The notes below the pieces were generated by a model. It saw only the letters and a list, made by a program, of their open reading frames with translations, was not told where the DNA came from and did no database searches. A program made the translations under genes and the position numbers. A DNA stretch of 64,000 nucleotides from Chlorobiota bacterium (GTDB lineage Bacteria; Bacteroidota; Ignavibacteria; Kapaibacteriales; UBA961): NCBI GenBank assembly GCA_014191195.1, contig BJGZ01000004.1, forward strand, positions 62,001-126,000. Direction: 5' to 3'. Of the stretch, positions 1 to 64,000 are shown piece after piece. Each line of letters starts with the position of its first letter. Positions within the stretch are counted from its first letter, which is position 1.

Positions 1-1208
1 GTATTGAAGCCTTGGAATATTTAGATGAACTGGCTTTTTTGGCAGAAACAGCAGGGGCAGAAGTAATTGGTAAGATATATCAAGAAAGGGTTAGACCAGA
101 CAGAGCAACGATGATTGGTAAAGGTAAGGTAGCAGAAATCAAAGAAATGATTGAATTAGATGATATACAAACAGTGATTTTTGATGATGATTTATCCCCA
201 ATGCAAATAAGAAATTTAGGGAAAGAATGGCAAATTAAAGTTTTAGATCGAAGCGGGATCATCTTAGATATTTTTGCATCTAGGGCTAGATCTATGGAAG
301 CAAAAACCCAGGTTGAATTAGCACAATTACAATATTTGTTGCCAAGGCTTACAAGAATGTGGACGCATTTATCTAAGCAATTTGGTGGAATTGGAACAAA
401 AGGTCCAGGAGAAACTCAAATTGAAACTGATAGACGATTAATCAGGGATAGAATCACAAGATTGAAAGAAAAGTTATCTGATATAGATATGCAAAGATTT
501 CAACAAAGAAAGGGAAGATTATCATTGCCAAGATTTGCTTTGGTTGGTTATACAAATGCTGGTAAATCTACTTTGATGAATACAATAACACATGCAGATA
601 CATATGTTGAAGATAAACTGTTTGCTACATTAGATACAACAGTAAGACAATTTGAATTTCCTGGTGGACAAAAAGCCCTTTTATCTGATACTGTTGGTTT
701 TATCAGAAAATTACCTACTCATTTAATTGCATCTTTTAGAAGTACTTTGGCTGAAGCAGCAGAAGCTGATGCACTGTTACATGTTATAGATTGTACTCAT
801 AGTAGTTTTAAAGATCACATTCGCGTAGTTCAAGAAACATTGGAATCGCTAAAAATTATTAATAAAAAAACTATTCTTGTCTTTAATAAAATAGATGCAT
901 TGCATGATATTAATGCAATTAGGGAATTAGAATACGAGTTTCCTGATTGTATTGGTATATCTGCTTCAACTGGTTTAAATATATCAAGTTTGATAGAAAA
1001 AATGCAAGAAATTGCAGTGGATAATAGTCAAGATATTCGCATCTTATTACCATATAATTCTATGCAATTATTGCCATTAATGTATGAATCAGGTGAAATA
1101 ATTGACAGGCAAGATTTAGATATTGGTATAATGATAGTTGTTCGGGCTGTAAAAGATAAGAGAGAGATATTATTAAGACAATGTGAAAATTATCTTTTCT
1201 TAGATTAA
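1..1208 (+). CDS. hflX: GTPase HflX (5' partial)
   Basis: Ribosome-associated GTPase of the HflX family, which splits stalled or stressed ribosomes. The reading frame is open to the window edge (codons from base 3), and the family's N-terminal segment normally starts further upstream, so the TTG at 12 is probably an internal Leu codon and not the start. Counting from base 12, the N-terminal HflX domain spans about residues 1-165 and includes the glycine-rich GGIGTKGPGETQIE segment near 125-138. The G domain follows: P-loop GYTNAGKST (about 179-187), G3 DTVGF (about 226) and G4 NKID. The C-terminal domain is short. Its stop codon overlaps that of the convergent mnmM-like gene by four bases. 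The family call is firm; only the 5' end is missing. Confidence 0.95.
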   Translation, partial: IEALEYLDELAFLAETAGAEVIGKIYQERVRPDRATMIGKGKVAEIKEMIELDDIQTVIFDDDLSPMQIRNLGKEWQIKVLDRSGIILDIFASRARSMEAKTQVELAQLQYLLPRLTRMWTHLSKQFGGIGTKGPGETQIETDRRLIRDRITRLKEKLSDIDMQRFQQRKGRLSLPRFALVGYTNAGKSTLMNTITHADTYVEDKLFATLDTTVRQFEFPGGQKALLSDTVGFIRKLPTHLIASFRSTLAEAAEADALLHVIDCTHSSFKDHIRVVQETLESLKIINKKTILVFNKIDALHDINAIRELEYEFPDCIGISASTGLNISSLIEKMQEIAVDNSQDIRILLPYNSMQLLPLMYESGEIIDRQDLDIGIMIVVRAVKDKREILLRQCENYLFLD

Positions 1209-1780
1209 TATTTTCTTTTTGATGCTAGCAATACAATTGGTGCTGTATTTGTTTGATTGATAGCCTCAGATTTTATCACATGCCATATGTGTGGCTCTAA
1301 TGTTTGCATAAATTGCTCAATTGCAACATATTCTTCTAATCCTCCGATATGTCCTTGATATGCAATAACACAAAGAATTCCTCTATTGTTTAATAATTGA
1401 ATACTTGATTCCAGTGCCTTCAACGTGGAATCTTTCTTTGTAATATGTACCGTATTATCAGCACCAGGTAAATATCCAAGATTAAAGACGATACAAGAAA
1501 TCTGATTTTGATAATCTTGAGCGATTTTACCTATATGTTCATGTGAATCGCATACATAATGCACATTACTATAAGGATTATGTCTTGCTATCAATTGTTG
1601 TGTACGGTTAATTGCTTCTTTTTGTATATCAATTGATATGATTGTTCCAGAATTTCCAATCAAAGTACTTAAAAATAGAGTATCATTCCCATTCCCAGCA
1701 GTAGCATCAATAACAATATCCCCTGATTTCACAAAATCCTTGATAAACATATGTGCAATATGTACGGCAGTTACATTCAT
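1205..1780 (-). CDS. mnmM: class I SAM-dependent methyltransferase, MnmM (YtqB)-like
   Basis: Small Rossmann-fold methyltransferase of the putative rRNA methylase family (PF06962). The characterised Bacillus member YtqB/MnmM methylates nm5s2U34 in tRNA wobble positions; that function is inferred here by family. Near the start the SAM motif reads VIDATAGNGNDT, followed by an acidic residue at the end of the next strand (SIDIQKEA) and a later VFNLGYLPGAD segment typical of this family. The length of 191 aa matches the family. The ATG overlaps the cinA stop in an ATGA-type junction, so it is translationally coupled to cinA. Confidence 0.85.
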   Translation of the reverse strand: MNVTAVHIAHMFIKDFVKSGDIVIDATAGNGNDTLFLSTLIGNSGTIISIDIQKEAINRTQQLIARHNPYSNVHYVCDSHEHIGKIAQDYQNQISCIVFNLGYLPGADNTVHITKKDSTLKALESSIQLLNNRGILCVIAYQGHIGGLEEYVAIEQFMQTLEPHIWHVIKSEAINQTNTAPIVLLASKRKY

Positions 1781-3027
1781 ATGTGATGTAGTTCATCATA
1801 TAATATACTAAGTGCTGCATATACTGAACGTTCACGATTCATATCTCTGTCTGTTCCAAAAATATGTTTCCTTGCAAATGTTCGATTGTTACTAGAAAGT
1901 CCTATCCAAACTAAACCGACAGGCTTTTCATCGGATCCACCACCCGGACCAGCTATACCTGTTATAGAAATACAATAGTCTGTGTGTAGGATTTCTCTTC
2001 CACCACTAGCCATTTCAATTGCTGTTTGTTCACTAACTGCACCAAATTCTAGTAAAGTCTCATGCCGAACATGTACCAATTGCTCTTTTAACTCATTACT
2101 ATAGGTAATAAATCCACCTTTAAAAAATACAGAAGAGCCAGGTAAGTCCGTACATAATGAACTAAGTTTACCACCGGTACATGATTCAACTACACTTAAT
2201 GTTTTTTTCAGAATTATTAAATTCTCTGTGGTTTTTGATAAAAGATTTTCTTGATTTTTTGCATAGATATAGGTACCAGCCTTATTCATCAGAATCTGCT
2301 CTAACACATCTAAACGTTGTATAGCACTTTCAGCATTGTGATGATATACTCCTAAACGAAGGCGTACACCTTGAAATGAAGGTAAAAAGGCAAGAGATTC
2401 TTGTATCGCAAGGAATTCACTAGGATTGCCAATAAGATCTGCAAGCGTGGATTCAGGAATTCCTTTTGTAATCAATGTTCTATAAAATGGCTTTGTAGTA
2501 TTCTCTTCTAAAAAACGATCTTGAATGATTGGTAAAACATATTCTTGCATGATACCTTTCATTTCTGCTGGCACCCCTGGTAATGCAATAAATATGCAGT
2601 CTGTTTGGGCAAATAATAAGCCAGGAGCAGTACCTCGAGGATTTTTTAACACTGTACAGGAAGAGGGAACAAAAGCTTGCTCTCTATTTCTCTCTGAAAA
2701 AAAGATATTCCTTGATATATACCGTTCCTGTAAAAACTGTAAGGTATCTTGATGTTCGATCAAAGTATCATGAAAGTATGAACACAAAGTAGCTTTTGTA
2801 CTGTCATCATGAGTAGGACCCAAGCCACCGGTGATAATGATCATTGCATTATTGATTCTTAATCTATCTAGTTCACAAATTATATCTAAAGGATTATCCT
2901 TAATGGTAGAATGACATGTAATAAAGGCACCTATCTGGGTACATCTATCAGCAATCCAAGATGCATTCGTATTAATAATTTGTCCAATGCATAATTCATC
3001 ACCAATCGTTAACAGGGCAATATTCAT
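1777..3027 (-). CDS. cinA: CinA family protein, two-domain nicotinamide-nucleotide amidohydrolase
   Basis: Full-length CinA (416 aa). The N-terminal molybdopterin-binding-like (MoCF/COG1058) domain begins with GDELCIGQIINTN and contains GGLGPTHDD, the region linked to ADP-ribose pyrophosphatase activity in characterised members. The C-terminal CinA/PncC domain (from about residue 265) has VVESCTGGKL and SITGIAGPGGG, the conserved Ser/Gly motifs of NMN deamidase. It serves pyridine-nucleotide salvage. It sits between the GT2 gene (two bases upstream) and the mnmM-like gene (overlapping), so it is part of a minus-strand operon. Confidence 0.93.
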   Translation of the reverse strand: MNIALLTIGDELCIGQIINTNASWIADRCTQIGAFITCHSTIKDNPLDIICELDRLRINNAMIIITGGLGPTHDDSTKATLCSYFHDTLIEHQDTLQFLQERYISRNIFFSERNREQAFVPSSCTVLKNPRGTAPGLLFAQTDCIFIALPGVPAEMKGIMQEYVLPIIQDRFLEENTTKPFYRTLITKGIPESTLADLIGNPSEFLAIQESLAFLPSFQGVRLRLGVYHHNAESAIQRLDVLEQILMNKAGTYIYAKNQENLLSKTTENLIILKKTLSVVESCTGGKLSSLCTDLPGSSVFFKGGFITYSNELKEQLVHVRHETLLEFGAVSEQTAIEMASGGREILHTDYCISITGIAGPGGGSDEKPVGLVWIGLSSNNRTFARKHIFGTDRDMNRERSVYAALSILYDELHHI

Positions 3028-3029
3028 TG

Positions 3030-4007
3030 TTAATAGGTATTTTTACTTGGAAAGAGAAGAGAAATCAATAGGGAAATACATGTTATCATAGACAAAACAT
3101 GAGATTTCCATGCATTTCTACTATGTTGATTGACCAATGCTGGTACAAACTTTATCAGCAATAATTCAATATAATAGAAAATCATTATCAATAACATAGG
3201 TACAATTTGAGATTGTTTCCCATTTTTTTCTAAAAATTGAATTTTACTTTTAAAAAGCATTTCCACCGATGAAATAGAGGGAAGATCTCCCCCGGTGGAA
3301 GAACCTCTATGATGCATCAGAATTGAAGAAGGAGCAAATAAGACAGCATATTGTGCTTGCCAAACTCGATAGCAATAATCACATTCTTCGGAATAAAAAA
3401 AGAAATTAGCATCAAAACCATCAAGTTGATTAAATATGGCCCTATTTACCAATAAGCCAGCTCCATCTGCATAAGGAACAGTATATGATTTTCTGTGTAG
3501 TCCTAATTTTAAGGATATAGATTGGAGCATACTATCAAAAGCAACAGATAAACTTATATAATGTAAAGATTCAGATAAACCTGGAAAATAGCCCCAACTT
3601 CTTTGATACGAATTATTTGGATACACTTGTTGTGGACAACATACAGCATTTTGTGTATGTAATTCGGCTTGTTGTAATAAATTTGATAAAGTAAAATTTC
3701 TGAATTCAATATCTGAATTACCAATAAAAACCCATGAAGATTTTGCCTTTTTCATTCCTTCATTTACTGCACCGGCATAGCCAATATTATTGGGTAAACC
3801 AATGATAATACAGCCAGGATAATACGCTTTTATATTCTCTATTGTTTTGTCTGAAGATGCATTATCTACAATAATAACATTTCCTAATTCTATGCCCTGA
3901 GGAGTTAAGAATAAGGAGTGCAAACATTTTAATAATAAATTTTGTGTATTGTAGGAGATAAGTACTATATCTACCTTCGGCATTTTATATTGAGATTCAG
4001 ACATCAT
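3030..4007 (-). CDS. glycosyltransferase family 2
   Basis: GT-A fold family 2 glycosyltransferase of the rhamnosyltransferase-like type. The N-terminus shows VDIVLISYNTQ, then VIVDNASSDKT and GNSDIEF (DxD-like, probable metal/nucleotide-sugar site). A later conserved stretch reads DGAGLLVNRAIFNQLDGFD followed by YSEECDYCYR, the usual acidic catalytic region. The last about 60 residues are hydrophobic and may anchor the protein at the inner membrane. The likely role is cell-surface polysaccharide or O-antigen assembly; the donor and acceptor cannot be read from sequence. A second possible start, Met9, would give a protein beginning MPKVDIV. Confidence 0.88.
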   Translation of the reverse strand: MMSESQYKMPKVDIVLISYNTQNLLLKCLHSLFLTPQGIELGNVIIVDNASSDKTIENIKAYYPGCIIIGLPNNIGYAGAVNEGMKKAKSSWVFIGNSDIEFRNFTLSNLLQQAELHTQNAVCCPQQVYPNNSYQRSWGYFPGLSESLHYISLSVAFDSMLQSISLKLGLHRKSYTVPYADGAGLLVNRAIFNQLDGFDANFFFYSEECDYCYRVWQAQYAVLFAPSSILMHHRGSSTGGDLPSISSVEMLFKSKIQFLEKNGKQSQIVPMLLIMIFYYIELLLIKFVPALVNQHSRNAWKSHVLSMITCISLLISLLFPSKNTY

Positions 4008-4110
4008 ACCACAATATAAAAAATGTTTTGTATAGAATAGTTTTTACATAAAATATCTTACAAGGATATATCGTACATACTAGATCGGTTTGCTTTAGGA
4101 AAAAATCATC

Positions 4111-4965
4111 TTATGATTGAGAATATGATTTTTGCATTCCCAAATAAAAGGCTAACATTTTTTGCTCAGCCTTCCATCTATTTTCAGCAAATTCCATTGC
4201 TCTTTCATGGGTTCCAACATGTGTGTATATATCGTGCTCAGGTGGGAATTCAGCAGTTTGTAAAATGATATCTGCCACACTTTTTGCTGTAATCATTGCA
4301 GCTAGAGGAGCTAAACCAATACCTTTTTCTCTTGCAATCGATCTAGATTCTCTTATTCCAGACATAAATAATTTGCCAATTTCTCCTCCTTCTGTTACCG
4401 TTCCCCATTCGGTGATAACACCATCGGGGCATATAGCTGTTGCACTTATATGAGAGCCTGCTAATTCTGCTCTTAAGGAAGCTGTAAAGCCCATCACAGC
4501 ATGTTTGGCAGCAACATAAGCGCTGTTAAAAGGAAATCCCATCGTACCTGCTACACTTGCAATATTGATAATATGTCCATACCCTTGTAATTTCATTTGA
4601 ATTAAAGCTGGTGCTGTGATATACCATAATGAAAATACATTGACACCAAAGATACTTAATAACTGTTCCTCGGTTGTATCTTCTACAGAGGCCAGATTAC
4701 CTCTTCCGGCATTATTTACCAGAATATCAATTCGTCCATAATGTGATATAACATTATGAATAAATTGTTCAGCTTGTTCTTTAATGCTAATATCGGCTTG
4801 CATCATAAAGCATTTGCCACCATTCTGCTCAATTGATTGTTGTACACTTTCTAATTTTTCTTTTCTTCTTGCGCATATAGCTATAAAATATCCATTAGCA
4901 GCAGCCTTTAACGCTAATTCAGCTCCAATTCCTGATGAAGCACCTGTAATAACAATAACTTTCAT
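4111..4965 (-). CDS. short-chain dehydrogenase/reductase (SDR)
   Basis: Classical SDR, 284 aa. The cofactor motif TGASSGIG is at residues 7-14, the NNAG motif at about 84-87, and the catalytic Ser137 with Tyr150-x3-Lys154 (YVAAK) is complete. An active NAD(P)-dependent oxidoreductase is therefore expected, but its substrate is unknown. The last 60 residues extend past the core fold and may form a substrate lid. It lies between uvrB upstream and the GT2 gene, with about 100 non-coding bases after its stop, so it is probably co-transcribed with uvrB (28-base gap) more than with the GT2 gene. Confidence 0.9.
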   Translation of the reverse strand: MKVIVITGASSGIGAELALKAAANGYFIAICARRKEKLESVQQSIEQNGGKCFMMQADISIKEQAEQFIHNVISHYGRIDILVNNAGRGNLASVEDTTEEQLLSIFGVNVFSLWYITAPALIQMKLQGYGHIINIASVAGTMGFPFNSAYVAAKHAVMGFTASLRAELAGSHISATAICPDGVITEWGTVTEGGEIGKLFMSGIRESRSIAREKGIGLAPLAAMITAKSVADIILQTAEFPPEHDIYTHVGTHERAMEFAENRWKAEQKMLAFYLGMQKSYSQS

Positions 4966-4993
4966 GATACATCTATTAGTTTGATTAACATAT

Positions 4994-7039
4994 TTACTTT
5001 TTTACTGATTCTTCTGCTAATTGTAACCGAGCAATTTCATCTCTTAATTCAGCGGCTCTTTCATAATCTAAGTCTCTTGCCGCCTGTTTCATTTCATTAT
5101 ACAATTGGTCCATTAAATCTTTTCTTTGTTCAGAACTAAGATATTTCATCATTGGTTCCGCAGCTTTTCTGTTTCTATTATGCTCAGCTTCATTTTTTCT
5201 TTTCGTTTTATGTGCTTGAATATCAGCTACAGACGTAGACTGTAAAATTTCCTCTAGTGTTTTATACACTGTTGTAGGATTAATATTATGTTCGGTATTG
5301 TATGCAATTTGTTTTGCTCTTCTTCTTGTAGTTTCATCTAAAACCAATTGCATAGATCTAGTTATTTTATCGGCATAGAGAATAACTAATCCTGATGAAT
5401 TTCTGGCAGTTCTTCCAGCTGTTTGCAGTAATGAACGTTCACTTCTTAAAAAACCTTCTTTATCTGCATCTAAAATTGCTACAAGTGAAACTTCTGGCAA
5501 ATCTAAACCTTCTCTTAACAAATTTACCCCAACAAGAACATCAAATTCTCCTATTCTTAGATTTCTAAGTATTTCTACTCTTTCTAGTGCTACAATTTCT
5601 GAGTGAATATAGGCTACTTTTACTCCAAGATTTGTAAGATAATCTGTTAAATCTTCTGACATCCTTTTGGTAAGCGTAGTAACAAGAACTCTTTCTTTTT
5701 TTGGAACTCTTAGTCTAATCTCATATAATAAATCATCAATTTGTGTACGAACTGGCCTTACTTCCATAACTGGATCTAATAAACCTGTTGGCCGTATAAC
5801 TTGTTCTACAATGATACCTTCGCACTTTTCTAATTCATAATCTGCAGGAGTTGCACTTAAAAAAATGGCTTGATGTATCAATTCTTCGGTTTCTTCAAAA
5901 CGAAGCGGACGATTTTCCATGGCAGAAGGCAATCTAAATCCATGCTCTACTAATGTACTTTTTCTTTTTCTATCTCCATTATACATAGCCCTTAATTGTG
6001 GAATAGTAACATGGCTTTCATCGATTACTAAAAGATAATCATCTGGAAAATAATCAAAAAGACAAGAAGGTCTTTCTCCAGGTTTTCTTCCGGTTAAATG
6101 CATAGAATAGTTTTCAATTCCAGAACAATAACCAACTTCTTTCATCATTTCTAAATCAAAAAGAGTTCTTTGTTCCAGCCTTTGAGCTTCAATTAATTTA
6201 TCTTGTTTCCTCAATTCAATTAATCTATCACTAAGTTCATTTTTAATATCAGCCATAGCTCTGATAAGTTCATTCTCTGGAGTAACAAATTGTCTAGCAG
6301 GATATAAAGTAACAGAATCAATCATCCCTAAAACATTACCTTGCACTCTAGAAATAATACTTAGCTTCTCTATCGTATCACCAAACATTTCAATACGAAT
6401 ACCTTGCTCATCTTCTTGGGCTGGCATAATATCAATTATATCACCTCTTACTCTAAAAGTTCCCCTCGTCCATTCAAAATCATTTCGAGAATAGTATAAG
6501 TCCGTTAATCGATAAATAAGTGCTTGACGCTTAATGATTTGTCCTTCAAATAAGTGAAAAAGCATAGATGAATATGCTTCTTTGTCTCCAATGCCATAAA
6601 TACAGCTCACTGATGCAACAATAATGACATCTCTCTTACCTTCTACAAGTGCACTGCTAGCTCTTAATCGTAAACGATCAATTTCATCATTAATAGCAAA
6701 ATCTTTTTCGATAAATGTATCTGTTGATGGGATATAAGCTTCGGGTTGATAATAATCATAATAACTGATAAAAAATTCTACACTATTTTGTGGGAAGAAC
6801 TGTTTGAATTCCCCATATAATTGGGCAGCAAGAGTTTTATTAGGGGATATAATCAAAGTAGGACGTCCAGTCTGGGCAATAACATTAGATATAGTAAAAG
6901 TTTTCCCTGAGCCTGTAACCCCAAGTAAAGTCTGAAACTTATCACCGCGAATAAGTCCCTCCTTCAATTCAATAATTGCATCAGGTTGATCTCCAGCAGG
7001 TTGATATGATGAAGTAAGCTCGAATGGTTTTTGTTTCAT
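4994..7039 (-). CDS. uvrB: excinuclease ABC subunit B
   Basis: DNA-damage recognition helicase of nucleotide excision repair, which receives DNA from UvrA and recruits UvrC. The start was set at the ATG at 7039 because the protein then begins MKQKPFELTSSYQPAGDQP, the normal UvrB N-terminus. A reading frame open to 7129 adds 30 residues without family resemblance. Walker A GVTGSGKT is at about 40-47, the beta-hairpin YYDYYQPEAY lies around residue 90, the helicase motif VIDESH is present, and the C-terminal UVR domain (about 635-675) contacts UvrC. At 681 aa the length is typical. Its partner uvrA is at 42.6 kb in this window. Confidence 0.97.
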   Translation of the reverse strand: MKQKPFELTSSYQPAGDQPDAIIELKEGLIRGDKFQTLLGVTGSGKTFTISNVIAQTGRPTLIISPNKTLAAQLYGEFKQFFPQNSVEFFISYYDYYQPEAYIPSTDTFIEKDFAINDEIDRLRLRASSALVEGKRDVIIVASVSCIYGIGDKEAYSSMLFHLFEGQIIKRQALIYRLTDLYYSRNDFEWTRGTFRVRGDIIDIMPAQEDEQGIRIEMFGDTIEKLSIISRVQGNVLGMIDSVTLYPARQFVTPENELIRAMADIKNELSDRLIELRKQDKLIEAQRLEQRTLFDLEMMKEVGYCSGIENYSMHLTGRKPGERPSCLFDYFPDDYLLVIDESHVTIPQLRAMYNGDRKRKSTLVEHGFRLPSAMENRPLRFEETEELIHQAIFLSATPADYELEKCEGIIVEQVIRPTGLLDPVMEVRPVRTQIDDLLYEIRLRVPKKERVLVTTLTKRMSEDLTDYLTNLGVKVAYIHSEIVALERVEILRNLRIGEFDVLVGVNLLREGLDLPEVSLVAILDADKEGFLRSERSLLQTAGRTARNSSGLVILYADKITRSMQLVLDETTRRRAKQIAYNTEHNINPTTVYKTLEEILQSTSVADIQAHKTKRKNEAEHNRNRKAAEPMMKYLSSEQRKDLMDQLYNEMKQAARDLDYERAAELRDEIARLQLAEESVKK

Positions 7040-7271
7040 AATTATCTTCAATGTGCACACAGAATAAGCACTAAATTGTGTGATTTTTATGGTATAAATA
7101 AAATATATATTGACAAGCCCCCCTTTCAAACTGTATATTTACACTATGTGCCACATCAATTTTTACCAAAAATGGCAAAAAAACTTGTGTAAACTGCTTA
7201 AATCAAAGGGGATAAGATTTTAACAATTAATATTTCCACTATATTTTCCTCAATTTTAGAGCAAAAAGAAA

Positions 7272-8315
7272 ATGAAACTTTCTGAGTTTCGGTATATCGC
7301 GCCGAAAACATGTATTGCAAAATTTCCTGCAGATCCTAGAGATTCTGCAAAAATGATGGTATTAAATCGTGAAACTGGTGAAATGGAAGACAAAACATTC
7401 CGTGATATACTAGATTATTTTCAAAAAGGGGATTGTATTGTACTAAATGAAACCCGCGTTTTTCCAGCTAGAGTATTTGGTAAAAAAGAAAAAACAAATG
7501 CCAAAATCGAAGTCATGTTATTACGTGAACTTAAAGCGCAAGAAAGAATATGGGATGTTTTAGTAGAACCAGCTAGAAAAGTGAGAATTGGTAATAAAAT
7601 TTATTTTGACAATAATAAATTCTATTGCGAAGTGGTAGATAATACTACAAATCGTGGCAGAACTGTCCGCTTTAGCTATGATGGAGACTTATTCAAGGTT
7701 ATTGAAAGAATTGGCGAAATGCCTTTACCTGCTTATATCAAGCGTGATCCAACAGATCATGATAAAGAAACATATCAAACTGTCTTTGCAAATCCTAATA
7801 GAACTGCTTCAATTGCACCTCCAACAGCTGGATTACATATCACTACAGATATGTTAAAAGAATTAGATAAAAAAGGGGTAAGAATTGCAACAGTTAGTTT
7901 AAATATTGGACAAGGTATTTTCGAAAATATTGAGGTTGAAGATTTAACCAAGCATAGAATGTATTCTGAATATTTTGAGATTACTAAAGACAATGCCGAC
8001 ATCATCAATAAATCTTTAAAAGCTAAAAAGAATGTATATGCTGTTGGATGTTCAGTTGCTCGTGCTTTGGAAGCTAGCGTTTTAACAACTGGAACTGTAA
8101 AACCCAATAAAGGTTGGACAGATAAGTTTATTTATCCTCCTTATGAATTTAAAATTGCTAATCGTTTTATTACTAATTTCCATCCTCCAGCAACACCTTC
8201 AATTTTGTTGACAGCTGCTTTTTCGGGTAAAGAATTATTATTTAAAGCATATAAAAAGGCATTAAAGCAAGATTATAAGTTCTATGCTTATGGTGATGCA
8301 ATGCTTATCATCTAA
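7272..8315 (+). CDS. queA: S-adenosylmethionine:tRNA ribosyltransferase-isomerase QueA
   Basis: Transfers and isomerises the ribose of SAM to preQ1 at position 34 of tRNA, giving epoxyqueuosine. The 347-aa protein has the QueA landmarks: DPRDSAKMMVLNR at the N-terminus, LNETRVFPAR, the SIAPPTAGLHIT motif and the C-terminal FHPPATPSILLTAAF followed by FYAYGDAMLI. It is divergent from uvrB across about 230 bases, and a rho-independent terminator follows about 65 bases downstream. It is probably a single-gene transcript. Confidence 0.97.
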   Translation: MKLSEFRYIAPKTCIAKFPADPRDSAKMMVLNRETGEMEDKTFRDILDYFQKGDCIVLNETRVFPARVFGKKEKTNAKIEVMLLRELKAQERIWDVLVEPARKVRIGNKIYFDNNKFYCEVVDNTTNRGRTVRFSYDGDLFKVIERIGEMPLPAYIKRDPTDHDKETYQTVFANPNRTASIAPPTAGLHITTDMLKELDKKGVRIATVSLNIGQGIFENIEVEDLTKHRMYSEYFEITKDNADIINKSLKAKKNVYAVGCSVARALEASVLTTGTVKPNKGWTDKFIYPPYEFKIANRFITNFHPPATPSILLTAAFSGKELLFKAYKKALKQDYKFYAYGDAMLII

Positions 8316-8379
8316 TTACAAGATGTAGAAATCATTTCTAACATATTGTTGTTATCGTTCCTTAATACTCTTATTTGGG

Positions 8380-8411
8380 GTCACATTTTATAGTAATGTG
8401 ACTTCTTTTTT
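8380..8411 (+). terminator. rho-independent terminator after queA
   Basis: A perfect 8-bp stem (GTCACATT / AATGTGAC, 8380-8387 and 8395-8402) with a 7-base loop is followed by a T-rich tract (ttctttttt). It ends the queA transcript. Because the next ATG is only 12 bases further on, some read-through must feed the following gene unless its promoter lies inside this segment. Confidence 0.8.
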
Positions 8412-8423
8412 GACATTTCTCAC

Positions 8424-9647
8424 ATGAAAAAAATACATTTAGAAATTGAAAAAGAGGATATTTCTCAAGCCTTTTTTACTTCATATCATCAAGATGGAAA
8501 ACATATTTCCTTCTTTGGTGATGGACATCCATACTATGCTGGTAGCGTTGTAAAAGCAATGGCCAGTGCCAAGAATGGATATAAGAAAATTGCTGAATTA
8601 TTTGAAGATGATATACGAAAAGCTGAACAAAAGGAATATGTTCCTCCACAATGTGAACTAGATGAATTTTTCTTACAACTTGATCATCAATTTAAACCTA
8701 AGGTAGTGAGTGTTGAAAAACTTACTCCAACGATAACAGAAATTATTGTCCATGCTCCAGCAGCAGCCAAGCATTTTCAGCCTGGTGAATTTTATCGAAT
8801 GCAGAATTATGAAACAGATCCAATCATTATAGATGGTAAATCTTTTACTATGGAAGCATTAGCTATGACTGGTGCTTGGACTGACCCAGAAAGAGGATTA
8901 TTGTCCATTATTGTGCTTGAAATCGGAGCATCTTCACGATTAGTACAATATCTAAAGCCAGGGCAAAGCCTTGTAGTTATGGGTCCAACTGGTTCTCCAA
9001 CTGAAATTCCATTTGGAGAACAAGTATTGTTAGCTGGTGGAGGTTTAGGCAATGCTGTATTATTCTCTATTTCAAAAGCATTAAAGAAAAATGGCAATTC
9101 TGTGATTTATTTTGCTGGTTATAAAAATGGGGAAGATGTTTTTAAAATGGAAGATATCGAAGCTTCTACCGATAAAATTGTTTGGTGTAGTGATACTGGA
9201 AAAGATATTATTCCTAATAGACCACAAGATATTCATATCCGTGGCAATATTATCGAAGCCATGCTTGCTTATGCTGAAGGCAGGGCAGGTGAACAAATTA
9301 TTCCTCTACATGCCATTAATAGAATTATAGCTATTGGAAGTGATGGCATGATGAAAGCTGTAAAAGATGCTAGAAAATCAGTATTAAAGCCATATCTAAA
9401 AGATCATATTGCAATTGGATCTATTAATTCTCCAATGCAATGTATGATGAAAGAAATATGTGCACAATGTTTGCAAAAACATGTAGACCCAGAAACTGGC
9501 AAAGAAATTACTCCAGTATTCAGTTGTTTTAATCAAGATCAAGAATTAGATCGTGTTGATTTTGCCCATTTAAAAAGCAGATTAAGACAAAATTCTATCC
9601 TAGAAAAGCTAGGTAATTCTTGGCTTTCTTATTTATTAAGTTATTAA
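8424..9647 (+). CDS. ferredoxin-NADP reductase-like FAD/NAD(P)-binding protein with C-terminal Fe-S motif
   Basis: Related to the PyrK/NfnA/SudB-type reductase family. From about residue 95 the flavin-binding barrel contains FQPGEFYRMQ and LEIGASSRLVQYLKPGQ, then the nucleotide-binding lobe VLLAGGGLGNAVLFS. The C-terminal Cys cluster (QCMMKEICAQC, then SCF) fits a [2Fe-2S] site. The first 75 residues (FFGDGHPYYAGSVVKAMASA) resemble, from memory, the tail of a glutamate-synthase small-subunit-like flavoprotein that is fused in front of this module in some bacteria; here nothing precedes it. It may therefore be the C-terminal half of a once larger enzyme. The redox partner is unknown. It is upstream of the M32 peptidase by 22 bases. 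Confidence 0.75.
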   Translation: MKKIHLEIEKEDISQAFFTSYHQDGKHISFFGDGHPYYAGSVVKAMASAKNGYKKIAELFEDDIRKAEQKEYVPPQCELDEFFLQLDHQFKPKVVSVEKLTPTITEIIVHAPAAAKHFQPGEFYRMQNYETDPIIIDGKSFTMEALAMTGAWTDPERGLLSIIVLEIGASSRLVQYLKPGQSLVVMGPTGSPTEIPFGEQVLLAGGGLGNAVLFSISKALKKNGNSVIYFAGYKNGEDVFKMEDIEASTDKIVWCSDTGKDIIPNRPQDIHIRGNIIEAMLAYAEGRAGEQIIPLHAINRIIAIGSDGMMKAVKDARKSVLKPYLKDHIAIGSINSPMQCMMKEICAQCLQKHVDPETGKEITPVFSCFNQDQELDRVDFAHLKSRLRQNSILEKLGNSWLSYLLSY

Positions 9648-9669
9648 TTAGTATTTACTTAGATTATTT

Positions 9670-11178
9670 ATGGCTACAATAGAATCTTTAAAAAAGCAGA
9701 CTTTAGACTTAATGCACACAATTCAAGATATTAGTGCAGCTACTTCTGTCCTTAACTGGGACCAAGAAACATATATGCCTTCAGGGGCTTCTGCAATGCG
9801 TGCCGAGCAAATATCAACATTAAGTACTTTAGCGCATCAATTGTTAACTGGAGATAAAGCAAAATCTATAGCTTCAGATATCATATCTCATAAAGCTGAA
9901 ACATTTAAAGATCCTATTTTACGATTATTCGTAGAAGATCATGAAGAATCGGTAAAACTACCCGAAGATTTAGTTAGAAGAACCTCTAAAACCCAATCCC
10001 TTGCCCAGGATATATGGAAAGAAGCACGTTCCAAAAGTGATTTCTCTCTTTTTGCACCAATTCTGTCGGAATTGATTGAATTAAAAAAGGAAGAAGCTGA
10101 TTGCCGAACTTATGTAGATTCTAGATATGATGCATTGCTCAATATTTTTGAACCTGGCATCACAGCAGAACAATTAAATCCAATATTTGATAATCTAAGG
10201 ATTTCTACAAAAAAGATACTTGATGCGATTGAACCTGTTAAACATACAGTTTCAGATGCACCAATGATGAAACAATATGAAGCTAATAAGCAAATGGAGT
10301 TTTCGAAATTGATTGCAGAGAAAATGGGGTTTAATTTTAATAATGGACGATTAGATTTAACCGCTCATCCTTTTTGTACTTCATTTACACAATATGATGT
10401 AAGGCTTACAACCAGAATTAAAGAAAATGACTTGGCATCTTGTTTATATGGTGTTATTCATGAAACAGGGCATGGATTATACGAGCAAGGATTTAGTCCA
10501 GAATATACCAGAACATTTGTTGCAAATGGAGCTTCGATAGGAATGCATGAGTCCCAATCTCTATTATGGGAAACAATTATTACAAGAACAGAAGAATTTT
10601 GGCATTGGGCCCTGCCCATAATGTCGAAAATATTTCCTGAACAAACAATTGGTTTAACTGCAAAAGATATGTACCATGCAGTTAATACTATACAGCCATC
10701 ACTTATTCGTGTTGAAGCAGATGAAATCACCTATAATATGCATATCATATTACGCTTTGAATTAGAAAGAGATTTAATCAATGGCAATATAACAGTCCAT
10801 GATATTCCAGAATTGTGGAACCTTAAAATGAAAGAATATCTTGGAATACAAACTCCTAATGATGCACAAGGATGTCTACAAGATATTCATTGGTCATTTG
10901 GAGGTTTTGGCTATTTCCCTGGATATACTTTGGGTAAATTATATGCAGCAATGGAATGGAAAGAAATTCAAAAGGCAATTCCAGATATATATTCTCAGAT
11001 AGCACATGGTGAATTTTCATCTATACTGGATTGGCTAAGAAAAAACATTCATGCCTATGGTAGAAGTGAAAAGCCTGGTGAAATTATCAAGCGCATAACA
11101 GGAAATTCTTTAAGCGAAGCTGAATTTGTTTCTTATGCATATGCAAAAGCAGGATCTATCTATGGAATTTCTTTCTAA
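9670..11178 (+). CDS. carboxypeptidase M32 (Taq family)
   Basis: Zinc (or cobalt) metallocarboxypeptidase of family M32, a cytoplasmic enzyme that trims C-terminal residues from peptides. The metal site HETGH is at residues 264-268, and the downstream GMHESQS segment supplies the third ligand Glu (about 294). The 502-aa length is standard, and other family blocks are visible: SVLNWDQETYMP near the N-terminus, DVRLTTR before the metal site, and GGFGYFPGYTLG towards the C-terminus. No signal peptide is seen. It is followed six bases later by the solute-binding lipoprotein, suggesting co-transcription. Confidence 0.95.
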   Translation: MATIESLKKQTLDLMHTIQDISAATSVLNWDQETYMPSGASAMRAEQISTLSTLAHQLLTGDKAKSIASDIISHKAETFKDPILRLFVEDHEESVKLPEDLVRRTSKTQSLAQDIWKEARSKSDFSLFAPILSELIELKKEEADCRTYVDSRYDALLNIFEPGITAEQLNPIFDNLRISTKKILDAIEPVKHTVSDAPMMKQYEANKQMEFSKLIAEKMGFNFNNGRLDLTAHPFCTSFTQYDVRLTTRIKENDLASCLYGVIHETGHGLYEQGFSPEYTRTFVANGASIGMHESQSLLWETIITRTEEFWHWALPIMSKIFPEQTIGLTAKDMYHAVNTIQPSLIRVEADEITYNMHIILRFELERDLINGNITVHDIPELWNLKMKEYLGIQTPNDAQGCLQDIHWSFGGFGYFPGYTLGKLYAAMEWKEIQKAIPDIYSQIAHGEFSSILDWLRKNIHAYGRSEKPGEIIKRITGNSLSEAEFVSYAYAKAGSIYGISF

Positions 11179-11184
11179 ATAATT

Positions 11185-12420
11185 ATGAAATCTACACTAG
11201 CAACTCTATTTTCTTTACTAAGTATTTTTTTCATTACTTCATGCTCTTCTCGTCAAGAGAATGACAATACATCTTTAACTTTTGGATGTTTTTTAAATTC
11301 ACCCAAATATCAAAAAGAGTTACAAGCTTTATTACAAGAATTTGAAAAAAATGAGGGAATAAAAGTAGAAATGATTGGCTTGAATTGGTCCGATGGAAAA
11401 ACCAAGCTTATTTCTGCTTATAATGCTGGAACACAACCTGATATTGTAGAATTGGGATCAGATTGGGTTGCGCAATTTTCTGGCGGTGGTGTATTAGAAC
11501 CACTTTCTAGAGATGAAATTCAAACCAAGCGGTTTTTAGAGAATGCTTTAGCCCCAAGCAAATGGGGAGATTCAATGTATGCAGTTCCATGGGTTTTAAG
11601 TACGAGAATTCTTTTTATTAATAGACAGCTGTGTAAAAAAGCTGGAATAGCAGATAGTACTGTCCCCAATACTATTTCCGATTTAAAACAATATGCCTCT
11701 GCAATTACAAATGTTGCTTCTGCCGGTGAATATGGAATTGGAATAATAAGTCAAGATGCACATCAAGTCTATAAAAGGGTTTTACCAATCTTCTGGAGCA
11801 ATTCTGGAGATATCTTAGACAAAAAAGGTAATCCAACATTTGATCTACCCCAAAATATAGATGCGCTTCAACAATATGTTTCACTTGTTCCATTTGGTAT
11901 TATAGAATCATCTAAACAACTAGATGACAAATTTATCAAAGGTAAATTAGGGTTCTGGGTTAGTGGTCCATGGCTTTTAGAAAAAATCCCACAATTAAAC
12001 CCAAATCTTCAATTTTCATTAGGCCTTGTTCCTGGGATACATTCTGGTGGTGGTTTGTCTTTTACAGGCGGAGATTATTTATGTATAAGTAAGTCAAGTA
12101 AAAATAGGGCTAAATCCTTAAAACTTATTCAATTTCTAACTTCATCAAAATCCACTCTAAGACTGTGTAAACTTAGTATTACTGCAGGAATTCCTGCTGA
12201 TACCTCGGCTCAATCAGATCCATTCTTTTCGAGCATCAATGGTTTTCCGGTTTTCATAGAACAATTGAAAAAATCTCGATTATCCTCGGTTCATCCTAAA
12301 TGGTTAGATATAGAGGCAGCATATGAATTAGCTGTTTCTCAAGCAGTATATGGAACAAAATCTGCAACAGAAGCATTACATGAAGCACAGACATCTGTTA
12401 CTTCACTGCTATTACATTGA
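11185..12420 (+). CDS. extracellular solute-binding lipoprotein (ABC family 1)
   Basis: Periplasmic, lipid-anchored binding protein of the maltose/sugar-binding family 1. The signal peptide ends in the lipobox ITSC, with Cys20 as the lipidation site. Mature features include NAGTQPDIVELGSDWVAQF near residue 90 and the family-1 style FWVSGPWLLEKIPQ. At 411 aa it has the normal length for a two-lobe binding protein. No permease or ATPase genes are adjacent, so its transporter must be elsewhere or absent. It follows the M32 peptidase closely, so peptide or sugar ligands are both possible. Confidence 0.85.
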   Translation: MKSTLATLFSLLSIFFITSCSSRQENDNTSLTFGCFLNSPKYQKELQALLQEFEKNEGIKVEMIGLNWSDGKTKLISAYNAGTQPDIVELGSDWVAQFSGGGVLEPLSRDEIQTKRFLENALAPSKWGDSMYAVPWVLSTRILFINRQLCKKAGIADSTVPNTISDLKQYASAITNVASAGEYGIGIISQDAHQVYKRVLPIFWSNSGDILDKKGNPTFDLPQNIDALQQYVSLVPFGIIESSKQLDDKFIKGKLGFWVSGPWLLEKIPQLNPNLQFSLGLVPGIHSGGGLSFTGGDYLCISKSSKNRAKSLKLIQFLTSSKSTLRLCKLSITAGIPADTSAQSDPFFSSINGFPVFIEQLKKSRLSSVHPKWLDIEAAYELAVSQAVYGTKSATEALHEAQTSVTSLLLH

Positions 12421-12661
12421 TTTGTTAAGTAAATGAAAAATAAAAAGATAGTATAACTATTATTTTTGCATAAAATAGATACAAATAAGTAGTAAAAAAA
12501 TGATGTGATTGCCAAACAAGGCAGATAATTACTATAATTTTCCACATTCAAATTACTATTTGGATTCAAAGTCATTTTGTGCGTAAATTGAACGATAAAT
12601 ACTAACAATGTATTTAATTTATTAAAAAAAATTGAATTTTATATATACTTGGAGTTTAAGC
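12421..12661. other. AT-rich intergenic region, no gene seen
   Basis: About 240 very AT-rich bases separate the solute-binding lipoprotein from the BNR-repeat gene. A TATTTTTG box (12461-12468) matches the -7 element used elsewhere in the window, but no good -33 element lies upstream. The open frame on the minus strand looks like chance. No terminator with a clear stem was found. Confidence 0.4.
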
Positions 12662-14647
12662 ATGCGCTTGAAAAACTCAATTACTTATATGTTAGGAATT
12701 AGTGCATTATGTACTACTGTTCTAGCACATACAGCAAAACCCTTAAAAAACACATTGTCTACCAAGACATCATTATCATCAGTACCATTTGCAAAGCAGG
12801 ATAACAGGATTTCTCAGTCTACAACTGGTAAGCCGCTTGCTTTTAGTAAATGTTATGTAGAGGATAAAGCATTAGGATTAGCACCAAAGAAAGATATTTC
12901 TAAAAGTCCTTTTTCAAAAGTTCAAGATACTCCTCCTGGAGTAATGATTGGCAATACATTTTATGATTTACAATCAAATGGTTCTATGCCTCATAGAATT
13001 TCTGTATTTGAGGATGGATCTGATAAATCTGCACAAGTAGTATGGATGGCAGCAACAGATGAAGATGGATTTGGCAATCCACCTCATCCTACCCGAGGCA
13101 GTTATTATGCAATTTTGGATATAAAAGATCCGATTTCACCAAAAAAATATACTGATGTTCCATGGGAAAGAATGGAATCTGTACGATCAGGTTTTCCTTC
13201 TATTGTTCAATTTAAAGATGGATCAGTTGGTTCTATTGCACATGTTATTAGTTCAGGTTCTTCAGCATCTGCATTAAGGCTTACAAAGAATACGAGTTTT
13301 GGTGATACTAAATTCACTACTAAACAAATTCCTGGTTCAGATTCATCATTATGGGCACATTCAACAGTTGATGGTGCCGATGTAATACATGTGGCATTTA
13401 CATCTGATACATCAAGTAAGAATTTTAGTGAACAAGTTATATATATGCGTTCTACAGATAAGGGTACAACTTGGAGTGAGCCTAAATATATGACAGGTCC
13501 TAATTCAGATCCGAAATTACCAACAGGTAGAGGTGCAAATTCCTATCAATTTGCAGTTCGTGGTAATACAGTTGCTTTAGGATATCAGGATACTAATTTC
13601 AACTTAATAATCGTGAAATCTAGTGATAATGGTGCTACATGGAATCAAGCCAAATTGATTTTTGGTGGGGCAGCCCATAAAAATGCTTATATGGTAGAAG
13701 ATTTTGGTGATGGAACATTTTCTGCAGTTACAGACACAGTGCCAATTTGTGGGCCAGCCTTTGATTTAATCTTAGATGCTGATGATAATGTTCATGCAGT
13801 TGCAGCTACATCGCCAAGTTGGAAAAGCGGAATAGCAAAAATGAATGATGCTGGTCAAATTGAATTTTTAGCTGATACAGTATATTCTAATTTATATACA
13901 AGGGTAACAGGAATTTATTATAGTGAAGCTGCAAATCAAACTAGTTTTTTAACATCAGAAGAAACATGGGATGGACAAGGTAGAGTAGTAACCCGTTCAT
14001 TTGGAAATGGAAATCATCGTTATCATAAATTAGCATATGATGAAGCAGAAAATGCTTTATATGTTGCTTGGACAGGTATCAAAAATGGTGATTATGCAGA
14101 AACAATTTTTGCTGATAATACTTCTAATTTTGGATTATTTGGACATATCTTTTTATCAAAGAAATTGGCTTCTTCAGAAAGATGGGAACCAGAAATAAAT
14201 CTGACACCAGATGCTAATGATTGCCAATTCTCTAGTGTTTATAAAGATGCAAAAGATGGTATTGTTATGTTAGCATATCAATCTGATTTAACCCCTGGTA
14301 TTCGTGTTCAAAATACAAATCAATCTGTCGAAGATAATCAAATTTACTTTTATGGGTTTAAGCCTACTTTTGTAGGAATTCATGATACAGAATTACAAGT
14401 AGCTGATTTTTCGATGTCCCCAAATCCAGCTACAGATCAAGTAGTGTTGAATTTTGGTCAAAATATCGATAAAGTATCAGTGCAGATTACAAATGCATTA
14501 GGTGTTAAGGTAGCAGAATTACCACAAGAACTTGCCCAATCAGGTTCAGTAGTATTATCTACAGTAAGCTTTCCATCAGGTACATATTTTTGTACTCTTA
14601 TTTCTGGAAATGCTTCAATAACCAAAATGCTTAGTATTGTTAGATAA
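12662..14647 (+). CDS. secreted BNR/sialidase-like repeat protein with T9SS C-terminal sorting domain
   Basis: The start was set at the ATG at 12662, preceded by a GGAG about nine bases upstream; an earlier ATG adds ten residues before an otherwise normal signal peptide (ISALCTTVLAHTA). The body carries BNR/Asp-box type motifs such as STDKGTTWSEP and SSDNGATWNQA, which indicate a sialidase-like beta-propeller. No full set of sialidase catalytic residues was confirmed, so it may only bind glycans. The last about 75 residues (FSMSPNPATDQVVLNF, then SGTYFCTLISG and a final KMLSIVR) form a type A T9SS sorting domain. The protein is predicted to be exported through T9SS and anchored or released at the surface. 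Confidence 0.85.
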   Translation: MRLKNSITYMLGISALCTTVLAHTAKPLKNTLSTKTSLSSVPFAKQDNRISQSTTGKPLAFSKCYVEDKALGLAPKKDISKSPFSKVQDTPPGVMIGNTFYDLQSNGSMPHRISVFEDGSDKSAQVVWMAATDEDGFGNPPHPTRGSYYAILDIKDPISPKKYTDVPWERMESVRSGFPSIVQFKDGSVGSIAHVISSGSSASALRLTKNTSFGDTKFTTKQIPGSDSSLWAHSTVDGADVIHVAFTSDTSSKNFSEQVIYMRSTDKGTTWSEPKYMTGPNSDPKLPTGRGANSYQFAVRGNTVALGYQDTNFNLIIVKSSDNGATWNQAKLIFGGAAHKNAYMVEDFGDGTFSAVTDTVPICGPAFDLILDADDNVHAVAATSPSWKSGIAKMNDAGQIEFLADTVYSNLYTRVTGIYYSEAANQTSFLTSEETWDGQGRVVTRSFGNGNHRYHKLAYDEAENALYVAWTGIKNGDYAETIFADNTSNFGLFGHIFLSKKLASSERWEPEINLTPDANDCQFSSVYKDAKDGIVMLAYQSDLTPGIRVQNTNQSVEDNQIYFYGFKPTFVGIHDTELQVADFSMSPNPATDQVVLNFGQNIDKVSVQITNALGVKVAELPQELAQSGSVVLSTVSFPSGTYFCTLISGNASITKMLSIVR

Positions 14648-14650
14648 TTG

Positions 14651-14684
14651 AATTATGCTAAGAAGAATAATTCTTAGCATAATT
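14651..14684 (+). terminator. 14-bp perfect stem-loop after the BNR gene
   Basis: The arms at 14651-14664 and 14671-14684 form a 14-bp perfect inverted repeat around a 6-base loop, starting three bases after the stop codon. There is no T tract (actagtgaaag follows), so it may be a U-less terminator or an mRNA 3'-end stabiliser. Confidence 0.6.
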
Positions 14685-14774
14685 ACTAGTGAAAGTAAGA
14701 ACAAGTATAATTGTTATATCGTTTATACACAGCTTCATTTATATATCCGAAATATTCGGTTTAAAGGAGAAACT

Positions 14775-17700
14775 ATGAAACTACGGCTCCTTGTGGTCCT
14801 TCTTAGTTTGATATCAGCACCATTAACAGTATTTGCTGGCTTATATGGTACATTAACTGGAAAGGTAACAGATGTTAAAGGCAAGCCTGTTGTAGGTGCA
14901 ACCGTTAGGGTGCAGGGTACAACACGTGGTGCTTTCGTAAAGGCTGACGGAAATTATATTGTGGTAAATATTCCATCTGGACAATACCAAGTAGTGGTAA
15001 AGGCCGTGAATTATAAAGAATTCAAAGGGAATGTTTCCATATCTGCAGACCAAACGTCTGAATTTAATGCCAAGTTGCAAGAAGCAACAGTAACCTCTAA
15101 TGCAGTAGTTGTAGATGCTAAAAAAGACCAGAATATGGTAAGCAAAACACAAATCGGCTCATTAAGAAGTAATCAAGGTGAAGACAATATCAGAATAGCT
15201 CGTGAAACTGTGCAGGGGGTAGTATCCTTAAATGCAGGTGTTCAGAATTCTGGTAATGGTTTTCAAGTTCGTGGAAGCCGTGCAAATGAAACACAAATTC
15301 GTGTTGACGGCTTAGAAGTTTCTGATAGATTTAGTGGTGGTTTTGGATCTAGCGGAACAACATATTCACCAACTGTATCAAATTTTGCTGTAGAGGAAGT
15401 TCAGGTATTAACTGGAGGCTTCTCTGCAGAATATGGTAATGTTATTGGAGGATTTGTTAATACTGTTGTTAAAACAGGCCGTACAGATAGATATGAAGGA
15501 TTTCTTCGTTGGAGAAGAGATGCTCCTGCATTATATGGTTCTACGATTGATGGCAATAAGTTTATGAACAAGGATGAAAGCTCATTTGATATTGGATTGG
15601 GCGGCCCACTTCAAGTATTAGAAAATGCTACCTTTTTTGTAACAGGAAGATATTCACATGAAACATTTGGTGGGGCTGGTATTGGCATCAAAGATCCAAC
15701 AGGCTTTAATTTAGGACAATTACCAAATCAAGAAACGTGGGTAAGAAATGTAACTGGCCGTATGAAATTTAATTTCAGTGATCTAAGTGTAACACTTGGA
15801 GGCCAGCTAGGATTAACCACACGTGAAAGAAATAGCTGGGGCTGGTTATACGCTAATGGTTTTGGTGTGAAAAATCAAAAAGTAGATGCTAAAACAGGAA
15901 GATTAACAGCAGGAGATACAATATTTGTGCCTGAATATGCTGCAAAACTTGCTGCTGTAAATAATATTGTTAATAATGTGTTTGTTCGTATTAATCAAAC
16001 CTTATCTGATAATAGTTTCTTTGAGTTTACGCTTTCTTCAAATTCTAATAATAATGAAGTAGCAAAAAGAGCGAGCTTTGATGATCCAGGAATATTTGGA
16101 ACAATCGAAGTGTATAAACCACAAGATCTTTATCAACCTAGATCATCATCCAGATCAGATTTGCCATCAGAATTGGTTCAAACTTCTGATGGAGCTATTG
16201 ATTGGTTCCAATCCTCACAAAGGACACAAAAAACAGCAGATGGATATTTATTTTTAGATCTTTATGAAAGGAATCCTTTAACAGGGTATATAGAAGATAA
16301 TGCTAATTCTACTAGCACTGAAAACCCATATGGATTACAAGGATTCTTTAATATTCATGGTAATGAAAGAGCATTTGAATTCCGTAGTCAGAAATTCTTA
16401 CAAGCAGATGGATTTTATAATGCCAATATTACTGCAGGTGAGATTTCTCATAATTTTAAAGCTGGATTTGAATTTCGTTCTTATCAGTTGCGCCGCCATA
16501 ATAATAGCTTACCATGGGATGGCAATCCTTTCTTTGATATTTATACAGATGAATATGGTGGAAATATTTATAGCAAAGGATCTTTAAATCCACAAGTTAC
16601 AAATGAACGTACAGGTAGGGCACAAGCTCCTTTAGAAGCATCAGCATATGTTCAAGATCAAATTAAGTATAAAGGTATTATTGTTAATGCTGGACTTCGA
16701 TTTGATATGACTAATCCCAATGCAATTTACAGATCAAGTGTTACTAATGTATGGTTACCAATATCTTCCACAGATGGCTTCTCTGAGGCTACTCTTAAAT
16801 ATCAAATCAGTCCTCGCTTAGCGATAACATATCCAGTAACTGATCGGTCTATCTTTACATTAGCATATGGTGTATATTTCCAAATGCCAAACTTTAGTTA
16901 TATGTATGATGGATTTAACACAGACCGCTTACGTGGAAATACAATCGTTGGTAATCCAAATATGGAAGCCCAAAGAACAAATGCGTATCAAGTGTCATAT
17001 AATTTACAGATGAGTGATGATTTTGCATTTGATTTAACAGCGTATTATAAAGATATTTATAATCAAGTTGGTATTCGTTATTTCAGAGTTGTTCCTGATA
17101 ATTATCAAGAATATGCAGTTGCTGAATATGGCTCTGCAAGAGGAATTGAATTTACATTACGTAAGCGCCCAACAGATCATATTGGTTTTAATATCAATTA
17201 TACATTAGCATCTGTAAGCGGAACATCATCAAGTCCAGAAAGTAATTATAATCTTCAACCCGACCCATATACAGGAAGAGTAACATTCCCATTAGCTGAA
17301 TTTCCATTCAGCAGTGATCGACGCCATGTTGTGAATGCAATATTAGACTTTGTATGGGGTAATGAAGAAGGAATGGATCTTGCTGGAATTCATCCAATGG
17401 AAAACATGACAATTAGTTTTGTTAACCGTTTCTTAACTGGAACTCCTTATACTCGTCAGGATCGTAAGGGCAATCCAGTTGGAGAATTCAATTCAGAACG
17501 TCAGCCATCTTTTTGGTCTACAGATTTGCGTATAACAAAATCATTCAGACTAAAAGATTGGTTTGGAGAATCAGTCGGCAGAACATCATTTCAGATTTTT
17601 GCAGATGTATTTAATCTATTTAATAGAACTGCTTTTACATCAGTATATGCAAGAACACAGGATCCTGACTATGATGGTAATACATTAAACAGAGTATTGG

Positions 17701-17948
17701 GTGACTTCAGTGCATCACCATGGTATAAAGATGCAAGCTTGGCAAATCCAACTACATTCCAAGCAACGCAATATGATCAATATGGCGAACGCTTATACAG
17801 AGCAGAAGCTGATAAAAATGGCGATGGCGTAGTAACTCAGGAAGAAAAATATAATTCCTATCTTAATTATGTTAAAGATGTTGTTTCATTCCGTTCAAAT
17901 TATCAGACACCAAGATCTGCATTTTTTGGCATGATGATTAACTTCTAA
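14775..17948 (+). CDS. TonB-dependent receptor with N-terminal carboxypeptidase-like regulatory domain
   Basis: The ATG at 14775 has a strong AAAGGAGA ribosome site just upstream and starts a clear signal peptide (LLVVLLSLISAPLTVFA); the frame upstream to 14655 has no such features. Residues 25-105 form a carboxypeptidase regulatory-like domain (GKVTDVKGKPVVGATVRVQG). The plug domain follows (VQGVVSLNAGVQ, FQVRGSRANETQIRVDGLEV, VLTGGFSAEYGNVIGGFVN). The rest is a 22-strand-type barrel ending in a terminal aromatic residue (MMINF). At 1057 aa it is SusC-sized, but no SusD is nearby. It is followed by the 1402-aa secreted protein and PorV-like protein; the three probably work together. The substrate is unknown. 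Confidence 0.92.
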   Translation: MKLRLLVVLLSLISAPLTVFAGLYGTLTGKVTDVKGKPVVGATVRVQGTTRGAFVKADGNYIVVNIPSGQYQVVVKAVNYKEFKGNVSISADQTSEFNAKLQEATVTSNAVVVDAKKDQNMVSKTQIGSLRSNQGEDNIRIARETVQGVVSLNAGVQNSGNGFQVRGSRANETQIRVDGLEVSDRFSGGFGSSGTTYSPTVSNFAVEEVQVLTGGFSAEYGNVIGGFVNTVVKTGRTDRYEGFLRWRRDAPALYGSTIDGNKFMNKDESSFDIGLGGPLQVLENATFFVTGRYSHETFGGAGIGIKDPTGFNLGQLPNQETWVRNVTGRMKFNFSDLSVTLGGQLGLTTRERNSWGWLYANGFGVKNQKVDAKTGRLTAGDTIFVPEYAAKLAAVNNIVNNVFVRINQTLSDNSFFEFTLSSNSNNNEVAKRASFDDPGIFGTIEVYKPQDLYQPRSSSRSDLPSELVQTSDGAIDWFQSSQRTQKTADGYLFLDLYERNPLTGYIEDNANSTSTENPYGLQGFFNIHGNERAFEFRSQKFLQADGFYNANITAGEISHNFKAGFEFRSYQLRRHNNSLPWDGNPFFDIYTDEYGGNIYSKGSLNPQVTNERTGRAQAPLEASAYVQDQIKYKGIIVNAGLRFDMTNPNAIYRSSVTNVWLPISSTDGFSEATLKYQISPRLAITYPVTDRSIFTLAYGVYFQMPNFSYMYDGFNTDRLRGNTIVGNPNMEAQRTNAYQVSYNLQMSDDFAFDLTAYYKDIYNQVGIRYFRVVPDNYQEYAVAEYGSARGIEFTLRKRPTDHIGFNINYTLASVSGTSSSPESNYNLQPDPYTGRVTFPLAEFPFSSDRRHVVNAILDFVWGNEEGMDLAGIHPMENMTISFVNRFLTGTPYTRQDRKGNPVGEFNSERQPSFWSTDLRITKSFRLKDWFGESVGRTSFQIFADVFNLFNRTAFTSVYARTQDPDYDGNTLNRVLGDFSASPWYKDASLANPTTFQATQYDQYGERLYRAEADKNGDGVVTQEEKYNSYLNYVKDVVSFRSNYQTPRSAFFGMMINF

Positions 17949-17982
17949 TTGTTTGTAAATTCTTGATACACAAGGTGTATAT

Positions 17983-20900
17983 ATGTATAAAGTTAGAAAT
18001 TTATGTATACTCGGTTTGATGCTCGGATTTGCTTCTATGGGTAGTTCTTTTGCTAAAACAAAAGAATCTTCTTCTGAAGGAAAGGGCGCAGAAAAAACAC
18101 AGAGAGCAGTAAGCGGAACTTATGATTTACAAAAAAATCGAGTTAGCCGCGTTGAGTTTTACTCAACAAATTATGGGATCATTGGTTTAGATGTTGCTAA
18201 TAATGTTGGTGGTGGTAAATGGCCAAGAGGAACCAATAATCAATATATTTTTGGTGGTGGTATCTGGTTTGGAGTAAAGAAACTTAATCCACAAGGCGAT
18301 ACTGTTAAATTATGTGCAATTTCCTATAATCCAAATTCAGGCGCTTCATGGATGGTTCCTGGTAGGATAGAAGAAGATCAAGATGCAGTAAATGATGCAA
18401 ATAGAGAAAAATATCGTCTTTATTTTTCAACTGATTATCGTAGATCAGATGGTTCAGCATTAAAACCAGCCGATGGATCTTCACCATGGCCAATTTGGGA
18501 TTTAAGTGCAAATCCATTGGATACCTTAAGAAAAGATAGATACTTTGGTGGATATGAAGATAATGTTGGTTTAAGAACAGTTGAAAATTATCCAAAAGGA
18601 CCAGCATTTATTTCTGGCGAGGATATTTTTGCTACGTTTAAAGATACAGATCTTAACCGTTATGAAGGTGGTGTAGGACGTCGTAAAAGCGAAGGATATC
18701 CACTAAGAATCCAATATGAGCAAATGATTTATTCATGGGGTTTTGGTGATTATCGTGATTTCTTATTTATTAAATATGCTTTAATCAATAAGTCTAAAGA
18801 TACTCTACGTGAATGTTGGTTATCACCTGCTTTCGATATGGACATAGGCGTTAATGGATCTACAGCTAATTATGCAGCCAATGACCGTACCCGTTATTAC
18901 AATGAAGAAGACACATTAAATCTTGCTATTCAATGGTCTAATGGTACTCAAGGAGAAGCTGGTAAAGGATTTGGATATATTGGTTTCGACTTCTTAGAAA
19001 GTCCATCAACATATCCAGCTTTTGTAGTTCGTGATACAGTGAAAGATGCAAATGGAAATGATTCTATTCGTTATCAATTAATCGGTACAAGCCCAGATTC
19101 TGCAGGCTTTTTGCGTAAAGACAAAAAAGTGTATACAAATAGAGAGCAATTAGGATTAAAAACCTTTAGAAATTGGACAATTGACCAAGATCCAAAAGAA
19201 AACGATTTACGCTATGACTTTATGGCTTTAGGCCTAAAAGATGGAGATACACCCGAAGGTGATAAACGTTTCTTGATGGCAACAGGCCCATTTAATCTGG
19301 CACCTAAAGATACTGCCCGTACAGTTGTTGGTTTAATCATGGCAAATACACCAAATGGTAATGATGCAAATGGAAGAACCGAAGACGCGGTAGAACTTAT
19401 CAAACGTGATAAATTTGCTCAAAGAGTATATGATGATAATTTTAGAACTCCAACTCCTCCAGATCCATCTAAAGTGAATTGGAGACCTCTAAATAATGCA
19501 GTGATAGTTACTTGGGATACAACAGCTGAATATTCCTATGATGATTTAGAAAAAGGTTTGGACTTCATGGGTTATAAATTATACCGTGCAAGAAGAATTG
19601 ATTTAGATTCATTTGATACTGATGTCCGTAAAAGTATTGCTCGTGGACCATTTGGTTGGAAACAATTAGCTGAATGGAAAATGCCAACACCATTTTCACA
19701 ATCAACATATCAAACTGAATTAGATGATCAAGCAATTGCTCCTTATTTTGACTCTATTCAAATAGTAAAACAAGTTGATTCATTTACATTTAAGGTTCGT
19801 CGTTTTATCAATGGTTCTACAAGAAAAAATCCATTTGGTAATGATCCTTGGAATCAACTGTTCTCAGGAATGTCTCAGGCAGAATTAGATTCTATATTAA
19901 CAGGTACATTGATTATCAATCGTGCTTCTACACAAAATCCTCCAAGATGGTCAAAAACTACTGATTTACCTTGGCCTTCAGTAACTACAAATGGCAAGAA
20001 AATATTCTTACCAATTGGAGTAAGAACAAGTAAAAGTGGATTTACATCTAGTTTCAGCGCAACCGATTCTACAGCATATGATACATTCTTCCCAGCATTA
20101 ATGACATTGTTACGCAAAAACCTAGCATCATTAGCGTTCAATGATCTTGAACCTAATGCTGATATGAGGAAAAAAATCCGTCGCGATATTATCAGACCAT
20201 ATATGGCAAAAATCACCAACAATGCAACATTTGTTGATAATGGTGATGACAATAAAGACGGAAAAAATGAAGAAAATGAAGATTTAACAAAAACAGAAAG
20301 ATTACTTAATAATATAGATTATTATTATTGGTTAAGTGCTTTTGATGAAGGTGATTATCGCCAAGCAACACCTAAAAAATTCAATTCAGGTATTGAAGAT
20401 TTAAATATTGTTAAATCTATGCCTTTAGCAGCTGCTGCTAGAACAGGAAGCAGTGCTAAAATTCAAATTGTAAGTGCTGATACTTCTAATTTAGGTGGAT
20501 TATTCAATTTCCGTTTTCCAGTTAAAGATGAAGATCGATTAAATCAGTTGTTTACAACAGATGGAAAAGGACATGATTTAGAGATTGAATTTAATCCAGA
20601 AGTTTCTATGTTGCCTTTCCCATTACCTTCTGCTGCATTCTCTAATCCACCAGAATATGGTGTTTATGGTACCAAAATCACGATACGTGATTTAACAACA
20701 AATAAAACACTATATAATGCAGGAACATGGTTAGAGCAAAATTTATGTTCTAGAGGATTCTTAAATACATTTACAGAGAATGGTTCTATTTATGTTTTTG
20801 CAGATTCTGTCATTGTCGATTCAATATCTGGTAAATCAGACAGTTTTGGAGTACCGGATAATAAAGAAAAACGCTTAAGGACAGGAACATTTACCACAGA

Positions 20901-22191
20901 AAGAGTAAATGATAATACCAATTGCTATAATGCATTGGCAGTACCTGATATGAAAAATGCATTTGACTTTGGTTTTGATTATTCTATTCAACAATCAGGT
21001 GGTATGATTAGATATGATACAGCATTTGCAATGGCACCAAGTGGAGCTAATACACATGTAACATTCCCATCACAGGATTTATTCCCATTTGCCGGATCAG
21101 ATCAAAAGTTTGATACGATACTGACTGCTTATCCATCCGCTACTAATCCAGTTGGTGGTGTTGTTAATTCTCTAGGATTTTTAGGTGGCTCAATTTATAA
21201 TAATGGTCCTGGTGACTATACATTAGAATTTCTTCCAGGTGGCGATACAACAATCACCGCATTAGTTGGAACAGCTCAAACTCCAAAAACATTTACAACT
21301 AAGTACTTAAATGTAATAGTCATTAATAAGTATAATTATAAGCGTCCAGCAGATCTAAATTCTAGTGATTCTACTACAATTATTAATAATAATTATCTTG
21401 TTCACTATACAGATTCCAGCGCTGTGCGAACTGCTATGCCTGTTTCTAAAAAAGTGCCAATAGGACAATTCAATATTGCAACAGCTGGTTTTGTGAATGG
21501 ACGTGGTACTGTAAATTCTGTAACTTCTCGCCGTGATCAATCTTCTGGATTGGTAAGCCAAGGTAAATACTTATTATCAGCTAATAATGGAACTGATCTT
21601 ATCGATTTTGTTCACGTTGTTAATGTTGATGGTAATTTCTTTGGTTTAGACTATGTAAATAAAGGTTATGGCGCTGATACAAGAGCAAGACTTTGGGACA
21701 CAATACCAAATGTTCCATCTAAAGATTTTGCTGCTGGCGATAAAGTAGTATTACGTACATTTGGTGGCGCAGCTGGTTTCCCTATGCCAGGTACTAAAAT
21801 CAGAGCTAAAGTAATACCATCTGTACCATCTACAGAATTATATACCGATCAAATGCTAGAAGATGTAAAGATAGTACCAAATCCATACTATGTAAGCCAT
21901 CAAGCACAAAGATCACCATATGATGCAAAATTGTATTTTACTCGTTTACCAAAAGATTGTAAAATCACAATATTTACACCTTCTGGCGAAATAGTAAGAA
22001 CATTAACTCATAGCCAGCTAACACCTGAAAATAATGACCGTTATGGAATGGATGTGTGGGATCTTCTCACAAGTAATCGCCAACGTGTTGGAAGTTCAGT
22101 GTATATCGCGCAAGTAGAAACACCAAATGGTGCAAAAGCATTTATAAAATTTGCCGTAGTTGTCGGCGGATTCCGCGTTATTCCTGAATAA
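17983..22191 (+). CDS. large secreted protein of unknown function (1402 aa)
   Basis: The signal peptide is at residues 1-25 (LCILGLMLGFASMGSSFA). I recognise no enzymatic domain. The central part is rich in Asp, Asn and aromatic residues, as in extracellular beta-rich proteins. The C-terminal about 110 residues (VKIVPNPYYV, ITIFTPSGEIVRTL, SSVYIAQVETPNG) resemble a FlgD-Ig-like or T9SS-type terminal domain. It lies between a TonB receptor and a PorV-like protein, which suggests an outer-membrane or surface partner of the receptor. An AAGG ribosome site lies in the loop of a small hairpin (17966-17980) just before the ATG. Confidence 0.7.
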   Translation: MYKVRNLCILGLMLGFASMGSSFAKTKESSSEGKGAEKTQRAVSGTYDLQKNRVSRVEFYSTNYGIIGLDVANNVGGGKWPRGTNNQYIFGGGIWFGVKKLNPQGDTVKLCAISYNPNSGASWMVPGRIEEDQDAVNDANREKYRLYFSTDYRRSDGSALKPADGSSPWPIWDLSANPLDTLRKDRYFGGYEDNVGLRTVENYPKGPAFISGEDIFATFKDTDLNRYEGGVGRRKSEGYPLRIQYEQMIYSWGFGDYRDFLFIKYALINKSKDTLRECWLSPAFDMDIGVNGSTANYAANDRTRYYNEEDTLNLAIQWSNGTQGEAGKGFGYIGFDFLESPSTYPAFVVRDTVKDANGNDSIRYQLIGTSPDSAGFLRKDKKVYTNREQLGLKTFRNWTIDQDPKENDLRYDFMALGLKDGDTPEGDKRFLMATGPFNLAPKDTARTVVGLIMANTPNGNDANGRTEDAVELIKRDKFAQRVYDDNFRTPTPPDPSKVNWRPLNNAVIVTWDTTAEYSYDDLEKGLDFMGYKLYRARRIDLDSFDTDVRKSIARGPFGWKQLAEWKMPTPFSQSTYQTELDDQAIAPYFDSIQIVKQVDSFTFKVRRFINGSTRKNPFGNDPWNQLFSGMSQAELDSILTGTLIINRASTQNPPRWSKTTDLPWPSVTTNGKKIFLPIGVRTSKSGFTSSFSATDSTAYDTFFPALMTLLRKNLASLAFNDLEPNADMRKKIRRDIIRPYMAKITNNATFVDNGDDNKDGKNEENEDLTKTERLLNNIDYYYWLSAFDEGDYRQATPKKFNSGIEDLNIVKSMPLAAAARTGSSAKIQIVSADTSNLGGLFNFRFPVKDEDRLNQLFTTDGKGHDLEIEFNPEVSMLPFPLPSAAFSNPPEYGVYGTKITIRDLTTNKTLYNAGTWLEQNLCSRGFLNTFTENGSIYVFADSVIVDSISGKSDSFGVPDNKEKRLRTGTFTTERVNDNTNCYNALAVPDMKNAFDFGFDYSIQQSGGMIRYDTAFAMAPSGANTHVTFPSQDLFPFAGSDQKFDTILTAYPSATNPVGGVVNSLGFLGGSIYNNGPGDYTLEFLPGGDTTITALVGTAQTPKTFTTKYLNVIVINKYNYKRPADLNSSDSTTIINNNYLVHYTDSSAVRTAMPVSKKVPIGQFNIATAGFVNGRGTVNSVTSRRDQSSGLVSQGKYLLSANNGTDLIDFVHVVNVDGNFFGLDYVNKGYGADTRARLWDTIPNVPSKDFAAGDKVVLRTFGGAAGFPMPGTKIRAKVIPSVPSTELYTDQMLEDVKIVPNPYYVSHQAQRSPYDAKLYFTRLPKDCKITIFTPSGEIVRTLTHSQLTPENNDRYGMDVWDLLTSNRQRVGSSVYIAQVETPNGAKAFIKFAVVVGGFRVIPE

Positions 22192-22209
22192 TTTAAATGT
22201 ACACCCAAA

Positions 22210-22239
22210 GGAATCGAAGAGTAATTGCTCTTTGATTCC
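22210..22239 (+). other. 12-bp intergenic stem-loop before the PorV-like gene
   Basis: The arms 22210-22221 and 22228-22239 pair over 12 positions (one G-T wobble) around a 6-base loop. There is no T tract, and the next gene starts 54 bases later. It is probably an mRNA-processing or partial-termination hairpin that sets the ratio between the 1402-aa protein and the PorV-like protein. Confidence 0.55.
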
Positions 22240-22293
22240 AAGGGAACAACAATCAATCAATCCAATAACGAAGATTTTAAAAGGAGAATATCC

Positions 22294-23361
22294 ATGAAAA
22301 TAATTAGACAAATTTTAGCACTTGCTTTGTTCACATGTTCTTTGCCAATAATGATGATAGCAGAAGAAAATGTTTCAGGCTCATCAGGCGGTGATTTTCG
22401 CAAAGTTGGTGCTGCTGGTGCACAATTCCTAAAAATTGGTGTTGGTGCTCGTGCTTCAGCATTAGCAGGCGCTTATGGCTCTTTGGCAAATGATGTAACA
22501 GCAATGTACTGGAATCCAGCAGGCATTTCTGATATAAGTGGCATTGCTGCTAATATATCATATACTCAATGGTTTGCAGGATTTTCACATAATTTTGCAG
22601 GATTGGTTTTACCATTAGGTGAGTCATACCGACTCGGTGTAAGTCTTACATCTTTTTCTAGTGGAAATATTCCAATTACAACCCTAGAAAAATCAAATGG
22701 AACCGGTGCATCATATTCAATATCGGATTTTGCATTCGGAGCTACATTCGGAGGCTATATTACAAATGAATTCGCATTTGGAGCATCATTAAAGTATATC
22801 CAAAATTCATTTGCATCCTTAGCATCAAGCGGAATGGCTTTTGATATAGGTACTTTGTACAAAACAGATTATAAAGATACACGCTTATCTTTTTCAATTT
22901 CTAATTTAGGTGGACAGCAAAATTATACTGGAGCTGATCTAACTAGACAAGGTAAAATAGTTAGTGAATTGTCTTCAAGTCCTTTAGAGCAACAATTATT
23001 AACAAATCCTTATAATTTACCATTGATTTTTCGTGCTGGATTATCTACTGATATTACAGCATTTATAGATGGTGTAGATAAATTAGATGCCGATGCTGAA
23101 CACCGTATTGTAGGTGCATTACAATTTGAAACATTGTCTGATACTCCAGAAATGTTATCATTTGGTGCAGAATACACATGGAAGAATTTACTTGCTTTGC
23201 GTGCTGGTTATAGATATGGCCATGACTCATTCAATTTCGCAGGTGGCTTAGGAATCAAATATGTTGGCGGTGGTTTTGATGGTCAAATCGATTATTCCGC
23301 AAATCCAGCTACTAATATTGGATTAGTTCATCGTATCAGCGTTGGTATAAAAATGGATTAA
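22294..23361 (+). CDS. PorV/PorQ family outer-membrane protein
   Basis: The start was set at the ATG at 22294, which follows an AAGGAGAA ribosome site and opens a signal peptide (LALALFTCSLPIMMIA). The mature N-terminus FRKVGAAGAQFLKIGVGARASALAGAYGSL with TAMYWNPAGIS is the hallmark of the PorV/PorQ (FadL-like barrel) family. PorV shuttles T9SS cargo to the attachment complex, so this copy may serve T9SS or act as a dedicated partner for the upstream secreted protein. At 355 aa the length is normal. A terminator follows at 23407-23438. Confidence 0.85.
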   Translation: MKIIRQILALALFTCSLPIMMIAEENVSGSSGGDFRKVGAAGAQFLKIGVGARASALAGAYGSLANDVTAMYWNPAGISDISGIAANISYTQWFAGFSHNFAGLVLPLGESYRLGVSLTSFSSGNIPITTLEKSNGTGASYSISDFAFGATFGGYITNEFAFGASLKYIQNSFASLASSGMAFDIGTLYKTDYKDTRLSFSISNLGGQQNYTGADLTRQGKIVSELSSSPLEQQLLTNPYNLPLIFRAGLSTDITAFIDGVDKLDADAEHRIVGALQFETLSDTPEMLSFGAEYTWKNLLALRAGYRYGHDSFNFAGGLGIKYVGGGFDGQIDYSANPATNIGLVHRISVGIKMD

Positions 23362-23406
23362 TTCATCTGAATTGTCTCTTTAGGCCATGATGAATTTTGT
23401 ATATTT

Positions 23407-23438
23407 ATGCCGTTGGGTTTTCTCGACGGCATTTTTTT
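23407..23438 (+). terminator. rho-independent terminator after the PorV-like gene
   Basis: A 9-bp stem (atgccgttg / cgacggcat, one wobble) with an 8-base loop precedes seven T residues. It ends the transcript of the receptor/secreted/PorV cluster. Because it sits inside an open frame leading into the next gene, it also argues that the next gene starts downstream of it. Confidence 0.85.
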
Positions 23439-23452
23439 ATATAGGAGCAGTT

Positions 23453-24874
23453 TTGAAATATCTATTTTTTACAAGTCTGTACTTCATTACAAGCTATAGT
23501 TATTTCTTGGCAAACGATATAGATATGTCAATCGATATTGTCCAATATGCCTCTGCGGACTCTTTAACAGAATGTAAAATTCACTATTCATTTGCTGATA
23601 CAGCAATGAGATATATAACAAAAGTTGAGGGTTATTCAGCTTCAATATTATTCAATGCTACATGTACAGAAATACGTACAAATAAACAGATTACTAAAGA
23701 ATGGATTGTAGATAATATTTCTCAAAAACCTATAGTTCTTCATGAAAAGAATATGATTGGTAGTACATCAATATTTTTATATCCTGGTAATTATACATTT
23801 ACCCTTTCTGCAAAAGATTTGAACGATACAAATAGAATGTATACTTCTTCAAATACCATTAGGGTTACATCGTATAATTCTCAAAACATTCAAATATCCG
23901 ATCCATTGTTTGCAATTGCAATAGATCCAATTCAAAATGATGCTCCTTCAAAATGGTCATCTCAATTTTCTAGAAATGGTTTATCAATTATCCCTATTCC
24001 TACTCTCGAAATCATTGGCTTAAATCCTAGCCTGCAAGTATACTCCGAGATTTATCATTGCTCATTACAAGATTCTCTTGATATGTACTATCAAATTCTA
24101 GATGCAGCAAAAAGAGAATTAGTGACAATACCATTAATGAGGCTTACAATAGCAGTTTCACAAACAGAACAAGTTATCATTCCATTAGATGGTTTAGCAA
24201 GCGGTATATATTATCTTAATATGAAAGTATCATCTCGAAAACAAAAAGATTCTGCAACTGTAGAAAAAAGATTTTATGTAATTAATCCAGAAATGCCTCC
24301 AGAAATAGCAGCTACTTTTTCTGAAGATGAATTGTTTCAACAAAGTGAGTTTTCTACTTATAGTGAATATAGAATCATCGAGGAATACGAAAGAGCAAAA
24401 TGTCTTGCAAACTCTTCAGAAATAGCTTTGTTCGAATCCTTAACTCTTCTAAATGCTCAACAAAAATTTATGTATAGATTTTGGAAAGAAAGAGATCCAA
24501 ATACTGATACACCAATCAATGAACGTTTAGAAGAATTTAGAAAAAGCGTAGAATATGCTCAGTCCTTTTTTTCATGCCCGCAATACTCAGAAGGATGGAA
24601 ATCTGAAAGAGGTAGAGTAATGAGAAAATATGGTAAACCTACCCAAGTAGATAGAAAATATATGGGGAATTCATCTAGGCCATATGAAATATGGTTTTAT
24701 TCTGAAATCCAAGGTGGTGCAACATTTAATTTTGTTGATATGAAAGATATAAATAATCATATTCTAGTTCATTCAACAGCAATTGGTGAACTAAGAAATG
24801 AAAATTGGTATAATGAATTTGCTAATACAGATTCAAATAATGCAGCCGGAACTAATACAGGTGTTCCAAGATAA
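23453..24874 (+). CDS. GWxTD domain-containing protein
   Basis: The start was set at a TTG at 23453 with AGGAG five bases upstream; this gives a good signal peptide (YLFFTSLYFITSYSYFLA). Frames from ATGs at 23387 or 23390 would run through the terminator hairpin. The N-terminal 330 residues are beta-rich. The C-terminal GWxTD domain (about 340-460) contains FWKERDPNTDTPINERLEEF and EGWKSERGRVMRKYGKP; the eponymous GWxTD is GWKSE here. The domain is common in Chlorobiota, Ignavibacteria and related lineages; its function is unknown. The gene abuts the lpxL-type gene (stop directly followed by ATG). Confidence 0.85.
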   Translation: MKYLFFTSLYFITSYSYFLANDIDMSIDIVQYASADSLTECKIHYSFADTAMRYITKVEGYSASILFNATCTEIRTNKQITKEWIVDNISQKPIVLHEKNMIGSTSIFLYPGNYTFTLSAKDLNDTNRMYTSSNTIRVTSYNSQNIQISDPLFAIAIDPIQNDAPSKWSSQFSRNGLSIIPIPTLEIIGLNPSLQVYSEIYHCSLQDSLDMYYQILDAAKRELVTIPLMRLTIAVSQTEQVIIPLDGLASGIYYLNMKVSSRKQKDSATVEKRFYVINPEMPPEIAATFSEDELFQQSEFSTYSEYRIIEEYERAKCLANSSEIALFESLTLLNAQQKFMYRFWKERDPNTDTPINERLEEFRKSVEYAQSFFSCPQYSEGWKSERGRVMRKYGKPTQVDRKYMGNSSRPYEIWFYSEIQGGATFNFVDMKDINNHILVHSTAIGELRNENWYNEFANTDSNNAAGTNTGVPR

Positions 24875-25750
24875 ATGAAAAATATTTTCATACTTTTTCT
24901 TTTTAGATCCATAGGCATTCTTAGTGCAATTTTATCTTGTTCTCTCAGAAATAAGATAGGTTCTATTATTGGTTTTATTCTTAGAAAATTGAGTAAAAAA
25001 AGAGAGAGTATTACTTTTGACAATATAAAACATGCATTTCCACATAAAGATCATCAAGAATATAGTCGTCTTACATCATTATCATATCAAAATCTTGGCA
25101 TTGTGTTATTAGAAATAAGTGCAATGCCTTTTTTAAGTGATACAAAAATAAAGTCTATGATGTCATTTCCTCATATTGAGATTATCCATACTTTATTACA
25201 AAAAGGTAAAGGCATCATATTAATTTCAGCACATATTGGTAATTGGGAGCTACTTGCTTATGCAGCCGGATTAGTAATGGAACAATCAGTCTTATTAGTT
25301 GCTAAAGAACAAAGAAATCCGCTTATCCATAAAGCTATAACTTCATTAAGACAGCGTGCTGGAAATATAACCGTCTCTATGGAAAAAGCTGCAAAACCTT
25401 TAATTAATAGCTTAAAAGAAAACAAACCAATAGCCTTATTAGTAGATCAAGCTGCAGACCCCAAAAATGATGTTTTCTTGCCTTTTTTTGGAAGAAAAGC
25501 TGCTGTATTTGAGGCACCTGCATCCCTAAGCTTACGTTATAGTGCACCTTTAGTGTTTTGTATCCCGCATCGAGATAAACATGGACATTATACAGTAACT
25601 ATGAAAGAAATTCAGTCTGATGATTTGTCTTTTAGTAAAGAAAATGTATTTCATTTAACACAAAGGCATCTGAAAGAATTAGAGCATGCAATTGAACAAG
25701 CCCCTGAACAGTGGACATGGCAACATAATAGGTGGAAATATGAGGCCTAA
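24875..25750 (+). CDS. LpxL/HtrB-type lysophospholipid acyltransferase
   Basis: Inner-membrane acyltransferase of the lipid A biosynthesis family (LABLAT). The catalytic H-x4-E motif is SAHIGNWE (His120, Glu125). A hydrophobic N-terminal segment of about 20 residues serves as membrane anchor, and LLVDQAADPKNDVFLPFFGR is a typical later block. At 291 aa the length is normal. The predicted reaction is secondary acylation of lipid A, though the acyl donor is not deducible. It overlaps the downstream GT9 gene by 11 bases, which links acylation with heptose-type sugar addition. Confidence 0.88.
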   Translation: MKNIFILFLFRSIGILSAILSCSLRNKIGSIIGFILRKLSKKRESITFDNIKHAFPHKDHQEYSRLTSLSYQNLGIVLLEISAMPFLSDTKIKSMMSFPHIEIIHTLLQKGKGIILISAHIGNWELLAYAAGLVMEQSVLLVAKEQRNPLIHKAITSLRQRAGNITVSMEKAAKPLINSLKENKPIALLVDQAADPKNDVFLPFFGRKAAVFEAPASLSLRYSAPLVFCIPHRDKHGHYTVTMKEIQSDDLSFSKENVFHLTQRHLKELEHAIEQAPEQWTWQHNRWKYEA

Positions 25751-26774
25751 TCCTGTTTTTGTTTTAATTCAAACTGGCTTTCTTGGAGATATTGCATTAG
25801 GATTGTATTCAGCTTCTTTGTTAAAGGAATCAATTCCATCTTGTACAATTGTGTATGTTACTATTCCCATAGCAGAAGATTTAGTGGTACATGCACAATA
25901 CATAGACCATGTGTTAATATATGATAAAAGGGGACAGCATAAAGGAATCAGGGGGATATTGCAAATAGCAAAACAATTGTCAATGTATACACCTGAAGCA
26001 ATATTTTGCTTGCATAGGTCTTTTAGAACAGCATTATTATCTGTGTTAACACATTGTGCATACAGAGTAGGTTTTACAATTTCTCCAGGTTCATTCCTTT
26101 ATTCTCAATCTGTGCAGTACAGAAGAAATTGTCATGAAATTGAAAGAAATCAGGATCTCATTCAATCATATATCAAAGATGAGAGCTTACAAAAGACAGC
26201 TCCTATTATTAATATAGAACAAAGTTTTTTATTGGATACTGATTCTGAGTATGGAATAATTGTTATTGCACCAGGAAGTGCATGGAATACCAAAAGATGG
26301 CCTGAGGCCCATATACGCTCTTTAATTACTTTACTTATTGAACAAACAGAATATTCAATTGTATTGATAGGATCTAAGCAGGATAAAGATCTATGCCAGC
26401 GTTCTATTCCATTTGAACATATGAGAATTCACAATCTAGCCGGTTCATTAACATTAACTCAAACAGTTTCATTATTAGCAAAATCAAATGTCTTGATTTC
26501 TAATGATAGTGCACCTGTTCATTTGGCATCTTTAGCAAATTGTCCTACAATAGCATTATTTGGGCCTACTCATCCTGCATTTGGTTTTGGGCCATTGGCA
26601 AAAAAATCATTAATTATACAAAAAGATCTACCTTGTAGACCATGTTCTATTCATGGCCAAAAAGAATGTCCATTGCAACATCATGCATGCATGGAAACAA
26701 TAGAACCTCAAGAAGTACTTGTAAATGTACTTGAAATATTATCACATACCCAAAGCCACCCTAGAAATCCGTAG
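25740..26774 (+). CDS. glycosyltransferase family 9 (heptosyltransferase-like)
   Basis: The ATG at 25740 was chosen because the protein then begins MRPNPVFVLIQTGFLGDIAL, the standard GT9 N-terminus; an aggtgg lies just upstream. An earlier in-frame ATG (25686) lies deep inside the acyltransferase gene. C-terminal motifs are VIAPGSAWNTKRWPEAH and ISNDSAPVHLASLANCPTIALFG, the ADP-heptose binding region, then a cysteine-rich CRPCSIHGQKECPLQHHAC segment. The predicted role is LPS core sugar transfer at the cytoplasmic membrane face. It is probably in one operon with the flanking genes. Confidence 0.9.
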   Translation: MRPNPVFVLIQTGFLGDIALGLYSASLLKESIPSCTIVYVTIPIAEDLVVHAQYIDHVLIYDKRGQHKGIRGILQIAKQLSMYTPEAIFCLHRSFRTALLSVLTHCAYRVGFTISPGSFLYSQSVQYRRNCHEIERNQDLIQSYIKDESLQKTAPIINIEQSFLLDTDSEYGIIVIAPGSAWNTKRWPEAHIRSLITLLIEQTEYSIVLIGSKQDKDLCQRSIPFEHMRIHNLAGSLTLTQTVSLLAKSNVLISNDSAPVHLASLANCPTIALFGPTHPAFGFGPLAKKSLIIQKDLPCRPCSIHGQKECPLQHHACMETIEPQEVLVNVLEILSHTQSHPRNP

Positions 26775-26796
26775 TTTTGCATAAAGATATTCAGAA

Positions 26797-27801
26797 ATGA
26801 GCATATATATGAAAAACGCAAGACCAACCACTAAGAATACTAAATCACGAAAGCCAAAAAGAAGTCCAGGTCCAGGAGCAAGAAAACAAACTGATATAGA
26901 ACTTGCTACAATAAAGAAAACAAGGACAACTATCGCAAAATCTCGTGCAACAGACTCTACTGAAGCTCCTAAAAGGAAGGCATCTGATCGGTCTTTTCAT
27001 ACAAAGAATGCAAGTTTTAAAAAGAAAACTTCATCTACTTCAACAAGTTCAAGAGGACGTTCTGCAAGCGCATCCAAAGAAGGAGTGCGTATTAATAAAT
27101 ATCTTGCAGATGCTGGGATTGGAGCACGCAGAAGCGTAGAAGAATATATTACTGGTGGATTAGTAAAAGTAAATGGACAAATCGTTACAGATTTATCTAC
27201 ACGTATATTTTTAGAAGATTTTGTGACAGTAAATGGTGAGCCAATTACAGATAGAAAATTTTTAACATATTTTCTATTAAATAAGCCAAAAGATATCATA
27301 ACAACTTCCTCTGATGAATTAGGCAGAGAAACAGTATTAGATATTGTAAGAAGTAAGTACAGAATATTTCCTGTTGGTAGATTAGATCGAAATACGACCG
27401 GTGCATTACTCATAACAAATGATGGAGATTTAGCATTCCGTTTAACCCATCCTAGTTATGAAATACCTAGAGAATATAAAGTTGGATTAGATAGGGAATT
27501 AGACTTTAAAGATGCTAGAAAAATAAGTCATGGATTAGAGCTTGAAGATGGTAAAACAGGAGCCTGCGAGGTAATTGTTGATATTAAAGATCATACAAAA
27601 ATTACGATGATGATTAAAGAAGGGAGAAATAGAGAAGTGAGAAGAATCTTTGAAAGTTTAGGCTATGATGTAAGGCGCTTAGATAGACGAAGGTTCGCAA
27701 CATTATCTACAAGTGGTTTAAAAAGAGGGGAATATCGTCAGTTAACCAAAACAGAAGTTCGTGATTTAAGAAGTCTTGTCGGACTAGATCTAGTGTTTTA
27801 A
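26797..27801 (+). CDS. rluB: RsuA/RluB-type pseudouridine synthase with S4 domain
   Basis: rRNA pseudouridine synthase, probably acting on 23S rRNA (RluB-type; target inferred). Residues 1-95 are a Lys/Arg/Ser/Thr-rich low-complexity tail with no fold. The S4 RNA-binding domain follows (VRINKYLADAGIGARRSVEE). The catalytic motif GRLDRNTTGALLIT holds the nucleophile Asp197, and EGRNREVRRIFESLGY is the terminal motif. A second ATG (26809) is four codons in; neither has a strong ribosome site. It lies between the GT9 and DUF5686 genes with gaps near 20 bases, so the operon mixes envelope and ribosome functions. Confidence 0.9.
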   Translation: MSIYMKNARPTTKNTKSRKPKRSPGPGARKQTDIELATIKKTRTTIAKSRATDSTEAPKRKASDRSFHTKNASFKKKTSSTSTSSRGRSASASKEGVRINKYLADAGIGARRSVEEYITGGLVKVNGQIVTDLSTRIFLEDFVTVNGEPITDRKFLTYFLLNKPKDIITTSSDELGRETVLDIVRSKYRIFPVGRLDRNTTGALLITNDGDLAFRLTHPSYEIPREYKVGLDRELDFKDARKISHGLELEDGKTGACEVIVDIKDHTKITMMIKEGRNREVRRIFESLGYDVRRLDRRRFATLSTSGLKRGEYRQLTKTEVRDLRSLVGLDLVF

Positions 27802-27822
27802 TCAATTTGCTTTTGGAAAAGC

Positions 27823-30258
27823 ATGAAGTATACACTCTACAGTCATGGTAGTATATTGATACTCTTTATAGGGCTATTAATGAGTATACCTAGCTATACT
27901 GCTTTTTCTCAAAAAACAGTACTTTTTAAAGGCACAATAAGCGATTCAGAAACATTAGAACCATTAAAATTCGTAACAATTCGATTAATTGGTTTGGTTA
28001 ATAAAGCTACAGTTACATCAAAGGAAGGTACTTATCTACTTAGGGTACCAAAAGGGGAATATGACATAACATACAGCATGGTTGGGTACACATCTGAAAA
28101 AACACATCTTTCAATTGATAGAGATACCATCATCAATAATGTTGGATTACAAAGATCATCATTTAGGTCTGCAGAAATCATTGTATCTGCTGAAGATCCA
28201 GGTGTCAAATTAATGAGAAGTGTCTTGCAAAAAAAAATGCAATGGACAGATTCGCTTAAAAACTACACATATATGCTGTATACAAAATTTGTAGTGAGTG
28301 CAGATACGGTAACTGCCGGTAGAAATAGTGGTAGAAATGATACAAGTATCTTCTCTATTCTGGAATCATATTCAAAAGGGTTTTTTGAAAAGCCAGACAA
28401 ATATTTTAATGAAATAATTCAAAAAAGACAAACTGCTAATATTCCTGCGCAAGCAAATTTTGTAGCATTTGGAACAAATTTGAATGTCTATGATGATAAG
28501 ATATCTTTTTTTAATGAAGATATTGTTACTCCATTTCATCCCAATGCACTTGATTATTATGAATTTACACTAGTAAAAACATTACAAGATGATACTAAAG
28601 AAATAGCAGAAATACGCGTTGAACCTAAATCAGGGCAGAGAAGACTTTTTAATGGAACTATTAATATCGATAAACAAGCTTTAATCCCATTATATGTTGA
28701 TTTAAAGCCTAATAGAGCTGTAAAATTACCTTTTGATGCATCTTTACATGTTCAGCAAACTTTTATAGAGATAGATAGCCATTATGCAATGCCTTCTAGT
28801 TTAAGAATCTTCAGTAGCTTAAATGCAGAAGTCCTCTTTCTTTTTGCCCCTCGACTAGACATTTCAATAGAAAATGTTGCTTATGAATATGAAATCAATA
28901 CAGAAATCCCTCCTGAAAAATTTGATCAAAGAAGAGTAGAAATTAATGATAAAGCAAATGTATTTGATTCGATTTTTTGGATTGAAAAAGCTATTCTTCC
29001 TTTAAAGCCAGAAGAAACTGCTGCATATATACAAATTCAACAAGCCTTAGAAGATCCAGATTCTACTGCTACAAGTGCATTTAATTCATTGTTTGGAGGT
29101 ATTTCTGCATTCTTTAATAGATTAGCTCAAAGACCATTTACAGGCTTTGAAGATATGTTCAGATATAATAGAGTTCACGGAGTATATAGTGGAATAGGTT
29201 TGCAGTTCCAACATAGTCATAATGCAGAATCTGGAATCAAACTTGGATATGGCATAGCAGATAATCATCTATACGCCGATGCTTTTTATAGGCAATATCT
29301 AAATGAAACAAAAAAGTATGTAATAGAATGTAATGGATATAGAAAATTATCTAGACGCGATAATCCATATGTAGTAGGACAATCAGGAATTACAAGTCTT
29401 TCTCTGTTGTTTAAAAATGATTATGGTGATTATTATTATAATCAAGGCGCAGAATTATCATTTGAATATGGTTGGGGACAATTGAAATTCTTAAGAAGAG
29501 AAGAATTTATACGTCCATCAGCTATAAAATTTAGTATAAAAAGAGAATATCATTCATCTGCAGATGTGAATACTCAATTCGCATTATTTGCACCTTCAGA
29601 AATTTCTTTTAGGGATAATCCACCTGTATTATCAGGAGAATATACCATCGCATCAGCTGAATTCAGAATGAATCTTACTCCAATACGGAGAATATCATCA
29701 GCTGGTTTTATAATCTCTGGGCAATATGCATTACCTGGAATAAGTGTAAAAAGTTATTCGCAAAGTACATTCCAAGCATTTCTAAGAACTGTAACATTGC
29801 CTTTATGGCGATTAGATGCTAGAATTTCTGGAGGATATTCTTGGGGAGATATTCCACCGCAAAAATTCTTTTCTTTAGAATCTTCTATTGCTTCTACTGC
29901 AGGTGATGGTGTATTTAGAGGTATGAGTGTAAAAGAATTTTATGGAGATAGATATGCGGCACTTTCTCTTGAACACAATTTTGGTGAAGTAATTCCAGGG
30001 GTTCTTAGAATACCTAGCATTGCTTCTTTCGGTATCGAAGTTATAGTCACAGGTAGCATTGGATATACAGAATTTTCCAATAATGCAATAGTTTTGAAAC
30101 AATTACCTTCTACATTTTCTACAAATGATAGATATTATTATGAAGCAGGAATAGCTTTAAATAAAATATTTCTTTTTTTTAGATGTGATGTGTCAGGTAG
30201 ATTTAGCCAAAGATCTAATCCAGAATTGCGATTTACAATTTCGGGCTCAACATTCTAG
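27823..30258 (+). CDS. DUF5686 family protein with carboxypeptidase-like regulatory domain
   Basis: Outer-membrane-type protein of the DUF5686 family, common in Bacteroidota. The signal peptide is about residues 1-28 (ending YTAFSQ). A carboxypeptidase regulatory-like beta-sandwich follows at about 34-110 (GTISDSETLEPLKFVTIRL). Then comes the DUF5686 region starting DPGVKLMRSVLQKK, and the second half (about 440-811) is strand-rich with alternating aromatic residues, consistent with a barrel. It ends on a terminal Phe (SGSTF). The function is unknown; it may move or present surface material. It is in line with the LPS-type genes upstream and the phosphoribosyltransferase nine bases downstream. 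Confidence 0.85.
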   Translation: MKYTLYSHGSILILFIGLLMSIPSYTAFSQKTVLFKGTISDSETLEPLKFVTIRLIGLVNKATVTSKEGTYLLRVPKGEYDITYSMVGYTSEKTHLSIDRDTIINNVGLQRSSFRSAEIIVSAEDPGVKLMRSVLQKKMQWTDSLKNYTYMLYTKFVVSADTVTAGRNSGRNDTSIFSILESYSKGFFEKPDKYFNEIIQKRQTANIPAQANFVAFGTNLNVYDDKISFFNEDIVTPFHPNALDYYEFTLVKTLQDDTKEIAEIRVEPKSGQRRLFNGTINIDKQALIPLYVDLKPNRAVKLPFDASLHVQQTFIEIDSHYAMPSSLRIFSSLNAEVLFLFAPRLDISIENVAYEYEINTEIPPEKFDQRRVEINDKANVFDSIFWIEKAILPLKPEETAAYIQIQQALEDPDSTATSAFNSLFGGISAFFNRLAQRPFTGFEDMFRYNRVHGVYSGIGLQFQHSHNAESGIKLGYGIADNHLYADAFYRQYLNETKKYVIECNGYRKLSRRDNPYVVGQSGITSLSLLFKNDYGDYYYNQGAELSFEYGWGQLKFLRREEFIRPSAIKFSIKREYHSSADVNTQFALFAPSEISFRDNPPVLSGEYTIASAEFRMNLTPIRRISSAGFIISGQYALPGISVKSYSQSTFQAFLRTVTLPLWRLDARISGGYSWGDIPPQKFFSLESSIASTAGDGVFRGMSVKEFYGDRYAALSLEHNFGEVIPGVLRIPSIASFGIEVIVTGSIGYTEFSNNAIVLKQLPSTFSTNDRYYYEAGIALNKIFLFFRCDVSGRFSQRSNPELRFTISGSTF

Positions 30259-30267
30259 GAAAGCGCT

Positions 30268-30819
30268 ATGCAAGATATATTGATTTCCACTGGTGCGATA
30301 CAATATGGACATTTTGTAAGGCAAGATGGAAAGCATACTGATATATTGTTTAGTCCTGCAAAAGCTTTTCAATTTCCTCCAACTTGCCGAAAACTAGCCT
30401 ATGAAATCGTCAAACATTTTTGGGATATCGACCCTCAAGTTATCATTGCCTGTCGTATCGGTGCATTACCCTTTGCTGCAGAAATTGCCAGACAATTAGA
30501 AGCACGATTATTATGGCTTATGCCAGGATCAGATCTATTATATCAATCATTAGAATTACATTCGGGCGATAGAGTAGTATTCATAGATGATATCCTTACA
30601 GATGATATATCATTGTACAAACCAATGATAAGAGAAATTTTAAGGGTTGATGCACGATTGATTGGCATGGCTTCATTAATAGACCTAACTAGCAAAAAAT
30701 CACCAATAAATGTAAGGCAAATTTCTGTTTTGAAACGAGAAGATCATATATTCAATCCAGAGGATTGTGTCATGTGTACACAACATATAGAAAGTATTCA
30801 TATTCCCCATAGACCATAA
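30268..30819 (+). CDS. orotate phosphoribosyltransferase-like protein
   Basis: Type I phosphoribosyltransferase fold, 183 aa. The N-terminus (GAIQYGHFVRQDGKHTDILF) resembles PyrE-type enzymes. The PRPP loop is VVFIDDILTDD, in which the usual small residues (TGGT/TAGT after the acidic pair) are replaced, so PRPP binding may be weakened. CRIGALPFAAEIARQL fits the preceding conserved Gly-Ala-Pro-hydrophobic turn. It could be a diverged OPRT or a regulatory homologue. It is the last gene of the operon; a tRNA terminator on the other strand begins right at its stop codon. Confidence 0.65.
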   Translation: MQDILISTGAIQYGHFVRQDGKHTDILFSPAKAFQFPPTCRKLAYEIVKHFWDIDPQVIIACRIGALPFAAEIARQLEARLLWLMPGSDLLYQSLELHSGDRVVFIDDILTDDISLYKPMIREILRVDARLIGMASLIDLTSKKSPINVRQISVLKREDHIFNPEDCVMCTQHIESIHIPHRP

Positions 30820-30853
30820 AAAAATCCGCCTGTGAATAAACACAAGCGGATTA
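30818..30853 (-). terminator. rho-independent terminator of tRNA-Pro
   Basis: Read on the minus strand, a 12-bp stem with one mismatch (aatccgcttgtg / cacaggcggatt) ends in seven T residues. It lies about six bases after the tRNA 3' end and directly abuts the stop codon of the phosphoribosyltransferase on the plus strand. Confidence 0.85.
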
Positions 30854-30858
30854 AAGAG

Positions 30859-30933
30859 TCGGGGTGGTGGGATTCGAACTCACGACCCCCTGCTCCCAAA
30901 GCAGGTGCGCTAACCGGACTGCGCTACACCCCG
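30859..30933 (-). tRNA. tRNA-Pro (UGG anticodon)
   Basis: Minus-strand cloverleaf: acceptor CGGGGTG/CACCCCG, D stem GCGC/GCGC with loop AGTCCGGTTA, anticodon stem CCTGC/GCAGG with loop TTTGGGA (anticodon TGG), and T loop TTCGAAT. The T stem (GTGAG/CCCAC) contains one A-C mismatch. The discriminator base is A, and CCA is not encoded. A promoter (30949-30980) and a terminator (30818-30853) flank it, so it is an independent transcript. Confidence 0.95.
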
Positions 30934-30948
30934 TCTCAAATCGAATGA

Positions 30949-30980
30949 CAAATATGATGTTTTTTTTGCTTATTACCAAA
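30949..30980 (-). promoter_or_regulatory. promoter of tRNA-Pro, Bacteroidota type
   Basis: On the minus strand TTTG (30977-30980) is followed after 20 bases by CATATTTG (30949-30956). This matches the Bacteroidota consensus TTTG-N(17-23)-TAnnTTTG at all but one base. Transcription would start about nine bases before the mature tRNA. Confidence 0.6.
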
Positions 30981-31046
30981 GAACAAATCATAAAAGTTTA
31001 AATAACTGAAAGTTCGATAAAATAAATGAGTATACATTTTTAATAC

Positions 31047-31077
31047 TTGCATTGCATACCTTCTCATTGTATTTTTG
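31047..31077 (+). promoter_or_regulatory. promoter of the two-hairpin leader
   Basis: TTG (31047-31049) is spaced 20 bases from TATTTTTG (31070-31077), a full match to the TAnnTTTG -7 box. The expected start site near 31083 falls at the base of the first hairpin of the leader. Confidence 0.55.
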
Positions 31078-31080
31078 CCC

Positions 31081-31173
31081 ATGAGAACTCATTCATTTAA
31101 GTTCTCATTTTGTTGTGGTGGTGAAAAGGTGGGAAGGGGAGTGCCCTTTGACGTGTGGTGACGTCAAAGGGCA
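31081..31173 (+). ncRNA. structured leader or small RNA with two hairpins
   Basis: Hairpin 1 pairs 31081-31089 with 31100-31108 (9 bp perfect, 10-base loop). A purine-rich G-rich strand of about 33 bases follows. Hairpin 2 pairs 31142-31154 with 31161-31173 (13 bp perfect, loop gtggtg). There is no T tract, and the amidohydrolase-like ATG follows 54 bases later, so it may be a 5' leader (riboswitch or attenuator) or a separate small RNA. It does not match 4.5S, 6S, tmRNA, RNase P or a riboswitch class I recognise. Confidence 0.5.
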
Positions 31174-31227
31174 TCTCGCTTTATAAACCTAAATCATTGA
31201 TTTATTAAGAACTTACTTTTAGGAAAT

Positions 31228-32535
31228 ATGATGAATAATTACTTTTTGACATTTGTTTTATGTTTGGTATCTAACATTACTTTTTTGGTTGCGCATGATG
31301 AAATTCCAGGTGCAGCTCAAAAAAATCCTATTATATTAAAAAATGCAAAGATCTATACTGTGTCTAAAGGCATTATTGATGGTGGCATGGTATTATTTGA
31401 TAAAGGTAAAATCGTTTCTGTTGGTAAGAATATAGATATTCCTATTGGAGCAGAGATAATCGATTGTACCGGTAAATCTGTGTATCCTGGTTTTATAGCT
31501 TCTGAATCAACAATAGGTCTTGTAGAAATTGAAGCCGTTAGGGCAACCCGAGATGCAGTTGAAACTGGAATATTTAATCCAAATGCAAAATCTGTTACTG
31601 CTTATAATCCTGATAGTGAAATAATACCTACCGTAAGAAGCAATGGTATTTTAATTGCTCATGTTGTTCCCCAAGGTGGTTTGATATCAGGTTTAAGCTC
31701 TATTATGCAATTAGATGGTTGGAATCGTGAAGATATTGCATTAAAACACATAGCAGCTTTATCAGTAAATATTCCGAGTATGAGTGTTCAAAATGCCCCA
31801 TGGATATCAAAATCAGCTGAGGAACAAATTAAAGATAATGAAAAGAATCTATTAGAATTAAGAGACTATTTTACAAAAGCCAAAATGTATTCTTTGGCTG
31901 CAAAAAATGGTCTTGCCGAAAATATGCAAGATATACGTTTAGAATCAATGCGTCCAATTTTTGAAAAGCAATTACCTGTTTTCTTTACGGCTTCTTCTAA
32001 ACAACAAATATTAGCGGCATTAGATATGGCGAAAACATATGGTGTAAATGCGATTATTTTTGGAGCTAATGAAGCACATCTTTGTATAGAAGAATTACAA
32101 TTAGCAAGAGTACCGGTGATTATTCCAAGAACTCATTCATTACCAAGAGAGGCCGAATCAGCATATGATGAGCCATATACACTTCCACGTATTTTAGAAC
32201 AAGCAGGTATTCTTTGGTCATTTTCAGAATCTTCATTCTGGCAACAAAGAAATCTTCCTTTTAATGCAGGAACAGCAATCGCTTATGGATTAAGCGAAGA
32301 AGCAGCTCTAAGAGGATTAACTATAAACCCGGCTACAATTTTAGGTATTGCAGATAGAGTTGGTAGTTTAGATTCTGGAAAAGACGCAACCTTATTTGTA
32401 TCTAAAGGAAATGCTTTAGATGGCCTAACAAATAATGTAGAATATGCATTTATTCAAGGTAAAGTAGTGTCATTACAAAGTAGGCAAACAGAATTAGCAA
32501 AGAAATATAGAACTAGATATCAACAAGGACAATAA
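31228..32535 (+). CDS. amidohydrolase-like secreted protein lacking the metal-binding HxH motif
   Basis: Imidazolonepropionase/amidohydrolase superfamily, 435 aa, with a signal peptide (residues 1-22, ending FLVAHDE). The N-terminal beta-sandwich (IILKNAKIYTVSKGIIDGGMV) is followed by the barrel. At the position where active enzymes carry the metal-binding His pair (usually PGxIDxHxH), this protein reads YPGFIASESTIGLVE. The C-terminal block GLTINPATILGIADRVGSLDSGKDATLFV is normal. It is probably a non-hydrolase or altered paralogue. It is preceded by the structured leader at 31081-31173 and followed by a terminator overlapping the convergent Lon-like gene. Confidence 0.85.
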   Translation: MMNNYFLTFVLCLVSNITFLVAHDEIPGAAQKNPIILKNAKIYTVSKGIIDGGMVLFDKGKIVSVGKNIDIPIGAEIIDCTGKSVYPGFIASESTIGLVEIEAVRATRDAVETGIFNPNAKSVTAYNPDSEIIPTVRSNGILIAHVVPQGGLISGLSSIMQLDGWNREDIALKHIAALSVNIPSMSVQNAPWISKSAEEQIKDNEKNLLELRDYFTKAKMYSLAAKNGLAENMQDIRLESMRPIFEKQLPVFFTASSKQQILAALDMAKTYGVNAIIFGANEAHLCIEELQLARVPVIIPRTHSLPREAESAYDEPYTLPRILEQAGILWSFSESSFWQQRNLPFNAGTAIAYGLSEEAALRGLTINPATILGIADRVGSLDSGKDATLFVSKGNALDGLTNNVEYAFIQGKVVSLQSRQTELAKKYRTRYQQGQ

Positions 32536-32542
32536 TTTTGAG

Positions 32543-32586
32543 AATGCGCAGTTAACTCATGTACATGCTTACTGCGCACTCTTTTT
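32543..32586 (+). terminator. terminator after the amidohydrolase-like gene
   Basis: An 8-bp stem (TGCGCAGT 32545-32552 / ACTGCGCA 32571-32578) is followed by ctcttttt. Its distal arm lies in the last codons of the convergent Lon-like gene. Confidence 0.7.
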
Positions 32587-33783
32587 ACTGTCTGATTTTT
32601 TATAAAGTTCTGCTAATCTATTGGCTGTAATGCCAAAAACACCCGTTTTATATACGCCATCCTCACCTTTTTTCCCGGCAGGTTTTCCTAGCATCAATTC
32701 TATAGCTTGTTCAATGGTACTTATAGAATAGATGTGAAATTGACCTTTTTTTACTGATTCAATGATATGTTCATTAAGTATTAAATCATTAACATTTTGA
32801 GATGGTATTAATACTCCATGATGTCCATTCAAGCCATTTGCCATACATAATTCATAAAAACCCGAAATCTTTTCATTTACCCCACCGATTGGCTGAATAT
32901 CTCCTTTTTGATTCATAGATCCAGTGATAGAAAGATATTGTTTTACTTCAATACCAGAAATTGCAGATAATAAAGCAATAACTTCTGCAGCAGTTGCGCT
33001 ATCTCCATCTATGCCACCATAACTTTGTTCAAAGCAGATAGAAGCTGATAAAGTTAATGGATGATGAATTGCGAATCGTTCACGTAAAAATCCATTGAGA
33101 ATTAACATTCCTTTATTATGAATTTTTCCACTCATATCGGCTTCTCTTTCTATATTGATGATATCAGTTGATCCCACACCAACAGTAGCTGTTATTCTAG
33201 CAGGTTTTCCAAATGAAACAAGTCCTGTATCATATACGGTTAAACCATTGATTTGTCCTAATCGAGTACCTGATGTTTCTATCATTAATAATCCATTAAG
33301 GATTTGTTCTCTGATTTTTTCATCAAGAATATCATTTCTTTTTAATCTAGCATTCAAAGCTTTGTTTACATGTGTTTTTGCAACAATAGGGCTTCCGTCT
33401 TTCCTTGTAAAAAATGAAGATTTTCTTATCAAATCGGCTACATCACTAAATTGAAGAGTGATTTTTCTTTGTGTATCAGTATGTTTCACAGCCCATTCAA
33501 TAATTGCTGCAACTCCTGATCTATCAAAATGTAATAAAGATTCTTGTTCGCATAATTGATGAATAAAATGAGAATAATTATGAATCATTTCTCCCGAGCG
33601 TTGTGTCTCATAATCAAATTCAGCATTCACTTTGAAGATTTTCTTAAAATCTTCCTCGCCAAAGTATAAAGTATGATATACATCGGCATCACCAATCATG
33701 ATAACTTTAACATTTAAGTCGATAGATTCTGGTTTTAATAATGTTTGAGAAATTTGAAAATAACTTGTGGGCATTTCCAACAT
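32569..33783 (-). CDS. Lon-type serine protease, ATPase part missing (LonC/AAA_32-like)
   Basis: This corresponds to the C-terminal half of the about 800-aa Lon-like family (PF13654/PF05362). It begins within the region after the AAA core (LKPESIDLNVKVIMIGD). It retains helical parts and the complete proteolytic domain: GGIDGDSATAAEVIALL with Ser262 and GGVNEKISGFYELC with Lys305. Their spacing of 43 residues matches Lon. No Walker A or B motif exists, and the upstream frame is stopped 14 codons before the ATG with msrB starting nearby, so there is no room for the missing half. It is either a truncated remnant or a stand-alone peptidase. Confidence 0.8.
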   Translation of the reverse strand: MLEMPTSYFQISQTLLKPESIDLNVKVIMIGDADVYHTLYFGEEDFKKIFKVNAEFDYETQRSGEMIHNYSHFIHQLCEQESLLHFDRSGVAAIIEWAVKHTDTQRKITLQFSDVADLIRKSSFFTRKDGSPIVAKTHVNKALNARLKRNDILDEKIREQILNGLLMIETSGTRLGQINGLTVYDTGLVSFGKPARITATVGVGSTDIINIEREADMSGKIHNKGMLILNGFLRERFAIHHPLTLSASICFEQSYGGIDGDSATAAEVIALLSAISGIEVKQYLSITGSMNQKGDIQPIGGVNEKISGFYELCMANGLNGHHGVLIPSQNVNDLILNEHIIESVKKGQFHIYSISTIEQAIELMLGKPAGKKGEDGVYKTGVFGITANRLAELYKKSDSKKSAQ

Positions 33784-33891
33784 AAATGCTCTGCTTTTAG
33801 TGGTGTTAAGCCAGATGGAACTTTACTGATTGTTTTTTTATTTATAGTAACCTTAATTATGTGCCTTATATATGTATATCAAAAATATCAA

Positions 33892-34386
33892 ATGAAATCT
33901 ATAATATTTGTTTTTGTATTTCTTTGTCTTCCTTTTTATGGTTGTTCTCAACAACTACAAAAAAATCAGTCAAAAATCGAGAAAACTGTAAAACAAGATG
34001 CCGAATGGAAAGATAGTTTGTCGTATGAAGACTATTGTATTATGAGAAAAAAAGGTACCGAACCTCCATTTACTGGCAAATATGTAGATAATAAAGAATC
34101 TGGAATATATTCTTGTAAAGCATGCAAATTGGATCTTTTTACTTCAAATACAAAGTTTGATTCAGGAACTGGCTGGCCTTCTTTTTTTCAACCTTTAAAT
34201 AAAAATCATATCCTAGAAAAAATTGATACTCGATATGAGTTTAAGACATATGAGGTTCTTTGTGCCAGATGTGAAGGACATCTAGGCCACGTGTTTGATG
34301 ATGGCCCTCAACCAACTGGACTCCGCTATTGTATAAATTCAGCTGCTTTAGTGTTTAAAGCTGATAGTTCTTTATACGTTAAGTAG
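33892..34386 (+). CDS. msrB: peptide-methionine (R)-S-oxide reductase, lipoprotein
   Basis: Reduces the R form of methionine sulfoxide in proteins. The ATG at 33892 starts a lipoprotein signal ending FYGC (Cys18); longer frames from 33745 have no such signal. The MsrB domain shows the two zinc CxxC pairs (YSCKACKLDLF and LCARCEGHLGHVF), SGTGWPSFF, and the catalytic block RYCINSAAL. It is predicted to act in the periplasm, attached to a membrane. It is divergent from the Lon-like gene. Confidence 0.93.
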   Translation: MKSIIFVFVFLCLPFYGCSQQLQKNQSKIEKTVKQDAEWKDSLSYEDYCIMRKKGTEPPFTGKYVDNKESGIYSCKACKLDLFTSNTKFDSGTGWPSFFQPLNKNHILEKIDTRYEFKTYEVLCARCEGHLGHVFDDGPQPTGLRYCINSAALVFKADSSLYVK

Positions 34387-34394
34387 GATATCTT

Positions 34395-34722
34395 CATATT
34401 ATACAATCACTGTCGCCTTGTTCTGAATAATCCGCTATTAGGGCATCTATGCTTTGTATGTGTAATGCCCATTCAAAAATATCATGTATTCTGTTTTTTA
34501 ATGGTTTCTTTAGTTAACCTGCATGTTTAGCTTTTGTTGTATTCGTTCGATGAAATCCTTTACATGATGATTGTGATATCTTTATGCTGAAAATTTGTTA
34601 TGATGAAGACTAGGATTTGATTTTCCATCATTAAAAACAGTTATTGTATGCCCAGATTGCAAAGCAGAATCTATCATTGCTTCCTCTAAAAAGACAGATC
34701 CACCAATAATGAGAATATGCAT
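34395..34722 (-). pseudogene. decayed NAD-dependent epimerase/reductase, only both ends left
   Basis: Read on the minus strand from 34722, 46 codons give a normal epimerase N-terminus (MHILIIGGSVFL, SALQSGHTITVFNDGKSN) with the GxxGxxx-type dinucleotide motif partly eroded, ended by TAA at 34582-34584. About 80 bases further on, another frame gives HDIFEWALHIQSIDAL ending with TGA, which resembles the family's usual C-terminus (D-x-x-x-WA). The roughly 250 residues between are gone. The family is recalled from memory, not searched. The neighbouring 300 bases contain no other gene. Confidence 0.7.
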
Positions 34723-34728
34723 AAAAAC

Positions 34729-34769
34729 TAAAAAAAAGGCAGATTCAGAATTAACTCTGAATCTGCCTT
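34729..34769 (-). terminator. terminator of the DUF1566-like gene
   Basis: A 14-bp perfect stem (34736-34749 / 34756-34769) around a 6-base loop is followed on the minus strand by a run of seven T residues (a's at 34731-34737). It lies 25 bases past the stop of the DUF1566-like gene and just before the pseudogene start. Confidence 0.85.
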
Positions 34770-34793
34770 AAACTAAGCATTATGTGTGTGCTA

Positions 34794-36005
34794 TTAATAT
34801 TTTCTTATTGCTCTTACTTTCTTAATAGTACTTTTTGCATCCTGAGCTAGAGTACCGCTTAAACAATTAAAAAATAGTGCATTTGTTTTATCACGTTCTG
34901 TAGAAGACCAATAAGTAGATAAACCAATTAATTGAGAACCATTTACTTGTGATAATCTTCTATTTATATCAAAACGATGAGAAAACATGATATATAATTC
35001 ATCTATAGAAGGTAAATACCAATCAGAATAATTTGCTTGAACTAGATTCTTACATGTTTTAGCTGCACTAACAACTATAGTGGTATCATTAGAAATTGCT
35101 TGAGTATTTGATAATCCATTCCAGGTAGACTGAGCATTATTGCCAATCAGAGTATCAATAGAACTCCATTGTGAATCCATAGAAAGATCAACAGTTGAAA
35201 CAATTAATCCATGTTCTATTCCTAAAGAATCCCTATACATATGGAAAACAATTCCACCAACAAAATATTCACCAATATAATGTGTGAATACATTATTTGC
35301 CTGAATAGAATAGGGAGAAGTTAATGTACCAGAACCGGTAATTGTTATATGTTGTCCAGCTGACAATTTGGTTTCTGAACCATTTGCGATAGCTCTAATA
35401 CTATCACCAATTGATGGCTTAGCACTTAAATCATTATAGTTTTTATTCCATTTCATAAAAATTGGATCTGATTCGACTGTAGAATCAACTTTATTATTCC
35501 ATGCTGAAATATTAGCTCTGGTAATACTTTGAGCAACACTTTTAGAGAATATTGGATCATTTTCATCGATATCACCAATAATTGTATCGGCAAATTTTGC
35601 GTGGTCTGCATACATAGAAAAAGGGACAGATAAAATTTGTTGTACAGAAATGATAGTATAATCTGTGCCACCAAATGGGTCTATCTCTGTTTTTAGAAAA
35701 TATGGACCTTCGCTCCAATCTATAGTTCGATAATTGCCATATATAAATTCACCAGCACCAATTTGTAAAGAAATTAATCCATTCATATTGGTTCTTGCAT
35801 TTTGTGTTTCTACATATACAGAAGGACCAAATTCAGAGCCCTTAATGATACTAATTCGCATTCCAACTTTAACATTAATTATTAATGTATTATTTACATT
35901 CCTTAATACAGCTTGATAACTCAAATTATTGGGTTTTTGAGCCTGAATTATATAGGTAGAAATGCAACATAAAAGTGCGATCAGTGAGTATCTTACTTTT
36001 TTCAT
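34794..36005 (-). CDS. secreted protein with DUF1566 (Lcl-type) C-terminal domain
   Basis: Signal peptide at residues 1-22 (ALLCCISTYIIQAQ). The first 230 residues hold a repeated beta-rich stretch (LSYQAVLRNVNNTLI, SIDEN-type segments), like that seen in tail-fibre-like or surface proteins from Bacteroidota. The C-terminal 170 residues match the DUF1566/Lcl layout: VGGIVFHM, SDWYLPSIDELYIMF, YWSSTE and the final KVRAIRKY. The function is unknown; such domains are linked to surface binding. It is the second gene of a two-gene unit with the small T9SS protein, three bases apart. Confidence 0.75.
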   Translation of the reverse strand: MKKVRYSLIALLCCISTYIIQAQKPNNLSYQAVLRNVNNTLIINVKVGMRISIIKGSEFGPSVYVETQNARTNMNGLISLQIGAGEFIYGNYRTIDWSEGPYFLKTEIDPFGGTDYTIISVQQILSVPFSMYADHAKFADTIIGDIDENDPIFSKSVAQSITRANISAWNNKVDSTVESDPIFMKWNKNYNDLSAKPSIGDSIRAIANGSETKLSAGQHITITGSGTLTSPYSIQANNVFTHYIGEYFVGGIVFHMYRDSLGIEHGLIVSTVDLSMDSQWSSIDTLIGNNAQSTWNGLSNTQAISNDTTIVVSAAKTCKNLVQANYSDWYLPSIDELYIMFSHRFDINRRLSQVNGSQLIGLSTYWSSTERDKTNALFFNCLSGTLAQDAKSTIKKVRAIRKY

Positions 36006-36008
36006 TGT

Positions 36009-36506
36009 TTATTGTCCTTCATTTTTGATAATCTTAAAAGAAGCGAGAATAGTATCATCATTTTTTATAACTAATAGATATGTACCTGTGATAAACTCTG
36101 AGATTGAAAAAGAATGAGTATTACTTTCTAATGTCATACTTTTTACAATACTACCTTTCATATCTCTAAACTCTGCAATTGTTCCAGATGGAAAATCATT
36201 CTGACTTGCAATTGAAAGCATATCTGTGGTTGGATTTGGATAAGCAAAAATTGAAAGATCTTGAGTATTATATTCTTCAGAGGATAATATTCTAGCAACT
36301 TCAAATGGCTGCTGAACTCCTTGACATTCCATGCCAGTTCTACTTATATGTGTACTATATGTTAGTAATCCAACAGAATAAGAAACCGACCCAGTTGGCC
36401 CTTTTGCATCACCACCAACAGAAGTAAAAGACTGCTGTGCAGATGCACTTTTATAAAAGCTAAAGAATATCAATAGCAAGCATAATAATCGAATACATAT
36501 TTTCAT
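36009..36506 (-). CDS. small T9SS type A sorting-domain protein
   Basis: 165 aa with a signal peptide (residues 1-23, ending SASA) and little besides a C-terminal sorting domain. The mature N-terminus reads SFTSVGGDAKGPTGSVSYS, a short module common in Bacteroidota secreted proteins. The sorting domain (about 85-165) contains IFAYPNPTTDMLSI, FRDMKGSIVKSM, GTYLLVIKND and a terminal FKIIKN. It is predicted to be exported by T9SS. It is co-transcribed with the DUF1566-like gene downstream, which suggests the two act on the surface together. Confidence 0.85.
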   Translation of the reverse strand: MKICIRLLCLLLIFFSFYKSASAQQSFTSVGGDAKGPTGSVSYSVGLLTYSTHISRTGMECQGVQQPFEVARILSSEEYNTQDLSIFAYPNPTTDMLSIASQNDFPSGTIAEFRDMKGSIVKSMTLESNTHSFSISEFITGTYLLVIKNDDTILASFKIIKNEGQ

Positions 36507-36643
36507 GTTATACCTTGTAAATATTAAGTTTTAATATTATTAAGCAACACTCACAAAAAGAGTGCCATGTATTAAATAAGTAAAAAATATGTAGGGGAAA
36601 GATAAAAGATATTTAGGAGTGAAATGCTTTAGAAGAACAAACA

Positions 36644-37579
36644 TTAAGGTTTTTTAAGTAAAAACAATAGTGGAACATATAATCTTTGAGACCAAGCTTC
36701 TTCATTATGATCAGCATCTTCGAAAACAGCACTCATATATTGAGTATGATCATAACCTTTTGATAACAAAAGAGCATCAATTTGTATTTGCCAGGGTTGA
36801 TAAAGACTATCAATGCCAATAGTACCATGATCGGTATACAATTTTCTTTTTAAATCAGCCTTAGGTAGATTGTCAGATATATATGTAATTAAACCTCTGG
36901 GAATATCTCCATTATCTATAGATGTTGTTCCTATCCAATGAGTAGATAAACCTGCGGCAGCTCCAAAAACATGAGGATATTCACATAGAGCATATAAAGA
37001 AATAAGGCCTCCCAAACTAGAACCCATAATCATAGTATGTTCAGGTTTTTTTGAGACAGAAAATACATTTTCAATAAAAGGTTTTAATTCATCTACGATA
37101 AAATGAAGATAATTATCAGCAAGAGCTTTCCCCTTAAACTTTTCAGATAAAAATAGTGATTTAGTACTATCGTGAATATAAGCAAGAGCTTTTTGAGGAA
37201 AATATTCTGCATGAAGAAATTCATTATTATTCCAAATACCAACAATGATTGTTTCATATAATGAATCTTGATATTGTTCAAATACCTCATCCATGTGCCA
37301 TTCTTGATGATTCCAAGTATATGTGCTATCAAAAAGCATTTGGCCATCATGCATATAGATAACATGATAGGTTTGTTGAGGATTATAACCTTTAGGTAAA
37401 AGAATATCTATCGTCCTTGCCTGAACAAATGTAGATGGAAATCTGTCGATACGAATACATTTTCCCGAACTTACCAGTGGTGCTGTGTTACTAGAAAACA
37501 TTGTATCTTCGGCTATTACAGGATAAGTACTAAAAGTAAATAGATAGACAAAGGCGCATATAATAAATTGAATATTCAT
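36644..37579 (-). CDS. secreted esterase-type alpha/beta hydrolase
   Basis: Esterase D/feruloyl-esterase-like hydrolase (PF00756 type), 311 aa, with a signal peptide ending about residue 23. The nucleophile elbow is GSSLGG with Ser188; the probable catalytic His is in DADHNEEAW near the C-terminus. YMHDGQMLFDS is the usual oxyanion-side block in this family. The substrate (enterobactin-like, feruloyl or phosphate ester) cannot be decided. It is divergent from the lipoprotein/TonB receptor unit at 37.7 kb, and the shared 116-base gap holds both promoters. Confidence 0.85.
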   Translation of the reverse strand: MNIQFIICAFVYLFTFSTYPVIAEDTMFSSNTAPLVSSGKCIRIDRFPSTFVQARTIDILLPKGYNPQQTYHVIYMHDGQMLFDSTYTWNHQEWHMDEVFEQYQDSLYETIIVGIWNNNEFLHAEYFPQKALAYIHDSTKSLFLSEKFKGKALADNYLHFIVDELKPFIENVFSVSKKPEHTMIMGSSLGGLISLYALCEYPHVFGAAAGLSTHWIGTTSIDNGDIPRGLITYISDNLPKADLKRKLYTDHGTIGIDSLYQPWQIQIDALLLSKGYDHTQYMSAVFEDADHNEEAWSQRLYVPLLFLLKKP

Positions 37580-37695
37580 ACATACAAGATATTATTTTCT
37601 ATTGGAATTATTGTTTTTTTTCCATTTCATCGTAATTTGATTTTTCCAAATATTGTTTATGATAACATTGTTCATATATAGAAGTTTAACTCCAT

Positions 37696-38211
37696 ATGAA
37701 ATCTATTTTTTACTCGATACACTTAATAATAGCAATGCTTCTTGCATCATGTAGTGAGGGATTAGCACCGCCAGAACCAACACGTAAAAAGGGTCCAGCA
37801 TTTATTAAAGGTACAATTATGTATAAAGGTGGAAAAGACTCTTGGTCTTTGGACGCAGACTCTGCTTTTGCGATTAGAGCAGCTGCTTTTACACAGTACC
37901 CTTTGCCAGATAGTGCTGGTATTATAAATGAACTGTTAAATGGCAGAGCTTTTATCTCTGGATTTACTTCTTTACCTACTTATGTTGATTCCTCAAACTT
38001 CGAAATTCAGATTCCAGAAGCGCCTGCGACATTACAATATATTGGGATTGCAAAACAAATATCTATTGATTTAAATGCTCAAAAAGTAGTTGGAATCTAT
38101 ACTTTAAGTGGTGATAATACAAAACCTACTCAATTAGAAATTCAACCTGGAGATACGATATTTATTAGAATAATAGTTGATTTTGCTTCATTACCTCCTC
38201 AACCATTTTAA
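37696..38211 (+). CDS. hypothetical lipoprotein upstream of a TonB receptor
   Basis: 171 aa; the signal peptide ends in the lipobox LASC (Cys19). The mature part starts with a short Pro/Lys-rich linker and then appears beta-rich (FIKGTIMYKGGKDSW, QLEIQPGDTIFIRI). No family is recognised. The stop is eight bases before the TonB receptor start, so the lipoprotein is likely a surface or periplasmic partner of that receptor. Confidence 0.65.
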   Translation: MKSIFYSIHLIIAMLLASCSEGLAPPEPTRKKGPAFIKGTIMYKGGKDSWSLDADSAFAIRAAAFTQYPLPDSAGIINELLNGRAFISGFTSLPTYVDSSNFEIQIPEAPATLQYIGIAKQISIDLNAQKVVGIYTLSGDNTKPTQLEIQPGDTIFIRIIVDFASLPPQPF

Positions 38212-38219
38212 GGCTATAT

Positions 38220-40427
38220 ATGAAATTGATTATAATGATAGCTTTACTGTTTGCGCTAAGTACAGAATCTTTTGCAGGTTCAATCTCTGGTACAATTAAA
38301 GATTCCGAAACTAATGAAGCTTTATCTGGTGCTATAATTAGGATAAAGAATACCTCTATTGGGATGAAAGCAGATAATAAAGGGAATTTTCTACTTGAAA
38401 ATCTTTCCAATGGTATATATACGATTAGAATCACCTATATAGGATATACAGCATCAGAACATATAATAACTATATCTGATAAACAGCCAGATCAATCAAT
38501 GGTAGTAAATTTACTTCCTAAATCATTAAATGCTTCTGAAATAGTGGTTTCTGCAGGAAAAAGAAGTCAATCAATTCAAGAAGTTCCTGTTTCTATTTCC
38601 TTATTAGATCAACAACAAATCACCCAAAGAAATACCACAAGAATAGATGAAGTATTGCGTTATGTACCCGGGGTAAATGTTGCTAGAGATCAAGTAAGTA
38701 TTCGGGGCTCATCTGGTTTTGCTTTAGGTGTTGGTAGTAGAGTAGCATTATTATTAGATGGATTCCCGATGTTATCAGCAGATAATGGTGATATGAAATT
38801 TGATGCTTTACCAATGATGGAAATCAATCGTGTGGAAGTAATCAAAGGAGCAGGATCTGCTTTGTATGGAACAGGTGCTTTAGGTGGTACAGTTTCATTA
38901 TTTACAAGAACACCATCTGATACAGCAAGAACTATTATTCGAACTTATGCAGGCATCTATACTCAACCTATATATGAACAATGGAGAGTATATGATTCTC
39001 CTCCGGCATTGTATGGAATTGATATTGGATATTCTAAGAAATTCGATAATCTAGAATTAACAATGAATGTGGGGAATAAATATGATAAAAGTTATAGACT
39101 CTCTGATAATAGTTATAGATGGAGTGGATATGGTAAAGTAGGATATCAATTTGACAAACAGGGGATGTCTAAAGTAACTTTCTTTATCAATGCAGCATCA
39201 GAAGAGCGAGGAGATTGGGTGTTTTGGAATTCCTTAGATAGTGCAACTAGGCCTCCAACTGGAACAAATCTAAATCGACGCACAGAATCAGGTAAAATAG
39301 CATCAGCATTAGAGTTTAAGCATTTTTTTTCAGATCAATCTTTTTTAATGATCAGATCTGGCTTATTTATAACAAATTATAAGAATACTAATTTACTTCC
39401 TGGCGAGGAGCAAATAGCAAGTGATGCTTTATCTTGGAATAGTGAAATACAATATTCTGCATCGATTAGCCCTGAAGTGTTTCTAACCTCTGGGATAAAT
39501 ACTGTTATGAATTCAGTACAAGCGCCAATTTATGGGGAAAAAACTCAAATATTTATGTCTGGCTATAGCCAAGCAGAAATAAAACCAGGTATAGAAAATT
39601 TGATTTGTACTATAGGTGCAAGGATTGATGCAGAAAAAACAGCTGATGCAGAACAAAATATTGAGATTAGTCCTAAACTTGCATGTAGCTATCTTTCTCC
39701 TTTTGGTATTCAATTTAGGGCATCTGCTGGAAGAGGCTTTAGAGCCGCTGCCGTTGCAGAACGATTTGCAGCATTAAGATTTCAGGGGATAACAATAGAA
39801 CCCAATATGAATGTTAAGCCAGAATATAGTTGGTCTTATGAATGTGGTGCAACAACTGCTATTCCACTTAGTGGAGAACAAGATATCTTATTAATAGATG
39901 TTAGTTATTTTCAGAATGAATTAAGTGATTTGATTGAACCATCTTTTACGCCATCTGGAAATATTAAATTTCAGAATGTTACTAAAGCAAGAGTCACCGG
40001 TTTAGAATTAGGGCTTAGGTCAATGCTAACTGGTGGATATGGTTTTGAGACATCTTTAACCTTAATGAAGCCAGAAGATTTGATATTGAAGCAAACTTTA
40101 TATTATCGTTCATCTGTGTTATGGTATACAAGAATGTCTATTCCAATAATAGAAGATCTACTTTTACAAACAGATTATCGCTTTATCAGTAGAACAGAAA
40201 TGATGGATCCCCGGCTAACAGCTTTAGGATTTATCAAAGATGCTGATGCAAGAGTTCCTAATCATATATGTGATATGAGATTGATTGCAAGATTACATAA
40301 TTGGGTACATATACCAATGAGCGTAACGCTTAATGCAAAGAATATTTTTGATTATTACTATACCGAAATAATGGGTAATCTAGCCCCAATAAGACAACTT
40401 TCTGTACAAGCAGAATATATATTTTAA
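38220..40427 (+). CDS. TonB-dependent receptor with carboxypeptidase-like domain
   Basis: 735 aa, signal peptide ending SFAG (about 1-19). The regulatory-like domain (SGTIKDSETNEALSGAIIRIKN) is at 20-105. The plug contains VLRYVPGVNVARDQVSIRGSSG, and VEVIKGAGSALYGTGALGGTVS. A C-terminal barrel ends in a final Phe (AEYIF). The size and plug resemble vitamin/siderophore-type receptors of the BtuB-like group more than SusC. The substrate is not indicated. It is translated with the small lipoprotein just upstream. Confidence 0.92.
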   Translation: MKLIIMIALLFALSTESFAGSISGTIKDSETNEALSGAIIRIKNTSIGMKADNKGNFLLENLSNGIYTIRITYIGYTASEHIITISDKQPDQSMVVNLLPKSLNASEIVVSAGKRSQSIQEVPVSISLLDQQQITQRNTTRIDEVLRYVPGVNVARDQVSIRGSSGFALGVGSRVALLLDGFPMLSADNGDMKFDALPMMEINRVEVIKGAGSALYGTGALGGTVSLFTRTPSDTARTIIRTYAGIYTQPIYEQWRVYDSPPALYGIDIGYSKKFDNLELTMNVGNKYDKSYRLSDNSYRWSGYGKVGYQFDKQGMSKVTFFINAASEERGDWVFWNSLDSATRPPTGTNLNRRTESGKIASALEFKHFFSDQSFLMIRSGLFITNYKNTNLLPGEEQIASDALSWNSEIQYSASISPEVFLTSGINTVMNSVQAPIYGEKTQIFMSGYSQAEIKPGIENLICTIGARIDAEKTADAEQNIEISPKLACSYLSPFGIQFRASAGRGFRAAAVAERFAALRFQGITIEPNMNVKPEYSWSYECGATTAIPLSGEQDILLIDVSYFQNELSDLIEPSFTPSGNIKFQNVTKARVTGLELGLRSMLTGGYGFETSLTLMKPEDLILKQTLYYRSSVLWYTRMSIPIIEDLLLQTDYRFISRTEMMDPRLTALGFIKDADARVPNHICDMRLIARLHNWVHIPMSVTLNAKNIFDYYYTEIMGNLAPIRQLSVQAEYIF

Positions 40428-40529
40428 GCCTATACTATTTGATAATATATTGATAAAAATTACTTAATAATGTATCAGTAATTTGCATACTAATGTATGG
40501 TATATAAAATTATTTGGAAATCTTTTATC

Positions 40530-42482
40530 ATGAAATTGTGTACTTACTTCATTGTATTATTTAGTATGAGAATATTTGCTTTTTCATTATCAGAGAAAGA
40601 GCACAACAATATTTATTCTTATAATAGACCTCTCCCTAAAGAAATTACTACTACTAATCTAGTATTTGACCCAGCTTTAAAGCCTTTTTATCACGGTGTT
40701 GCTTCTGGAGATCCATTGCAAAATCAAGTGATTTTATGGTCAAGAATTACACCCGATACAGATGGACCTATTGAAGTAAAATGGTTTATGTCTAAAGATC
40801 CTAAATGTACTTCAATACTTTTGAGTGGATCTATTATCACAGATCAAAGTAAAGATTATACTATAAAAATTGATGCTGGTCCATTGGAAGCTGGTACTGT
40901 ATACTATTATAAATTTTCGGGATTAGGTAGGGAATCAGTTATAGGAAGAACAAAAACAGCACCCTCTAAAACAATGGAAGCATTAAGATTTGGTATTGCA
41001 TCGTGCGCTAATTATCAACAAGGATATTTTAATGCATATGCCGCTATGTCTGCAAGAAATGATTTAGATGCCATATTATTTTTAGGTGATTATATCTATG
41101 AATATGCTGATGGTGGTTATGGATATTCTAAATCTGTAAATAGAGGACATGAACCCAAGAATGAAACAGTTACCTTATCTGATTATAGAATACGATATTC
41201 ATTTTATCGATTAGATCCCGATCTAAGAAGATTGCATCAATTGCATCCTTTTATAGGAATTTGGGATGACCACGAAACAGCAAATGACTCATGGCCAGGT
41301 GGAGCAGATAATCATAATCCTTTAACTGAAGGAGATTGGCAAGCACGAAAATATGCAGGTGAAAAGGCCTATTTTGAATGGTTACCAATTAGAGAGCAAT
41401 CAGTACAAGGAAAAATATATAGGACAATAAACTATGGTGGGCTTTGTGATATTTTTATGATTGATACCCGTTTAGAAGGAAGAGATAAACCATTAGGTGC
41501 AAAAGATACCACATCAAGTGCGGTAGATACTGTCTTGTGGAATAGTCCTAATAGAACCATTTTAGGAAAAAATCAGTACGAATGGTTAACCCAATCACTC
41601 AAATCATCAAAATCTCAATGGAAAATCATTGCAAATCAAGTGATGATGATGCCTTTAGCTGGATTTACAAATCTTGATTCATGGGATGGCTATCCAGCAG
41701 AAAGAGAAAAATTATTACGATATCTTAAAAATAATTCTATCAATAATACACTTGTTGTAACTGGAGATATCCATTGTACCTGGGCTTCTGATTTACCAGT
41801 TACTCCTAGAGATACATCATATAAGCCTTTAACAGGCGAGGGCTCTGTTGCTTGTGAGTTTGTAACCCCAAGTATTACATCAGCAAATATTAATGAATTA
41901 CAGGGAATTCCTCCTAATACTCCTCAAACTAAAGCAATAGCTGGACAGCTAAAATTTATCAATCCACATATTAAAGAAATTGATTTAGACAATCATGGCT
42001 ATATGATTCTAGATTTACAATCAGATAAGGCGCAAGCAGATTGGTATTTTGTAGATTCTACCACAACAAGAAATAAAGGTGAATATTTTTACAAAGGATA
42101 CTATACACAAAGTGGAAAAAATGCCATAAAAGCTGCTGTTTATAATATGCCTACTTTATCTGGAGGCCCTGCAAATCCTGATGAATTACCATTGCAAATT
42201 AAAGAATCTTCCTCAGAGCATTTATTAGGTATTGGAAATTATCCAAATCCATTTATCAACAATACATTGATACATTATGCAGTATCTAAATATGCAGTGT
42301 TATCGCTAATTGTATACGATATTCTGGGTAATGAAGTATTAAAAGGATTTATGAATGTTGAACATCAACCAGGACCATATGTTTTTGAATTAAATGCCCT
42401 TCATTTACCTTCTGGAACATATTCATATAAAATAAGTTCTGAAAATCAAATCATTACTAAATCAATGAATATTGTTAAGTAG
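40530..42482 (+). CDS. phoD: PhoD-type alkaline phosphatase with T9SS sorting domain
   Basis: Secreted phosphatase/phosphodiesterase of the PhoD family. The start at 40530 gives a signal peptide (YFIVLFSMRIFAFS); an ATG at 40497 adds 11 residues. The N-terminal beta-sandwich shows HGVASGDPLQNQVILWSRI. The metal site blocks are ILFLGDYIYE, GIWDDHETANDSWPGG and VTGDIHCTWASD. The last about 80 residues are a T9SS sorting domain (GNYPNPFINNTLI, YDILGNEVL, SGTYSYKI, SMNIVK). It likely releases phosphate at the cell surface. A terminator follows. Confidence 0.93.
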   Translation: MKLCTYFIVLFSMRIFAFSLSEKEHNNIYSYNRPLPKEITTTNLVFDPALKPFYHGVASGDPLQNQVILWSRITPDTDGPIEVKWFMSKDPKCTSILLSGSIITDQSKDYTIKIDAGPLEAGTVYYYKFSGLGRESVIGRTKTAPSKTMEALRFGIASCANYQQGYFNAYAAMSARNDLDAILFLGDYIYEYADGGYGYSKSVNRGHEPKNETVTLSDYRIRYSFYRLDPDLRRLHQLHPFIGIWDDHETANDSWPGGADNHNPLTEGDWQARKYAGEKAYFEWLPIREQSVQGKIYRTINYGGLCDIFMIDTRLEGRDKPLGAKDTTSSAVDTVLWNSPNRTILGKNQYEWLTQSLKSSKSQWKIIANQVMMMPLAGFTNLDSWDGYPAEREKLLRYLKNNSINNTLVVTGDIHCTWASDLPVTPRDTSYKPLTGEGSVACEFVTPSITSANINELQGIPPNTPQTKAIAGQLKFINPHIKEIDLDNHGYMILDLQSDKAQADWYFVDSTTTRNKGEYFYKGYYTQSGKNAIKAAVYNMPTLSGGPANPDELPLQIKESSSEHLLGIGNYPNPFINNTLIHYAVSKYAVLSLIVYDILGNEVLKGFMNVEHQPGPYVFELNALHLPSGTYSYKISSENQIITKSMNIVK

Positions 42483-42503
42483 AAATTACTTAAGTATACT
42501 GTC

Positions 42504-42536
42504 AAGAGCATGGAATTACTTTTCCATGCTCTTTTT
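42504..42536 (+). terminator. rho-independent terminator after phoD
   Basis: A perfect 10-bp stem (GAGCATGGAA / TTCCATGCTC) with a 6-base loop and five T residues starts 21 bases after the phoD stop. It separates the phoD transcript from uvrA. Confidence 0.88.
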
Positions 42537-42562
42537 GTTTACAATGCATTATGGTATTTTTG
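42534..42562 (+). promoter_or_regulatory. promoter of uvrA
   Basis: TTTG (42534-42537) and TATTTTTG (42555-42562) are 17 bases apart, matching the TAnnTTTG-type consensus. The predicted start near 42568 lies downstream of the first in-frame ATG (42551), which supports translation from 42617. Confidence 0.5.
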
Positions 42563-42616
42563 ATAAAAAATGCAACATATCTGCAATATATTTTCATATA
42601 TGCCTTTCTTTTAAGC

Positions 42617-45397
42617 ATGCCACATAAAAAAATTATATCCATCATTAATTCAAAAGTTAATAATCTTAAGAATGTATCTTGTGAAATACCAAGGAATGCC
42701 TTAACAGTTATTACCGGAGTAAGTGGCTCTGGTAAGTCCTCTTTAGCATTCGAAACCCTATATGCCGAAGGACAAAGAAGATTTGTTGAATCACTTTCTA
42801 GCTATGCAAGACAGTTCTTAGATAGAATGCAGAAGCCAGATGTAGAAAGTATCACTGGATTACCCCCAGCTATTGCAATTGAACAAAGAGGTTTTGCCAG
42901 AAATCCGCGTTCTACTGTTGCTACAACAACAGAAATTTATGATTATTTAAGACTTCTTTATGGCAGGATTGGACAAACTATCTGCACATGTGGAAGAGAA
43001 GTTAGAAAAGATACACCTAATTATGCTGCCGAAACTATTCTCAATTGGAATCAAGAAGATAAAGTATATATACTGTTCCCTATAATAGATGAAGATCGAT
43101 CAATAAAAGATTCTTTACATGCATTAATAGAAAATGGTTATTCTCGAGCCATTCTTCCTGGATCTGATGCTATAATTGATTTGCAAAGTGCAATGCCTGA
43201 TGAACATGTATTAGATGAACTTTTAATACTTGCCGATAGAATTATCATCAATTCCGATCAAGAAACAAAATCTAGAATAACAGATTCTTTAGAAACTGCT
43301 TTTACTTTGGGTAGAGGAAAAGTAATAGCTAGGAATCTTAGCCAACAAACAGATCATTTTTATAGCACTTTATTTGAATGTGCTTTTTGTACTAAAATGT
43401 ATCAAGAACCAGAACCACGATTATTCTCCTACAATAGCCCTTTTGGCGCATGTAAAGTATGCCAAGGTTTTGGTAGAAGTATTGGCCTAGATAAAGAATT
43501 AATTTTTCCAGACAAAAGTTTAAGCTTAGGACAAGGAGTAATTCATCCATTCAGATCGCCAGGATTTACAGAATATCACAGAGATTGTTTGGATTTCGCC
43601 AGAAGACATTCGATACCAATTGATATTCCATATTCTATATTAACAGAGCATCAAAAACAATTTATATGGGATGGAGATGCTTTATTTGGGGGCATATCTG
43701 GTTTTTTTGAAATGGCCGAACAATCTGCTCATTCTAAAGTAGGATATAGAGTATTACTATCAAGATATCGAGGATATACTCAATGTTATAATTGTGGAGG
43801 CGGACGCCTTTCTGAATCTGCTAGAAGAGTATTCGTGGGTGGTAAAAATATCCCAGAAATTATGAATATGACTCTTGCTGAAGCTTCTGAATATTATCAA
43901 CATATAGAACTTAATGCATATCAAACTTCAATTGCTGAATCGGTATTACAAGAAATAAAATCAAGACTTTCCATGCTTGTAGATATTGGCTTAGAGTACA
44001 TTACTTTGGATAGAATGGCGCATACATTATCTGGTGGAGAATCTCAAAGAATTACTTTAGCAACATCTTTAGGAAGTTCTTTGGTAGGTACTTTATATGT
44101 TTTAGATGAACCCAGTATTGGTTTACATCCAAGAGATACATGGCGATTACTTACTTTACTAAAAAAACTACGATCATTAGGAAATACAGTAGTTGTTGTA
44201 GAACACGATCCTGAAATTATTAGGCAGGCAGATTATATATTGGATATAGGCCCTAAAGCGGGTGAATTAGGTGGTGAGATATTGTTTAGTGGAACTGTAA
44301 GCGAAATGTTAAAAGACTCACAATCGATTACAGGTGCATATTTGTCTGGAAAAAAACAAGTCTTTATGCCACAGTCTCGATCAAAAGGCAATGGACATTA
44401 TATAGACATTGTAAAACCAATGGAAAGAAATTTAAAGGGAGATACCGTTTCTTTTCCATTAGGATGTATAACGGTTATTACTGGTGTATCTGGTAGTGGA
44501 AAAAGTACTCTTGTTCATGAGGTATTAGCACCTGCTTTAAAAAAGAAATTCACTGGTTTTGCAGGCACTATAGGAGCAGCTCAAACAATTCTTGGAAGCG
44601 AACATATTCAAGGTATCGAATTAGTAGATCAAACTGCAATTGGGAAATCGTCTCGATCTACACCTGTAACGTATACGAAAGCTTTTGATGCAATAAGAGA
44701 TATATTTACAGACACACAATTAGCTAAACAAATGGGCTGGAGGCCAGGTACATTTTCATTCAATGTTCCAGGAGGTCGTTGTGAAGCATGCGAAGGCGAA
44801 GGATATGTAACCGTAGAAATGCAATTTTTACCAGATCTATCACTAGAATGTGAATCCTGTAATGGAACCCGTTATAAAAAAGAAGTCAGAGCAGTATTAT
44901 ATAAAGGCAAATCTATTGTAGATGTTCTTGGTATGACAGTAAATGAAGCATTAGAATTTTTTACTGGAAATAAAAGGATCTATAATAAGTTACACACCTT
45001 GCAACAAGTAGGATTGGGTTATATTCGATTAGGACAACCAAGCAGTAAATTATCTGGTGGTGAAGCACAAAGGATTAAACTTGCTTCTTGTATCGATGAA
45101 TCTCAAACAGAACATATTCTGTATGTTTTTGATGAACCTACAACTGGATTACATATCGATGATATTGAAACATTACTTAAATGTTTTAATAGATTAATTG
45201 ATAAAGGACATACCGTCCTTATTATCGAACATAATCTTCATATTATAGCAGCAGCAGATTTCATTGTAGATTTAGGCCCAGAGGCAGGTGAAAAGGGTGG
45301 ATATGTGATTGCACAAGGAACACCTGAACACATTGCTTCTCTGGAACATTCTTATACCGGAAAAGCTCTTAAACAGCATTTCATTACTTACAGTTAA
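42617..45397 (+). CDS. uvrA: excinuclease ABC subunit A
   Basis: DNA-damage sensor ATPase of nucleotide excision repair. The start was set at 42617 so that the protein begins MPHKKIISI, as usual in UvrA; the frame open to 42551 adds 22 hydrophobic residues that lack family support. It has two ABC modules: Walker A GVSGSGKSSL (about 34) and GVSGSGKSTL (about 620), with signature LSGGESQRI and LSGGEAQRI. Zinc-binding Cys pairs appear in CAFCTKMYQ, CKVCQGFG, CNGTRYKK-type blocks and CEACEGEGY. At 926 aa it is full length. Partner uvrB is at 5.0-7.0 kb. Confidence 0.97.
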   Translation: MPHKKIISIINSKVNNLKNVSCEIPRNALTVITGVSGSGKSSLAFETLYAEGQRRFVESLSSYARQFLDRMQKPDVESITGLPPAIAIEQRGFARNPRSTVATTTEIYDYLRLLYGRIGQTICTCGREVRKDTPNYAAETILNWNQEDKVYILFPIIDEDRSIKDSLHALIENGYSRAILPGSDAIIDLQSAMPDEHVLDELLILADRIIINSDQETKSRITDSLETAFTLGRGKVIARNLSQQTDHFYSTLFECAFCTKMYQEPEPRLFSYNSPFGACKVCQGFGRSIGLDKELIFPDKSLSLGQGVIHPFRSPGFTEYHRDCLDFARRHSIPIDIPYSILTEHQKQFIWDGDALFGGISGFFEMAEQSAHSKVGYRVLLSRYRGYTQCYNCGGGRLSESARRVFVGGKNIPEIMNMTLAEASEYYQHIELNAYQTSIAESVLQEIKSRLSMLVDIGLEYITLDRMAHTLSGGESQRITLATSLGSSLVGTLYVLDEPSIGLHPRDTWRLLTLLKKLRSLGNTVVVVEHDPEIIRQADYILDIGPKAGELGGEILFSGTVSEMLKDSQSITGAYLSGKKQVFMPQSRSKGNGHYIDIVKPMERNLKGDTVSFPLGCITVITGVSGSGKSTLVHEVLAPALKKKFTGFAGTIGAAQTILGSEHIQGIELVDQTAIGKSSRSTPVTYTKAFDAIRDIFTDTQLAKQMGWRPGTFSFNVPGGRCEACEGEGYVTVEMQFLPDLSLECESCNGTRYKKEVRAVLYKGKSIVDVLGMTVNEALEFFTGNKRIYNKLHTLQQVGLGYIRLGQPSSKLSGGEAQRIKLASCIDESQTEHILYVFDEPTTGLHIDDIETLLKCFNRLIDKGHTVLIIEHNLHIIAAADFIVDLGPEAGEKGGYVIAQGTPEHIASLEHSYTGKALKQHFITYS

Positions 45398-45402
45398 TTT
45401 TT

Positions 45403-46446
45403 ATGTTAAAACATACAAAAAACATATTAAGAATTCTTTTTAGTATAATTATCGTCTTAGCTTCTTCTTATATAGCCCTAAAAAGTATAGATTTTTCAAA
45501 ATTATGGGCAACAATGATTCATGCAAATTATTGGTGGGTGCTTGCTTGTATTCCAATAATGATTGTGTCTCATTGGCTTAGAGCTGTTAGATGGAAAACT
45601 ATGCTGGCCCCGGTTGTTCCTAATCCTTCTGTGAAGAGTATGTTCTCTGCTATTATGATTGGATATGCAGTAAACAATATTATTCCAAAAGGTGGAGAAT
45701 TATTAAGACCTCTTGTATATAGCAGAAGAGCAAAAATCCCGTTTTCTACTGTTATGGGTTCTATGATTGTAGAGCGTTTTTTTCTTGATGCAATTATGGT
45801 TCTATTGCTCATTGCTGGTGTATTCGTTTTTCAAAGAAGTGATATAGAACATGCATTCCCTTGGTTTTCTTGGGGACAAATGATAATGGTTATGTTAATG
45901 CTTTTAATGATTATCATTCTTATACTAATTATTGCATTTTTTCCCACTTTAACAGATACATTACTCAGATTATCGATAAAACCATTTTCAGAAAAATTCT
46001 ATCAAAAAATTCATGGTATAACCGATACATTCGAGCATGGATTCGAAATCATAAAAAACCCTTCTCAATATATACGCTTGCTCATAGAATCTTTTGCTAT
46101 TTGGTTCAGTTATCTTATACCAATGTGGATAATGTTTTATTCTTTTGATTTAGGGCCTAGATTCGGATTAAATTTTATCGATGCCACATTCTTGTTTTCA
46201 GTAGGAACTTTGTCTCAATTTACTCCCGCTCCTGGTGGAATTGGCGTCTATCATTCTTTGATTCAAACTGCAATGACTTCTCTTTACGGAATTTCACCAG
46301 AAGAAGCATTGGCATATGCAACCCTTACACATGGATTAAATCTTATAGTCTGTTTTGCTTTAGGTGGTGCATTCTTTATCTATGAAAATCGCATACAGCC
46401 ATTGCCACATTCTAGCACTGATTTAGATAAGGAATTGCAATCATGA
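45403..46446 (+). CDS. flippase-like LPG synthase transmembrane-domain protein
   Basis: Integral membrane protein of the lysylphosphatidylglycerol synthase TM/AglD2 family (PF03706/UPF0104), 347 aa with about eight hydrophobic segments. Family motifs visible are the LRAVRWKTML block and NNIIPKGGELLRPLVYSR, and GIGVYHSL preceded by QFTPAPGG. The domain alone, without the aminoacyltransferase part, is thought to move lipid-linked precursors; the exact role is unproven. Its stop overlaps the fluoride channel start by four bases, so the two are translationally coupled. Confidence 0.85.
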   Translation: MLKHTKNILRILFSIIIVLASSYIALKSIDFSKLWATMIHANYWWVLACIPIMIVSHWLRAVRWKTMLAPVVPNPSVKSMFSAIMIGYAVNNIIPKGGELLRPLVYSRRAKIPFSTVMGSMIVERFFLDAIMVLLLIAGVFVFQRSDIEHAFPWFSWGQMIMVMLMLLMIIILILIIAFFPTLTDTLLRLSIKPFSEKFYQKIHGITDTFEHGFEIIKNPSQYIRLLIESFAIWFSYLIPMWIMFYSFDLGPRFGLNFIDATFLFSVGTLSQFTPAPGGIGVYHSLIQTAMTSLYGISPEEALAYATLTHGLNLIVCFALGGAFFIYENRIQPLPHSSTDLDKELQS

Positions 46447-46814
46447 ATGCTCTTATTCTGATTGGTATAGGTGGTGCATGTGGAAGTATTGCCAGATATG
46501 CTATAAGTACGTGGATGAATGGAAGTACTGGGCTTTTTCCTGCTGGTACATTTATTGTAAATGCTTTAGGATGCTTTATCTTAGGCTTTTTATTTTCTTT
46601 TTCCGAACAAAAACTATCCGATACACTGTATAAAGGAATTGGGATAGGATTTTGCGGAGGTTTTACAACCTTCTCTGCATTTAGTTTTGAATCATATTCT
46701 TTATGGAAAAATCATCATATCGTTGAAGCTTTTTTATATACTTCATCTAGCTTCATCGTTGGTTTAGCTGCAATTACTGCCGGTATTCTTTTAGGTGGAT
46801 TATTAAGAAAATAA
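46443..46814 (+). CDS. crcB: fluoride ion transporter CrcB/FluC
   Basis: Small dual-topology fluoride channel, 123 aa with four transmembrane segments. It carries the family signatures GGACGSIARYAIS, GTFIVNALGCFILGF and GFCGGFTTFSAFSFES (the sodium site and pore Phe region). No crcB (fluoride) riboswitch was found in the upstream region, which is coding sequence. The 4-base overlap with the upstream membrane protein gene suggests co-expression. Confidence 0.95.
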   Translation: MNALILIGIGGACGSIARYAISTWMNGSTGLFPAGTFIVNALGCFILGFLFSFSEQKLSDTLYKGIGIGFCGGFTTFSAFSFESYSLWKNHHIVEAFLYTSSSFIVGLAAITAGILLGGLLRK

Positions 46815-46822
46815 AGCAATGT

Positions 46823-48070
46823 TTATTTTAATGATGATAAAAAGGTATCTAAAGGGAAGTTTTGCTGGGTACCTTCTTTTAAATTTTTGACAATACATTC
46901 AGACTTATCAGCTTCTTCTGGTCCGATTATAATGGCAAATTGTGCATTGTGCTTATCAGCATCTTTCATCTGTGCTTTTAATGAACGATTCTGAACATCT
47001 GTTATAACAATATAATTGGTAGTATTTCTTATCATGTGCGCAGTTTGAATAGCCTTTGATCTTGCATCATTACTTTCAAATCCGATGATATAATAATCAG
47101 GATTAATTGTATCAGGTGAAAATCCATGGGCATTCATTGCAATTATTAATCGTTCAATTCCAAAAGCAAATCCAATACTTGGTGTATTTTTTCCGCCAAA
47201 TTGCTCAAAAAGATCATTATATCGTCCACCACCGCCTAAAGCATCTTGTGAACCTAATGCATTCGAAGTAAATTCAAATACAGTATGAGAATAATAATCT
47301 AAACCTCTTACCAAGGTAGATTGTTGAATAAAAGGGATATTCAATCTAGTAAGATATTCACATACTTTATCAAAATGAATAGTACTTTCATCATCTAAAT
47401 AGTCAAGTAATTTTGGGGCATTCGCAGCAATTAACTTGTCATCTAGGTTTTTTGAATCCAAAATTCTTAATGGATTAAGAACTAATCTTTTTTGAGAATC
47501 TTCTGATAATGTATTGATATTGCTTTGAAAATAGTCTAATAACACTGATCTATATATAGACCTAACTTGCGGAGTTGCTAATGTATTTATAGACAGTACA
47601 CTGTTAGAAATTCCAAGCTTTTGTAAAAAAGTATATGCTAAAGAAATAATTTCAATATCTGCTTCAACAGAAGCAGCACATAATAACTCTGCACCAAATT
47701 GGTGGAATTGTCTTTGACGTCCCTTTTGAGGCCTTTCATAACGAAAGAATGGTCCATTATACCACACTCTAGATAATTGTTGCTGTGCAGTGATATTATG
47801 CTGGACGGCAGCGCGGACAACAGATGCGGTTGCTTCAGGCCTTAATGTAAGAATATCTCCACCTTTATCGGGGAACGTATACATTTCCTTTCCAACAACA
47901 TCAGTATTTTCACCAATTGTTCTTTTAAATACATCGATACTTTCAAATATGGGTGTTCTTATCTCAGAATATCCAAATTGATTCGTAAGTATACTGATAA
48001 TATGTTCTATATATTGCCAGGTATATATTTCTGGAGAAATGATGTCCTTAGTACCACGAATTGCTTGCAT
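46823..48070 (-). CDS. hisS: histidyl-tRNA synthetase
   Basis: Class II aminoacyl-tRNA synthetase that charges tRNA-His. Motif 1 region (IRTPIFESIDVFKRTIGEN), the substrate block LRPEATASVVRA, motif 2 FRYERPQKGRQRQFHQFGAE, the His-specific LVRGLDYYSHTVFE and motif 3 GGGGRYNDLFEQFGG with SIGFAFGIERL are all present. The C-terminal anticodon-binding domain (about 320-415) is intact. It lies 15 bases after the barrel protein gene, so the two share a transcript. At 415 aa it is normal in length. Confidence 0.97.
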   Translation of the reverse strand: MQAIRGTKDIISPEIYTWQYIEHIISILTNQFGYSEIRTPIFESIDVFKRTIGENTDVVGKEMYTFPDKGGDILTLRPEATASVVRAAVQHNITAQQQLSRVWYNGPFFRYERPQKGRQRQFHQFGAELLCAASVEADIEIISLAYTFLQKLGISNSVLSINTLATPQVRSIYRSVLLDYFQSNINTLSEDSQKRLVLNPLRILDSKNLDDKLIAANAPKLLDYLDDESTIHFDKVCEYLTRLNIPFIQQSTLVRGLDYYSHTVFEFTSNALGSQDALGGGGRYNDLFEQFGGKNTPSIGFAFGIERLIIAMNAHGFSPDTINPDYYIIGFESNDARSKAIQTAHMIRNTTNYIVITDVQNRSLKAQMKDADKHNAQFAIIIGPEEADKSECIVKNLKEGTQQNFPLDTFLSSLK

Positions 48071-48085
48071 AGTAAATGCCTATAG

Positions 48086-50023
48086 TTAAAAGTGAATGCT
48101 AGATTGCAAAAGTATATTTGGCAGAGTTCTAAAAAGTTTCTCATTAGAATATTGCCATTCATACCAGCCCTGAAATTGCAATGTATTTCCATTAGAAAAC
48201 TGAGCTTGTATACTCATTTCTGGTCCTATTGATGTAGTTAATACATTAGGCTGTAAAGCATTTTGTCCTAATGGATCTATCAGTACATTTTTTTGAATTA
48301 AAGCATAATAACGTACACCAATTCCTGTTCTGATTCCATTAACAGACGGAACAAAAATAAGCATTTTAATAAACTGTTCTGTGCTTGTGTTTATTGGAGT
48401 TTCACTAAATTCAGACCATGACAGCATACCTCTATCAAAAAGCCGCGCAAAAATTCTTGTTTCAATTTCATAACCTTTACTTAATCGATAAATGATAGAG
48501 TCTTTATAGCTAATCTGCCTAAAACTAAAGCTTTTTGTATCACCAATTAGATTTTCAAAATCATATACAGTATAATTGGCCATAACTTCGCATCTAGGAT
48601 GCATTTCAAAAGAGTTAAGTATCCAATGAAGACTTGGTGAAAAACGAATAATACGGTTCCAATTGTTTAATGCGCTTCTTTGGGATTTAATAAATACCAG
48701 ATGAGTATTTTGAATTCCGGTTGATAATGACATTGTTAGAGAAGGAGATATTCTATGAATCCAATCTAGATTAGCTATAAGAACTTGCTCATCACGGTCA
48801 TCATTATTATCTGTACTCGGAGTATTATACTGCAATAAAGAAGCTGATCCATTAAATAGTAAAGTATCCTGTGCAGAAAGCGGTAAAGTAGATTGTTCAA
48901 AGAAGCGTATTCTATTGGTGGTATTATCACGCAAAAATTCCTGTTTTCTAATCACATTCTCATCAATAGATGCAAGGTCAAATACTTTTTGAACCGAATT
49001 ATTTTCATCTCTGGAATATATGGTTAGTCCTGCTTGATGTTTAATACCATGGAGATTTTTAACATGCAAAGAAGTAGTAAGGGAAATAACTAATTCTTCA
49101 AGATTTCTATTCACAGATGTTGTGGGTACACCTTCTATTGGTTGTCTGTATAATCTATCAATATCCGCAGATTCTACTTGAAGTTGCATACTTGCAGACA
49201 ATGGACCATATATATCTAATCCAAGTTCCGTATTAAGCATTATTCTTTGTTCTAATCTTCTTTCAATAGACAAAGAATCAAAAGATCCCAAAACAGGTGA
49301 ATAAAAGTCTCGATTAAGTAATGTAGAATGAATATCAATTAATAGCTTACTATTACTTAAAGGCGAAATATAATTAAAACATGAAACTCTAAAATCAGCA
49401 TCTGAAGAATGTCTGTTATCATCAATTGATGTATATGTTCCGTAGCCATTCCCTTGCAAAAACAAGTTTTCATTTAAAGGAATTGGCTTAATTTTTACCA
49501 TTCCATATGTACTTATACCACCAGCTTGGACACCTAATTGTTGATTATTTTCATAACCTATTAAAGCTTCTGTACTTACATAATTATTAGGCTTAAATCC
49601 TAATCCTCCATAATACCCCAATTTTTGAGCACTTTGTAATGCTATACTTCTAGAATCTTTTGTTGTAAACCATAATACTTGTCCTATAAAGCATAGATTA
49701 TCACTGATATTCTGAGAAGCTGCAATATGTATGCCTTGATCATCCCTTACTGCTGTTGTGGAGGTTCTCATAATCGTACCACGATAGCGTTGTCTCATAA
49801 AAAAGTTGAGGCCATTCTTTCCATAAATAGACGCATCTGCATCATTCGAAAAAATGAATGTATTGGCTAATTTATCTGTTCCAAAACGCAAAGAATTAGG
49901 CTGAATAATTGAGTCTTGCGCAGGAAATACTGATAAAAAAGCAGTAGAGTTTTGTCCATATAATGTAACAAAAGATCCACACATACTTAAACATATAAAT
50001 AGTGAAATAAGTATAGATTTCAT
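48086..50023 (-). CDS. outer-membrane barrel-like hypothetical protein
   Basis: 645 aa with a signal peptide (residues 1-23, SLFICLSMCGSFVTLYG). From about residue 60 on there are many short strands with alternating hydrophobic and polar residues, and the sequence ends in a Phe (LQSSIHF), as in outer-membrane barrels. No plug domain or recognised family is seen. Located directly upstream of hisS and probably co-transcribed with it. The role is unknown; it could be a structural or transport barrel. Confidence 0.6.
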   Translation of the reverse strand: MKSILISLFICLSMCGSFVTLYGQNSTAFLSVFPAQDSIIQPNSLRFGTDKLANTFIFSNDADASIYGKNGLNFFMRQRYRGTIMRTSTTAVRDDQGIHIAASQNISDNLCFIGQVLWFTTKDSRSIALQSAQKLGYYGGLGFKPNNYVSTEALIGYENNQQLGVQAGGISTYGMVKIKPIPLNENLFLQGNGYGTYTSIDDNRHSSDADFRVSCFNYISPLSNSKLLIDIHSTLLNRDFYSPVLGSFDSLSIERRLEQRIMLNTELGLDIYGPLSASMQLQVESADIDRLYRQPIEGVPTTSVNRNLEELVISLTTSLHVKNLHGIKHQAGLTIYSRDENNSVQKVFDLASIDENVIRKQEFLRDNTTNRIRFFEQSTLPLSAQDTLLFNGSASLLQYNTPSTDNNDDRDEQVLIANLDWIHRISPSLTMSLSTGIQNTHLVFIKSQRSALNNWNRIIRFSPSLHWILNSFEMHPRCEVMANYTVYDFENLIGDTKSFSFRQISYKDSIIYRLSKGYEIETRIFARLFDRGMLSWSEFSETPINTSTEQFIKMLIFVPSVNGIRTGIGVRYYALIQKNVLIDPLGQNALQPNVLTTSIGPEMSIQAQFSNGNTLQFQGWYEWQYSNEKLFRTLPNILLQSSIHF

Positions 50024-50087
50024 TCTTCAATTTACAATTATTAACTATTGTTTTTAAGGATTTTAAGATGATTATAGAGAAACACCA

Positions 50088-50095
50088 TATGTTTG
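50088..50095 (+). promoter_or_regulatory. -7 promoter element for rlmI
   Basis: TATGTTTG matches TAnnTTTG completely and would place the start about 26 bases before the rlmI ATG. A convincing -33 TTTG is not seen. Confidence 0.4.
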
Positions 50096-50126
50096 CTACC
50101 ATTTCAGTAATAAAGAGTAGAAAATT

Positions 50127-51308
50127 ATGTCTGATTCATATCCAATCTTAATGTTGAAGCCTGGTATACATAATCGTATTAGGAATGGTCATCCTTGGGC
50201 TTTTAAAGATGAATTAATGCCTCATGAGCCATTAGAAGCTGGCGTAATAGTGCAATTACACACAGATTATGGCTATGATATTGGACTTGGATTCTATCAT
50301 CCTACTAGTCAAATTGCTATTAGATTATTAAGAGTAAAGCAAGGACTTATAGACACTTCTTTCTTTATTGATAGATTAAGTTTAGCTTTAGCATTAAGGG
50401 ATAGATTATTTCCGCATGAACCTATATATCGATTATGTTTTGGGGAATCAGATGGACTTCCGGGATTAATTATTGATAGATATGGTGATTATTGTGCTCT
50501 GCAATTATTATCTGCTGGTATGGACAAAAAACGACAAGAAATTGTTGAAGCTTTGCAATCAATTATTCCCACATTAAAAGGGATCATAGCAAAAAATGAT
50601 TCTCAGTTAAGAGTTAAAGAAGGATTAGAAAAAAGTGAAGAAGTTCTTTGGGGTACAATTCCAGATAATATTTCTATAACTGAGAATGGAATTGCTTTAT
50701 CGATATCTTTAATACAAGGACAAAAAACCGGATATTATTTAGATCAACGATTAAACCGATCATTTGTAAGTAAAATAAGTAAAGATTTAACTGTACTAGA
50801 TTGTTTTACTAATCAGGGTGGTTTTGCTTTACATGCTGCTTTTGGTGGTGCATCAAAAGTACTTGGCATAGACAGTGCAAAATCTGCTATAGATGCTAGT
50901 ATTGTAAATGCACAATTGAATAATTATAATCAATGTTCTTTTATTCAAGCTGATGTATTTGATTATATTAAAAAAGCTGCTCTAGATGGCGATAAATGGG
51001 ATATTGTAATCTTAGATCCTCCAGCTTTTACAAAAAGTAAAACCACACTTTCTAAAGCCAAGCGTGGCTATGCAGAGATAAATCGTCAAGCATTAAAACT
51101 GATACATACTGGAGGCTTTTTAGTGACTGCTAGTTGCTCTCAGCTTTTTTCTGAAGCTATGTTGATAGAGTGCGTCCAGCAGGAAGCAAAAAGAATAAAT
51201 AGACAAATAAGCTTGATATATAAAGGTGGGCAAAGTCCATGCCATCCAATTTTACCAAGTATGCTAGAAACCTCTTATTTAAAATGCTTGGTTTTTAGTG
51301 TTCAATAA
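50127..51308 (+). CDS. rlmI: 23S rRNA m5C methyltransferase RlmI-like
   Basis: SAM-dependent RNA methyltransferase of the RlmI/RlmK family, in E. coli methylating C1962 of 23S rRNA. The N-terminal PUA domain starts LKPGIHNRIRNGHPWAFKDE. The central Rossmann fold shows LDCFTNQGGFALHAA (motif I), GIDSAKSAI and the m5C motif DPPAFTKSK; a further Cys in VTASCSQLF is the likely catalytic nucleophile. At 393 aa it is full length. It is divergent from the barrel gene and convergent with the TonB receptor, whose stop is two bases away. Confidence 0.93.
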   Translation: MSDSYPILMLKPGIHNRIRNGHPWAFKDELMPHEPLEAGVIVQLHTDYGYDIGLGFYHPTSQIAIRLLRVKQGLIDTSFFIDRLSLALALRDRLFPHEPIYRLCFGESDGLPGLIIDRYGDYCALQLLSAGMDKKRQEIVEALQSIIPTLKGIIAKNDSQLRVKEGLEKSEEVLWGTIPDNISITENGIALSISLIQGQKTGYYLDQRLNRSFVSKISKDLTVLDCFTNQGGFALHAAFGGASKVLGIDSAKSAIDASIVNAQLNNYNQCSFIQADVFDYIKKAALDGDKWDIVILDPPAFTKSKTTLSKAKRGYAEINRQALKLIHTGGFLVTASCSQLFSEAMLIECVQQEAKRINRQISLIYKGGQSPCHPILPSMLETSYLKCLVFSVQ

Positions 51309-51309
51309 A

Positions 51310-53706
51310 TTAAAAATCTATTTCTGCACCAAAGATGATTGTTCTTCTTTGGCCAGGAAAAAATTCTTTGCCTTCTCCACCCGATGCATATAAAGTATCA
51401 AATATATTAATCGCTTGCATTTTAAGTCTTAATGCAGGTATTCCTATAGATATATTTTTATATTCATATTGAATGTCAATGCCAAAGACAGTATATGAAT
51501 CTACTGTATTATCTGTATAATATCCAGATAGGGAATTAGATAGATCTTCTTTAATTCTTGCATCGGTTCGAAGAAGATTACCAAAATTATCGGTATGAAA
51601 TCCTCCCATTATCTTAGAATGAATAGATAAGAAGGTGGAATTACTTCTAAAAGATATTCTTCCAAATCCAATAATGTCTGGAAACCCTGCTACAGTATTA
51701 TTATTGAGCGAAACTGCTTCTCCCTTTGCTGTATAATATGTATAATCAATAATTGTATTCTTACTATAGGTTAGATTACCAGCTAATTCCAAAGTATAGG
51801 ATTGTGAAATCATGAAAGATTTACTTAATTCTAATTCAATTCCCATATGATCTGTTCTTGGAGCATTACCATCTACAGGGACACCAAAGATGTCTAAACG
51901 CCCACTTTTTACTAATTCATTATAATAATTCATTACATATATAGTTATGCCCACATTAACATTATTGGATTGATATTTCCAACCTAATTCGGTATTAAGC
52001 ATATGTTCTGGCTTTACTAATGGATCAGAAAAATCGAAACCAATTTGTCCATTTGGTAATATTAACGATTTAAATAAAGGTCTAGCACCAAAATATGAGT
52101 CCTCTGCTGCATATAAATTCCTCATGCGTGGCTCTCTGGAGGTATAAGCTAATGAAAATGAAAATGTATTCTCTTCATCTGCTTTTAATACACTTCCTAT
52201 ACGAGGATTAAAAAAAAGATAGTTTTTTGAAAATAGTTGATTTCCATTTCCAATTGAACTGCCATTAATATCTACATAAGAAGTATAAGAATTACCTGCT
52301 TTTTCTTTAGAAATCCCATAAAGATGATGAACAAGTTGTGCTTCTGCTTTGATTGAGAATTTGTCTGATATATTCCATTCTTCTCTAGCAAAAGCCGATA
52401 GTATTCTTCTATGCCCTTGATATTCATACATGGTATAATCGGGGTCGAAACCAGATGGTAATTGTTCTGCATATCGAATCTTACCCCAATGAATAGAATT
52501 ATGTGATCGATATTCTGCTCCTAAGGTTAATACTCCTTTTTCATGTTCCCAAACAAGCCTTGGTATCCAGCCATATTGAGAATTTCCAACAAATCCACGT
52601 ATAAGAGCATTAGCTGGAATAATACTATCTTGAAATCCATATTCTGGCGTAATTCTTAATGTTGCAGCATCTGCCCAGGATGCGTCATAATCAAAGAAAC
52701 CTTCACCTGAATAATGAAATAATGTTGATTTTAATGATAGATGTTCACTTATGTGAATATCGTTAAGGATTTCAATATGCGGTTGCGAAAAATTCTCGAT
52801 TTCTTGTCTTCTTCGATTAGTAAACCATCCAACTGTTGCTCCAGATGAATCATAAGACCATCCATTTAGATTTTCTCTTTGTAATGATGGACTGTTTATC
52901 CATGATTTCGGTAGCCCTGTATATGCCAATGCATCTGATATTGGGCCACCATATACATTAATCTGACTTATACTTTTATCGTCAAATCGAGTTGCGCTTA
53001 AGAAATAACTTTGTAATGTACTATATGAGTGTTTTCTTGATCCAAGTGATTGTATAGAGGTTAATTTAGCATTAAAGGCATATTGTGATCCAATCAAACC
53101 ACTTTGAATATGTAAAGATGACTTAGTAATCGATGGATACCAAGTATCTTGATTATCATTATTACTAAATAATTGCTGAAATCCAATGAATTGCGATGCA
53201 GTTACTTTGTATTGTGAGGCCCCAGCTATTGTTTGAATATTGATACTTCCTGCCATTGCAGCAGAACCATAATTCATTAATCCTGCACCCCTTTGAACTT
53301 GAATAGATTCTGAGCTGGAGGCTATATCTGGAACATTAATCATATACACATTATGATCTTCTGGATCATTCTGTGGAACCCCATTAATCATTACCGATAT
53401 TCTTCTTTGGTCAAAACCCCTTAATGATATTGATGTATATCCAATATTATTTCCATTTTGTGTAACTGAGTATAAAGAGGGAAGTTCACTTAATACATGT
53501 CCTATGTCTAATGCAGAGTTTTTTTCTTGTATTTGCCCCGAGTTTAATTCAGAATATGTAACAGAAGATTGTACCTTTGCCAAAGTAGAACTAATAGAAA
53601 TACTTGGAGTTATATATACTCTTTTGTGTACTGAGTCATGCTGAATTTGTGCGAAAGCAGAAAAATGCGAGGCAATAAGCAAAGAAAAGATTAGAGCAAA
53701 TTTCAT
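51310..53706 (-). CDS. TonB-dependent receptor under TPP riboswitch, putative thiamine receptor
   Basis: 798 aa. The start was set at the ATG at 53706 because it opens a signal peptide (FALIFSLLIASHFSAFA); the frame from 53760 adds 18 residues and overlaps the expression platform. The plug region has DIGHVLSELPSLYSVTQ, SISLRGFDQRRISVMINGVPQ and SIQVQRGAGLMNYGSAAMAG. A long barrel ends in a final Phe (GAEIDF). There is no carboxypeptidase-like domain, unlike the other receptors here. A TPP riboswitch lies in its leader, so it is inferred to import thiamine or a precursor across the outer membrane. Confidence 0.92.
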   Translation of the reverse strand: MKFALIFSLLIASHFSAFAQIQHDSVHKRVYITPSISISSTLAKVQSSVTYSELNSGQIQEKNSALDIGHVLSELPSLYSVTQNGNNIGYTSISLRGFDQRRISVMINGVPQNDPEDHNVYMINVPDIASSSESIQVQRGAGLMNYGSAAMAGSINIQTIAGASQYKVTASQFIGFQQLFSNNDNQDTWYPSITKSSLHIQSGLIGSQYAFNAKLTSIQSLGSRKHSYSTLQSYFLSATRFDDKSISQINVYGGPISDALAYTGLPKSWINSPSLQRENLNGWSYDSSGATVGWFTNRRRQEIENFSQPHIEILNDIHISEHLSLKSTLFHYSGEGFFDYDASWADAATLRITPEYGFQDSIIPANALIRGFVGNSQYGWIPRLVWEHEKGVLTLGAEYRSHNSIHWGKIRYAEQLPSGFDPDYTMYEYQGHRRILSAFAREEWNISDKFSIKAEAQLVHHLYGISKEKAGNSYTSYVDINGSSIGNGNQLFSKNYLFFNPRIGSVLKADEENTFSFSLAYTSREPRMRNLYAAEDSYFGARPLFKSLILPNGQIGFDFSDPLVKPEHMLNTELGWKYQSNNVNVGITIYVMNYYNELVKSGRLDIFGVPVDGNAPRTDHMGIELELSKSFMISQSYTLELAGNLTYSKNTIIDYTYYTAKGEAVSLNNNTVAGFPDIIGFGRISFRSNSTFLSIHSKIMGGFHTDNFGNLLRTDARIKEDLSNSLSGYYTDNTVDSYTVFGIDIQYEYKNISIGIPALRLKMQAINIFDTLYASGGEGKEFFPGQRRTIIFGAEIDF

Positions 53707-53749
53707 GGTAAGAGCAGAATAAGTATATAAATAGTTATTCCGTAGAAGA

Positions 53750-53769
53750 TATTTCCACATTGGGAAATA
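53750..53769 (-). promoter_or_regulatory. hairpin in the expression platform of the TPP riboswitch
   Basis: TATTTCC (53750-53756) pairs with GGAAATA (53763-53769) over seven bases around a 6-base loop. It lies between the aptamer and the receptor ATG (about 45 bases) and could be the switching helix. There is no T tract, so regulation may be at translation or through another helix. Confidence 0.45.
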
Positions 53770-53781
53770 AGAGATATGAAT

Positions 53782-53857
53782 CGTTTTCCTACGCCAGTAT
53801 TAACTGGATCAGGTTCAAAGAGTATAATCTCAGCCGCATATATCGGCACCTCTAACG
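53782..53857 (-). promoter_or_regulatory. TPP (THI-box) riboswitch aptamer
   Basis: On the minus strand the conserved blocks of the THI box appear in order: GAGGTGCC, GGCTGAGA, CTTTGAACCTGATC, GTTAATACTGGCGTAGGAAA. P1 can form between CGTT at the 5' end and AACG at the 3' end. It precedes the TonB receptor at 51310-53706, so the receptor should be repressed when thiamine pyrophosphate is high. Confidence 0.95.
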
Positions 53858-53864
53858 GACAGAT

Positions 53865-53872
53865 CAAAACTA
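53865..53872 (-). promoter_or_regulatory. -7 promoter element for the riboswitch transcript
   Basis: TAGTTTTG on the minus strand matches TAnnTTTG fully. It would start transcription about eight bases before the P1 stem of the TPP aptamer. A clear -33 element is not seen. Confidence 0.5.
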
Positions 53873-53943
53873 AGAGATTTATTTGTAAACAGATACATTT
53901 TTATATAAAATCTGTAATTTATCTTATAAAAAAAGGAAATTAT

Positions 53944-54198
53944 ATGGAAATATTTATATGCCGCGGTTATTCTGGGCAAATTTATAGAATGAATGTAAAT
54001 GAACATTTACTGTTAAATGATATTATTCCAATCATTGCCGAGGGCATTGGTTTCTATACTTCTAATCAAGATAGAATTGGTATGTATAATCTTTCAAAAG
54101 ATTGGGAGTATTTACCTCAGGATTCCTTGATATCAAGGGGAACACAACAAGGAGATTTAATTATCTTAGCAGATGGTGGCACTTGCCATAAAGAATAA
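53944..54198 (+). CDS. ubiquitin-like beta-grasp protein ending in Gly-Gly plus five residues
   Basis: 84 aa. The ATG at 53944 follows GGAAA with normal spacing; longer frames run through the TPP aptamer and are rejected. The N-terminus MEIFICRGYSGQIYRMNVNE aligns by eye with ubiquitin's opening hairpin, a helix-like LLLNDIIPIIAEGIG follows, and a later IISRG-type turn and DLIILADGG end with Gly78-Gly79 and a tail TCHKE. Such folds include YukD/EsaB and bacterial ubiquitin-like (Bub/Bil) proteins; ThiS and MoaD also end in GG, but without a tail. No E1, E2 or deubiquitinase gene lies next to it, so the function is open. The lipoprotein starts four bases after its stop. Confidence 0.6.
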   Translation: MEIFICRGYSGQIYRMNVNEHLLLNDIIPIIAEGIGFYTSNQDRIGMYNLSKDWEYLPQDSLISRGTQQGDLIILADGGTCHKE

Positions 54199-54202
54199 TG
54201 GT

Positions 54203-54646
54203 ATGAGATCTACAAAACATTTCATCTGTGTACTCTCAATCGTGATATTATGGAGCTGTGCTAGCGGAGATTCTTTGCGATATTTTCCTATAAAAATACC
54301 TAAGTCTTCAAGTGAACAATGTATTAGACAGGTTAAAGATTCTCTTCCTAGTTATGGTTTTTTACTATATGGTTTTTCAAAAGATAGTTTATTATCCATA
54401 AAATATATTAGATCAGGGGCTTTAAATGAGAGAGAAGTTCGTTTATTACTTACTTCTCATCCAGACCAACCTTATTGTAGAGCCAATATTCGAATTACTA
54501 CTTTTTTTAGAAAAGATACTATTATAGAATATTATGATGAAAAACAGGGTTTTCCTGCTTCTCATCGCACAGATTTTAAAGAGGCTTTACTTATGATAAA
54601 AAGGACTGCCGAATTATATCTTCCTCCCAAAAAAAGAAAAAATTAG
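54203..54646 (+). CDS. hypothetical lipoprotein next to the ubiquitin-like gene
   Basis: 147 aa starting at 54203, where the signal segment ends with a lipobox-like LWSC (Cys19); the Trp at that place is unusual. The mature part is small and mixed alpha/beta (VRLLLTSHPDQPYCRANIRI, DFKEALLMIKRTAELYL) with a basic tail (PPKKRKN). No family is recognised. It is probably co-transcribed with the ubiquitin-like gene. Its stop overlaps the stop of the convergent DCC gene by four bases. Confidence 0.6.
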   Translation: MRSTKHFICVLSIVILWSCASGDSLRYFPIKIPKSSSEQCIRQVKDSLPSYGFLLYGFSKDSLLSIKYIRSGALNEREVRLLLTSHPDQPYCRANIRITTFFRKDTIIEYYDEKQGFPASHRTDFKEALLMIKRTAELYLPPKKRKN

Positions 54647-55056
54647 CTGTGGAAACGATGGATATTTTCTTTGTTTGGTAATAAACATAATTCTTGCCTA
54701 CCAAACCATTGTATTCGGTTAAAAGCGATATAATCATAGATAGCATTTCTTAAAAAAGGGGGAATTAACCATAATAGTGCGGCAAGATATTTCCAATAAA
54801 ACCCCATTGCAATCATGATAGCTATGATTGCTTCAGTTTTACTTAAAAAAACACCATGTTTATATACCAAGATAGAATCTGGAATATCTGTTATTGATGG
54901 AGTATATAATTCAGAAAATATTATTCCATTTAATGGGGCAAAATGAGATAATGAACTGTGTTCATGACGAAGAATAAATTGTATAGAAGAATTACATAAT
55001 ATGCATGTACTATCAAAAAAGATAATAGGATAGCTATATGTTTGCATATTCTTCAT
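54643..55056 (-). CDS. DCC (DUF393) thiol-disulfide oxidoreductase-like protein
   Basis: 137 aa. The DCC motif lies at the N-terminus as FFDSTCILC (Cys18-x2-Cys21, usually DGxCxxC), followed by SIQFILRHE. The hydrophobic stretch around residues 80-105 and the C-terminal YDYIAFNRIQWFGRQE fit family members, which are probably redox proteins. Located directly downstream of the M20 amidohydrolase (8 bases), so co-transcribed. Confidence 0.85.
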   Translation of the reverse strand: MKNMQTYSYPIIFFDSTCILCNSSIQFILRHEHSSLSHFAPLNGIIFSELYTPSITDIPDSILVYKHGVFLSKTEAIIAIMIAMGFYWKYLAALLWLIPPFLRNAIYDYIAFNRIQWFGRQELCLLPNKENIHRFHS

Positions 55057-55064
55057 ATGTACTC

Positions 55065-56255
55065 TTAAGTGTGAGAAAAAGGGGAATCATTGGCAAGCCA
55101 ATCGATTGCAGTATTAGCTAATAAAGCTGCTCCGGTAGATAATGCACTTTCATCCGGGGTAAATCTTGGATTATGAAGTCCGGGCATTGTTTCTTTATTA
55201 TCAGGTCTAACCCCTAGCATCCAAAAAGCGGCTGGTATATAAGCTCCATAATAAGCAAAATCTTCTCCCCACATTTTTGGTTCAAAATCAGCAATTGATG
55301 AACTACCTACAATCTTTTCTGCAGACGTTCTAGCAAATGAAGTTGCTTGTTCATTATTATATACAGCAGGATATCCTCTTAAGATTGTTACAGAGCATTC
55401 GGCACCATGTAATTGACATAGCTTCTCTGAATGTTCTTGAATCATAGTAATAGCCTGTTCTCTCCACATTGGGTCGAAAGATCTTAATGTACCTTTCATT
55501 TCTACAGATTCGGGTATTATATTTGTTGCAGAGCCTCCATGAACTGAAGTGATGCCTAATACTCCAGGTAATAATGGATTCCTACTTTTTGTAATTAATG
55601 TCTGCAAATGCATAATTAACTCAGCTGCAATCACAATTGGATCAATTCCTTGATGAGGTTGTGCTGCATGAGCCCCTTTACCTTTAATTGTCCAATATAA
55701 TTCATCAGCAGAAGCCATTGTTGGACCCGAACAAATCAAGAATGTTCCAGCTGGTGCATCCGGGTAGACATGTTGTCCAAAGATTACTTCAGGTCTAGGA
55801 TTTTCCAATACTCCTGCAGCAACCATAAGGCTTGCCCCACCAGGAACTTTTTCTTCTCCAGGTTGAAAAATCAATTTAACAGTACCTTGTAAAGATGTTT
55901 CACGAGCTTTCAGAACTTTTGCAGCACCTAATAACATAGCAGTATGCGCATCATGTCCACAAGCATGCATAATACCAGGATGTACAGACTTAAAATCAAG
56001 TCCTGTTTCTTCTTCCATGGGTAAGGCATCGATATCTGCTCGAAGGGCTATACAACGGTCTCCATTGCCTATCAAAGCAACAATTCCTGTTTCTGCCACA
56101 ATTTGATATGGTATCTGCATATTATCTAATACAGAGCAAATAAATGCACATGTTTGATATTCTTTGAATGATAATTCTGGATACGTATGTAGATGACGTC
56201 TATTATTAATAATCTCAGAATTAATGGCTTGTATTTCGGATAATATTGTGTTCAT
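55065..56255 (-). CDS. M20 family amidohydrolase (N-acyl-amino acid/hippurate hydrolase-like)
   Basis: Metal-dependent amidohydrolase of M20D type, 396 aa, cytoplasmic (no signal). Typical motifs are ALRADIDALPMEEETGL, MHACGHDAHTAMLLGAA, FQPGEEKVPGGA, and the later AHAAQPHQGIDPI of the dimerisation domain. The Glu/His ligands are complete. It releases amino acids from N-acylated forms; the acyl group is unknown. It lies 12 bases downstream of the giant vWA gene. Confidence 0.93.
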   Translation of the reverse strand: MNTILSEIQAINSEIINNRRHLHTYPELSFKEYQTCAFICSVLDNMQIPYQIVAETGIVALIGNGDRCIALRADIDALPMEEETGLDFKSVHPGIMHACGHDAHTAMLLGAAKVLKARETSLQGTVKLIFQPGEEKVPGGASLMVAAGVLENPRPEVIFGQHVYPDAPAGTFLICSGPTMASADELYWTIKGKGAHAAQPHQGIDPIVIAAELIMHLQTLITKSRNPLLPGVLGITSVHGGSATNIIPESVEMKGTLRSFDPMWREQAITMIQEHSEKLCQLHGAECSVTILRGYPAVYNNEQATSFARTSAEKIVGSSSIADFEPKMWGEDFAYYGAYIPAAFWMLGVRPDNKETMPGLHNPRFTPDESALSTGAALLANTAIDWLANDSPFSHT

Positions 56256-56267
56256 ATTTTCTATTAT

Positions 56268-59200
56268 TTAATCATGTATAAATGATTGGCTTTGCTGATA
56301 TATTCCATTATGAACAATCACTGTATAAAAGCCTTGAGGAATATTCGGTAGCATGTATTCATAAAGACCAGATTTCTTGAATTCTTTATTCATTAATGGA
56401 AATATTCTCCCTTTGATATCTACTACTATTGCATCAGAAATTGCTTCAAATGGCAAAGAAATATGAACAATTGTAGAGGAATAAGGCATATCAACAATTG
56501 AAATTGCTAATGGAATTCCATTACTTCCAATAATTCTTCCTGGATTATAGCAAACAGGTTGTAATTCAGTATTAATCGATCCATAACCTGTATCTATACA
56601 AGGAGTATTAGTTGTTAATATAATCTGTATGGGTAGTTTTTTATCTATGTTTAAATATGAATCAAAGGTACACTCAGCTACTTGATTTTTTGGGAATGCT
56701 ATTGATGGAATAGTTGCTTTACCTTCTATCAATGCTATACCTTTTCCATTGTCAATAGAAGTTGATGTCCATTGCCAATTATTATCCAATGAGACAATTG
56801 AATTTCGCAGTGAATACAATGAGGGATCATAGAGTAATGATAATGTGCATGCTTGTAATAGTGGTTGCGTTAAATCTTTAGATAATGTAGCTGAAATTGA
56901 AATCTTTTGTGATTCACCGGGCTTTACAGAAAACAATTGATTTGAAGATGTAATAGTAACTGAAGAAGCAATCGTTTCTGCTTTCCCAAATATCATAACA
57001 GTATATATCGAAGAATCCTCTGAAAGTAAATGAAGTTTTGCTTCATATGATTGTTTTCCATCAGGAATAAATTGCACAGGAAATCTTGTTTCTCCATTTG
57101 CTGGAATGATAAATGGTAGATTTACTAATGCATTGATATGAGAAGCATTTGTAGATAGTGAAAACTCCCAATTCATACCAATAATAGCAATATCTTGTGC
57201 ATTAGGATTTTTAATTGCTAGCGATTTCATAGCTTTATCACAGCTATTTATAGTGCCAAAATCCAGTACTGTATCTGGTAATAATTCAGATGAAATGCCG
57301 ATACCTTGTATAAGAACACTATCAAAGGTGAGTGGATTTTCTTCTGGACCCGCAATTGCATCGTGTTCAAATACCAAATATGCTGTTCTTAGTCCTGATT
57401 TTATAGGTTTAAATCCGATAAAAGTTTTGTGACTATCTAGTATACTCAAGGAATTTGGTAATACAGAAAGAGAATCAAGTGTAAAATCTCCAGCATTGTG
57501 TGAGAGTAATGCTGACTTCACATACATATTCATGTTTTGTGAAGTATTAATAGTAGATATAAGGCCAATCTCCGAAGATTTTATCCCTGTTTTACTATCA
57601 GCAAATGTATATCCTTTAGATGAAAATACGGGTAAAATTCCTATTCCGTCTAAAGAAGCCAATAGGGGAGATTGTAACTTTTTACATTCTACCATCAAAG
57701 TATCATGATATTGTATTGTATCTGTTGGTGTAAAAGTTACCGATAATACTGCTGAATCTCCAGGCAGAATTGTCATTGGTAATGAGATAGTATTATCAAG
57801 CACAAAATGACTTATATCTTTATTCGATAATGATATAATGGTTAAAGGTATTTCACCTTCATTTTTAAACAAAGAGAATAATGTTTTATTCGTTTTTACT
57901 CTTCTTTGATTCCATTGAATTGGTATTAACGAAGCAGACATTGCATATGCTTCCGCATAAATAGATGCTTGTACATTAATGCAAGAATTACCTAGAACGA
58001 TAATAGCTTGTTTCTTTCCGCTAGTTGTTGGAGAAAATCGTATGATACATGGAATACAAGAATCGGGTTGCATCAAAGTGCCTGCATTAGGTTGTAAAAC
58101 TTCAAATTGTGTAGAATCAATTCCTTGAATAATTGATTGATCTAATACAACTTGTGCTTTACTTCTATTGCATAAAAAGCCATTGAAAACGCTATCTTTT
58201 TTGTCTCCAACAACCACGCCTTCAATACCTGTAAAATTGATTGTAGAAGCAGTTATAGTAAGAAGCGGAGTTGTTATCGAAAACGGTGCATCACTTTCGT
58301 CAAATGGTGTCATTATTCTTCCAGACACTCTAATGGCTATATCTTGTAAACCAATACTTTTAAATGAAGTATCACTTAAAGTAAGAGTATTTTTATAAGA
58401 TTTAATCGTATACACATAACCAAGAGTATCTTTTGCTGTATCAGCAGGTATTTTAGGATATGCTTTGGAGATACTATCTTTTAGCATTAAAAAATTACCA
58501 TTTGCATCAAAACTTAAAGTAAAAAGCTTTGGTAAAATTGTAATTATGCTAGAAGTTTTACCAGCTTTTAATTGGACACTTAATTGTCCATTATAGGTAC
58601 CAGTTAGATAATAATTACCAATAGAATCCTTGCCTATATTATGAGCAATCAAGCTTTGTTGTGTACCAAGAATTTCTTTTGACCAATCAATATTTCCATT
58701 AGAACTAATTTTACTGAGGATTAACGATTGTCTGCCAGAATTGACAGTCCTAACAATATCAGAAATATGATACATATTATCGGCAGAATCTACAATCACT
58801 GCTTTGCCCGCACAAGAAGTATATGGTAAATATTTTGGATAAAATACAGAGCTAGTTTTTAACCAATTTACGGTTTGATCTTTGCATTTAGCAATAAACA
58901 TATCTTTATTTCTTGTAGAGCTAATGCTTAATGAATTAGCTGTTAATTGTTTATCATAGGTTCCTGTAAATGCAAAAGAAGATGCATCTGCAGAAACGCC
59001 AATTCCTCCAATTGTGTCTAAACCAATACCGCCTGCAGTAGCATTATAAATACTTCCATACCTAGAAGTAAATGCAGAAACCCTTATCATATAATTATCT
59101 TGTTTTGGGGCTTTCCACTTATAACTTAATCTTGTTGCTGAATTTGATATTAGATGCCATGATGCACCGCCATTACTACTATAATGGATTCTTACAGTAT

Positions 59201-60527
59201 CTGATGCTTCTACTCCGCCCCATGTAATAAGAATTGAATCACAAGAACTAAATACTTCAGAACCATTTGGACTTATAAGTACAACTTTTCTTGAACCACC
59301 GCTTAAGTATAATGGAGCCGAGGAACAAGGAGTGCCATTTATTCGAACAAATCCTGTGCGAACATCTCTTGGAGAAGTTTGGGTAAACTGAGCGGTTACT
59401 GCTCTTGATTGGTCTTTTTTTAGAAGGAATGGCGGAGCTGAGCCACCCCAATTAATAATAGAAAAATTAGCAGGTAAGCTAGAAAAAAATCCTGTTACAT
59501 TTATATCACTATTAATAGCTGTAATTGTATACTGTTGAGTAGCTGTCTGCCCAATAGCAATATCAGGGAATGGTGGCAAAGTGATAGCAGAATTTTGAAT
59601 ACGTGCTATACTATTTGCAGGTGCAGTATACGTAAAGGTTTGTCTTAAATTAGTGGGCTTATAAGTAAGCTGCACTGTTCTATTTAAACTTTTATCATCG
59701 CATCCATATGGTGCAATATATGTAAGCCAGCAATATGTAATGGTAGGCCTAGTATTGCCTAATTCTTTATAAATATTTACTAACATTTCTTCATTATATG
59801 CTACAGAAGTAGTTCCACCAGTTTGAGATGCTATTGTGCGTAAATCTGGGCTGGCATCAAAAGACAAAGCAATTGCGTATAAAGTAGTATTTAATGACTT
59901 TAATTGATTAATAATGCTATTTGTTTGTGGCGCTTGGGTTGGGGTTCCATCTGTAAGAAAAATAACTACTCTTCTTATCCAAGATGGTGTAGTTTTAAAT
60001 AATGCAACAACACTATTTTTGGGGTCGATTAATGGATTATCATATATGGTTGCTCCGATGCCATAGCTAATTGCATCTATTGCATTTAACACAGATTGAG
60101 CATTATTTTGAAATCCTAAATGTATATATGAATTGCCATTAAATGTAACAATAGCACATTGTGTAGTTCCATTAAATATCAACGAATTAACAAAGTTTTT
60201 AGCACCATTTTTTACCCATTCTAATTTTGTTCTTCCATTACTCATTTTTTCATTCATGGATTCGCTAATATCCAAAACCATTACTACATTTACAGATGGA
60301 TCATTGACTGCAGTTGAGCATTGAACTGATAAGCCATTTTGCATTACTTGTCCATTTTCTACAATACTAAAATCTGTTGATTTTGCATTATTAAAAATAG
60401 TACCTCCACCATATGCTTTAATTGTTGGGAATTGGCTAGCATCAATCCCTGTAAACTGTGCATTTACGCTAAAAAAGGGACATGAACATATAAAAATGAT
60501 AATCGGGAGTATTAAACGGTACATCAT
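56268..60527 (-). CDS. giant secreted vWA protein with C-terminal T9SS-like tail
   Basis: 1419 aa, signal peptide about residues 1-23 (IIIFICSCPFFSVNA). The von Willebrand A domain (about 75-255) has a complete MIDAS: DISES (Asp86, Ser88, Ser90), the Thr in YGIGATIYDNP and FLTDGTPTQ. The middle contains ASPM-SPD-2-Hydin-like (choice-of-anchor D) Ig repeats, marked by FSPTTSGKKQAIIVLGN, VTFTPTDTIQYHDTL and QFIPDGKQSYEAKLHL. The last about 80 residues (VDIKGRIFPL, PQGFYTVIVHNG) resemble a T9SS sorting tail. It is likely a surface adhesion protein. It is the first gene of a vWA-M20-DCC run. Confidence 0.85.
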   Translation of the reverse strand: MMYRLILPIIIFICSCPFFSVNAQFTGIDASQFPTIKAYGGGTIFNNAKSTDFSIVENGQVMQNGLSVQCSTAVNDPSVNVVMVLDISESMNEKMSNGRTKLEWVKNGAKNFVNSLIFNGTTQCAIVTFNGNSYIHLGFQNNAQSVLNAIDAISYGIGATIYDNPLIDPKNSVVALFKTTPSWIRRVVIFLTDGTPTQAPQTNSIINQLKSLNTTLYAIALSFDASPDLRTIASQTGGTTSVAYNEEMLVNIYKELGNTRPTITYCWLTYIAPYGCDDKSLNRTVQLTYKPTNLRQTFTYTAPANSIARIQNSAITLPPFPDIAIGQTATQQYTITAINSDINVTGFFSSLPANFSIINWGGSAPPFLLKKDQSRAVTAQFTQTSPRDVRTGFVRINGTPCSSAPLYLSGGSRKVVLISPNGSEVFSSCDSILITWGGVEASDTVRIHYSSNGGASWHLISNSATRLSYKWKAPKQDNYMIRVSAFTSRYGSIYNATAGGIGLDTIGGIGVSADASSFAFTGTYDKQLTANSLSISSTRNKDMFIAKCKDQTVNWLKTSSVFYPKYLPYTSCAGKAVIVDSADNMYHISDIVRTVNSGRQSLILSKISSNGNIDWSKEILGTQQSLIAHNIGKDSIGNYYLTGTYNGQLSVQLKAGKTSSIITILPKLFTLSFDANGNFLMLKDSISKAYPKIPADTAKDTLGYVYTIKSYKNTLTLSDTSFKSIGLQDIAIRVSGRIMTPFDESDAPFSITTPLLTITASTINFTGIEGVVVGDKKDSVFNGFLCNRSKAQVVLDQSIIQGIDSTQFEVLQPNAGTLMQPDSCIPCIIRFSPTTSGKKQAIIVLGNSCINVQASIYAEAYAMSASLIPIQWNQRRVKTNKTLFSLFKNEGEIPLTIISLSNKDISHFVLDNTISLPMTILPGDSAVLSVTFTPTDTIQYHDTLMVECKKLQSPLLASLDGIGILPVFSSKGYTFADSKTGIKSSEIGLISTINTSQNMNMYVKSALLSHNAGDFTLDSLSVLPNSLSILDSHKTFIGFKPIKSGLRTAYLVFEHDAIAGPEENPLTFDSVLIQGIGISSELLPDTVLDFGTINSCDKAMKSLAIKNPNAQDIAIIGMNWEFSLSTNASHINALVNLPFIIPANGETRFPVQFIPDGKQSYEAKLHLLSEDSSIYTVMIFGKAETIASSVTITSSNQLFSVKPGESQKISISATLSKDLTQPLLQACTLSLLYDPSLYSLRNSIVSLDNNWQWTSTSIDNGKGIALIEGKATIPSIAFPKNQVAECTFDSYLNIDKKLPIQIILTTNTPCIDTGYGSINTELQPVCYNPGRIIGSNGIPLAISIVDMPYSSTIVHISLPFEAISDAIVVDIKGRIFPLMNKEFKKSGLYEYMLPNIPQGFYTVIVHNGIYQQSQSFIHD

Positions 60528-60600
60528 AGGATTTTCATATAAGAAAGAAAATTAGATATTATGTTATTGTAATGCTGCATATCGACACTAAAATAAAACT

Positions 60601-61314
60601 TTATTGCCAAGTATATTGTATAATAGAACTTACTGCAATTGCAGCTGTTTCTGCTCTTAATCTTCTATTGCCTAAAGACAAAGTTTGAATCGTAGAAATT
60701 GATGAAATTATCTGCAATTCTTGAGCAGAAAAACCTCCTTCTGGACCAATAAAAGCGATTATCGAATTGTTATTAGTATTGGTATACTCAGGATAATCGA
60801 TGCTATTCTTACCACTTGGATCAGCTAATATATGGATAGTATATTGTGCAGAAATAGTAAGCAACTCATTAATTGTAATGGGTTTATGTAAAACAGGTAA
60901 TATACTTCTTTTGCATTGTTTTAAGGCAGATACCATTTTACTCATTAATCTTTTTTCATCACAAGAATGCGATTCAGCATGAGTACTTATTAAAGGGTAA
61001 AAGTCTGTTATACCTAATTCAGTAAGTTTTTCAATCATGTATTCCATTCTATCTTTATTATGCAATATTCCTATTGCAATAGCAAATCTACCGGGTAATT
61101 CATGAATATTTTTTCTTATTTCATGAATAGAAAATACAGCTTGATAACTATTGATAGATTCTACAGTACATAAAGCAATTAAACCAGTACCAGAGCTTAA
61201 AAGAACTCTTTCACCTATCTTTAGTCTAAGCGATTTAGCATGTTTTACTTCATCTTTTTCTACACTGATAATTGTAGAATCTTCATGAAGATCGGGAGCA
61301 TATAGACAATCCAT
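60601..61314 (-). CDS. rsmE: 16S rRNA m3U1498 methyltransferase
   Basis: SPOUT-class methyltransferase RsmE, 237 aa. The N-terminal PUA-like part has EVKHAKSLRLKIGERVLLSSG. The SPOUT domain shows the deep-knot motifs IIAFIGPEGGFSAQEL and LSLGNRRLRAETAA. It methylates U1498 of 16S rRNA. It is 13 bases after rluE, in one operon with the AddB-like gene. Confidence 0.96.
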   Translation of the reverse strand: MDCLYAPDLHEDSTIISVEKDEVKHAKSLRLKIGERVLLSSGTGLIALCTVESINSYQAVFSIHEIRKNIHELPGRFAIAIGILHNKDRMEYMIEKLTELGITDFYPLISTHAESHSCDEKRLMSKMVSALKQCKRSILPVLHKPITINELLTISAQYTIHILADPSGKNSIDYPEYTNTNNNSIIAFIGPEGGFSAQELQIISSISTIQTLSLGNRRLRAETAAIAVSSIIQYTWQ

Positions 61315-61327
61315 TGTTTATCAAAAA

Positions 61328-61891
61328 TTAAGCAAAAATTGAATTTAATTCATTGGCAGTTATTTCTCGCCAAGTACCAGGATGAATATCATTAGGCCTA
61401 AAATTTCCAATAGCTACTCTTATCAATCGTAAAGTTGGATATCCAATTGCAGCTGTCATTTTTCTCACTTGACGATTTTTACCTTCTATCAAAGTAAGAC
61501 TAATCCATGAATCAGGAATAAATTTTCTTACTCTTATAGGTGGATTTCTGGGTTCTACGGTTGGATCTGTCAATATTTCAGCATTACCTGGTAAAAGCAT
61601 TCTACCTTGTATACTTAAGGTTCCTCTTCGAATGGAAGATAAGTCTGAATCTTGAATAGAACCTTCTACTTGGACCCAATATGTTCTTTTATGAGCATGA
61701 TTTGGATGTAATAAGGCATTATTTATATGTTTCTCATCGCTTAATAATAATAATCCTTCAGAGTCAGCATCTAATCTTCCAAGTGGATAAACACCATGTG
61801 GAAAATTAAAATCAGATAATGTTCGATATGTGCTGGAATCAGATGTAAACTGAGAAAGAACACCAAATGGTTTATTAAATGCTATAATCAT
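61328..61891 (-). CDS. rluE: RluE-type pseudouridine synthase
   Basis: 187 aa pseudouridine synthase without an S4 domain, as in RluE (23S rRNA 2457, inferred). The catalytic motif GRLDADSEGLLLL contains Asp41. The terminal motif is EGKNRQVRKMTAAIGYPTLRLIRVAIGNF. It overlaps the AddB-like gene by four bases (ATGA) and precedes rsmE. Confidence 0.92.
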   Translation of the reverse strand: MIIAFNKPFGVLSQFTSDSSTYRTLSDFNFPHGVYPLGRLDADSEGLLLLSDEKHINNALLHPNHAHKRTYWVQVEGSIQDSDLSSIRRGTLSIQGRMLLPGNAEILTDPTVEPRNPPIRVRKFIPDSWISLTLIEGKNRQVRKMTAAIGYPTLRLIRVAIGNFRPNDIHPGTWREITANELNSIFA

Positions 61892-64000
61892 AAATGTGGA
61901 TCTATCTCTTCGGAAAATTGTTCAGAAAGCGAAGGAATTTTAGTATATATTCTACAAATAGATGAAAAATCACAATATGTACATGAAGCTTTATTAAGTG
62001 GTTTTACAGGAAAATACCCTTCTTTCATTTTTAGGATTTCTTGATCTGTTTTTTCCAAAATTGACTGAATTTTTTCTTCAATATCACCTTTTTTGTTAAA
62101 TGCAGTCTTTGACTCAAATTTTTGCAGTGAATAATATGTGGGGTTTGCTGCTTTAGGATCTATACTATTGTATTGATGTTCTAAGATATATTGTGCAGCC
62201 TTAATATAGAGAGGCATCTGCAATTTATTCCCGCTTTCTACATCTTTTTGGCTTATTAATAGGTTTCCTGTTTTATAATCAATAATCTTAAAAGTTGAAT
62301 TATCTAAGGAGATATCAATTCTATCTATTTTACCTTGTAAAAGTATCTGATTGGTAATGTGTATTGGTGGAATCTGATTGCTTCTTTTATATGTATCTCC
62401 AAAACTTGTTTCGAATAAAGCAGGGAATAATCCATCTTTTTGGGAATCGATTTCACCATCAAGCCATCTACTTAAAGTACCCTTTATACCTTGAGTGATA
62501 TCACCAAACATAGTTCTTTTCTCAAGTTCCATAAAGGGATGATCATAATACATATATGATAATTCCTCTACAGCGATGCTGTGTAATAGTGCTTGATATT
62601 CATTACGTTTAGCTGGTATTAATTGAACTTTAGGCACAATCGAATCACTATATTCTTTTTGAATGTATGTATAAAAACGATAGAAAATAGAATGATATAC
62701 ATTACCTCGTTCTAAAGAAGAGAACCAATTTGATTCTGTTTCGGTAGAGGGTAACTTGAGTATTCTGTCTGCAAAATATTTATATCCACAATCAATATAT
62801 TCATCTAATTCAGTAACTGAAAAAACTTTATGATCAGATATGGTTTTAATTGCGCTATCATGGAGTGGATTGGATAATCGTTCTGTAATTCCTTTTGCAG
62901 ACCAATAATAAGCTGCATGAGTCATAATCGATTTCAATTCTGATTGATTATCATTTTCGTCATCTTCATTCTTTAATCGATAATAAATATGTTCAGCATG
63001 AGAAGTATAAGCTTGTAAAAAATCAGATTTGCCTGCAATTTTTTTAGTATCAGAAATTGTGCAAAGAGTCTGATTCTCAACTGTCATTTTAAGGATAGCG
63101 TCTACAAATTGAGAACGAATTAAATGCTCGCCATTTTTGCTATTAGTTGGATAACTAAATAAATAGGATCTTGGAAAATCAATAGGGGAATGATGAATTA
63201 ATGCCAAATAGAACTGCATCCTTTCTCTTCTGATATGCCTTTCTTCTGATTCTTTTAACTCTTTTCCCATAAATGTATCGGCTGTATAATGCAAGGGGAA
63301 AACTCCGTCAACCATGCCACACATAATGATAAGCTTAAAATCTAATTCACGAATTTGTTCTAATGAAGTAATTGTAATTCCTGTTCCATGTTTTTCTTTA
63401 ACTTGAAATTTAGCCCCGCGAATTGTTGTCTGTAAGCGTTTACAATATTCTTGAAATGTTAAAAATGTATGTGTTTGTGAATGTTCCAGAATAAAAGTTA
63501 ATTCTTGAACTGTATCGATAAATGTTTTTAATGCTCTGACATCTCTTTCAATTTCTTCTTTCATAGAAATTGACGTGAATGCTTCAGACAACACTTCTTG
63601 TTGTAATGGTAATTCTTCTATAGATTGTAGAATTCCAAAATGCTGCAAGGTTGTTTGTATACATCCAAGAAATTCTTTTGTTGAGCATGTTTTCTTAGCA
63701 CGTGGCAACAGTGATTGAATCGTTTCTATAGCTGAATAGATTCGTGTTGCAGAACTCAATAATCCTTCAAACTCTTTTACTTTTGCCATATCATTTTGGG
63801 TACGAAAAGCGTTCACATTATGCGTGTATTTAGCAATGATATGTTGTAATTGATTAAGCCAATTTGTTTCTGTATTATAATGTGAAAACTCACTTTTTAA
63901 TCGTTCTTTTCTGGTAATTAATTCAAAATCAATAGAAAGCCTATACATTTCTGCCGCAGAAGTATTGGGCAAACGGATATACGCACTACTAAATATTTTT
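61888..64000 (-). CDS. PD-(D/E)XK nuclease/helicase-like protein, AddB type (5' partial)
   Basis: The frame is open to the window edge (KIFSSAYIRLPN precedes the first TTG candidate at 63972), so the N-terminal helicase-like part lies outside. Visible are a helicase-family block (IMCGMVDGVFPLHYTAD), an arginine-rich RHIRRERMQFYLAL, and the C-terminal RecB-type nuclease domain with LQGKIDRIDI and IIDYKTGN (catalytic Asp and Lys). The last 30 residues hold CTYCDFSSIC, Cys of an iron-sulfur cluster typical of AddB. It likely acts in double-strand break end processing with an AddA-like helicase. Confidence 0.85.
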   Translation of the reverse strand, partial: KIFSSAYIRLPNTSAAEMYRLSIDFELITRKERLKSEFSHYNTETNWLNQLQHIIAKYTHNVNAFRTQNDMAKVKEFEGLLSSATRIYSAIETIQSLLPRAKKTCSTKEFLGCIQTTLQHFGILQSIEELPLQQEVLSEAFTSISMKEEIERDVRALKTFIDTVQELTFILEHSQTHTFLTFQEYCKRLQTTIRGAKFQVKEKHGTGITITSLEQIRELDFKLIIMCGMVDGVFPLHYTADTFMGKELKESEERHIRRERMQFYLALIHHSPIDFPRSYLFSYPTNSKNGEHLIRSQFVDAILKMTVENQTLCTISDTKKIAGKSDFLQAYTSHAEHIYYRLKNEDDENDNQSELKSIMTHAAYYWSAKGITERLSNPLHDSAIKTISDHKVFSVTELDEYIDCGYKYFADRILKLPSTETESNWFSSLERGNVYHSIFYRFYTYIQKEYSDSIVPKVQLIPAKRNEYQALLHSIAVEELSYMYYDHPFMELEKRTMFGDITQGIKGTLSRWLDGEIDSQKDGLFPALFETSFGDTYKRSNQIPPIHITNQILLQGKIDRIDISLDNSTFKIIDYKTGNLLISQKDVESGNKLQMPLYIKAAQYILEHQYNSIDPKAANPTYYSLQKFESKTAFNKKGDIEEKIQSILEKTDQEILKMKEGYFPVKPLNKASCTYCDFSSICRIYTKIPSLSEQFSEEIDPHL

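Follow-up and report, generated by a model that had tools for sequence, protein, structure and literature searches.

A TPP riboswitch preceding a predicted TonB-dependent thiamine receptor in a Kapabacteria-like order that appears to be thiamine-auxotrophic

What does a TonB-dependent receptor import when its gene stands behind a TPP riboswitch, and at which step would the riboswitch act? These questions were raised by a reverse-strand locus in a 64,000-nucleotide stretch of a Bacteroidota genome (hereafter, the window), for which a preliminary description had proposed a receptor for thiamine or a precursor. The comparisons described below make it very probable that a TPP-responsive OFF switch governs, at this locus, a gene encoding a TonB-dependent thiamine receptor of the outer membrane. 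Computation established the aptamer and the receptor family, the conservation of their linkage, the lack of biosynthesis genes, and the presence of the kinase and of a PnuC-family transporter; what the receptor imports and at which step it is regulated are inferred from these.

The claim of a well conserved THI box lying directly before the receptor gene, with a TAnnTTTG element of its own, was confirmed in each part. The Rfam TPP model RF00059 matched at E 6.5e-14 and covered all 105 model positions (1-105), with P1-P5 and the conserved core, and the score passed the gathering cut-off. The distance from the end of the aptamer model to the receptor ATG is 62 nt, placing the element in the leader of this thiamine-related gene. 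A search of the whole 2.41-Mb, 29-contig genome with the same model returned this copy only. Upstream of the aptamer is a Bacteroidota-type −7 promoter element, and the motif recurred in related loci: of 61, 28 have the exact TAnnTTTG 8-11 nt 5′ of the aptamer model and 31 carry it somewhere within −45 to +7, compared to 2.9% in shuffled sequence. A sigma-70 promoter scan gave results no better than the chance level. On the opposite strand, a listed open reading frame (53776-54198, +) overlaps the riboswitch; its true start is probably 53944, giving 84 aa, and it had no Pfam match.

Next, we analyzed the receptor. Its reading frame spans 53760 to 51310 (−), and translation most likely begins at 53706 rather than at the first in-frame ATG, 53760, because the signal peptide MKFALIFSLLIASHFSAFA|Q begins there and the preceding stretch is riboswitch leader; the ATG at 53760 falls inside a leader hairpin loop. 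Pfam identified a Plug domain (52.9 bits) and a TonB_dep_Rec_b-barrel domain (76 bits), both over the cut-off, and no others. The protein thus has no carboxypeptidase-like domain, as had been claimed, and this absence is uninformative on the substrate, because the domain does occur in TPP-linked homologues. The AlphaFold2 model built from 26 orthologues reached a pLDDT of 87 and a pTM of 0.84, and its top solved neighbor in Foldseek was PqqU (E 6.4e-41, TM 0.84 by target length). A PDB sequence search with the receptor gave no match. PqqU/YncD is the TonB-dependent receptor for the cofactor PQQ, yet the two proteins share 16% identity and the predicted substrate differs, and the fold by itself is insufficient to name what is imported. 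Three TonB_C proteins in the genome provide for TonB.

Features of the riboswitch-receptor locus and the partner genes of the window genome (window positions unless a genome and contig are given)
Feature	Position	Strand	Basis
Bacteroidota-type −7 promoter element TAGTTTTG (TAnnTTTG)	53865..53872	−	Sequence and motif counts in relatives
TPP riboswitch aptamer (THI element)	53769..53863	−	Full-length RF00059 match; score of 78.9 bits against a gathering cut-off of 54.3
Leader hairpin 1 (7-bp stem without a T tract), TATTTCC-CAATGT-GGAAATA	53750..53769	−	Fold
Anti-aptamer segment TATCTTCTACGGAA	53738..53751	−	Can pair with aptamer 5′ strand TCCGTTAGAGG
Leader hairpin 2 (CGGAATAA / TTATTCTG)	53715..53742	−	Fold and genus alignment
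TonB-dependent receptor (798 aa; predicted for thiamine) with signal peptide, plug, and beta-barrel	51310..53706	−	Pfam, AlphaFold2, Foldseek
PnuC/PnuT-type transporter	G000:C2:54744-55283		PF04973 member
Thiamine pyrophosphokinase	G000:C9:10855-11139		Family search

The linkage was then examined in 80 genomes, namely the window genome and 79 from the same genus, family, and order (completeness at least 90% in 73 of the 80; most relatives are drafts). The genomes belong to a Kapabacteria-like order; where orthologue records carry a name, it is in most cases Candidatus Kapaibacterium, Kapabacteria, Ignavibacteria, or that of an unplaced Bacteroidota MAG, and the closest orthologue is from Candidatus Kapaibacterium sp. 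MYJ.27 (90% identical). The TPP riboswitch was present in 76 genomes, in single copy save for one genome with two, and it headed a TonB receptor in 75 of these 76. The downstream gene was read in 60 plus 7 loci; for the others, the coordinates put the receptor directly downstream. Two receptor types, never both in one genome, follow the riboswitch: an orthologue of the window receptor in 58 genomes and a second type in 17. The second type is ~25% identical to the first (44-69% among those compared) and occurs in two genera of one family (g5 and g14) and in g11, from another family, where the first type is absent. To see whether orthologues keep the riboswitch, as the preliminary description had asked, loci were also gathered by protein similarity only (n = 80), and a covariance model made for this analysis was run on them. 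All 79 testable loci carried the riboswitch upstream on the same strand; the 80th (L033) begins within the receptor gene.

Several loci deserve separate mention. In two families, the second receptor type (L127, L126, L157, L158, L249-L254) occupies the position of the window type downstream of the riboswitch, and a carboxypeptidase-like domain was seen in that of G014. The one riboswitch-bearing genome without a TPP-linked receptor, G022, has both of its riboswitches before thiC, ~1.1 kb apart (L166, G022:C71:77211-88466). No conserved thiamine partner was found after the receptor in the window's order. In family f2, a small SET-domain-like protein lies 3′ of the receptor in 11 loci (L116, L127, L128, L155, L168, and others) and persists despite the change of receptor type.

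As for the substrate, ThiC was found in 1 of the 80 genomes (G022) and ThiE above its cut-off in that same genome only; none had a ThiN-type TMP synthase, and 77 had thiamine pyrophosphokinase (TPK). These absences carry the caveat of draft genomes; in 14 named genomes used as positive controls, ThiC was detected in 13 and ThiE in 11. The order therefore appears, from its gene content, to be thiamine-auxotrophic, with the single thiC/thiE genome as the exception. Since the kinase is present and TMP synthase absent, whole thiamine would be usable and its halves would not, and the substrate is likely thiamine itself rather than a precursor. The thiamine half of the original proposal thus gained support, also from operons in which receptor homologues occur with TPK, and the precursor half did not hold.

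The inner-membrane step was analyzed in the same genomes. Ignavibacteria-type records contributed 15 homologous loci with an operon of riboswitch, receptor, and TPK, in which the next gene encodes, by Pfam, an SSF sodium/solute symporter in nine and a PnuC/PnuT-family protein in five. In the window's order, the partner genes are scattered and the receptor only has retained the riboswitch. An order-wide search found the PnuC family in 27 of the 80 genomes and the SSF symporter in 49, both in none and neither in four, one of which bears thiC while the rest are 86-93% complete. Symporters were counted at 34-46% identity to the operon SSF and E below 1e-60; the next paralogues showed 24-29%. This exclusion gave Fisher p values of 2e-17 by genome and 1e-7 by genus, both uncorrected for descent. 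The split occurs within families f1 and f3, indicating that it was not one deep event. The SSF symporter is absent from the window genome. The question of whether a PnuT-type transporter exists there was answered by a candidate (Table), to which NCBIfam gives the label PnuC, the same label as for the PnuT-like protein in a TPP-TPK operon (L067). No NadR above the cut-off was found in the 80 genomes, which mildly favors a putative PnuT role over one in nicotinamide riboside uptake. The predicted PnuT assignment is thus supported by the SSF exclusivity together with the absence of NadR. By two independent signals, operon neighbors and mutual exclusion with PnuT, the SSF symporter (L076:8960-10396 and relatives) is a candidate thiamine symporter family. 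A TPK-adjacent gene in nine PnuC-less genomes had been considered as the missing inner-membrane transporter and was rejected; by eye, it encodes an esterase-like alpha/beta hydrolase. This hydrolase of ~243 aa adjoins TPK in nine SSF-using genomes (L196, L198, L201, L204-L208, L211).

Other substrates must be weighed against these data. Import of HMP or thiazole as a precursor, or of thiamine in phosphorylated form, would accord with the known control of precursor transporters by TPP riboswitches, and the SAR11 symporter ThiV, an SSF protein linked to a TPP riboswitch, carries HMP (PMC11452348). However, with ThiE missing from 79 of the 80 genomes and ThiN-type TMP synthase from all 80, precursors could not be joined, and the widespread TPK needs whole thiamine, so that we consider this reading quite improbable, although TMP or TPP might be taken up and dephosphorylated in the periplasm. 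The relatives' symporter resembles ThiV in its SSF family and its place in a thiamine regulon, and its conserved Phe-His (DPAFHQR) may provide a lead, as a similar Phe-His is reported in HMP/thiamine symporters. In contrast to ThiV, it stands behind TPK and the order's SSF carriers have no ThiE, therefore indicating thiamine rather than HMP. Still less credible is a siderophore- or cobalamin-type receptor that came to lie behind the riboswitch by chance. The best NCBIfam matches of the receptor are indeed siderophore-type subfamilies, every one far under its cut-off; however, the riboswitch linkage holds in every testable orthologue, homologues share an operon with TPK, a second receptor type substitutes under the same riboswitch, and the nearest fold, PqqU, is a receptor for a metal-free cofactor.

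The leader was then analyzed for the expression platform. The 7-bp hairpin without a T tract exists as described (hairpin 1), but the role of expression platform given to it was not sustained: in the alignment of the genus members examined, it is common only to the window genome and its nearest relative, G004. The conserved platform is located just downstream and consists of a pyrimidine-rich segment followed by ACGGA, plus hairpin 2, which begins at that CGGA. This anti-aptamer segment (CTTCTACGGA) resembles the 3′ strands of helices P2 and P1 in the aptamer and can therefore base-pair with the 5′ strand of the aptamer, TCCGTT(A/G)GAGG. Hairpin 2 ends 8 nt 5′ of the start codon, and its 5′ arm overlaps the anti-aptamer. 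All eight of its pairs are retained in six of six genus members, and at one pair both sides have changed (GC to AU).

Of 57 leaders from the order, 28 contained the anti-aptamer motif, compared to 2.3 expected from dinucleotide shuffles; it was mostly missing from the Ignavibacteria-type operon loci. A shorter test with a 12-nt anti-aptamer gave a mean z of −1.0; a longer aptamer strand and a reversed control were then used, and pairing across the leaders exceeded that control, although for the window genome by itself pairing was no better than chance (z −0.6). Own aptamer-leader pairs bound better than permuted ones when each genus was represented by a single genome (p 0.0014). Furthermore, in branches where the aptamer strand had changed to CCCGTGGGGG, the leader had changed to CCTCACGGA-like sequences. 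When the aptamer was enforced in the window RNA, the folds contained hairpin 2, and the start codon paired with UUCAU after P1; when the anti-aptamer was enforced, hairpin 2 was lost and the start region was open and single-stranded. No intrinsic terminator or T tract was found in the leader, and no Shine-Dalgarno sequence was visible in the leaders of the window genus; an SD-like stretch near the start was observed in 21 of 53 leaders of the order. The conserved anti-aptamer and the hairpin just before the start codon suggest an OFF switch acting at translation, and alternative pairing that masks or unmasks the translation start is a standard riboswitch scheme (PMC2258182).

We propose that the system would work as follows. 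When cellular TPP is low, the leader segment would pair with the aptamer 5′ strand, the start region would stay open, and the receptor would be produced. Using TonB energy, the receptor would pull thiamine into the periplasm, the PnuT-type transporter would carry it across the inner membrane, and TPK would phosphorylate it to TPP. Plentiful TPP would bind and close the aptamer, the anti-aptamer segment would fold into the start-proximal hairpin 2, and expression would drop. Translation is the likeliest step on the leader comparisons. The same receptor and substrate could also be combined with control of transcription, through Rho-dependent or pausing-based termination. This is unlikely in our judgment, since the leader contains nothing like a terminator site, the anti-aptamer overlaps the start-adjacent hairpin and its pairing leaves the start region single-stranded, and SD-like stretches do occur elsewhere in the order; on the other side, hairpin 2 is conserved and might act in pausing, and classical masking of a ribosome-binding site is not demonstrable in a genus with no visible Shine-Dalgarno sequence.

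The closest known system is that of Bacteroides thetaiotaomicron, in which TPP riboswitches precede the TonB receptor OMthi (BT2390), pnuT-tnr3, and a biosynthesis operon; the thiamine requirement rose when OMthi and biosynthesis were both deleted (PMC5613172). The window locus shows an OMthi-like arrangement in another lineage. The likeness to OMthi/PnuT/Tnr3 lies in the gene layout: a TPP riboswitch before a TonB receptor, with a PnuT-type (PnuC-family) transporter and TPK in the genome, and receptor homologues in related loci that share one operon with transporter and kinase. However, Bacteroides makes thiamine, whereas the window's order appears not to; the receptor alone is riboswitch-linked here, with the partner genes elsewhere; and more than half of the sampled order has the SSF symporter in place of PnuT. 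Compared to RF00059, the aptamer is typical, and only the expression platform differs, as a lineage-specific anti-aptamer and start-proximal hairpin. Transcripts of the TPP-linked OMthi and pnuT genes hardly changed with thiamine in B. thetaiotaomicron, and the authors of that study called the riboswitch mechanism in Bacteroidetes uncertain (PMC5613172). By analogy, the size of regulation is uncertain here too; such flat transcripts would fit translational control without demonstrating it.

Taken together, the first reading of the locus was right in substance, apart from the precursor option and the role of the 7-bp hairpin. As far as we searched, the literature did not contain the order-wide auxotrophy, the exchange of receptor type under one riboswitch, the PnuT/SSF exclusion with SSF in TPP operons, or the conserved anti-aptamer platform. 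We tentatively combine these observations, as a plausible but by no means assured whole, into a reading in which the Kapabacteria-like order would be obligately thiamine-dependent with one TPP riboswitch that controls an outer-membrane receptor and nothing else, translation would be regulated through the conserved anti-aptamer and the hairpin at the start codon, often without a Shine-Dalgarno sequence, and PnuT or a new SSF branch, as unrelated inner-membrane thiamine transporters, would interchange. The device itself is of a known kind, and the informative part is the conservation of the riboswitch across the order together with the inner-membrane partners. The locus offers a clean test case for TPP riboswitch action in Bacteroidota, and these results provide strong genomic evidence that nearly an entire, mostly uncultured order relies on scavenged vitamin B1, with the route indicated.
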